Assembly (NCBI GenBank): GCA_031257175.1
Contig: JAIRPE010000101.1
Coordinates: forward strand, 1 to 33,019
Direction: 5' to 3'
Source: Eubacteriales Family XIII. Incertae Sedis bacterium
GTDB taxonomy: Bacteria; Bacillota; Clostridia; Peptostreptococcales; Anaerovoracaceae
DNA length: 33,019 nucleotides
Below the pieces are notes generated by a model. The model made no database searches and was not told the DNA's origin. It worked only from the letters and a program-made list of their open reading frames with translations. The translations under genes were made by a program, and so were the position numbers. Of the stretch, positions 1 to 33,019 are shown in pieces. Each line of letters begins with the position of its first letter. Positions within the stretch are counted from its first letter, which is position 1.

Positions 1-2
1 AT

Positions 3-80
3 GGGCCCGACGCGAGGAAACCGCCCCGAGGCGCCGCGCTGGCAAGCCTGATGGCCGCCCTGCTGGCAAGAGCGGGATAA
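3..80 (+). CDS. Possible C-terminal tail of a gene cut by the window edge
   Basis: One frame is open from the window edge to a TAA at 78-80 and reads as 25 residues ending in an alanine- and leucine-rich helix (ALASLMAALLARAG). That would suit the end of a larger protein starting outside the window. The stretch is short and GC-rich, so an open frame by chance is quite possible. No function can be given. Confidence 0.2.
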   Translation, partial: GPDARKPPRGAALASLMAALLARAG

Positions 81-183
81 GACGGCGGGAGAGCCAGTCC
101 GGCGGCCCCCTCCCGTGCCCCGCCATCGTCCGAATACCTTTCACGTCGAATTCTCCTAAATATAGTAAATAACGACATAATAA

Positions 184-192
184 TGGTATAAT
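184..192 (+). promoter_or_regulatory. Extended -10 promoter for the GH31 gene
   Basis: TGG followed by a perfect TATAAT (187-192) forms an extended -10 element inside an AT-rich stretch (about 155-200) that contrasts with the GC-rich flanks. No good -35 hexamer lies 16-18 bases upstream, as is usual for extended -10 promoters. Transcription from about 199 would give a leader of roughly 235 bases before the GH31 start codon. Confidence 0.5.
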
Positions 193-209
193 ACCTATAG
201 TGGATACAT

Positions 210-258
210 GAAACAGTTTGACTTTTTCCCATGGGACAGATCCTGAAAAAACTGTTTC
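210..258. repeat. Inverted repeat in the GH31 leader, nested around a palindrome
   Basis: GAAACAGTTT (210-219) and AAACTGTTTC (249-258) are a perfect 10-base inverted repeat. Between them sits the 8-base palindrome CCCATGGG (228-235). The repeat starts about 10 bases after the expected transcription start, so it could be an operator or a leader hairpin. The remaining leader (259-433) has no gene; I see no known riboswitch consensus in it. Confidence 0.5.
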
Positions 259-433
259 TGCCCGGCGACCGACTTAAAATTTGATGAGGCACGGAGGGAA
301 AAGCGGCACGGCAAGAATCACAAGGCGATGTCGGAGGATAGGTTTTTTGAAGTCCCCCGCAGGAGGCTTCAGTTTTAGGGGCCAGTCGGCGCGGGAAGCG
401 CCGTCTCCCTTGAAAAGGAAAGGAAGGTTTTTT

Positions 434-3400
434 ATGGGAAATTTAAAAAAACTCATGAGTATCGTGACGGCTTGCGCCACGCTTTTTGGCGCACAGACTT
501 TCGTATCCGCCTCTCCGTTGCCTGACGCCTCGACCGCCCAGTCGATAAACCTCGACTTAGGAGGCGCGAAGCTGAAGATCCAGGCATATGCGGACGACAT
601 TGTGCGTGTCCGGTATTCGCCGGACGGTAATTTCCTGACGAAGGATTTTGATGACGACAGGTACATAGCCACGTTCGTTGACCCAAAAGCCGACTTGGCG
701 CCGATAGACATGCAAATAACCGATGACGGCGCGGTTGTAACCGCCAAAACCGCCAAGCTGGACATCAGGGTGAACAAATCGACGGGCGCGGTTTCTTACT
801 ATGACAAGGAAGGCGCCCTTATACTGGCCGAAAAGGATCGAACATTCAGTCCTGCCGGAGTCGGCGGCCGGGATGTTTTCAGCGTGACCCAGCGGTTCAG
901 CTCGCCTGCCGCGGAGCGCCTGTATGGCTTCGGCAACGTAAATGAAAAACTCGGGCTCAAAGGCGATAATGTTTCTGTCCGCCAGACGAACACAGGGAAA
1001 CGTACGCCTATGTTCGTGTCGAACCTTGGTTACGGCATACTGTTTGACATGACTTCAAACGGTTCGCTTAACTGGGCGGACGGCAACGCCACGTATGGCT
1101 ATACGGCCAGCGCCGCCGACTCGATGGATTACTACTTCTTCTACGGCCCCGAAGCGGATGCTGTTGTCGCGGATTACCGCAAGGTGACAGGTCAGGCCAC
1201 CATGCTGCCTAAGAGCGCGTTCGGCTACACCCAGTCGCGCAACCGCTATGCGTCGCAGACGGAGCTTGTCAGCATAGTCAACCAGTTCAGAGAGAAAAAG
1301 ATACCGCTTGACACGATAGTGATCGACTACTACTGGTGGAACGGGGGGTTCAACAACATAATGGAGGCAAGCTCCAACTGGAACAACCTCGCAGGCACGA
1401 TGAACACGTTGCACGATAAAAATGTGTCTGCGTCTATATCCATCTGGCCCTCCTTTGATCTGGGGACTACGACGTCCAATTACTTGCAGTCCAACTATCC
1501 GGGGATACTTCTGACATCCGACAGCGGCGGATTCGGCGGCACGCGTTACGATCCGTCGTCTGACGCGTACAGAAAAGCTTACTGGAAGCTTATCAATGAC
1601 CATGTTTTCAGCAAAGGCTTGGATTCTATCTGGCTTGACGCATGTGAGCCGGAAGCGGGCACGTGGGCTTCGAACGGGACGAATTTGCAGGTAGCCTACG
1701 GAAACGCGCGTCCGATCGGCGCTATATACCCGTTATTGACTAACAAGGGCGTTTATGAGGGGCAACGCTCCGAACCCGGCAACACGAAGCGCGTTAACTC
1801 TCTGTCCAGGGGCGCGGTCGCGGGCATACAGCGCTACGGGATCCAGAGCTGGTCGGGCGACATCGCGTCCGGCTTCGATTCGTTGCGGGCGGAAATCAAA
1901 GGCGTCCTCAACTTCTCAGCGGCAGGACTCCCATATTTCTCGACGGACACGGGCGGATATTTCACTTTTAACAGCGCTGACGGGAACGGGCGGGAGATGT
2001 TTCTGCGCTGGCTCCAGTTCTCGACGTTCAACAGCATTATGCGCGTACATGGCGAGAACGCCGGCGGCGGCAATAACCGTGAGCCGTGGCAGTTCGGCGG
2101 CGAATACGAAAAATATATCACGAGTTACATAAACCTGCGCGAGAGGCTTATGCCGTATACCTATTCGCTGGCAGGGAAGGTCACGCAGGACGGGTACACC
2201 ATGGTGCGTCCGTTGGTGTTCGATTTCAGGCAGGACGCGGACGCGATAAATGTTCAGGATCAATTTATGTTCGGGCCGTCGCTCCTCGTAAACCCCGTTT
2301 ACACGTTGGGCCAACGGGAAAAGAGCATTTATCTCCCTGCCGGGCGGTGGGTGGATTTCTGGACTGGCGTTGCCACGTCGAGCGCGGGGCAGACGTTCAC
2401 GGCGAAAGCCCCCCTTGACAAATTGCCGCTGTTCGTGAAGGCCGGCTCGATCATTCCTATGGGCCCGTTCATCCAGTACGCCGAAGAATCGGCCGATCCG
2501 ACGGAAATCCGCGTGTATATGGGCGATAACGGCAAGTTCACGCTCTACGAAGACGAAGGCGGCAACTATAACTACGAGCAAGGCAAGTTTTCCGAGATTC
2601 CCTTCGAATGGGACGAGGCTTCTAAGACCCTCAAAATAGGGGCTCGTTCGGGAAGCTTTGACGGAATGTTGGAGAATCGCGTGTTTAACCTGGTTTTCGT
2701 TCAGCCGGGATACGGCACGGGAGTAGATCTGTCATCGAAATATCAGGCGACCGTGAATTATGACGGGAATGCGGCACAGGCGGTTTTTAACCCTGACTGG
2801 AAAATTCCGCTTCCTCCCATAGACCCGGAAACCCTGCCCAAGCCCGAACCTGCCCCAAAACCGCTGACTGCGGCAAAATCCATGGTAGGAGAGTGGTTGT
2901 TTGAGGAAGGCGAGGGACTGCGCATAAAGGACACGTCCGGCCATTTCAACGACGGCGGGTTGGTGACGTCGGACTCAAATGTCTGGAGGGAAGGCAAGTC
3001 GGGCCTGGCCCTAAATTACACTGGCGGCGGGAACACGTTTGTTCAGGCGAACAATAGCGAATCTTTGCAAATCACGAATGAAGTCACTTTTTCAGGATGG
3101 ATTTACCCGCAGTCAGGCAGTTCCAATTTCAGGTTCATTATGAGCAAAGGCGGCAATGACGGCCCCAACCCTGGGTATCCCGGATTTTGCCTGCTCCTGG
3201 CCAATAACGCTAACAACAGGCTGCAGTTGGAGATGCAGACGGCAAAAAACGCGTCAGGAGCCACGAGCAAATCGACCATTGCCATGTCAAGCGGCAGCAT
3301 TCCCTATGACCAATGGACGCATGTGGCGTTTACTTGGAAAGGAGCGGCGGCAGGAGGCGACGGGATTGCTCGAATTTATGTCAACGGCGCGCAGGCGGCT

Positions 3401-5782
3401 TCCGGAAGTTTCAGCGGCCCGATTGGCGTGAACGACGAGCCGCTCAATATTGGACGCAACAGCGCCAATAACAGCGGCTATCCGCTATGTTTCTATGGCT
3501 CTATTGACGAGGCGCGTCTGTTTAATTACGCGCTGACCCAAGATGACATAGTCAAGCTTGCCAATATGCAAAACGTTTCCGCGCCCAATCCCCGGAATAT
3601 AAGCGTCACGCCCGGCGATTCCGCTTTGACCGTGACATGGGACGATCCCGTTGAAGCTTCGCTTGAGCGCGTAATAGTTTCATGCGCCCCCCATGACGGC
3701 GGCGCCCCTATGGTGTTCAATGTGCCAAAAGGCGTCGGATCGCAGGCGATAACAGGATTGGAAAATGGGAAATACTACCAAGTGCTTCTCCAGTCTGTTC
3801 TGAGCGGCGGAATGACTTCAGAGGGCGTATATGTCGTCGGTCGCGCCGCGCCGTACATGTCCGCCGTTGAAAACGCCGTTATTTATGACAGCGACGTATA
3901 TGGGTATGTCGTAAACAATTCCGGTCGGAGTCTTAGCGGCAAAGTCAAGGCTGAAGTGTTTGAAGGAGGCGTAGAGCCTGTAAAAACGACGATTTTGGAC
4001 AATTTCATTGTCGCTGGAATGGATATGCTTAGGTTTAAGGCGGATATTGGCGATTTTGTAAGCGGGCAGACAGTGAAGCTTTCCTTCGTCGATGAAAACG
4101 GCGAGGCTCTTTCGGGAACAGTGACGCTTGTTCGCCGTCAGACGGTTCCGCCGATTGACCCTGACATGTTGCCGAAGCCGGATCTTCCGTCGGTCGTGAA
4201 ACCGGACGCGCCCGCCAGGGCTATGGTCGGCGAATGGCTGTTCGAGGAAGGGACAGGCACGAAAATTAACGACACGTCCGGTCTTGGCAACGACGGCGTT
4301 CTAAAAGCCTCGAACGCGAACGTGTGGGCGGTAGGCGGCGGCAAACAGGGCTCGGCGTTGAACTATGCCGGCGGGGGCAACACGTTTGTGGAGATAGCGA
4401 ACGGCGAATCGTTGCAAATCGCGGACGAGATAACGTTTTCAGGTTGGATACGCCCGTCGAGCGGCAACTCCGGCTACAGATTCATCGCCGCCAAGGGCGG
4501 CAACGACAGCGGCCATCCGGGATATTGCCTGTTGTTGCAGAACAACGCAAACAACAGGATTCAACTGGAGATACAAACGCCTAGGAACAGTTCCGGCGCC
4601 ACTGTGAAATCGACGGTCGCCGCTAACGCCAACATACCCTACGACCAATGGTCGCACGTGGCGTTCACATGGAAAGGCCAGGCGGCCGGAGGTGATAGCG
4701 TCGCAAGGTTGTACGTCAATGGGGCTGAGGTCGGCAGCGGGAGTTTCGTCGGGCCGATAGGAGTCAATGACGAGCCGCTGAACATCGGTCGCAACAGCAC
4801 GAATAACGCCGGATACCCACTGTGCTTTTACGGGCTTATCGATGAGACGAGACTGTTCAACTACGCGCTGACGCGGGACGAGATAGTGGAACTGGCAAAT
4901 ATGCGGAGAGTCACGGCGCTTAACCCGCAAAACGTAAAAATAGTTCCCGGCGACAAGAGCGTCGTGGTTACATGGGATGATCCTGACGAGGAATCCTTGG
5001 AGCGTGTCAATGTGGCCTGCGAGCCATACGCGGGCGGGACGGCGCAAAGCTTTTCGGTAGGCAAGGGCATCGAGACGCTCACGATAACCGGATTAGAAAA
5101 CGGTGAGTACTATCGGGTGCTTTTGCAGAGCGTTTTGGACGACGGGCGCACGTCAAGCGGCATATACGCCGTTGGAAAAGCCGCGCCGTTCCTAGCCGGA
5201 ATTGAGGCTGCGGTCACCCATGGCGATAAGCTTTATGGCTATGTGGTGAACAACGCGGCGACAAGCCTGAGCGGAAAGCTTGTGGCGGAAGTGTTCAAAA
5301 GCGGCGCCTCGACGCCGATAAAAACCGCCGTCGTCGAAGATTTGGCCATCGAGCCGTTGGGGATGACTAGCTTCGTGGCGGACTTGGGAGAATACGATGA
5401 CGATCAGAGCGTTAAAATTTCCTATATCAGCGGCACGGATGAAGATTTGGCTCAGCCTACGATCATCAGGCGTACTCTGATTTATGGCGGTTATTCTGAT
5501 TATCAGATATGCGGTTACGGTCTTTCGGAGGATTCTGTGGGAACGGTGACGGTTGTGGCGAAAGGCGGCCGCGCGGCATTTTTGATCGTCGCCGCCTACG
5601 ACGCGGCGGGCAGGCTCATAGACTCCAGAACCGCGAAGCTGTCACGGGCCGACAGCCCGAAGGCGTACGCCGTCGATTTCAGCTTAGTCGGCGCGGCGAG
5701 AGTCAGGGCGTTTATCTGGAGCGACACGTTTGCCCCATTAGCGGAGCCGTTGGATATAGCGTGGCGGAACAGGCAGAACTAG
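434..5782 (+). CDS. Secreted family 31 glycoside hydrolase with two LamG modules
   Basis: A 1,782-residue exported enzyme, predicted to hydrolyse alpha-glycosidic (glucosidic or xylosidic) bonds outside the cell. The ATG at 434 is chosen because AGGAAAGGAAGG lies just upstream and because it begins a clear signal peptide (lysines, hydrophobic core, cleavage near VSA-S at about residue 27); an open frame upstream has neither. The GH31 barrel spans about residues 255-640. It contains WLDACEPE with the likely nucleophile Asp402 and WSGD with the likely acid/base Asp476. The DUF5110-like beta region follows. From residue 794 there are two copies of a LamG, Fn3-like and beta-domain unit, then a final domain of about 100 residues. 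There is no SLH domain or sortase signal, so how it is held at the surface, if at all, is unclear. Substrate specificity cannot be read from the sequence. Confidence 0.9.
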   Translation: MGNLKKLMSIVTACATLFGAQTFVSASPLPDASTAQSINLDLGGAKLKIQAYADDIVRVRYSPDGNFLTKDFDDDRYIATFVDPKADLAPIDMQITDDGAVVTAKTAKLDIRVNKSTGAVSYYDKEGALILAEKDRTFSPAGVGGRDVFSVTQRFSSPAAERLYGFGNVNEKLGLKGDNVSVRQTNTGKRTPMFVSNLGYGILFDMTSNGSLNWADGNATYGYTASAADSMDYYFFYGPEADAVVADYRKVTGQATMLPKSAFGYTQSRNRYASQTELVSIVNQFREKKIPLDTIVIDYYWWNGGFNNIMEASSNWNNLAGTMNTLHDKNVSASISIWPSFDLGTTTSNYLQSNYPGILLTSDSGGFGGTRYDPSSDAYRKAYWKLINDHVFSKGLDSIWLDACEPEAGTWASNGTNLQVAYGNARPIGAIYPLLTNKGVYEGQRSEPGNTKRVNSLSRGAVAGIQRYGIQSWSGDIASGFDSLRAEIKGVLNFSAAGLPYFSTDTGGYFTFNSADGNGREMFLRWLQFSTFNSIMRVHGENAGGGNNREPWQFGGEYEKYITSYINLRERLMPYTYSLAGKVTQDGYTMVRPLVFDFRQDADAINVQDQFMFGPSLLVNPVYTLGQREKSIYLPAGRWVDFWTGVATSSAGQTFTAKAPLDKLPLFVKAGSIIPMGPFIQYAEESADPTEIRVYMGDNGKFTLYEDEGGNYNYEQGKFSEIPFEWDEASKTLKIGARSGSFDGMLENRVFNLVFVQPGYGTGVDLSSKYQATVNYDGNAAQAVFNPDWKIPLPPIDPETLPKPEPAPKPLTAAKSMVGEWLFEEGEGLRIKDTSGHFNDGGLVTSDSNVWREGKSGLALNYTGGGNTFVQANNSESLQITNEVTFSGWIYPQSGSSNFRFIMSKGGNDGPNPGYPGFCLLLANNANNRLQLEMQTAKNASGATSKSTIAMSSGSIPYDQWTHVAFTWKGAAAGGDGIARIYVNGAQAASGSFSGPIGVNDEPLNIGRNSANNSGYPLCFYGSIDEARLFNYALTQDDIVKLANMQNVSAPNPRNISVTPGDSALTVTWDDPVEASLERVIVSCAPHDGGAPMVFNVPKGVGSQAITGLENGKYYQVLLQSVLSGGMTSEGVYVVGRAAPYMSAVENAVIYDSDVYGYVVNNSGRSLSGKVKAEVFEGGVEPVKTTILDNFIVAGMDMLRFKADIGDFVSGQTVKLSFVDENGEALSGTVTLVRRQTVPPIDPDMLPKPDLPSVVKPDAPARAMVGEWLFEEGTGTKINDTSGLGNDGVLKASNANVWAVGGGKQGSALNYAGGGNTFVEIANGESLQIADEITFSGWIRPSSGNSGYRFIAAKGGNDSGHPGYCLLLQNNANNRIQLEIQTPRNSSGATVKSTVAANANIPYDQWSHVAFTWKGQAAGGDSVARLYVNGAEVGSGSFVGPIGVNDEPLNIGRNSTNNAGYPLCFYGLIDETRLFNYALTRDEIVELANMRRVTALNPQNVKIVPGDKSVVVTWDDPDEESLERVNVACEPYAGGTAQSFSVGKGIETLTITGLENGEYYRVLLQSVLDDGRTSSGIYAVGKAAPFLAGIEAAVTHGDKLYGYVVNNAATSLSGKLVAEVFKSGASTPIKTAVVEDLAIEPLGMTSFVADLGEYDDDQSVKISYISGTDEDLAQPTIIRRTLIYGGYSDYQICGYGLSEDSVGTVTVVAKGGRAAFLIVAAYDAAGRLIDSRTAKLSRADSPKAYAVDFSLVGAARVRAFIWSDTFAPLAEPLDIAWRNRQN
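2813..4147 (+). repeat. GH31 accessory unit, copy 1 (LamG, Fn3-like, beta domain)
   Basis: This unit of 445 codons starts at the linker PPIDPETLPKP and ends at VTLVRRQT. The LamG part (MVGEWLFEEG to about 3560) is a concanavalin-like carbohydrate-binding fold. It is followed by an Fn3-like part with VTWDDP and ITGLENGKYY, and a third beta domain with YGYVVNNSG. It is paired with the following unit. Confidence 0.85.
4148..5476 (+). repeat. GH31 accessory unit, copy 2
   Basis: This unit of 443 codons begins at PPIDPDMLPKP and ends at PTIIRRT. It follows copy 1 domain by domain. Many codons differ while residues are kept, for example at GVNDEPLNIGRNS, which points to an old duplication held by selection on the protein. 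Confidence 0.85.
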
Positions 5783-5823
5783 AATCCCGAACCGTCTGTT
5801 TCGTGACGGAGCGAATACTGTCA

Positions 5824-5861
5824 GAGCCCACCGACGAACGAGTGCGGTCGTCGGTGGGCTC
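5824..5861. terminator. Hairpin between convergent genes
   Basis: A perfect 14-base stem (5824-5837 with 5848-5861) around a 10-base loop lies 42 bases after the GH31 stop and 29 bases before the end of the convergent minus-strand gene. Neither strand has a good T-run after the stem. It is probably a terminator or transcript-end stabiliser shared by both genes. Confidence 0.55.
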
Positions 5862-5889
5862 CACTTGAAAAGCGCGGTGTCCCCGCCCC

Positions 5890-6432
5890 TCAGTCCCCGT
5901 CCTCCCCGTAAGCCCCCACGGAGAAAACATACTCGCTCAACGGGTAGTCCAGGCGCTCCGAGAAGTCGTAGTAATGCGTGTCGCCGCCCAGCGCCTCCAG
6001 GCGGGCCAGGGTCAGGGCGTCCAATACGGAAACCCGCGACTCATCCCCCGTCACGGCGTTCTCGCAGGCCACGGCGCCCTCCTCCAGGAACCAGCCCCTG
6101 AAGCGGAAAAACTCCTCGGCGTAGCTTCGCAGGCTCTCTTCCCGCGACGAGCCCTTCCCCGCCAGATCCGCCAGCCCGGTGAGGTTCTGGCCTATGGCGC
6201 TCATCAGGGAATGCAGCTCCACCTGATCGTCGGGCATGTTCTCCAGCATGTCCTGGAAATAGCCCTCCGTCAGCTCCGAGAGCGCGTGGGCGTCCGCCCC
6301 CGAGAAAAGGAGGAAAATCGGCTCGAAGGGTATGTCCGCCTCGGCCTCGACCAGGGCGGCGAACTGCTCAAAAAAAGAAAACCCCCCAGGCTCGTCGATT
6401 TCAACCAATTCCATCAGATCGCTCAGCTCCAA
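5890..6432 (-). CDS. Unrecognised acidic protein downstream of murI
   Basis: A 180-residue protein that I do not recognise. It is rich in Glu, Asp, Leu and Phe, with no signal peptide, membrane segment or obvious catalytic motif; it looks soluble and helical. The start is TTG at 6432, preceded by GGGAGG at a spacing of about six bases; the next ATG, seven codons in, has no such site. It begins 29 bases after the murI stop on the same strand, so the two are probably co-transcribed. No link with peptidoglycan can be claimed from position alone. The composition is biased throughout, but the frame is uninterrupted and the ribosome site is good, which argues that it is a real gene. Confidence 0.7.
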   Translation of the reverse strand: MELSDLMELVEIDEPGGFSFFEQFAALVEAEADIPFEPIFLLFSGADAHALSELTEGYFQDMLENMPDDQVELHSLMSAIGQNLTGLADLAGKGSSREESLRSYAEEFFRFRGWFLEEGAVACENAVTGDESRVSVLDALTLARLEALGGDTHYYDFSERLDYPLSEYVFSVGAYGEDGD

Positions 6433-6461
6433 GATTTTCCTCCCGTCCCCCTGCGGCCGTT

Positions 6462-7301
6462 TCAGCCCGTCTGCGTCCTCAGCGTCTGCCGCTTGTCCAG
6501 GTTGATGCTCCGAATCACGATGTCGTACTCAGTGTCCTCAAAAATCCTGTCCACCATCCGCACGAAATTCTCCGACAGGTCGCTGGCGAAAAACGTGTGT
6601 TCCCCCACCCTCGGGCCTGCGTGGAGGCGGTTCGCGTCCAGGGACTCCAGTATACTGGACAAAATCTCCTCGGACGGGTCGATAATCCTCAGCCCTGGGT
6701 ATATCCTCTCGATGTTCCGCCTGATCAACGGGTAGTGGGTGCAGCCCAGCACCAGCGTGCCGACGCGGCTCTCGGCGAAAAAGGAGTCCAGGTAGTGCCT
6801 TATGGTCAAGTCCATTATCTCGCTCTGGATGATACCCTCCTCGATGAGGGGCACGAAGGCGGGGCAGGGCTTCTGATATATGTCCAGCCCGTCGTTCTTC
6901 GACAGTATCTTCCTCCGGTAGGCGTTGCTGTGTATGGTCGCTCTGGTGCCGATGATGCCCACGCGGTGCCTCGCGGCGCAGGTTTCCGCCACCTTGCGGG
7001 CGGCAGGGCTTATTATCCCCAAAATAGGTATGGTCGGATGCCGCTCGCGCAGGTCGGCCAGGCAAGTGGCGCTGATGGTGTTGCAGGCGATGATAATCAT
7101 CTTCACGCCGTTCTCCGCCAAAAAATCCGTGATTTCCAGCGAGAACGCCTTTATGGTGGACACGGCCTTAGACCCGTAGGGGGTGCGGGCGGTGTCGCCG
7201 AAATATATTATTTCCTCGTTCGGCAGGGCCGTCATGATGTAGGGCAAGCACGTCAATCCTCCCAGACCTGAGTCGAAAATCCCTATAGGGCGGTCATCCA
7301 T
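6462..7301 (-). CDS. murI: Glutamate racemase
   Basis: Converts L-glutamate to D-glutamate for peptidoglycan in the cytoplasm, using two cysteines and no cofactor. The 279-residue length fits the family. Visible motifs are IGIFDSGLGGLT (6-17), GDTARTPYGSK (35-45), the first catalytic cysteine in ACNTISA (Cys73) and the second in LGCTHYPL (Cys187). The first cysteine motif has Ile where most family members have Ala (ACNTASA). The ATG at 7301 is used because GGGGA lies about six bases before it and MDDRPIGIFDSG is a typical N-terminus; the open frame extends 43 codons further upstream but reads as low-complexity arginine- and proline-rich sequence. It is followed by the acidic protein gene in an apparent two-gene unit. 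Confidence 0.95.
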   Translation of the reverse strand: MDDRPIGIFDSGLGGLTCLPYIMTALPNEEIIYFGDTARTPYGSKAVSTIKAFSLEITDFLAENGVKMIIIACNTISATCLADLRERHPTIPILGIISPAARKVAETCAARHRVGIIGTRATIHSNAYRRKILSKNDGLDIYQKPCPAFVPLIEEGIIQSEIMDLTIRHYLDSFFAESRVGTLVLGCTHYPLIRRNIERIYPGLRIIDPSEEILSSILESLDANRLHAGPRVGEHTFFASDLSENFVRMVDRIFEDTEYDIVIRSINLDKRQTLRTQTG

Positions 7302-7432
7302 CGCTTCCCCTTTCTGACGCCGGCCTCCAACTAAAACGCCCCGCGCCCCTGAACGCGGCTCCCTCGGAGGGCCGCGCCCCATGGCGCGTTCGGGCTTTGC
7401 GGGCGGCGAGCGGCGCCTAGGGCGGCACATGC

Positions 7433-7461
7433 TCGACTTAACACCCGTTATATATTATAAT
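7433..7461 (+). promoter_or_regulatory. Likely pepF promoter
   Basis: TATAAT at 7456-7461 is preceded, at a 17-base spacing, by TCGACT (7433-7438), a weak -35. A second TATAAT overlaps at 7461-7466. The start point would fall close to the ribosome binding site, giving a very short leader. Confidence 0.4.
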
Positions 7462-7482
7462 ATAATATGAAAATGGAGGCAA
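7454..7482 (-). promoter_or_regulatory. Possible murI promoter overlapping the pepF promoter
   Basis: On the minus strand TTGCCT (7482-7477) and TATAAT (7459-7454) are separated by exactly 17 bases. The elements share the AT-rich patch with the divergent pepF promoter and reach into the pepF ribosome binding site. The murI leader would be about 145 bases and GC-rich, with a hairpin near 7348-7375. Confidence 0.35.
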
Positions 7483-7487
7483 TCGCA

Positions 7488-9278
7488 ATGGAAAAAATTA
7501 AACAACGCCATGAGATAGAAGAAAAGCACAAGTGGGACCTGAGCGCCGTCTACGCGGACGAGGCGGGCTGGGAGCGGGATTTCGCGGAGACGGAGGCGGG
7601 CTCCGAGGCCTTCGCGGGATTTTCGGGCAAACTCGGCGGCGCGGCGCCCCTGCTGGCGGCGCTGGAGGAAAAAGACAGGCTGTGGCAGACGGCGGAAAGG
7701 ATTTTCGTCTACGCGCGGATGCGCAAGGACGAGGACAACCGCGAATCCAGATACCAGGCGCTGGCGGATCGGGCGCAGTCATTGATGGCCAGAGTCGCGT
7801 CCCGATTCTCCTTCTTCGTCCCCGAGATTTTGGAGCTTCCCGAGGCGACGTTGCGGGGATTTATGGATGAAGAGCCTAAATTAAGAAAATACGCCCATTA
7901 TTTCAATACATTGCTGAGAGAGAAGGCGCACATACTGTCAAAGCCCGAGGAAAGCCTCATAGCCCAGTATTCCGAAGTCACAGGCGCCACCAACGATATT
8001 TTCAGCATGATAAACAACGCGGACATGAAGTTCGGCACGGTCACGGATCAGAACGGCGAAGAGGCGGAATTGACCCACGGGAACTACGTGCTGTTTCTGG
8101 AATCCCCCGACAGAAGGACGCGGAAGGAGGCGTTTGAGAAGATGTACGGGGCCTACGCGAGGCAGCGCAACACCCTGGCGGCCACGTACAGCTACAACAC
8201 CAAGACGGACGCGGTGGCCGCCCGCGTCAGGAAATACCCGTCCTCGCTGGCGTCCGCGCTCTCGGGTGACAATATCCCGACCGCCGTGTACGACAACCTC
8301 ATAGAGGCGGTGGGCGCGCGGCTGGGGGCGCTGCACAGGTATATGGACGTGAGGCGCAGGTTGCTGGGAGTGGACGAGGTGCATATGTACGACGTGTACG
8401 TCCCGTTGTTCCAACGCGAGGAGCGGCACATACCCTTTGAGGAGGCGCTGTCCGTGATGAAAGAGGGGCTGGCCGTGCTGGGCGACGAGTACGTCTCCGT
8501 CATCGACGAGGCCGTGAGGGAGCGTTGGCTGGACGTGTACGAGAACGAGGGCAAGACCAGCGGCGCCTACTCCTTCGGCAGCTACGACAGCCGCCCGTAC
8601 ATATTGATGAATTACAAGGGGAAGCTGAAGGACGTGTTCACCCTGGCGCACGAGATGGGGCATTCCATGCATTCCTGGCACACCAGGAGGAACCAGCCTT
8701 TTATCTATGGCGGGCATTCCATCTTCACGGCGGAGGTGGCGTCCACGGTGAACGAGGCGCTGCTGATGCGCCATCTGCTGGAACGCGCCGACAGCCCGTC
8801 GGAGAAGAAGTACCTGCTGAACCTGCATATAGAGGAGTTCCGCACCACCCTGTTCCGCCAGACCATGTTCGCGGAATTCGAGCGGCTCACCCACGAGACC
8901 GTGGAGCGGGGCGGGGCGCTCACGGCGGACTTCCTCTCCGAAGAGTACCACAAGCTGAACGGGAAGTATTTCGGGGAGGCGGTGGCCAATGACGCGGAGA
9001 TCGCCATGGAATGGGCCAGGATACCGCACTTCTACAGGGCGTTTTACGTATACAAATACGCCACCGGCTATTCGGCGGCCACGGCCATAGCGAAGGGCAT
9101 AGCGGAGGGCGGAGCCCCGGCGAGGGACGCCTATATCGAGTTTTTAAAGACCGGGGAGAGCGACGACCCGATAGAATTGCTCAAAATCGCCGGGATTGAC
9201 ATGAGCAGGCCCGAGCCGGTCCTTCAGGCCATGGACCGCTTCGAGGCGTTGGTGGGGGAATTGGAAGCGATTTCGTGA
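7488..9278 (+). CDS. pepF: Oligoendopeptidase F (M3 zinc metallopeptidase)
   Basis: A cytoplasmic zinc peptidase of 596 residues that cuts short peptides, in line with a peptide- and amino-acid-fermenting life. The zinc site is AHEMGHSMH, with His388, Glu389 and His392, and the third ligand is Glu416 in FTAEVAST; these are the standard M3 positions. The start is taken at 7488 because GGAGG (7475-7479) sits eight bases upstream; the ATGs at 7467 and 7473 lie at or before that site. The next gene, nadK, follows within a few bases, so they are likely one transcript. A close alternative is another M3B family member, but length and motifs fit PepF well. Confidence 0.93.
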   Translation: MEKIKQRHEIEEKHKWDLSAVYADEAGWERDFAETEAGSEAFAGFSGKLGGAAPLLAALEEKDRLWQTAERIFVYARMRKDEDNRESRYQALADRAQSLMARVASRFSFFVPEILELPEATLRGFMDEEPKLRKYAHYFNTLLREKAHILSKPEESLIAQYSEVTGATNDIFSMINNADMKFGTVTDQNGEEAELTHGNYVLFLESPDRRTRKEAFEKMYGAYARQRNTLAATYSYNTKTDAVAARVRKYPSSLASALSGDNIPTAVYDNLIEAVGARLGALHRYMDVRRRLLGVDEVHMYDVYVPLFQREERHIPFEEALSVMKEGLAVLGDEYVSVIDEAVRERWLDVYENEGKTSGAYSFGSYDSRPYILMNYKGKLKDVFTLAHEMGHSMHSWHTRRNQPFIYGGHSIFTAEVASTVNEALLMRHLLERADSPSEKKYLLNLHIEEFRTTLFRQTMFAEFERLTHETVERGGALTADFLSEEYHKLNGKYFGEAVANDAEIAMEWARIPHFYRAFYVYKYATGYSAATAIAKGIAEGGAPARDAYIEFLKTGESDDPIELLKIAGIDMSRPEPVLQAMDRFEALVGELEAIS

Positions 9279-9285
9279 GGTGGCC

Positions 9286-10092
9286 ATGGGCAGCGGGATA
9301 ATCAGCATTTTCTCGAATTCGGAAAGCGGCTCCGTCAAGATAAAGCGGCAGCTGCGCATGAAGCTCAAGGACGCGGGGTTCGTCCCGTCGGGCGGCTACG
9401 ACCCCGAGGCGGAGCTAGTGATATGCATAGGCGGGGACGGCGCCCTGCTGAACACCCTGCGCCTCCTGGACTTCCCTGACGTGCCCGTGGTGGGGGTGAA
9501 CACGGGGCATTTGGGGTTTTTCCAGGAGTTGCAGCCGTCGGAGCTGGATGAGTTCGTTTTCCGCTACAAGGAGCGGCGGTACGTGGTGCATTGCCTGAAA
9601 ACGGCGGGCGCGGAGATCGTCCACGGGGACGACGCCAAGACGTCCCTCATCGGGCTGAACGAGATAGTGATACGCGGGGCGGCCTCGCGGGTGGCGCATC
9701 TGGATATTTTTATCGGCGACAGCTTCATCGAGGCGTTCCGAGGGGACGGGGTGCTGGTCTCCACGCCTTCGGGCAGCACGGCGTACAACTACGCCCTGGG
9801 CGGGAGCATAGTGGACCCGAGGCTGGATTTGCTCCAGGTCACGCCCATCGCGCCCATAAACAACTCCGCCTACAGGTCTTTCACCTCCAGCGTCCTGCTG
9901 CCGCCGCATCTGGAGCTGAACGTGTTCCCCGAGCAGGGCGCGGATAAGAGCGTGCTGATAGCGGCTGACGGCGCAGAGGGCGTGTACGTCGGGGTCAAGC
10001 GCATACACATCGGCTTTTCGGGCAAGGCGGTGAAGCTGATACGTTTCGAGAATTATGATTTTTGGAACAAAGCCAAGCAGAAGCTGTTGTAG
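9286..10092 (+). CDS. nadK: NAD kinase
   Basis: Phosphorylates NAD to NADP in the cytoplasm, supplying reductant for biosynthesis. The 268-residue protein has the ATP-NAD kinase motif GGDG (49-52), VNTGHLGFF (71-79) and the NAD-binding TPSGSTAYNYALGG (160-173), where the family more often has TPTGSTAY. The ATG at 9286 is preceded by GAGGTGG, which overlaps the pepF stop codon; a GTG at 9280 in the same frame would add two residues and cannot be excluded. The tight spacing suggests translational coupling with pepF. Confidence 0.93.
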   Translation: MGSGIISIFSNSESGSVKIKRQLRMKLKDAGFVPSGGYDPEAELVICIGGDGALLNTLRLLDFPDVPVVGVNTGHLGFFQELQPSELDEFVFRYKERRYVVHCLKTAGAEIVHGDDAKTSLIGLNEIVIRGAASRVAHLDIFIGDSFIEAFRGDGVLVSTPSGSTAYNYALGGSIVDPRLDLLQVTPIAPINNSAYRSFTSSVLLPPHLELNVFPEQGADKSVLIAADGAEGVYVGVKRIHIGFSGKAVKLIRFENYDFWNKAKQKLL

Positions 10093-10119
10093 GCGGGCGG
10101 CATTAGAGAGGTAATTAAA

Positions 10120-11067
10120 TTGGTTTTTGGATTGAAGAAGTCCTTTTTCGGAAAATTAAAACAGAAAATAGAAGATGTTATTTTTATGCGTCCCGAAGTG
10201 GACGAAAACACCTTGGACGCTTTGGAAGAAGTCCTGATCACTTCGGATATAGCCATGGGTACTACCATGAAGATCGTGTCGGAACTGAGAGAGGCCGTCC
10301 GAATGGAGAGGCTGACCGATCCCGAGCAGGTTAAAGAACGCATTGCCGCCATAGTGAAGCGGCTGGTGGACAAAGGCGATCGGCACAAATGGGCGGACGC
10401 GTCGCCGCTGGTCGTTTTAGTGGTGGGGGTCAACGGCGGGGGGAAAACGACGTCGATAGCGAAGTTAGCGAGTTTCTACAAGGGCAAAGGGAAAACAGTC
10501 TTGCTGGCCGCTGCCGACACATTCCGGGCGGCGGCAGGAGAGCAGCTTGAAATTTGGGCTGAACGCGTAGGAGCCAACGTGATAAGGCATCAGGAAGGGG
10601 CGGATCCGTCCGCCGTTATTTTTGACGCGATTCATTCCGCAAAGGCAAAAAAAGCGGACGTGCTGATATGCGACACCGCCGGAAGGCTGCAGACGAAGCG
10701 GAACCTCATGGCCGAACTGGAAAAAATGAACAAAGTCGTGACAAAAGAGTTTCCGGAAGCCGCAAGGGAGACATTGCTGGTGCTGGACGCCACAACAGGC
10801 AAGAACGCGATTTCGCAAGCCAAAGAATTCGGGACGGTCACTGATATTTCCGGGATTATGCTCACCAAAATGGACGGCACGGCAAAGGGAGGCATAGTTA
10901 TCACCATTGCCGACGAGCTCGATCTTCCGGTAAAATTCATAGGCGTTGGAGAAAAAATCGACGATCTCAGGATTTTCAATCCGGAAGAATTCGCGGCAAG
11001 CATTTTCGAGGATGACGGCGGTTCAGAGGCTCCCATAAAAGCATCAGGAGAGGGCGTGGGAAAATGA
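10120..11067 (+). CDS. ftsY: Signal recognition particle receptor FtsY
   Basis: The SRP receptor GTPase, which docks ribosome-SRP complexes at the membrane. The 315 residues cover the NG domains only; the long acidic N-terminal A domain found in Escherichia coli is absent, as is common in Firmicutes. GTPase motifs are GVNGGGKTT (G1, where many FtsY have GVNGVGKTT), DTFRAAAGEQL, DTAGRL (G3), TKMDGTAKGG (G4) and GVGEKIDDLRIF, which distinguishes FtsY from Ffh. The start is TTG at 10120 with GAGGT seven bases before it. It overlaps der by four bases (ATGA). The usual neighbours smc, ylxM and ffh are not here. Confidence 0.95.
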   Translation: MVFGLKKSFFGKLKQKIEDVIFMRPEVDENTLDALEEVLITSDIAMGTTMKIVSELREAVRMERLTDPEQVKERIAAIVKRLVDKGDRHKWADASPLVVLVVGVNGGGKTTSIAKLASFYKGKGKTVLLAAADTFRAAAGEQLEIWAERVGANVIRHQEGADPSAVIFDAIHSAKAKKADVLICDTAGRLQTKRNLMAELEKMNKVVTKEFPEAARETLLVLDATTGKNAISQAKEFGTVTDISGIMLTKMDGTAKGGIVITIADELDLPVKFIGVGEKIDDLRIFNPEEFAASIFEDDGGSEAPIKASGEGVGK

Positions 11068-12386
11068 GCAAACCTATAGTGGCCGTGGTCGGCAGGCCGA
11101 ACGTGGGGAAATCAACCCTATTTAACAGGTTGGCAGGCAAAAGGATTTCCATCGTGGAGGACACGCCAGGCGTCACTCGTGACAGGATTTACGCGGAAGC
11201 GGAATGGAGAAATATAACCTTTGGCATCATAGACACGGGCGGCATAGAACCCGACAGCGATGACGAGCTGTTCTTACAGATGAGGGAACAGGCTGAGATC
11301 GCCATGGATATGGCGGATGTGATAGTGTTCATCGTGGACGGCAAGGAAGGGCTTACCGTCTATGACAGGGATGTGGCCGACATGCTCATGCGCACCAGGA
11401 AAAAAATCGTGCTGGCGGTCAACAAGGCGGACAGCCCTGGATTGCCTGCCGGTTATTATGATTTTTTCGAGCTGGGATTGGGAGAACCGATGGCCATATC
11501 CGCAGCGAACATGTTGGGGCTGGGGGATTTGCTCGACAAGATAGTGGAGAACTTTCCGGCTCTATCTTCTGAAGAAGACGAGGACGCGGTCAAGATCGCT
11601 GTCATCGGGAAGCCGAACGTGGGTAAATCATCGCTGGTCAACATGCTGTTGGGGGAGAACAGGGTCATTGTATCTGACATAGCGGGCACGACCAGGGACT
11701 CGGTGGATTCCCCGTTTGAGTGGAACGGCGCGCCATACGTGCTAATAGACACGGCGGGCGTCCGGCGCCGCAGTAAAATCGCCGGAGATATCGAAAAATA
11801 CAGTGTTATTCGGACGATGGCCGCAATTGAGCGCAGCGACGTGTGCCTCTTGATGCTTGACGCGGCGGAGGGCGTCACGGAGCAGGATAAGCGTGTGGCA
11901 GGCATGGCGCATGAGGCGGGCAAGGGCATAGTCATAGTAGTCAATAAATGGGATTTGATAGAGAAACACACGGGCACCATGAACGAGTTCAGAAAAAAGC
12001 TGAGGGCCGAACTGGTATTTCTCTCTTATGCCCCTGACGTGTTCATATCGATCCTTGAAAGGCAACGGATAAAAAACGTCATGGAAATGGCAGGGCGTGT
12101 CGCGGAAATACGTGCCTTGAGAGTGGCCACGGGGCAGCTCAACAGTCTCTTGGCGGATGCGGTGATGTTCAAACCGCCGCCCTCCGACAAGGGTAAGCGG
12201 CTGAAGATATATTATATTTCCCAAGTAGGGGTTAAGCCGCCGCTGTTTTCGCTGAAAGTTAACGACGAAAAGCTCGTGCATTTTTCGTATGCAAGGTATT
12301 TGGAAAACAGGATCAGGGATAGTTTCGGTTTCGAAGGGACATCGATAAAATTCGTTTTCAGAGGCAAAGGGGAGAAAGGAGAATAG
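11064..12386 (+). CDS. der: Ribosome-assembly GTPase Der (EngA)
   Basis: An essential GTPase with two G domains in tandem that acts in maturation of the 50S subunit. The first domain has GRPNVGKST (residues 9-17) and DTGG; the second has GKPNVGKSS, DTAGVRRRSK and NKWD; a KH-like RNA-binding domain closes the protein. At 440 residues it has the normal length. The start overlaps the ftsY stop (ATGA), with AGGAGAGG upstream, so translation is likely coupled. plsY begins 25 bases after its stop. Confidence 0.97.
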   Translation: MSKPIVAVVGRPNVGKSTLFNRLAGKRISIVEDTPGVTRDRIYAEAEWRNITFGIIDTGGIEPDSDDELFLQMREQAEIAMDMADVIVFIVDGKEGLTVYDRDVADMLMRTRKKIVLAVNKADSPGLPAGYYDFFELGLGEPMAISAANMLGLGDLLDKIVENFPALSSEEDEDAVKIAVIGKPNVGKSSLVNMLLGENRVIVSDIAGTTRDSVDSPFEWNGAPYVLIDTAGVRRRSKIAGDIEKYSVIRTMAAIERSDVCLLMLDAAEGVTEQDKRVAGMAHEAGKGIVIVVNKWDLIEKHTGTMNEFRKKLRAELVFLSYAPDVFISILERQRIKNVMEMAGRVAEIRALRVATGQLNSLLADAVMFKPPPSDKGKRLKIYYISQVGVKPPLFSLKVNDEKLVHFSYARYLENRIRDSFGFEGTSIKFVFRGKGEKGE

Positions 12387-12411
12387 GCTGATAAACGCTG
12401 TTACTGGGAAT

Positions 12412-13035
12412 ATGACAAGCTTCATGGAAGAATTGGCCGCTATAGACAGTAGCGTGGTGATACTTTTGTTTTACATAGCCGCCGCATATTTTGCAGGTTC
12501 GTTTTCGCCTTCCATCATGTTAGGAAAGTTGAACGGGATTGACATCAGGACGAAGGGCAGCGGCAACGCGGGCACGACGAACGTGCTAAGGACATTGGGG
12601 AAGAAGGCGGCGGCGATAACGTTGGCGGTGGATGTCTGTAAGGGCTTCGCGGCTGTTTTCTTGGCAAAAATGCTGTTCGGCGCCGCATTCGCGCTACTCT
12701 GCGGTATAGCCGTCATATGCGGGCACATATGGCCGGCCGTTCATGGGTTCAGAGGAGGCAAGGGAGTAGCGACCGGCTTGGGGGTTCTTCTGGCGTTTAA
12801 CGCGGTCATAGGAGGATTGGCGCTGGCAGTTGCGGCGGCGGTTATGCTGGTGACAAAGAGGGTTTCGGTCGGCGCGTTGACGGCGGCGGCGGCATTTCCG
12901 GCCATGGTCTTTTGGATGGAGCCCGTCTACTTCGCGCCGGCATTGGCAATTGCCGTCGTAGTTTGGATTAAGCACAGACAGAACCTGGTGCGGCTGGTTA
13001 GAGGCGAGGAGCCGAAAATCCGTTTTAAGCCGTGA
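12412..13035 (+). CDS. plsY: Glycerol-3-phosphate acyltransferase PlsY
   Basis: A membrane enzyme that transfers an acyl group from acyl-phosphate to glycerol-3-phosphate, the first step of phospholipid synthesis. The 207 residues hold about five to six hydrophobic segments and the PlsY signatures SGNAGTTNVLRTLGK and GHIWPAVHGFRGGKGVAT. The ribosome site before the ATG at 12412 is weak (GGGA at close spacing), which may mean that translation depends on coupling with der. The next gene, gpsA, makes its substrate glycerol-3-phosphate, a frequent pairing. Confidence 0.95.
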   Translation: MTSFMEELAAIDSSVVILLFYIAAAYFAGSFSPSIMLGKLNGIDIRTKGSGNAGTTNVLRTLGKKAAAITLAVDVCKGFAAVFLAKMLFGAAFALLCGIAVICGHIWPAVHGFRGGKGVATGLGVLLAFNAVIGGLALAVAAAVMLVTKRVSVGALTAAAAFPAMVFWMEPVYFAPALAIAVVVWIKHRQNLVRLVRGEEPKIRFKP

Positions 13036-13076
13036 ACGTGGATTAATATAAGCAAGCAGGAAAGGAATATTATTTG

Positions 13077-14093
13077 ATGAAACAGAAAATTGCCGTGATC
13101 GGAGCGGGGAGCTGGGGCACGGCCCTTGCGATTAGTTTGGGCTCGAAGGGGCACGAGACGGTCATATGGGATGTGGATAAGGATTTGCTGGCAGGTATCG
13201 ACAAGTCGAGAGAGAACGGACGCTATCTGCCAGGCATAAGACTTAACGACAACATAGTAGTGGCATATGATATGAAGGTCGCTCTGGATGGGGCGGATAT
13301 GGCATTGTTCGCGGTTCCCGCTCAGCATTTCAGAGAGGCCGCGATCTCCGCCGCGCGCTATTTGGAAGGCGGGACGCCTGTGGTCAACGCCGCCAAAGGC
13401 ATAGAGGAAAAGACGCTTAAAACCTTGTCCGAGGTGTCGCGTGAGTTGTTGCCGAACCATGGGTACGCGGTCGTTTCCGGGCCGTCCCACGCCGAAGAGG
13501 TCGGTCAGGCCATGCCTACCACGTTGGTTGCCGCAGCGAAAGAAATCAAGCTGGCGGAGTATGTGCAGGACGTGTTCATGACAGAGAGGTTCAGGGTTTA
13601 CACTAATACGGACGTCCAAGGCGTGGAACTGGGGGGAGCGTTGAAAAATATAATAGCCTTGTGCGCAGGCATATCCGACGGGATGGGTTTTGGCGACAAC
13701 GCCAAAGCGGCTCTTATGACAAGGGGACTTGTCGAGATGGCGAGGTTGGGGGAACGGCTAGGGGGCAAAAGGGAAACGTTTTTCGGGTTGTCGGGCGTGG
13801 GGGATTTGATAGTCACATGCACCAGCGCGCACAGCCGCAACCGACGTTGCGGGATAATGATAGGGGAGGGCGCGCCGCCAAACGAAGCGATGGAGCGCGT
13901 CGGAATGGTGGTGGAAGGAGTTTATACGGCACGGGCGGCGTATAAGCTGTCGAAAATCACGGGGGCGGAGATGCCGCTTACTGAGCAAGTTTGCAAAGTT
14001 ATTGACGGTGAGACGAGCGCCAAGGACGCCGTGGCGGCGCTGATGACCAGGCAAAAACGTCATGAGCCCGAAGAGTTGCCGGGGATTTTTTAA
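13077..14093 (+). CDS. gpsA: NAD(P)-dependent glycerol-3-phosphate dehydrogenase
   Basis: Reduces dihydroxyacetone phosphate to glycerol-3-phosphate for phospholipid synthesis. The 338-residue protein opens with the Rossmann motif GAGSWGTALA and carries SGPSHAEEV, the catalytic-lysine region GGALKNIIALCAGISDG and GLSGVGDLIVTC. The ATG at 13077 is chosen; a TTG directly before it (13074) is also at a workable distance from AGGAAAGGA. It ends the pepF-to-gpsA gene run and is followed by a strong terminator. Confidence 0.96.
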   Translation: MKQKIAVIGAGSWGTALAISLGSKGHETVIWDVDKDLLAGIDKSRENGRYLPGIRLNDNIVVAYDMKVALDGADMALFAVPAQHFREAAISAARYLEGGTPVVNAAKGIEEKTLKTLSEVSRELLPNHGYAVVSGPSHAEEVGQAMPTTLVAAAKEIKLAEYVQDVFMTERFRVYTNTDVQGVELGGALKNIIALCAGISDGMGFGDNAKAALMTRGLVEMARLGERLGGKRETFFGLSGVGDLIVTCTSAHSRNRRCGIMIGEGAPPNEAMERVGMVVEGVYTARAAYKLSKITGAEMPLTEQVCKVIDGETSAKDAVAALMTRQKRHEPEELPGIF

Positions 14094-14103
14094 GAAAACG
14101 CAA

Positions 14104-14130
14104 AACGGGGTCGCGATCCGCGACCCCGTT
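14104..14130. terminator. Bidirectional terminator between gpsA and the SLH gene
   Basis: A perfect 12-base stem (AACGGGGTCGCG with its complement) closes a three-base loop. It is followed by CTTT on the plus strand and by GTTTTGCGTTTTC on the minus strand, so it can end both gpsA and the convergent SLH gene. Confidence 0.85.
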
Positions 14131-14191
14131 CTTTAATACGCAATCACCATCCGCGCCCGGCTTTCAAGCCATGGCGCGTCCGAACCCGAAC

Positions 14192-15052
14192 CTAGAAATT
14201 CTGGTGGGCGGAACGGGGCGAATTCTCCACGAAGCGCTTGAGAAGAGCGGAGGCCTCGGCTCTGGTCAAGGCGGACTTGGGATAGAAGTTGCCGTCGGGC
14301 TGGCCGTCCAGCAAACCATAGGCACGAAGGAGGTTCACGTCCTCCAGCGCCCAGTCGGAGATGTCGGCCGCGTCGTTGAACGGCGGCTTATAAATCCTGG
14401 TGCTCCTGGGAATCTTCGAAGAATAGTTTATGTACGCGGCGATGATTTTGGCGGCCTGCTCCCTGGTGACCACCGCGTCCGGCGCGAAGGCCGAGTCGCC
14501 CACTCCGACGGCTATGCCGTTGAAGGACGCCCAAGCCACGTAGGGGGCGTAGTAGGCGTCGGCGGCCACGTCGTAGAACGACGAGCCCACGCCTGCGGCC
14601 GGCTGGATGCCGTCATAGCGGCCCAGCACCGTGACGAGCATGCCGCGGGTCAAAACGCCGTTGGGGTCGAACTTGCCGTCGCCCACGCCGCTGAAAAGGC
14701 CGTTTTTAACGACAAAAGCGATATCCGCCTCAGCCCAGTGGCCCGTCACGTCAGAAAACTCGCTGGCGGCAGGCAACGGCGCATCGACGGGGGCGCTTAT
14801 GGGGATAATAGGCTGGGGCGCGGCTTCCGCCGGTTGCTCTTCAGCCGCGGGCTCGCTTTCGATAGCCGCTTCGGAAGTGGCGTCCTCGCTGACCGCGGAG
14901 GGGCTGGCCGTGCTTTCCGTCGCCGCGGAGGCCGTTTCAGCCGGGTTCTCCGGGTCGGCCGCGAAAGCGGAAGCCGAAGGGACTACGACCAAGGCCGCGC
15001 TCAAAGCGGCGACAGCCAAAAATGAGATGGCTCTCTTAATAGTATTTGACAT
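14192..15052 (-). CDS. Secreted S-layer-homology (SLH) domain protein
   Basis: A 286-residue exported protein. It has a signal peptide (MSNTIKRAISF onward, cleavage near AFA-AD), then an acidic, Ala/Glu/Ser/Pro-rich spacer (about 34-95), then three SLH repeats filling the rest. The repeats carry the family turn motif as TRGM, TREQ and TRAE. SLH triplets bind secondary cell-wall polymer, so this protein probably sits on the cell wall; there is no room for another functional domain. The start at 15052 has AAGGAGG eight bases upstream and a good promoter further up. It is divergent from a second SLH gene. Confidence 0.88.
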   Translation of the reverse strand: MSNTIKRAISFLAVAALSAALVVVPSASAFAADPENPAETASAATESTASPSAVSEDATSEAAIESEPAAEEQPAEAAPQPIIPISAPVDAPLPAASEFSDVTGHWAEADIAFVVKNGLFSGVGDGKFDPNGVLTRGMLVTVLGRYDGIQPAAGVGSSFYDVAADAYYAPYVAWASFNGIAVGVGDSAFAPDAVVTREQAAKIIAAYINYSSKIPRSTRIYKPPFNDAADISDWALEDVNLLRAYGLLDGQPDGNFYPKSALTRAEASALLKRFVENSPRSAHQNF

Positions 15053-15153
15053 AAAATCCTCCTTTATTTTTATTGACAATCAATAAAATAGCTGTCCATC
15101 CAGCCCAAGGCGCCTGTAGGCCCCCAGGCAAAAAATAAAATCACTCATAGAAA

Positions 15154-15182
15154 AGTATAACAATTTCATCTCAGATATGCAA
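15154..15182 (-). promoter_or_regulatory. Promoter of the minus-strand SLH gene
   Basis: TTGCAT (15182-15177) and TATACT (15159-15154) are separated by 17 bases in an AT-rich region, about 100 bases upstream of the start codon. Confidence 0.6.
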
Positions 15183-15230
15183 TGATTTCCCCGCATTTGA
15201 ATAATTACATTTACTTTTCAAAAACTACTG

Positions 15231-15239
15231 TGATAAAAT
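15231..15239 (+). promoter_or_regulatory. Extended -10 promoter of the plus-strand SLH gene
   Basis: TGA followed by TAAAAT forms an extended -10. TTACTT, 17 bases upstream of the hexamer, is only a poor -35. The leader would be about 55 bases. Confidence 0.45.
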
Positions 15240-15299
15240 AGTAAGTGTTACTCGTTCCGTATTGTTTAGCCGTTTGGCATGAAAGGGAGTTGTCGTGAA

Positions 15300-16502
15300 A
15301 TGACTTTAAGAAAAACAGTAATCGCGCTCGTGTGCCTCGTGATAGCCGTAGGCCCGGCGCCCCGCGTTTTCGCCGTTTCCGCCCCCGCCGGGGCGACGGA
15401 GGTAGACGTGCCCGTGACGGTCGCGTCATCCTCGCAGGAGCCGATAATAGGAGTGGACATTTACGTGAGGCTGTCCTCCGGCCTTCAGGGCGTGAGCTTC
15501 GTGCCTGCGGCAGGCAACGCCGCGGGAGTCCCCGTGCCCTTCGACTCGGAAGGGGAAACTCTGAATTTCGGCACGCACGCGGACGCTGACCGTCCGATCG
15601 CGCTGTCAGGAGGCAGCCTCAACGTGGGGATATTGAAATGCTCATACAAGGGCAACGCCGAGGAACGCGTCAGCTTTGAGGAAGTGACCATATACAGGGT
15701 CGCGGAGAACGGGGGGATGGTATCCGAGGCGCTGTCCGAGAGCGGAGCCTTGCCGGCGGACATTCCCGTGACGAGAGGCGCGGGAACCTCGACGCCCCCA
15801 AGCGCGGGCCAGAGCGGCGGCGCCGTTCCCGACGCGGGCGCGGGCGCGGCGGCACCGACGTCGGGCGGCGCGGTCGGGACTTCGCCCGCCGCGGTGGCGG
15901 ATTCCGCGCTGCCCGGCCCGGAGGCTTACGGCGCCCCGTCTTCGGGGGTGTACACGTTCATTGACGTTTGGGAAGCGGAGTGGGCGAGAACTGCCATAGA
16001 GTATCTGGCGACATATAAAGGCATACAGGGGACGGGGTATGGTTATTTCCTGCCCAACGCCTACGTCACGAGGGCGCAGTTCGCCCGTCTTCTGAACCAG
16101 GCATTCGCCTTCCCCGCCGTCACGGCGCCTGCCGATTTCGTCGACGTGCCGCCGGGGGAATGGTGCTACGAGGACGTGACGAGACTGGCGGCGGCGGGAA
16201 TAATCCAGGGCTACGACGCGACCAGCTTCCGGCCCAACGACCTTATATCCAGAGAGCAGATGGCGACGATGACAGACCGCGCGCTCGAGTACTTCGGCTC
16301 GCGGCTGGAAGCGAATTGGCAGAACAGCGTGGCCGATTTGTACGTGGCCGCCTCCTATGCCTGGTTTCCCATACAAAAGCTGTATGAAGCGGGCCTGATA
16401 ACCGGCATGGAGGACGGCACGTTCATGCCCAAAAGTTACACCACCCGCGCCCAGGCGGCGGTGATTATCCTTAGGGCGCTGCGGATGACAGGGAAGAACT
16501 GA
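15300..16502 (+). CDS. Secreted SLH protein with an N-terminal, possibly cohesin-like beta domain
   Basis: A 400-residue exported protein. A signal peptide (cleavage near VFA-VS) leads into a domain of about 125 residues rich in beta-strand patterns (VPVTVASSS, IIGVDIYVRLS, ALSGGSLNVGILKCSYKG), which recalls cohesin-type sandwiches. This is a guess by pattern, not a motif match. A Pro/Gly/Ala/Ser linker follows (about 160-215), then three SLH repeats with TRAQ, SREQ and TRAQ. The architecture suggests a wall-anchored display or scaffold protein. The ATG at 15300 is preceded by GGGAG at ten bases; an ATG at 15279 in frame lacks a ribosome site. No dockerin is visible in the large GH31 enzyme nearby, so a cohesin-dockerin pairing is not supported within this window. 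Confidence 0.8.
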   Translation: MTLRKTVIALVCLVIAVGPAPRVFAVSAPAGATEVDVPVTVASSSQEPIIGVDIYVRLSSGLQGVSFVPAAGNAAGVPVPFDSEGETLNFGTHADADRPIALSGGSLNVGILKCSYKGNAEERVSFEEVTIYRVAENGGMVSEALSESGALPADIPVTRGAGTSTPPSAGQSGGAVPDAGAGAAAPTSGGAVGTSPAAVADSALPGPEAYGAPSSGVYTFIDVWEAEWARTAIEYLATYKGIQGTGYGYFLPNAYVTRAQFARLLNQAFAFPAVTAPADFVDVPPGEWCYEDVTRLAAAGIIQGYDATSFRPNDLISREQMATMTDRALEYFGSRLEANWQNSVADLYVAASYAWFPIQKLYEAGLITGMEDGTFMPKSYTTRAQAAVIILRALRMTGKN

Positions 16503-16540
16503 CGAATACGCCGAGGCGATGAGAACGACGGCAGACCGTA

Positions 16541-16624
16541 TTGGCTAAACAGCCCGGCGGGCCCCTGAACCCATATCGGTTCAGGGGCCCGCCCCGTCTT
16601 GAACCGATTTTGCCTAAACAGGGG
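16541..16624 (+). promoter_or_regulatory. Pair of related dyads, possible activator sites for the sigma-54 promoter
   Basis: TTGGCTAAACAGCCC (16541-16555) and TTGCCTAAACAGGGG (16610-16624) are 69 bases apart. Each is a small dyad around AAAC (GGCT/AGCC and CCT/AGG). They lie about 135 to 220 bases upstream of the predicted sigma-54 start, the usual distance for enhancer-binding protein sites. The role is inferred. Confidence 0.35.
16556..16611 (+). terminator. Overlapping, mutually exclusive terminator hairpins after the SLH gene
   Basis: Stem one is a perfect 16 bases (16556-16571 with 16578-16593) but lacks a good T-run. Stem two pairs ATCGGTTCA (16575-16583) with TGAACCGAT (16600-16608), has an inner GGGG/CCCC pairing and runs directly into TTTT (608-611 of this kilobase). 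The right arm of stem one overlaps the left arm of stem two, so only one can form at a time. Confidence 0.65.
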
Positions 16625-16731
16625 GAACCTGCTCGTGCATGAACTAGGATAAATAGCTCTTGGAACGAATAAAACTGCGGGAGAGGGTTGATTTTAGGAA
16701 AATTGCAGACTAGGGGAATAATGGCGCGGCG

Positions 16732-16748
16732 TTGGCACGGGGATTGCA
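16732..16748 (+). promoter_or_regulatory. Sigma-54 (-24/-12) promoter of the lysine-fermentation operon
   Basis: TTGGCACGGGGATTGCA matches the sigma-54 consensus YTGGCACGRNNNTTGCW at every defined base. The invariant GG (16735-16736 region) and GC are separated by ten bases, as required. Transcription would begin near 16759, leaving a leader of about 95 bases before kdd. The rest of the gap 16625-16853 shows nothing else I can name. Confidence 0.85.
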
Positions 16749-16853
16749 ACGTTATTGAACGTTGGCGAGAAACGCGGAACGGCGTGTTCGGCCGTCGTTC
16801 AATGCGATGTTTTGAGCTATTGGTTATTATTGTAAGAGAAAAGGAGATTAATG

Positions 16854-17885
16854 ATGAAAAAAGGATGCCCATTCGGCACGCACAGGGTCATTTCGCCCAA
16901 AGGCGTGCTGCCTCAGCCCGCAGACGTGATTGACAACAGCATGGAGATTTACGACAACGAGGTTCTCATCGACGTCCAGACCTTGAACGTCGATTCGGCC
17001 AGCTTCACCCAGATCGAGAAGCAGGCGAAGGGCGACGTGGAAGAAATCAAGAAAATCATGAAAGGCATAGTGGCGAAGGCCGGCAAGCACAAGAATCCCG
17101 TGACCGGCTCGGGCGGCATGCTTATCGGCACGGTCAAGGAGATAGGGCCGGCGTACAAGGGCAGCCTGAAGGTGGGGGACAAGCTGGCCACGCTGGTCTC
17201 GCTCTCCCTCACGCCGTTGGTCATAAAGGAGATACACGAGGTCAGGCCCGACATAGACCAGGTGGACATCACGGGCCAGGCCATACTGTTCCAGAGCGGC
17301 ATATACGCGGTGCTGCCCAAGGACATGCCTGAGACACTGGCGCTGTCCGTGCTGGACGTGGCGGGGGCCCCCGCGCAGGCGGCCAGGCTGGTGCAGTCGG
17401 GCGACACGGTGGTGGTCATAGGCGGCGGCGGCAAGTCAGGGCTTCTTTGCCTCCACGAAGCCAAGAAGAGGGCCGGCGTGACGGGCAAGGTCATATGCGT
17501 GGGCGGCAGCGAGAAGTCCACGGACAGGGCCAGAAAGCTGAACCTGGCGGACGAGTATTTCGCTTTCGACGCCACCGACGCGGTGGGGCTCTACAACAAG
17601 ATTTCAGACCTCACCGACGGCAAGCTGGCGGACGTGGTCATAAACTGCGTCAACATAGAGAACACCGAGATGTCGTCAATACTGGCCTGCAGGGACAGGG
17701 GCACGGTGTACTTCTTCTCCATGGCCACCAGCTTCACGAAGGCCGCCCTGGGCGCGGAAGGCGTGGGCAAGGACGTGAACATGATTATCGGCAACGGCTA
17801 CTGCAAAGACCACGCGGACATATCGCTTCAGGTGCTGCGCGAGAACCCGGCGCTCAGGAAGCTGTTTGAGGAGATGTACGCCTGA
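16854..17885 (+). CDS. kdd: L-erythro-3,5-diaminohexanoate dehydrogenase
   Basis: Third enzyme of lysine fermentation: oxidative deamination of 3,5-diaminohexanoate to 5-amino-3-oxohexanoate with NAD(P). The 343-residue protein has a medium-chain-dehydrogenase-like layout with the nucleotide-binding VVVIGGGGKSG at 186-196, and reads as Kdd along its length (for example the N-terminal GTHRVISPKGVLPQPA). AGGAG lies seven bases before the ATG at 16854; a tandem ATG at 16851 is possible. It is first in the locus, directly behind the sigma-54 promoter. A gap of 194 bases containing a dyad and a possible second promoter separates it from kamA. Confidence 0.92.
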   Translation: MKKGCPFGTHRVISPKGVLPQPADVIDNSMEIYDNEVLIDVQTLNVDSASFTQIEKQAKGDVEEIKKIMKGIVAKAGKHKNPVTGSGGMLIGTVKEIGPAYKGSLKVGDKLATLVSLSLTPLVIKEIHEVRPDIDQVDITGQAILFQSGIYAVLPKDMPETLALSVLDVAGAPAQAARLVQSGDTVVVIGGGGKSGLLCLHEAKKRAGVTGKVICVGGSEKSTDRARKLNLADEYFAFDATDAVGLYNKISDLTDGKLADVVINCVNIENTEMSSILACRDRGTVYFFSMATSFTKAALGAEGVGKDVNMIIGNGYCKDHADISLQVLRENPALRKLFEEMYA

Positions 17886-17954
17886 TAACGGCGCCGTCGT
17901 CACGGGAAAGCGATGGCCGCGTCTGCGGCCGTCCGCGTCCCGAGCGGCGCATAC

Positions 17955-18006
17955 CTATCTTTTTTAGATTCCGCCCAAAATTATTGGGCAGACGTTCGGA
18001 AGATAG
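17955..18006. repeat. Nested dyad upstream of kamA containing a 29-base repeated element
   Basis: CTATCTT (17955-17961) and AAGATAG (18000-18006) flank an inner dyad GCCCAA/TTGGGC (17973-17978 with 17984-17989). The inner part, 17961-17989, recurs at 27462-27490 with 26 of 29 bases identical. T-residues come before rather than after the inner stem on the plus strand, so it does not look like a terminator. An operator is one possibility. Confidence 0.6.
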
Positions 18007-18050
18007 TATCTACTAATCCGTTTCAAGATAACATGTCAGGCGCGGATCAG

Positions 18051-18059
18051 TGTTATGAT
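18051..18059 (+). promoter_or_regulatory. Possible extended -10 promoter for kamA
   Basis: TGT followed by TATGAT (five of six matches to TATAAT) lies 20 bases before the kamA start and just after the dyad at 17955-18006. There is no clear -35. It could give kamA expression independent of the sigma-54 promoter. Confidence 0.35.
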
Positions 18060-18079
18060 AGAGGGAAGGGGAACAAGTT

Positions 18080-19348
18080 ATGGCAGCGATTAGAAATTGG
18101 AAAGACGTCCCGCTTTGGAAAAACGTAAGCGACGAGGAATGGAACGATTGGCTATGGCAGATAAGGAACAGGCTTTCCAGCGTGGATGAGATAAGGCAGG
18201 TGGTCAACCTGACCGATCAAGAGGCGGCGGACATCGAGAAGGTCATGGATGGCTTCCGTGTGGGCATAACGCCCTATTACGCCTCTTTGATGGACCCGGA
18301 CGACCCCAGATGCCCGGTTAGGATGCAGGCGGTGCCCACCATAGCCGAGACGCGCAGGGGCGCGGGCGACATGGAGGACCCCCTCCACGAGGACGAGGAC
18401 TCCCCCGCGCCGGGCCTGACGCACAGATACCCTGACAGGGTGCTGTTCCTGATAACGGACCAATGCTCCATGTACTGCCGGCACTGCACCAGGCGCAGGA
18501 TGGCGGGCGAGCATGACGGCGCCAGGAGCAAGGAGGACATCGAGAAGTGCTTGGAGTACATCAGGAAGACCCCCGTGGTCAGGGACGTGCTGCTCTCGGG
18601 CGGCGACTGCCTCTGCGTGTCGGACGAGTTCCTGGAGTACGTCATAAGCGAGCTGCGTAAGATACCCCATGTGGAGATAGTGCGGCTGGGCTCCAGGACG
18701 CCCGTGGTCATGCCCATGCGCATAACGGACAACCTGGTCAACATGCTGAAGAAATACCATCCCATATGGCTGAACACGCATTTCAACCACCCCAAGGAGA
18801 TGACGCCTGAGGCGCAGGAGGCCGTGCGCAAACTGGCCGACGCGGGCATCCCCCTGGGCAATCAGAGCGTGCTGCTTCGCGGGCTGAACGACTGCCCCCA
18901 CATCATGCGCGATCTGGTGCATGTGCTGGTGAAGAACAGGGTCAGGCCGTACTACATTTACCAATGCGACCTTTCCTTGGGAATAGAGCATTTCAGAACC
19001 AAGGTGTCCAAGGGCATAGAGATAATAGAAGGGCTGCGGGGGCACACCTCGGGCTTCGCGGTGCCCACCTTCGTGGTGGACGCGCCCGGAGGCGGCGGCA
19101 AGACGCCCGTCATGCCCCAGTACGTCATTTCCCACACGCCCAAGAAGGTGGTGCTGCGCAACTATGAGGGCGTCATAACCTCGTACACGGAGCCGAAGCA
19201 CATGGAGGACATACCCTGCACCTGCGATTACTGCACGGGCAAGAAAAAGTACGAATACGAGGGCGTGGCGGCCATATCGGTGACGGACAAATTGTCCATA
19301 GAGCCTGCCGACCTGGCGAGGCACAAGCGGAACAGCATGAAGAAATAG
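18080..19348 (+). CDS. kamA: L-lysine 2,3-aminomutase
   Basis: A radical-SAM, PLP-dependent enzyme that converts L-lysine to L-beta-lysine, the first step of lysine fermentation. The 422 residues fit the family. The iron-sulfur motif CSMYCRHC gives Cys129, Cys133 and Cys136. The PLP lysine is Lys341 in PGGGGKTP. Zinc-site cysteines of the family are present: Cys272 in NDCPH and the C-terminal CTCDYC. The substrate-binding stretch reads SGGDCLCVSDE, with two cysteines where well-studied enzymes have Ala and Leu. The start at 18080 has AAGGGG about eight bases upstream. EF-P-modifying EpmB relatives are shorter and lack the C-terminal zinc cysteines, so KamA is the better call. Confidence 0.96.
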   Translation: MAAIRNWKDVPLWKNVSDEEWNDWLWQIRNRLSSVDEIRQVVNLTDQEAADIEKVMDGFRVGITPYYASLMDPDDPRCPVRMQAVPTIAETRRGAGDMEDPLHEDEDSPAPGLTHRYPDRVLFLITDQCSMYCRHCTRRRMAGEHDGARSKEDIEKCLEYIRKTPVVRDVLLSGGDCLCVSDEFLEYVISELRKIPHVEIVRLGSRTPVVMPMRITDNLVNMLKKYHPIWLNTHFNHPKEMTPEAQEAVRKLADAGIPLGNQSVLLRGLNDCPHIMRDLVHVLVKNRVRPYYIYQCDLSLGIEHFRTKVSKGIEIIEGLRGHTSGFAVPTFVVDAPGGGGKTPVMPQYVISHTPKKVVLRNYEGVITSYTEPKHMEDIPCTCDYCTGKKKYEYEGVAAISVTDKLSIEPADLARHKRNSMKK

Positions 19349-19359
19349 CGGGGTGCGCG

Positions 19360-20499
19360 TTGGGACTGCTGCGGGACATTGCGAGGGAGCATAAGACAGT
19401 CTCCCTGGTGGGGATGGCCAAGAACGCGGGCAAAACCACGGCCATGAACTACCTGATAGCCCAGGCCGAGGACGAGGGCGTCAGGCTGGGAGTCACGTCC
19501 ACCGGGAGGGACGGCGAGTCCGTGGACGTGGTGACGGGCACGGAGAAGCCCAAGGTCTACCTGACGGAGGACACGCTGGTGGCGGTTCCCGCGGGGCTTT
19601 ACGACCTTTCAGGCGCGGGGCTTGAGATACTGCGCATGACGGAATTTTCATCGCCTCTGGGGCAGGTGATGCTGTGCAGGGTGGCCGAGGCGGGCTACGT
19701 CCAGGTGGCGGGGCCCGTGACCACGGCCGGCCAGAGGCGGATTTGCGCGGAAATGCTGGCGGCGGGCGTGGATTTGGTGCTTATAGACGGGGCCATAGAC
19801 CGCAAATCCATAGCGGCGCCCGACGCCTCGGACGCCATAATACTGTCCACGGGCGCGGCCCTGTCCCGCAACATGACCAAGGCGGCCGAGGAGACGGGCT
19901 ACGCGACGGAACTGTTCGGCCTGCCCGTGCTGGAGGACGCGGCGGCGCGGGAGGCCATAGCGGCCAGGCCCGACAGGCTTCTGGCCATAGGCTCGCCTGC
20001 GGGCGGCGCGGCGGGCGGGGCGCTGGCCGTGCCTCTGGAGATGAAAACGGGGCTTCGGGCAGGCGCGAGGATTAGGGAGGCGCTGGCGGTTTTCGACAAG
20101 GCCGAGGCAGGGGGCGGCGCCAGGGCGGACAAGGCCAATGAGGGCGGCGGGGGCTCGCGGGGCGGGGCCTCGGGGGCTGACGGCAAAAGCGGCGCGGGGA
20201 TGTTCTACATATACGTGCCGGGGGCGCTGACCGACGGAATGCTGTCGGGTCTGGAGCCTAAAACCCTCAGCGGCGCGGCGTTCGTGGTCACGGACCCCAC
20301 GAAGATATTTTTGGACAGGCTCAACTACAAGCGGCTCAAGGCCAGAGGGCTGAGGATTTTCACGATGGCGGGGGTGAAGGTGGCGGCAGTCACCGTGAAC
20401 CCCACCTCGCCCGAGGGCTATTCCTTCGACAGCGGCGAGTTCATCGAGGCGGTCAGGGCGGTGACGGGCGGAATCCCGGTGATAGACGTGCGGATGTGA
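19360..20499 (+). CDS. kamB: KamB, lysine 5,6-aminomutase-associated P-loop protein
   Basis: A 379-residue protein found in lysine-fermentation operons next to KamC. It has a Walker A motif GMAKNAGKTT (18-27) and an acidic strand LIDGAID (141-147) that may act as Walker B. Some annotation resources call KamB and KamC a reactivating system for lysine 5,6-aminomutase; I know of that as a naming proposal and the sequence only shows that nucleotide binding is likely. Residues about 248-280 are an unusual Gly/Ala-rich linker between the P-loop half and a C-terminal domain. The start is TTG at 19360 after GGGGTG; it is 11 bases behind kamA and overlaps kamC by four bases. Confidence 0.8.
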   Translation: MGLLRDIAREHKTVSLVGMAKNAGKTTAMNYLIAQAEDEGVRLGVTSTGRDGESVDVVTGTEKPKVYLTEDTLVAVPAGLYDLSGAGLEILRMTEFSSPLGQVMLCRVAEAGYVQVAGPVTTAGQRRICAEMLAAGVDLVLIDGAIDRKSIAAPDASDAIILSTGAALSRNMTKAAEETGYATELFGLPVLEDAAAREAIAARPDRLLAIGSPAGGAAGGALAVPLEMKTGLRAGARIREALAVFDKAEAGGGARADKANEGGGGSRGGASGADGKSGAGMFYIYVPGALTDGMLSGLEPKTLSGAAFVVTDPTKIFLDRLNYKRLKARGLRIFTMAGVKVAAVTVNPTSPEGYSFDSGEFIEAVRAVTGGIPVIDVRM

Positions 20500-22142
20500 A
20501 ACATATGTTGGCAAGCGAAAGAACCAAGAGGGAATTAGGCTTTCTGGACGTCCTGTCGAGGGTCAGGCCGCGCAGCCCCTTCGGCAAGCGGCGCATGGAC
20601 AATCTCATGCCCTACATGCCGGGCGACGAGGCCAGGCTGGAGGGCGAGCTGGACAGGCTGGAGCGCATGTGCCGCGTCTCCCTTTCCCATAGGCAGGAAT
20701 GGGAGGGGCTGGCGGCGGTTTTCCACGCCATGAAGGACGTCAGCGCCACTATAGAGCGCAGCAGCCACGAGACCTTGAGCGTGGTGGAGCTGTACGAGGT
20801 CAAGGCGCTGCTGCTGCAGATGGAGGAGTCGCGGGCCATAATAGCGGGCATGGGGGACGGCTGGCCGTCCAATCTCACCCCGGCGGCCGCTGACGGCCTG
20901 CTGGATTTGCTGGACCCCGAAGGCAGCCGCCTGCCCGCTTTCTATATTTACGACCAATTTTCGGAAAAACTAGCAAATTTGCGCAAAGAGAAGAAGGACA
21001 AGGAACTGGCGCTGCGCAGGGAGCAGAAGAAGCTGGCCGAGGAGGCGGAGGCCCGTCTGGGCATAAAGCTCTCCCCCAAATTCGACGCGTCCGTCCCGCG
21101 AAGCGAGACAGAGAAGCTGGCCGCCGCCGAGTCGTCCCCTTTGCTCCAGGTGGGGGGCGAGGATTTCTCGTCGGTGACCTTCCAACTGCGGCTGGGCGCG
21201 GAGGGCAGGCGGCTGACGGCTGAGGCGGACACCATAGGGGCCCTGGTGGAGGACGAGGAGCTGGCCGTAAGGAAGAGGCTCTCAAAGGAGGTGGCGAAGT
21301 ACGCCCCCCTGTTGCTGAAGAACTGCCGCGTCATAGGGGACGCGGACTTCGTCATGGCCAAGACGGATCACGCCATACGCCACGACTGCGTGAAGCCCGG
21401 CGTGGTGCGCATACACACCCTGCGACTGGAGGACGGCAGGTATCTGCCACTGGAGCGCCTGCTCCGCGAGAAGGGCCAGGATTATTCGCCTGTGAGCATT
21501 TTCCTGGACGAAGGGGTGTCCTGCATCACGGGCGCGAACATGGGCGGCAAGACGATTTCCATGAAGCTGGCGGGCCTGGTGGCGCTGATGGCGCAGCACG
21601 GCTTTTTCGTGCCCTGCAAGTCGGCCTTCGTGGGGCTTTCCTCATCGGCGCACATACTGATAGGGGACAGCCAGGACATGCAGAAGGGGCTTTCCAGCTT
21701 CGGCAGCGAGATGGAGGGCCTGGGGGAGATATTGTCCAAAAGCGGCGAGAAGGCGCTGATTTTCATCGACGAGATAGCCGGCTCCACGAATCCCGCTGAG
21801 GGGCGGGCGCTGACGAAGGCGCTGATAGGCTATCTGTCGAAGAGGCCCTACATAACGCTGATGACCACCCACTTCGAGAGGGTGGCCGAAGGGGCGGGGG
21901 TGGTGAACCTGCGCGTGCACGGCCTGTCAAGCGCGGACTTCGACCGCCTGTCGGCAGAGCTTAGGAACGCGGGCATCAACGACAGGATAGAAATCATCAC
22001 CAGGTTTATGGATTACAGATTGGAGAGGGTGAACGGCGGCGCGGAGATTCCCAAGGACGCATTGCGCATAGCGGAGATACTGGGGATAAAGCGCGAGATA
22101 ATAGATGGGGCGAGGGAGATATTGGAGGCGCAGGCCCAATGA
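20496..22142 (+). CDS. kamC: KamC, MutS-type ATPase of the lysine-fermentation operon
   Basis: A 548-residue protein with a helical core and clamp-like region (a probable coiled coil at about 155-190) and a C-terminal MutS-family ATPase: Walker A GANMGGKT (346-353), Walker B LIFIDEIAGSTNPAEG (421-436) and a TTHF motif. The N-terminal mismatch-recognition and connector domains of MutS are absent, and so is the Smr nuclease of MutS2. Its place between kamB and kamD points to a role in handling the B12-dependent aminomutase, such as ATP-driven release of damaged cofactor; that is an inference. The start is GTG at 20496, overlapping the kamB stop; an ATG at 20505 is the alternative, and neither has a strong ribosome site, so coupling to kamB is likely. 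Confidence 0.85.
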   Translation: MKHMLASERTKRELGFLDVLSRVRPRSPFGKRRMDNLMPYMPGDEARLEGELDRLERMCRVSLSHRQEWEGLAAVFHAMKDVSATIERSSHETLSVVELYEVKALLLQMEESRAIIAGMGDGWPSNLTPAAADGLLDLLDPEGSRLPAFYIYDQFSEKLANLRKEKKDKELALRREQKKLAEEAEARLGIKLSPKFDASVPRSETEKLAAAESSPLLQVGGEDFSSVTFQLRLGAEGRRLTAEADTIGALVEDEELAVRKRLSKEVAKYAPLLLKNCRVIGDADFVMAKTDHAIRHDCVKPGVVRIHTLRLEDGRYLPLERLLREKGQDYSPVSIFLDEGVSCITGANMGGKTISMKLAGLVALMAQHGFFVPCKSAFVGLSSSAHILIGDSQDMQKGLSSFGSEMEGLGEILSKSGEKALIFIDEIAGSTNPAEGRALTKALIGYLSKRPYITLMTTHFERVAEGAGVVNLRVHGLSSADFDRLSAELRNAGINDRIEIITRFMDYRLERVNGGAEIPKDALRIAEILGIKREIIDGAREILEAQAQ

Positions 22143-22293
22143 CGTCGCGGCGGGGGGCGGGGGATAAGCCCGTTCTCGCGGTTTGCGGCGCCTTGCGGCG
22201 TTTCCGGCGGCCCTCGGTGGGGGAAGGCCCCGCGCGGAGGGGCGCGGGCGAGTCCCGGAAAATTGTTTAATTAGTATTTTAAGGAGGCTATGA

Positions 22294-23853
22294 ATGAGCA
22301 AACTGAATTTAGACCCTGCGGTCATCGAGAGCGCCAGGGGCTGCGCGGCGAGGATAGCCGCCAGCGTCCAGAGCTTCATCGAGCGCCACACCACGGTCAG
22401 CACGGAGAGAACCGTGGCGCGGCTGTTGGGCGTGGACGGGGTGGATGAGATGGAATCGCCGCTTTCCAACGTGCTTATCGACCAGCTGAAGGAAGCCGGG
22501 GTTTTGAGCAGGGGGGCCGCCTACTGGATAGGCAACGCCGCCATAGCCACCGGCCTTGGCCCTCAGAAAATCGCCGAGGAAGCGGCGGCAGGCAGGCTGG
22601 ACGTGACCAAACTGCCCGCCGCGCCCGTGAAGGACGCCGAGAGCGCGGTCATGCCCATAGCGAAAGAGGCGCTGGCGGCCATCAAGAAGCAGCGGGCCGA
22701 CAGGGAGAGGATGATAAAGGACATAGGCGAGGGCCGGCAGCCCTACCTCTACGTCATAGTCGCCACGGGCAATATCTATGAGGACGTGGTGCAGGCCCAG
22801 GCGGCCGCCAGGCAGGGCGCCGACATCATCGCGGTCATAAGGACCACGGGCCAGAGCCTGCTGGACTACGTGCCCTACGGCGCCACCACGGAAGGCTTCG
22901 GCGGCACCTACGCCACCCAGGAGAACTTCCGCATAATGCGCAAGGCGCTGGACGAGGTGGGCGACGAGGTGGGCCGCTACATAAGGCTCTGCAACTACTC
23001 CTCAGGCATGTGCATGCCCGAGATCGCGGCCATGGGCGCGCTGGAGAGGCTGGACGTCATGCTGAACGACGCCCTGTACGGCATACTCTTCCGCGACATC
23101 AACATGCAGAGGACGCTGGTGGACCAGTTCTTCTCCAGGGTGATAATAGGCTACAGCGGCATAGTGTTCAACTCAGGCGAGGACAACTACCTGACCACCG
23201 CGGACGCCTTCGAGGAGGCGCACACGGTGCTGGCCTCCCAGTTCATAAACGAGCAGCTGGCCGTGCTGGCGAACATACCCGAAGAGCAGATGGGCCTGGG
23301 GCACGCCTTCGAGATGGACCCGTCCATCGAGGACGGCTTCCTCTACGAGCTGGCGCAGGCCGTCATGGCCAGGGAGATTTTCCCCAAGGCGTCGCTGAAA
23401 TACATGCCGCCCACGAAATTCATGACGGGCAATATCTTCAAGGGCCACATCCAGGACGCGCTGTTCAACCTAATAGCCGTCTGGTCGGGCCAATCCCTGC
23501 AGCTTCTGGGGATGCTGACGGAGGCCATACACACGCCCCATCTCCAGGACAGGTTCTTGTCAATAGAGAATGCTTCTTACATTTTTAATAACGCGAGGAA
23601 TTTAGGGGAAGAAGTGGAATTCAAGAAAGGCGGCATCATCCAGAAGCGGGCGGCGCTGGTTCTGGGCGAGGCGGACAAGCTGCTGCGCCAGATAGAGGCG
23701 GACGGGCTGTTCGCCACCATAGAGCAGGGCAAGTTCGGCGGCGTGAAGCGCGCCAGGGACGGCGGCAAGGGGCTGGAAGGCGTCGTGGTGAAGCACGGCG
23801 AGTATTTCAACCCGTTCATCCCGCTCATGCTGAAGGGAGGCGATGCGATATGA
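22294..23853 (+). CDS. kamD: Lysine 5,6-aminomutase, alpha subunit
   Basis: Large subunit of the adenosylcobalamin- and PLP-dependent enzyme that moves the terminal amino group of beta-lysine to carbon 5, giving 3,5-diaminohexanoate. The 519 residues form the TIM-barrel subunit; the sequence reads as KamD throughout (for example GATTEGFGGTYATQENFRIM). AAGGAGG stands six bases before the ATG at 22294. The preceding 151-base gap (22143-22293) is very GC-rich until an AT-rich stretch just before the ribosome site; I see no clear promoter in it. It overlaps kamE by four bases (ATGA), fitting a tight two-subunit complex. A short AT-rich island occurs inside the gene at about 23560-23640. Confidence 0.95.
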   Translation: MSKLNLDPAVIESARGCAARIAASVQSFIERHTTVSTERTVARLLGVDGVDEMESPLSNVLIDQLKEAGVLSRGAAYWIGNAAIATGLGPQKIAEEAAAGRLDVTKLPAAPVKDAESAVMPIAKEALAAIKKQRADRERMIKDIGEGRQPYLYVIVATGNIYEDVVQAQAAARQGADIIAVIRTTGQSLLDYVPYGATTEGFGGTYATQENFRIMRKALDEVGDEVGRYIRLCNYSSGMCMPEIAAMGALERLDVMLNDALYGILFRDINMQRTLVDQFFSRVIIGYSGIVFNSGEDNYLTTADAFEEAHTVLASQFINEQLAVLANIPEEQMGLGHAFEMDPSIEDGFLYELAQAVMAREIFPKASLKYMPPTKFMTGNIFKGHIQDALFNLIAVWSGQSLQLLGMLTEAIHTPHLQDRFLSIENASYIFNNARNLGEEVEFKKGGIIQKRAALVLGEADKLLRQIEADGLFATIEQGKFGGVKRARDGGKGLEGVVVKHGEYFNPFIPLMLKGGDAI

Positions 23854-24614
23854 CTAAGACGGCAGGTTCCGCAGTTGATTTGACGAAGGTGAAGCCCTAT
23901 GGCGACACCATGAACGACGGCATGACGGAGCTGACGTTCACATTGCCCGTGCCTTACGGGCCTGAGGCCGACGAGGCGGCCAGGCAGCTGGCCAGGAAGA
24001 TGGGGCTGGACGAGCCGAACGCGGCTTTTTCCAAGGATTTGGGCCAAGGCTTCACCTTCTTCGTGGTATACGGCAAGTGCCAGCACTCCGTGGACTTCAC
24101 GACCATAAAGGTGGCCAAGGCGGACGTGGAGGTGATGAGCAGGGAAGAATGCCAGGACTACATCGCCAAGAACATCAAGAGGGACGTGGTCATAGTGGGC
24201 GCCACCACGGGCACGGACGCCCATACCGTGGGCATAGACGCCATCATGAACATGAAGGGCTTCCACGGGCATTACGGATTGGAGAGGTACAAGGGGATAG
24301 AAGCGGTGAACCTGGGCTCCCAGGTTCCCAACGAGACGCTGGTGGCCAAGGCCATAGAGCTTAACGCGGACGCCATCATCGTGTCCCAGATAGTGACCCA
24401 GAAGGACGTCCACGTGCTGAACCTGACGAACCTGGTGGAGCTGGTGGAGGCCGAGGGCATAAGGGACAAGGTGGTGCTGGCCTGCGGCGGCCCCAGGATT
24501 TCCTACGAGCTGGCGCAGGAACTGGGCTATGACGCGGGATTCGGGGCGCACACCTACGCCGAGGACGTGGCCTCCTTCATCCTGACGGAGGTAGTGAGGC
24601 GCGGGCTGGTATAG
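23850..24614 (+). CDS. kamE: Lysine 5,6-aminomutase, beta subunit
   Basis: Small, cobalamin-binding subunit of lysine 5,6-aminomutase, 254 residues. The B12 signature is DAHTVG, with His125 as the expected lower axial ligand. Lys136 in NMKGFHG is the expected PLP-binding lysine: it lies eleven residues after the histidine, the same spacing as His133 and Lys144 in the Clostridium sticklandii enzyme. The Rossmann-like domain extends to the end. The start overlaps the kamD stop (ATGA), so equal production of the subunits by coupled translation is likely. Confidence 0.95.
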   Translation: MTKTAGSAVDLTKVKPYGDTMNDGMTELTFTLPVPYGPEADEAARQLARKMGLDEPNAAFSKDLGQGFTFFVVYGKCQHSVDFTTIKVAKADVEVMSREECQDYIAKNIKRDVVIVGATTGTDAHTVGIDAIMNMKGFHGHYGLERYKGIEAVNLGSQVPNETLVAKAIELNADAIIVSQIVTQKDVHVLNLTNLVELVEAEGIRDKVVLACGGPRISYELAQELGYDAGFGAHTYAEDVASFILTEVVRRGLV

Positions 24615-24685
24615 CTAGCGGAGCGGAGCGGCGGCGCGGGGCCTTTTAGGGCCTCTCGCGGGCCGTGACGCGGGAGGGAGTTTTT

Positions 24686-25366
24686 ATGAAAGACAAGATA
24701 AAGACCGCTGACGAAGCCGTCTCCATGATTGGCGACGGGGCGGCCGTGATGGTGGGCGGCTTCATGGCCTGCGGCACGCCTGAAATTTTGATTGACGCGT
24801 TGGTCAGGAAGGGTTCCAAGAACCTCACCATCATCTGCAACGACGCGGGGGTGCCCGGTAGGGGCGTGGCCAAGCTTTTGACCAACGGGCAGATAAAGAC
24901 GCTCATAGCCTCCCACGTGGGGCTGAACCCCGAGGTGGCGCAGCGCATGAACACGGACGTGCCCGAGGACAAGCTGGAATGCCTGCTGATCCCCCAGGGC
25001 ACCCTGGCTGAGAGGATAAGGGCCGGCGGCTGCGGCCTGGGCGGCTTCCTGACGCCCACGGGCGTGGGCACCATCGTGGCCGAGGGCAAGCAGGTCATCA
25101 CCCTGGACGGGCGGGATTATTTGCTGGAGCTGCCCCTGCGGGCGGACTACGCCCTCATCAGAGGCAACGTGACCGACAAGTTCGGCAACACCACCTACCA
25201 CGGCACGACCCGCACCTTCAACCTCATGATGGCCACCGCGGCCGAGCATGTGATAGTGGGTACCTGCAAAATCGTGGAGGTGGGGGAGATAGACCCCAAC
25301 TCCGTGGTGACGTCGGGGATTTTCGTGGATTCCATCGTGGGAGGTGAGCAACCGTGGCAGATATAA
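24686..25366 (+). CDS. atoD: Acetoacetate-type CoA-transferase, alpha subunit
   Basis: A 226-residue family I CoA-transferase subunit, with the glycine-rich [19 protein letters not shown] near the N-terminus. In lysine fermentation the partner pair moves CoA between butyryl-CoA (or acetyl-CoA) and acetoacetate released by Kce. The start at 24686 follows GGAGGGAG; a GTG seven codons upstream has no comparable site. It lies 71 bases after kamE and overlaps atoA by 13 bases. Exact acyl specificity cannot be read from the sequence; acetate or butyrate CoA-transferase activity is possible. Confidence 0.88.
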
Positions 25367-26004
25367 AGGAGATTATCGCGGCAAGGGTGGCGAAGGAGCT
25401 GCATGACGGCGACGTGGTGAATCTGGGCATCGGCCTGCCCACCATGGTGGCCGACTTCCTGCCCGAGGGAGTCAGCATCATCCTCCAGTCCGAGAACGGC
25501 ATAATGGGCATGGGCCCGGCGCCCGAGCCGGGCAAGGAGGACGTGGACATAGTCAACGCCGGCGGCCAGTGCGTGACCATAGTCCCGGGCGCCATGTTCT
25601 TCGACAGCGCCACCTCCTTCGGAATCATACGGGGCGGGCACGTGGACGTGACGGTGCTGGGCGCCCTGGAGGTGGACGAGAAAGGCAATCTGGCCAACTG
25701 GATAGTGCCAGGCAAGATAGTGCCGGGCATGGGCGGCGCCATGGACCTGGTGGTGGGCGCGCGCAAGGTGGTCATAGCCATGACCCACACCCAAAAGGGC
25801 AAGCCAAAGATTCTGAAAAGCTGCACCCTGCCCTACACGGCGGTGGGCGTGGTGGATTTGATAATAACGGAGATGGGCGTGATGGAAGTGACCCCCGAGG
25901 GCATAGTCCTGAAGGAGCTGCACCCGGACTACACGGTGGAGCAGGTGAAAGAGGCCACGGAGGCCACGCTCCTGGTCAGCCCTGATCTGAAGGTCATGGC
26001 GTAG
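25354..26004 (+). CDS. atoA: Acetoacetate-type CoA-transferase, beta subunit
   Basis: A 216-residue catalytic subunit of the same family I enzyme. The expected CoA-thioester-forming glutamate is Glu47 in [11 protein letters not shown], and [14 protein letters not shown] is a typical later motif. The start is GTG at 25354 with GGGAGGTG seven bases upstream, inside the end of atoD. It is the last gene of the lysine locus; the genes kce and kal that accompany it in other lysine fermenters do not follow. Confidence 0.9.
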
Positions 26005-26016
26005 GCGTGAAGGAGG

Positions 26017-26033
26017 CCCGCCCCGACGGCGGG
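26017..26033 (+). terminator. Weak hairpin after atoA
   Basis: CCCGCC pairs with GGCGGG across a five-base loop, 12 bases after the atoA stop. Only TT follows, so the terminator is weak or relies on other factors. Confidence 0.4.
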
Positions 26034-26095
26034 TTGGGATAAGGTATAGGGCGGTATTCGTAAATTATACGCCGTCATTGACTGACGGGAGACTC

Positions 26096-26135
26096 AAAAA
26101 ACCGCGCCCGCCGGGCCCCCTGCCCCGGCGGGCGC
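26096..26135 (-). terminator. Strong terminator of the MFS-end operon
   Basis: A perfect 12-base GC stem (26104-26115 with 26124-26135) around an eight-base loop is followed on the minus strand by a run of six T, 15 bases past the MFS stop. This is a textbook intrinsic terminator for the minus strand. Confidence 0.9.
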
Positions 26136-26150
26136 TCCCGCCGCTACCGA

Positions 26151-27413
26151 CTAAACGGCGATTTTAGCGTGTACGGCGGGCTTGAGCTTATAGCAGACAT
26201 GCACGCCGACCCCCATCAGCGCCATGAGGGCTATGTCGCTGCCCCAGGCCCCCGCGTAAGAACCGGTGAAATCAAAAATCAACGAGCCGACGATAGGCCC
26301 CACGCCCGCGCCTAGGCTGCTGGCGACGCTGGCGTAGCCGAAAATGGCGCCAAAATCGCGGTTCCCCACCATGTCGCTGGTGATGAGAGGCATGTTCACC
26401 GTCGCGTTGGCGTTCCCCAGCCCGAAGAACAGAGTGGCGGCAGGGGCCAGGAACAGCATGTTGGGCAGGCACAAAAGCAGGACGAGCGCCAGAATCATGG
26501 AACACACTGCGGACGTGGCCCCCACCCGCGCGCTCCACTTGTCTCCTATGGCGCCCAGAGCCAGCTTGCCCACTATGACGCCCAGGGACGATATAGACAC
26601 GTAGGCGCCGATATTCATCGGGTTTATGCCTATGTCCGTCATGTAGGGCGCGACGTTGATATTGAACAGCGTCGTCGTCATGGCGAACAGGAAGAAAGTG
26701 AAGAACATAAGCCAGAAAAGATAAGATGAAAGCGCCTGCTTGGCGCTCAGGCCAAAGGCGGCGTCCTTGGACGCCTGAGCCGTGTTCGGGTCGTCGCCGA
26801 TGCGCGCGACCCCCTTATCCGCAGGGGACTTGACCACGGCGAACAAGATGAGCGGGATAATAATGACGAGAACCATCACGGCGTACATGCGGTAGGAAAC
26901 GCGCCAGCTGTAAGTGCTGTTGATGTGCATGACCACGGGGCTTAAAATCATGGCGCCCACGCCGCTCCCCGTCATGGCTATGCCCATGGCCTTCCCCTTC
27001 ATCTTGGGGCCGAACCAGTTAGTGATAAGAATAGAAATAGGCACGCTGGTCAAAAACATGAAGCAAAAGCCCACGACGACGGAAATAACGTAAAACTGCC
27101 ATATGCGGGTCGCGAAGGAATAACCCATAAAGCCCGCGAACGCCAATGCCGCGAAAATCAGCATCAAAACCTTCACGTTGTACTTCTGGAACAGCTTGCC
27201 GACGAAAAGGGCCGCGACCATGGAACTCAGCGTGGAAATGGTTATGTGCGCCGTGAAGGCGGAGCGCTGGATGCCAAAATCCTCAGCCACATAGGTGGCC
27301 CAGAGGCCGGGCAAGTTAATGGCCGCCGTGAAAATCACCGCCATCAGGAAGAAACTGGCGACGACGATCCACCAACCGGGATAAATCCCCTTTTGTGCCG
27401 AATTTTGAGTCAT
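26151..27413 (-). CDS. MFS transporter, oxalate/formate-antiporter-like
   Basis: A 420-residue integral membrane carrier with about twelve hydrophobic segments in two halves and a cytoplasmic loop in the middle. PGWWIVVASFF at the start and the overall pattern resemble the OFA group of organic-anion carriers; the substrate is unknown. The ATG at 27413 is used because GGAGGTG lies seven to eight bases upstream; an open frame nine codons longer includes that ribosome site. It is last in the minus-strand cassette, 206 bases after the ThDP-enzyme gene, and the gap holds the second copy of the element found before kamA. The neighbouring dehydrogenases suggest import of the compound they act on. 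Confidence 0.88.
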   Translation of the reverse strand: MTQNSAQKGIYPGWWIVVASFFLMAVIFTAAINLPGLWATYVAEDFGIQRSAFTAHITISTLSSMVAALFVGKLFQKYNVKVLMLIFAALAFAGFMGYSFATRIWQFYVISVVVGFCFMFLTSVPISILITNWFGPKMKGKAMGIAMTGSGVGAMILSPVVMHINSTYSWRVSYRMYAVMVLVIIIPLILFAVVKSPADKGVARIGDDPNTAQASKDAAFGLSAKQALSSYLFWLMFFTFFLFAMTTTLFNINVAPYMTDIGINPMNIGAYVSISSLGVIVGKLALGAIGDKWSARVGATSAVCSMILALVLLLCLPNMLFLAPAATLFFGLGNANATVNMPLITSDMVGNRDFGAIFGYASVASSLGAGVGPIVGSLIFDFTGSYAGAWGSDIALMALMGVGVHVCYKLKPAVHAKIAV

Positions 27414-27461
27414 GATAACACCTCCGTTCATCTTCTCCATAAAAAACCAAAACTTATTCCC

Positions 27462-27490
27462 TTTTTAAATTCCGCCCAAAATCATCGGGC
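27462..27490. repeat. Second copy of the 29-base element, upstream of the MFS gene
   Basis: This stretch is identical at 26 of 29 positions to 17961-17989. It lies 49-77 bases upstream of the MFS start codon and points the opposite way relative to its gene compared with the copy before kamA. The partial dyad GCCC/GGGC is kept. Confidence 0.6.
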
Positions 27491-27570
27491 GCCGCGCCGC
27501 CCGCCCCCGCGCCCTTAGGGCGCGAAACCCCAAAGGCGCGTCGGCACGGGAGCGGGACGGGGCGAGGCCC

Positions 27571-27604
27571 CCCGTGGGGGATGCCAAAGGGCCTTCCCCA
27601 CGGG
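27571..27604 (-). terminator. Hairpin after the ThDP-enzyme gene
   Basis: CCCGTGGGG (27571-27579) and CCCCACGGG (27596-27604) form a perfect nine-base stem 16 bases past the stop on the minus strand. No T-run follows, so it may be a partial terminator or an RNA-processing or stability element before the MFS gene. Confidence 0.35.
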
Positions 27605-27619
27605 ACTGCTCCCTAAAGC

Positions 27620-29314
27620 CTACATGACGCTGGCGAAGCCAAGGGTTCGGGGACTGTACGCTTCCTTGTCCACCTCGCAGTTGAGGATGCCGGGCTTGCC
27701 CGAATCCATGATTTTTTTCAGGGAAGGTATCACATCCTCGTACCTGTCGATTCGGATGCCGACCCCGCCCCACATCTCGGTCATTTTCTCGTAAGAGAAC
27801 ATATCCTGCAGCAGATTGACGCTGTGGTGGCCATGCTCCTTGATAAAGTCGGGCTTACTCAGCCCCTCGGCCAGCTTTATCATGCCCCAGGCAGAGTCGT
27901 TTGAGATAACGCACACGACAGGGACGCCGTTGCGGACGAAGGTCTCGAACTCCATGGCGTGGAACCCGAAACTGCCGTCGCCCACATAGTAGAGGACGGG
28001 CTTGCGGTCGGCCGCCCAGGCCCCCAGAGAAAACCCCGCGCCCGTGCCGATGGTGCCCAGGTTGCTGAACTTCACCACCTGGCCCGGATAGCGGGCCACG
28101 GAATTGTAGAGTATCCATTGGGCCGCGTCGCCGCCGTCGCAGATGACGTGCCAGTCAGGCGCGTTCTCGGCCAGGAACTTCACCGTCTCCGCCGCCAGCC
28201 TGCCCGGTACGGGCGGCTGGGCCTCGCTGGTCTTGGCGTCCGAGAAGAACTTGCGCGCCTTCGCGGTCAGTTGGCGGGCCTCTTCCACCCAGGCCCCCGC
28301 GGCCACCTGCGGGACAAGAGCGGACGCTTCCCGATAAAGCTGCATGGCGGCCGCGCCGGGGCTCGCCACTATGCCCACGTCCGCGTCGCGGTTGAAGCCT
28401 ATCTTGTTCTTGTCCTCATTGATTTGGATGACCTTCGCGGCCTTATTGAAGGCGGGAGGCTTGGCGCGGCCCAGGTTCTGGAGGTTGTTGACGTTCAGCT
28501 CCAAAATAAGGTCGGCGGCCGCGACGGCGGCTTCCCCCAGAGAGAACAGCTCGTTCTTCGTCTCGTCGGCGAACAGCCCCCGCACGGCGGGCAAAAACGT
28601 GCTGTGGACGGGGATTTGCAGATAATTGACCAACTTTTCCACATATTCGCCGTGGAGAGTGGAATAGCGGCACTGCTCGCCCAGAACCAGGACGGGCTTC
28701 TTGGCCTCCGCCAGCATCTGGGCCGCCGCGTTCATGCGGTCGGGGTCTCCGAACACGGCGGAAGCGACGGCGTCCGCCTCAGGGAACGCCACCTCGTCCT
28801 CGTCGGCCTTGCCCATCACCGTGGTGATAGGTATCTCCAGATAGACGGGGCCGGAATCGGCGCTGGTGGCCCGACGGAACGCGCCGCGCACGTACTCAGG
28901 CAGGCGCTCGGTCACCAGGCAGCGCTTCGCGTCCTTGCAGACGGTTTTCATAAGATCCAAGGTGGGGCTGTCCTGGGCCACGCCCGAGTCGTACATATTC
29001 TGGAACCCGCCCCCGCCGATGTGGATCAGGGGCGTACCGGCCTCAAAAGCCTCAACCATGGGGGTGACGCAATTGAGAACGCCGGGGCCTGCGGTGGTGA
29101 TGACCACGCCGGGCTTGCCGGACACGCGGGCGTAAGCGTCGGCCGCGTACCCGCCCGCGCTCTCGTGGCGGACGCTGATGACCTCAATGCCTTCCTCGCG
29201 CAGTCCGTACATGATAGGCATGATATGGCCGCCGGACAGGGCGAACACGGTCTTTACTCCCTCTTTCTTCAGCTGCCTCGCGACCAGTTGGCCGCCTGTC
29301 AGCATCTTGCTCAT
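27620..29314 (-). CDS. Thiamine-diphosphate-dependent enzyme, acetolactate-synthase-like
   Basis: A 564-residue enzyme with the three-domain layout of the ThDP lyase and decarboxylase family. The PYR domain has the cofactor-activating glutamate Glu51 in VRHESAGGYAADAYAR. The PP domain has the ThDP and magnesium motif beginning GDGS (445-448) and ending near SNDSAWG. Members include acetolactate synthases, 2-hydroxyacyl-CoA lyases and aldehyde lyases. No small regulatory subunit gene lies nearby, and the setting with dehydrogenases and a carrier favours a catabolic role over valine synthesis. The start at 29314 follows AAGGAG. The gap to the upstream alcohol dehydrogenase is 22 bases. The actual substrate is unknown. 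Confidence 0.85.
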   Translation of the reverse strand: MSKMLTGGQLVARQLKKEGVKTVFALSGGHIMPIMYGLREEGIEVISVRHESAGGYAADAYARVSGKPGVVITTAGPGVLNCVTPMVEAFEAGTPLIHIGGGGFQNMYDSGVAQDSPTLDLMKTVCKDAKRCLVTERLPEYVRGAFRRATSADSGPVYLEIPITTVMGKADEDEVAFPEADAVASAVFGDPDRMNAAAQMLAEAKKPVLVLGEQCRYSTLHGEYVEKLVNYLQIPVHSTFLPAVRGLFADETKNELFSLGEAAVAAADLILELNVNNLQNLGRAKPPAFNKAAKVIQINEDKNKIGFNRDADVGIVASPGAAAMQLYREASALVPQVAAGAWVEEARQLTAKARKFFSDAKTSEAQPPVPGRLAAETVKFLAENAPDWHVICDGGDAAQWILYNSVARYPGQVVKFSNLGTIGTGAGFSLGAWAADRKPVLYYVGDGSFGFHAMEFETFVRNGVPVVCVISNDSAWGMIKLAEGLSKPDFIKEHGHHSVNLLQDMFSYEKMTEMWGGVGIRIDRYEDVIPSLKKIMDSGKPGILNCEVDKEAYSPRTLGFASVM

Positions 29315-29336
29315 CGTCTTTTCTCCTTCCAAAAAC

Positions 29337-30389
29337 TTAATCAAATACGAAAACCTCTTTTATGCTCTCGTGGTCGGCGCTGCGCTTCAGGGCCGCCTCT
29401 ATATCCTCTATCCTGCTCTTGTGGGTAACGATTTTCTCCGCCTTGGCCAACAGCTCGGGATGCCCCTTGGCCCACTGGAAAGTGCGCGAGTAGGGCGTGG
29501 TCCCGCCGAAAGTGCCGATAAGCCCCTTCTGGGAGCGAACCATGGTGGAGAGGTCAAGCTCCAGATTCTTGGCGTAGATGCCCACCACGCCCACCTTGCC
29601 CGTCACCTTGACCAGCGACAGGGCGAGATTGACCATGGGCGCGGCGCCCGAACACTCAAACACCACGTCCATACCCAGGCCGCCCGTGAGCTTCTTGACC
29701 GTGTCCTCCGCGTTCTGCCCCTCGTTGATAATGTAATCGTCGCCGCCCAGCTCGGCGACAGCCAGCTTAAGCCGCTCGACGTCGCTGGGAAGCCCGATGG
29801 ACGTCACGTAGGCGGCCCCCGCGGCCTTGGCCATCAGCACGGTGAAAAGGCCGATAGTCCCCGCGCCGATGACGGCGACCCTGTCGCCCAGCCTCACGCC
29901 CAGCTTCTCCACGGCGTTCGCCGCCACGCCCAGCGGCTCTATGAGTGAGCCTTGGATGAAAGACATGTCGTCGGGCATATGCAGTATCTGGTCCTTCTTC
30001 ACGACGGTGAACTCGGCGAAAGCGCCGTCCTTAGTCCCGCCGTTCCAGTAAAACTCGGGGCACATGGTCATCATGCCCTTGCGGCAGGCCTCGCAGACGC
30101 CGCAGACATGGACATTGTTGATGGTCACGCGGTCGCCGGGCTTCGCCTCATCAGGCTTGATGTCAGCGCCCACTTTCTCCACGACCCCCGAAAACTCGTG
30201 GCCGAAAATCAAAGGAAGGTACTTCTCGTACATGTGCATGCTGGGGTCCCATATGAACTTGTGGATGTCCGAGCCGCAGATGGCGCACGCCTTAACGCGT
30301 ATGAGAATCTCATCGGCGCCTATCTCGGGGATTGGCACGTCCAAAATCGTGTTTTCCGTGCCCGGCTTTAACTTGACAAGAGCCCTCAT
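29337..30389 (-). CDS. Zinc-dependent alcohol dehydrogenase (medium-chain family)
   Basis: A 350-residue NAD(P)-dependent dehydrogenase. Catalytic zinc ligands are visible as Cys38 in CAICGSD and His64-Glu65 in GHE. The structural zinc is held by Cys96, Cys99, Cys102 and Cys110. The Rossmann motif is GAGTIG (175-180). The sequence resembles polyol, butanediol and threonine dehydrogenases; substrate is not resolved. The ATG at 30389 has GAGGTG six bases before it; a GTG at 30398 is possible. It lies 85 bases after the SDR gene and 22 bases before the ThDP-enzyme gene, clearly one operon. Confidence 0.9.
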   Translation of the reverse strand: MRALVKLKPGTENTILDVPIPEIGADEILIRVKACAICGSDIHKFIWDPSMHMYEKYLPLIFGHEFSGVVEKVGADIKPDEAKPGDRVTINNVHVCGVCEACRKGMMTMCPEFYWNGGTKDGAFAEFTVVKKDQILHMPDDMSFIQGSLIEPLGVAANAVEKLGVRLGDRVAVIGAGTIGLFTVLMAKAAGAAYVTSIGLPSDVERLKLAVAELGGDDYIINEGQNAEDTVKKLTGGLGMDVVFECSGAAPMVNLALSLVKVTGKVGVVGIYAKNLELDLSTMVRSQKGLIGTFGGTTPYSRTFQWAKGHPELLAKAEKIVTHKSRIEDIEAALKRSADHESIKEVFVFD

Positions 30390-30474
30390 TCCATTCACCT
30401 CTCTCCTATTCGCGGGACTGTCGCCCCTCGGGGGAACCGGCCTGATGGGCGGCCGGCCGTGCCGAAGCCGCGGC

Positions 30475-31302
30475 CTACACGTTCACCACGACGCCCGAAT
30501 CCACGTTGAATATCTGCCCCGTTATCTCCTTGGATTCCTCAGAGCAAAGGAATTGCACGGTGTAAGCGCAGTCCTCCACCTTCTGGGCGCGCTGCATGAC
30601 CGAATAACTGGCGCCCATCTTGTTGACCACGTCCTCCCCCGTCACGCAATCCCCGAACTGGTCGGGATACAAATCCTTCAGCGCCATGGCGGTCCCCTTG
30701 GAATATATGGCGGTATAGACCAATCCAGGGTTCAGCACGTTGACGTTGACGTTGTACGGGCCCATCTCCTTGGCGAGGCACAGCGCGTACTCGATGGTGG
30801 CCAGCTTCGTCACGCAGTAAACGGGCTTGATGGGGTCGGGCAGATAAGCCGCGATGCTGGCGGTGATCACGATTTTCCCGAACTTCCGCTCCTTCAGGAC
30901 GGGTATGAACGCCCTGGTCGTGCGGATGGCCCCCACCGTGTTGATGCTGTAGCCGCGCATCCACTCCTCGTCAGGCGCCTTCTCGCAACTGCCGCGGGTA
31001 TCGACCGCCTGGCCCACCCCCGCGTTGCAGAACAGGATGTCCGCCTTGTTGCCGAAGTCCTTCAAAATAGCCTGCGCGGCGGCGTTCACCTGCTCGCCGT
31101 CGCTTATGTCGGCCCGATAAGCCTTCACCTTGCCGCCGAAACTCTCGGCGGCCGCAAGAGTCTCGTCCGCGGGGTCTCTGTCAATGACCGCCACACTGGC
31201 CCCCGACTTGGCGAATTCCAGCGCGGTGGACTGCCCGATGCCCGACGCGCCGCCTGTGACGACGACATTGTAGCCTTGGAAATCAAACTTGATGTTTCGC
31301 AT
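30475..31302 (-). CDS. Short-chain dehydrogenase/reductase (SDR)
   Basis: A 275-residue classical SDR. It has the nucleotide motif TGGASGIG (16-23), an Asp at 41 after the second strand that favours NAD over NADP, CNAG at 92-95, Asn121, and the catalytic Ser149, Tyr162 and Lys166 (YCVTK). It probably oxidises or reduces a hydroxyl group on the compound handled by this cassette. AAGGAGGT precedes the ATG at 31302. It is the first catabolic gene after the LysR regulator, separated by a terminator and about 110 bases that should hold its promoter, though I cannot pick out a convincing one. Confidence 0.9.
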   Translation of the reverse strand: MRNIKFDFQGYNVVVTGGASGIGQSTALEFAKSGASVAVIDRDPADETLAAAESFGGKVKAYRADISDGEQVNAAAQAILKDFGNKADILFCNAGVGQAVDTRGSCEKAPDEEWMRGYSINTVGAIRTTRAFIPVLKERKFGKIVITASIAAYLPDPIKPVYCVTKLATIEYALCLAKEMGPYNVNVNVLNPGLVYTAIYSKGTAMALKDLYPDQFGDCVTGEDVVNKMGASYSVMQRAQKVEDCAYTVQFLCSEESKEITGQIFNVDSGVVVNV

Positions 31303-31414
31303 AATCCTACCTCCTTCAATGAAAATAAAGCCGACTTGGCGTGATGCGGAACATATCGCCCCGCCTACTAGACATTGCGTGTTCGCGGTCTTTTTTCCGT
31401 CGCCTTGCCCGACA

Positions 31415-31444
31415 GGAAAAACCCTCGCCGAAGCGGTTTCGGCG
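31415..31444 (-). terminator. Terminator of the LysR gene
   Basis: On the minus strand CGCCGAA and TTCGGCG form a perfect seven-base stem around a five-base loop, followed by AGGG and five T. It lies about 107 bases past the LysR stop and separates the regulator from the SDR operon. Confidence 0.7.
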
Positions 31445-31551
31445 CAACATTTAGTCGGTGGGGCAATACAGTTCTTTCATTAACTTAAGAATATCATGGA
31501 GGTAAGGAGGAAGTCCATTTCAGATAAGTGGACGTATCGTTCGCTTTTTCT

Positions 31552-32514
31552 CTACGAACTCGCGTTCATGAGCGGGAACCCTTCCTGCGAGGCGTCGAAG
31601 GGGCTTTGCTGCCGCCTTAAGAGGGGGATGTTCCCGGCCAGCTCCGCCTCCTTCAAAAAAGCCAGAAACGAGGCGGCGGCAGGGGACAGAGGTTTGCACT
31701 TTTTCCAGTATATTTTCTTTGCCTGGGGTATCCCCTCGAACTCCGCGACGCGCAAAACGGCGGAGTTATCGTAGGACTCCGTCATGGCCGCCCGCGCCGT
31801 CGTGATGACCACCCCGTGGACCCGCTCCAGCATAAGGGGGCGCAGAAAATACTCGAACTCCATTATCTTGTGGGGCTTGAACCCTATCCGGGCGAGCAGC
31901 CGATCCACGCACTGCTGAAAGTGGTCGCGCCTGGGCCTGTACAAAAACGTGTCCCTCTGAAATTCAAAAATGCTGCGCGGCGCGCCCCTGTCCTTCGCCA
32001 ACGGGTGGGATTTGGGGACGGCCAGAACGAAATAGTCCTCATAGAGGACGCAGGAACGCAGCGTGTCGTTGTCCAGGTCCTTGTCCGTCATGATAAAGTC
32101 CAGACTGGCCAAGTCCATGATTTTCCCGCGGTCGTCGGGGTCGCTGTCCATCTGCCGGATGAGGATTTCGGGATGCAGGCTGTGAAACTCCATGATCAAA
32201 TTATTCCAAAAGGCGGCGTCCCGCAATGAGAATGACATCCTGTTCTTCTGTTGCAGGCGCGCGGCGTCCAGCTCGTCCAGCCCGCGCGAGAGAGACGAAA
32301 AAACCTGCTCCACGTATGGGAGGAACTGTCGCCCGAAGTCGTTGAGCCGAATATTCCTGCCCACCCTGTCGAAAAGGCTGCAACCCAGTTCTTCCTCCAA
32401 ATGGCGAACCCCGGCGCTGACGCAGGAGGCGCTGACATGCAGCAGTCTCGCGGTCTCCTGAACGTTCTCATGGTAGGCCAGCTCTTTAAAGTACTCCAAA
32501 TGCAGCAGATACAT
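31552..32514 (-). CDS. LysR-family transcriptional regulator
   Basis: A 320-residue DNA-binding regulator. The N-terminal winged helix-turn-helix includes VQETARLLHVSASCVSAGV and the following LEEELGCSLFDR, typical of the family; the rest is the effector-binding domain, with AVPKSHPLA among the recognisable parts. LysR proteins usually sense a pathway compound and activate nearby genes. Here the gene is not divergent but runs in the same direction as the SDR-ADH-ThDP-MFS genes, with its own terminator, and is their most likely regulator. AAAGGAGG stands about seven bases before the ATG at 32514. The effector is unknown. Confidence 0.92.
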   Translation of the reverse strand: MYLLHLEYFKELAYHENVQETARLLHVSASCVSAGVRHLEEELGCSLFDRVGRNIRLNDFGRQFLPYVEQVFSSLSRGLDELDAARLQQKNRMSFSLRDAAFWNNLIMEFHSLHPEILIRQMDSDPDDRGKIMDLASLDFIMTDKDLDNDTLRSCVLYEDYFVLAVPKSHPLAKDRGAPRSIFEFQRDTFLYRPRRDHFQQCVDRLLARIGFKPHKIMEFEYFLRPLMLERVHGVVITTARAAMTESYDNSAVLRVAEFEGIPQAKKIYWKKCKPLSPAAASFLAFLKEAELAGNIPLLRRQQSPFDASQEGFPLMNASS

Positions 32515-32790
32515 CGCGCGCCTCCTTTCGTAAGAAAGCAGTGCCGCCTCTTCGCGGGCAGAGCGCCCGCCTCAAGGCTTGTCGGAATCGGATGTGAAGT
32601 GGCAACTCAACCAATGGGCCGGCGGGTTCGCGCCCCGTCGGGCCCGGCGCCCGCCGCTCGGCTTGGCCTGCGCACCAAGCCGCGTCTAATATATATCAAG
32701 AAAGGCTCGCCCCCGCGAAACCATGGCCCACGGGGCGAAGGCGCCGCTTCTGCCGCCCTCTTGCGGACGGCGGCGCGGCGAGATATACTT

Positions 32791-32799
32791 ATTATATCA
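32791..32799 (-). promoter_or_regulatory. Possible extended -10 promoter for the LysR gene
   Basis: On the minus strand TGA followed by a perfect TATAAT (32796-32791) forms an extended -10. No good -35 is present. It would leave a long leader of about 270 bases before the LysR start. The region 32515-32790 has no gene I can support; it holds a perfect eight-base hairpin (32659-32666 with 32675-32682). Confidence 0.35.
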
Positions 32800-32842
32800 A
32801 ATCCCTTAAACAAATGGAAGATAAATACTATTCTGGACGGCG

Positions 32843-32916
32843 AAAAAAAACTTCGTAAAAACTTCGTAAAAATCTCGTAAAAAGTTCTTGACAGGGGCTT
32901 GCGGGCGTTATATAAT
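32843..32916 (+). promoter_or_regulatory. Consensus promoter with phased A-tracts
   Basis: TTGACA (32888-32893), 17 bases, then TATAAT (32911-32916): a perfect consensus. Upstream, A-tracts at 32843-32850, 32857-32861, 32868-32872 and 32879-32883 recur about every 11 bases within the repeat CGTAAAAA. Such phased tracts bend DNA and act as UP elements in very strong promoters, such as those of rRNA operons. Confidence 0.85.
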
Positions 32917-33019
32917 ATAAACGTTCCGCTCAAAACGAGCGGGCGCGGCGCGGCCCCCGAAGGGGGAGGAGGCGCCGAGGCACCTTGGAAACTGCATAGT
33001 GTAGAGAACCAGCCTGAAG
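32917..33019 (+). other. Probable leader of an rRNA operon
   Basis: The transcript would start near 32923 with a hairpin CCGCTC/GAGCGG (32926-32942). CTTGGAAACTG at 32984-32994 resembles the CTTGAAAACTG sequence common in leaders and spacers of Firmicutes rRNA operons. No 16S sequence is reached before the window ends, so the identity is inferred. Confidence 0.5.

Follow-up and report, generated by a model that had tools for sequence, protein, structure and literature searches.

KamB and the MutS2-like ATPase KamC beside a B12-dependent lysine aminomutase: a probable reactivase pair in which KamC is optional

Gene content of the lysine-fermentation locus

The window, meaning the whole stretch of 33,019 nucleotides analysed here (contig JAIRPE010000101.1 of an Eubacteriales Family XIII. 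Incertae Sedis bacterium), contains a lysine-fermentation operon in which kamB and kamC are located between kamA and kamD/kamE. The gene run consists of the following components:

16851-17885, + strand: kdd, 3,5-diaminohexanoate dehydrogenase, sharing a pathway with the kam genes (NF052381, 266 bits)
18080-19348, + strand: kamA, lysine 2,3-aminomutase, a radical SAM enzyme (TIGR03820, 624 bits)
19360-20499, + strand: kamB, P-loop NTPase of 379 residues, TTG start (NF052386, 329.8 bits)
20496-22142, + strand: kamC, MutS2-like ABC-type ATPase of 548 residues, GTG start (NF052383, 516 bits; Pfam MutS_V)
22294-23853, + strand: kamD (NF052384, 903 bits)
23850-24614, + strand: kamE (NF052385, 402 bits; Pfam OAM_dimer and B12-binding)
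24665-26004, + strand: ctfA/ctfB, acetate/3-oxoacid CoA-transferase subunits at the end of the gene run (TIGR02429 and TIGR02428, above cut-off)

The kamB and kamC reading frames are found exactly where the initial annotation had placed them, directly before the B12 aminomutase genes as it had stated. KamB matches its family model in two stretches (cut-off 210 bits) and KamC aligns to positions 2-508 of the 508 positions of its model (cut-off 300 bits). As KamD, KamE, KamA and Kdd also each exceed their own NCBIfam cut-off, chance can be excluded as an explanation of these identities. A gene of the BKACE family, to which the pathway enzyme Kce belongs, is encoded on a different contig of the same genome. 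Scanning the window at the Rfam gathering threshold yielded no riboswitch and no other RNA family, and a search against an anti-phage defence library gave no match. Just upstream of the lysine-fermentation genes, the product of positions 15279-16502 matches the S-layer homology domain three times. Elsewhere in the window, positions 281-5782 encode an 1833-residue protein combining glycoside hydrolase family 31 with Laminin_G_3/ConA-like lectin domains.

The four-base overlap coupling kamB to kamC, which the initial annotation had emphasized, is present in the window if the GTG at position 20496 serves as the kamC start. The ATG at position 20505 fits the N-termini of homologues equally well and would instead result in a five-base gap. 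Since a four-base overlap was found in only 10 of 107 loci, it is not conserved and was rejected as a sign of co-function. The TTG start of KamB is consistent with a conserved MGLL N-terminus.

The two families are named lysine 5,6-aminomutase reactivase subunit KamB and reactivase ATPase KamC in NCBIfam release 20.0 (June 2026). Both window proteins score well above the respective cut-offs and show the identical gene order with kamDE; apart from an extra Gly-rich linker that its relatives do not have, KamB exhibits nothing of note. A 2011 paper (PMC3149608) already depicts a mutS gene in kam clusters, and a review counts MutS-like proteins of adenosylcobalamin operons among the candidates for assembling metalloprotein complexes in an ATP-dependent manner (PMC9164220). 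Given the existing reactivase name and the published assembly idea, the little-known status initially attributed to the pair was overstated: the core interpretation of KamB and KamC as a reactivase pair is not new and the window pair represents ordinary family members. Searches of the open-access literature returned no experiments on KamB or KamC and no primary paper behind the NCBIfam reactivase name, which may itself rest on genomic context. Lysine 5,6-aminomutase is known to undergo suicide inactivation (PMC12429584), and an accessory protein, E2, is responsible for aminomutase reactivation and ATP-dependent regulation (PMC9081730). We infer that E2 corresponds to KamBC.

Domain architecture of KamC and KamB

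KamC shows the hallmarks of MutS superfamily ATPases in its domain V, namely a Walker A motif (TGANMGGKT), a signature-like loop (GLSSFGSEM), a Walker B motif (FIDE) and an H-loop (H459), in agreement with the original observation that the MutS Walker motifs are retained. Residues K352, S400, D425, E426 and H459 are identical across all aligned homologues. The sole Pfam match is MutS_V (domain V, residues 343-467). Overall, KamC consists of a helical lever carrying a clamp-like insert at about residues 190-232, followed by the ATPase domain V, and is devoid of mismatch, KOW and Smr domains. A profile built from 24 KamC homologues aligns to residues 4-454 of Bacillus subtilis MutS2 (PDB ID: 7qv3, E 5.9e-54); besides a short weak match at 490-515, the alignment ends at residue 454. 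The AlphaFold2 model of KamC (pLDDT 88.6) retrieves MutS and MutS2 structures in Foldseek with E-values of about 1e-25 and TM-scores of about 0.7. By profile and fold, KamC therefore matches the core of about 450 residues found in MutS2 of B. subtilis and Thermotoga maritima (9kce).

KamC and MutS2 are also alike in lacking the mismatch-recognition domain I. However, KamC differs from MutS2 in the absence of a C-terminal KOW/Smr end, in its score (182 bits, the MutS2 cut-off being 400) and in being confined to KamD genomes. It likewise falls far below the level of mismatch-repair MutS (127 bits on NF003810, cut-off 480), and no KamC residue aligns to MutS domains I and II (mismatch-recognition and connector). 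The initial annotation was thus correct that the mismatch domain is missing, but because KamC is MutS2-like and MutS2 is also without this domain, its absence sets KamC apart from MutS alone, says little, and was rejected as evidence. Separate genes for MutS (886 residues) and MutS2 (794 residues) are present elsewhere in the same genome, their products reaching 197 and 207 bits on the KamC model (cut-off 300), so KamC is not needed as a repair protein. In MutS, the clamp segment is a part that contacts DNA. The KamC proteins of three loci (L021, L026 and L030) are without the clamp-like insert, which in other KamC proteins spans about 60 residues.

Because the whole MutS2 core is common to KamC and a protein whose structure was solved on collided ribosomes (7qv3), KamC could conceivably be a MutS2-like nucleic-acid or ribosome factor that merely resides in the operon, contributing for example to translation quality control of kam mRNA. 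We consider this very improbable, as KamC tracks KamD in every KamC genome of the sample described below, has no C-terminal KOW and Smr domains, has lost the clamp-like segment in some lineages and coexists with a full MutS2 in the same genome.

KamB contains a Walker A motif (GMAKNAGKT, residues 18-26) and this P-loop is, save for minor variants, invariant among aligned homologues. No match to KamB was obtained in Pfam or PHROGs, and PDB sequences gave only weak MobB matches around the P-loop. The AlphaFold2 model has a pLDDT of 87, with residues 255-278 falling below 50; the low-confidence region corresponds to the Gly-rich linker at about residues 245-280. Foldseek returned weak matches to SIMIBI-class proteins (best E 4.5e-3, probability 0.99, TM-score 0.2), among which SRP GTPases rank above MMAA/MeaB (2www, 3tk1, 2qm8 and 3p32; E 0.011-0.053). 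As none of these matches falls below E 0.001 and SRP GTPases rank higher, they suggest an NTPase class only and give no more than a hint that KamB is a SIMIBI-class NTPase.

The fold matches bear on the main rival explanation, according to which KamB is a cofactor-loading chaperone, similar to MeaB/MMAA or to metallochaperones, that protects KamE and loads it with adenosylcobalamin; KamC would then be an optional assembly aid and removal of damaged cofactor would be secondary. MeaB/MMAA, the G-protein chaperones of methylmalonyl-CoA mutase, are P-loop NTPase helpers of a B12 mutase as KamB is, but share no significant sequence match with it and appear among its weak fold matches only. Cofactor loading would be in line with KamB being the constant partner of the mutase and with the view of MutS-like proteins as metalloprotein assembly candidates (PMC9164220). 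However, TM-scores near 0.2 and the higher-ranking SRP GTPases weaken the comparison with MeaB and MMAA, and although sequence does not separate loading from reactivation, we regard loading as the primary role as unlikely.

Distribution of KamB and KamC among KamD genomes

Co-occurrence was analysed in 349 Bacillota genomes, several of them incomplete, with presence defined by profile score; all counts thus refer to a sample of one phylum and to close relatives of the window. KamD exceeds its cut-off in 66 of the 349 genomes, KamC in 37 and KamB in 80. All 37 KamC genomes also encode KamD, usually as the next gene. A clear KamB is found in 65 of the 66 KamD genomes, a few being below the curated cut-off but adjoining kamD. 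Further, 80 related loci show the order KamA-KamB-KamC-KamD-KamE as far as their contigs reach, and ctfA/ctfB end the gene run in the same order in 46 of these 80. The presence of KamD in every KamC genome and the conserved order bear out the initial proposal of a MutS-family ATPase dedicated to a B12 enzyme.

KamC is not a universal component of these systems. The 29 KamD genomes scored as KamC-negative, together with one genome in which KamD is split (G175), were searched a second time with scores for all candidates, and in none of the 30 did a KamC exceed the cut-off. One genome (G392) was left out of the KamC absences because its kamC is present in broken frames, leaving 28 KamD genomes of the 349-genome sample without KamC. 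In G392 (locus L174), not only kamC but also kamA is broken up into overlapping frames, a pattern that suggests assembly errors and not gene loss. KamB occurs in each of the 18 KamC-less loci that were read, mostly directly adjoining kamD, and no shared replacement for KamC was seen among them. Nearly all of these 18 loci contain kdd and most contain genes resembling kce and kal, the latter two named by length and sequence start only; these loci therefore look like working lysine-fermentation operons. With no fewer than 28 KamD genomes lacking it, KamC cannot be essential to KamDE in general, and the central role initially assigned to it is not supported, as KamB persists in its absence and KamB relatives also occur beside another B12 protein.

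The sole KamD genome of the 66 without a clear KamB (G105) encodes, between kamA and an intact kamC, a 296-residue KamB-like protein without a P-loop (L173:4684-5571, - strand). Judged by sequence, KamC seems to work there with a KamB unable to bind nucleotide in the usual way.

A KamB tree, generated with a quick method and SH-aLRT support only, requires three changes of KamC presence, of which strongly supported branches force only one; within family f81, one genome has KamC and one does not. Repeated loss or gain of KamC is consequently likely, though not proven.

Since kamA is located directly upstream in most related operons, KamB and KamC might instead have KamA, the radical SAM enzyme, or another pathway member as their target in place of KamDE. 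The arrangement of other loci makes this hardly credible: among KamC-less loci, KamB is found near KamD with no KamA in the stretch examined in L122-L124, L128, L129, L131, L137 and L138, while in L127 and L136 KamA is encoded on the opposite strand at a distance of a few kb, and no kamA-like gene is among the conserved clusters around the KamB relatives that neighbour a B12 protein.

Proposed reactivation of KamDE and helpers of other B12 enzymes

The best reading of these data is that B12 radical mutases have KamB as their core P-loop helper, with KamC as an optional motor derived from MutS2. Specifically, we hypothesize that KamB and KamC are quite probably the two subunits of an ATP-dependent reactivating chaperone of KamDE, the coenzyme-B12 enzyme lysine 5,6-aminomutase, with KamB as its core. 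Turnover would self-inactivate KamDE, leaving a damaged, non-adenosyl cobalamin bound. KamB, the constant partner, would dock on the mutase, and KamC, acting as a dimer, would draw on ATP binding and hydrolysis to force open the mobile B12 domain on KamE, so that damaged cobalamin could leave and fresh adenosylcobalamin bind. When KamC is absent, KamB alone may carry out a slower or milder version of this process. The families, ATPase motifs, dedication to KamD genomes, gene order, MutS2-like fold and optional nature of KamC are observed here, and from them we infer the physical KamB-KamC-KamDE complex, its dimerisation and docking site, the order of events and cobalamin release.

Reactivation is favored by the NCBIfam equivalogs, by the presence of KamD in all KamC genomes as compared with 66 of 349 overall, by the near-constant KamB and the kept gene order, by the invariance of both NTP-binding sites in aligned homologues and by the missing clamp-like segment in several KamC proteins. 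The known suicide inactivation (PMC12429584) and the reactivating E2 protein (PMC9081730) point in the same direction, as do the separate helper of OraE and the KamB relatives beside another B12 protein, both described below. Counting against it are the KamD genomes without KamC or any replacement in the loci read, and the KamC of G105 beside a degenerate KamB-like protein.

The window pair typifies the use of a motor fold of the DNA-repair type in the service of a metabolic enzyme. What is new comes from the comparison: two versions occur naturally in lysine fermenters, one with both KamB and KamC and the other with only KamB, and comparing such operons therefore offers a way to test what the MutS-like motor does.

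The job proposed for KamB and KamC, using ATP to exchange damaged cobalamin on a B12 radical enzyme, is like that of the diol and glycerol dehydratase reactivases DdrAB/GdrAB and of EutA, but these are not MutS-like, and KamB and KamC show no match to them in Pfam or NCBIfam. For OraE, the closest relative of KamDE, all 10 of 10 loci have a GlmL-type gene either next to it or separated from it by a single gene, without KamB or KamC; the one such gene scanned belongs to NF040744. This family comprises the GlmL-type Or-4 of ornithine 4,5-aminomutase, which likewise lies beside a closely related B12/PLP aminomutase but belongs to the unrelated Pfam MutL family (PF13941). Related B12 aminomutases therefore use unrelated helpers.

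KamB-like proteins form a separate clade in the KamB tree (support 99) and are clearly homologous to KamB by profile comparison (E 5e-57). Twenty KamB-like loci (L142-L161), mostly from genomes without KamD, were compared, and in 18 of them the KamB-like gene is accompanied, mostly as the adjacent upstream gene, by one for an unnamed protein of about 610 residues, for example:

L154:6384-8216, - strand: B12 protein of about 610 residues, with similar genes in 17 other loci among L142-L161

No KamC was found among the conserved neighbours of these loci. The N-terminus of the protein is a B12-binding domain closest to that of KamE (PDB 8t0v_C, E 1.8e-12). Its C-terminal 472 residues matched no Pfam or NCBIfam model, but hhalign aligned them to 383 columns of the KamD profile with a probability of 84 and a score of 52, whereas reversed or shuffled KamD profiles scored at most 24. 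On balance, we favor the view that KamB proteins are general P-loop helpers for at least two B12 enzymes, KamDE and this probable mutase of about 610 residues, a single-chain protein whose C-terminal region is a relative of the KamD barrel, with KamC gained or lost several times within KamDE operons. The KamB relatives also draw attention to a B12 enzyme family that has no name and merits assignment. Genes for an FAD oxidoreductase, a PLP-fold enzyme and a protein of about 81 residues as well as permease-like genes are found nearby, and the protein of about 610 residues possibly belongs to an undescribed B12-dependent mutase pathway.
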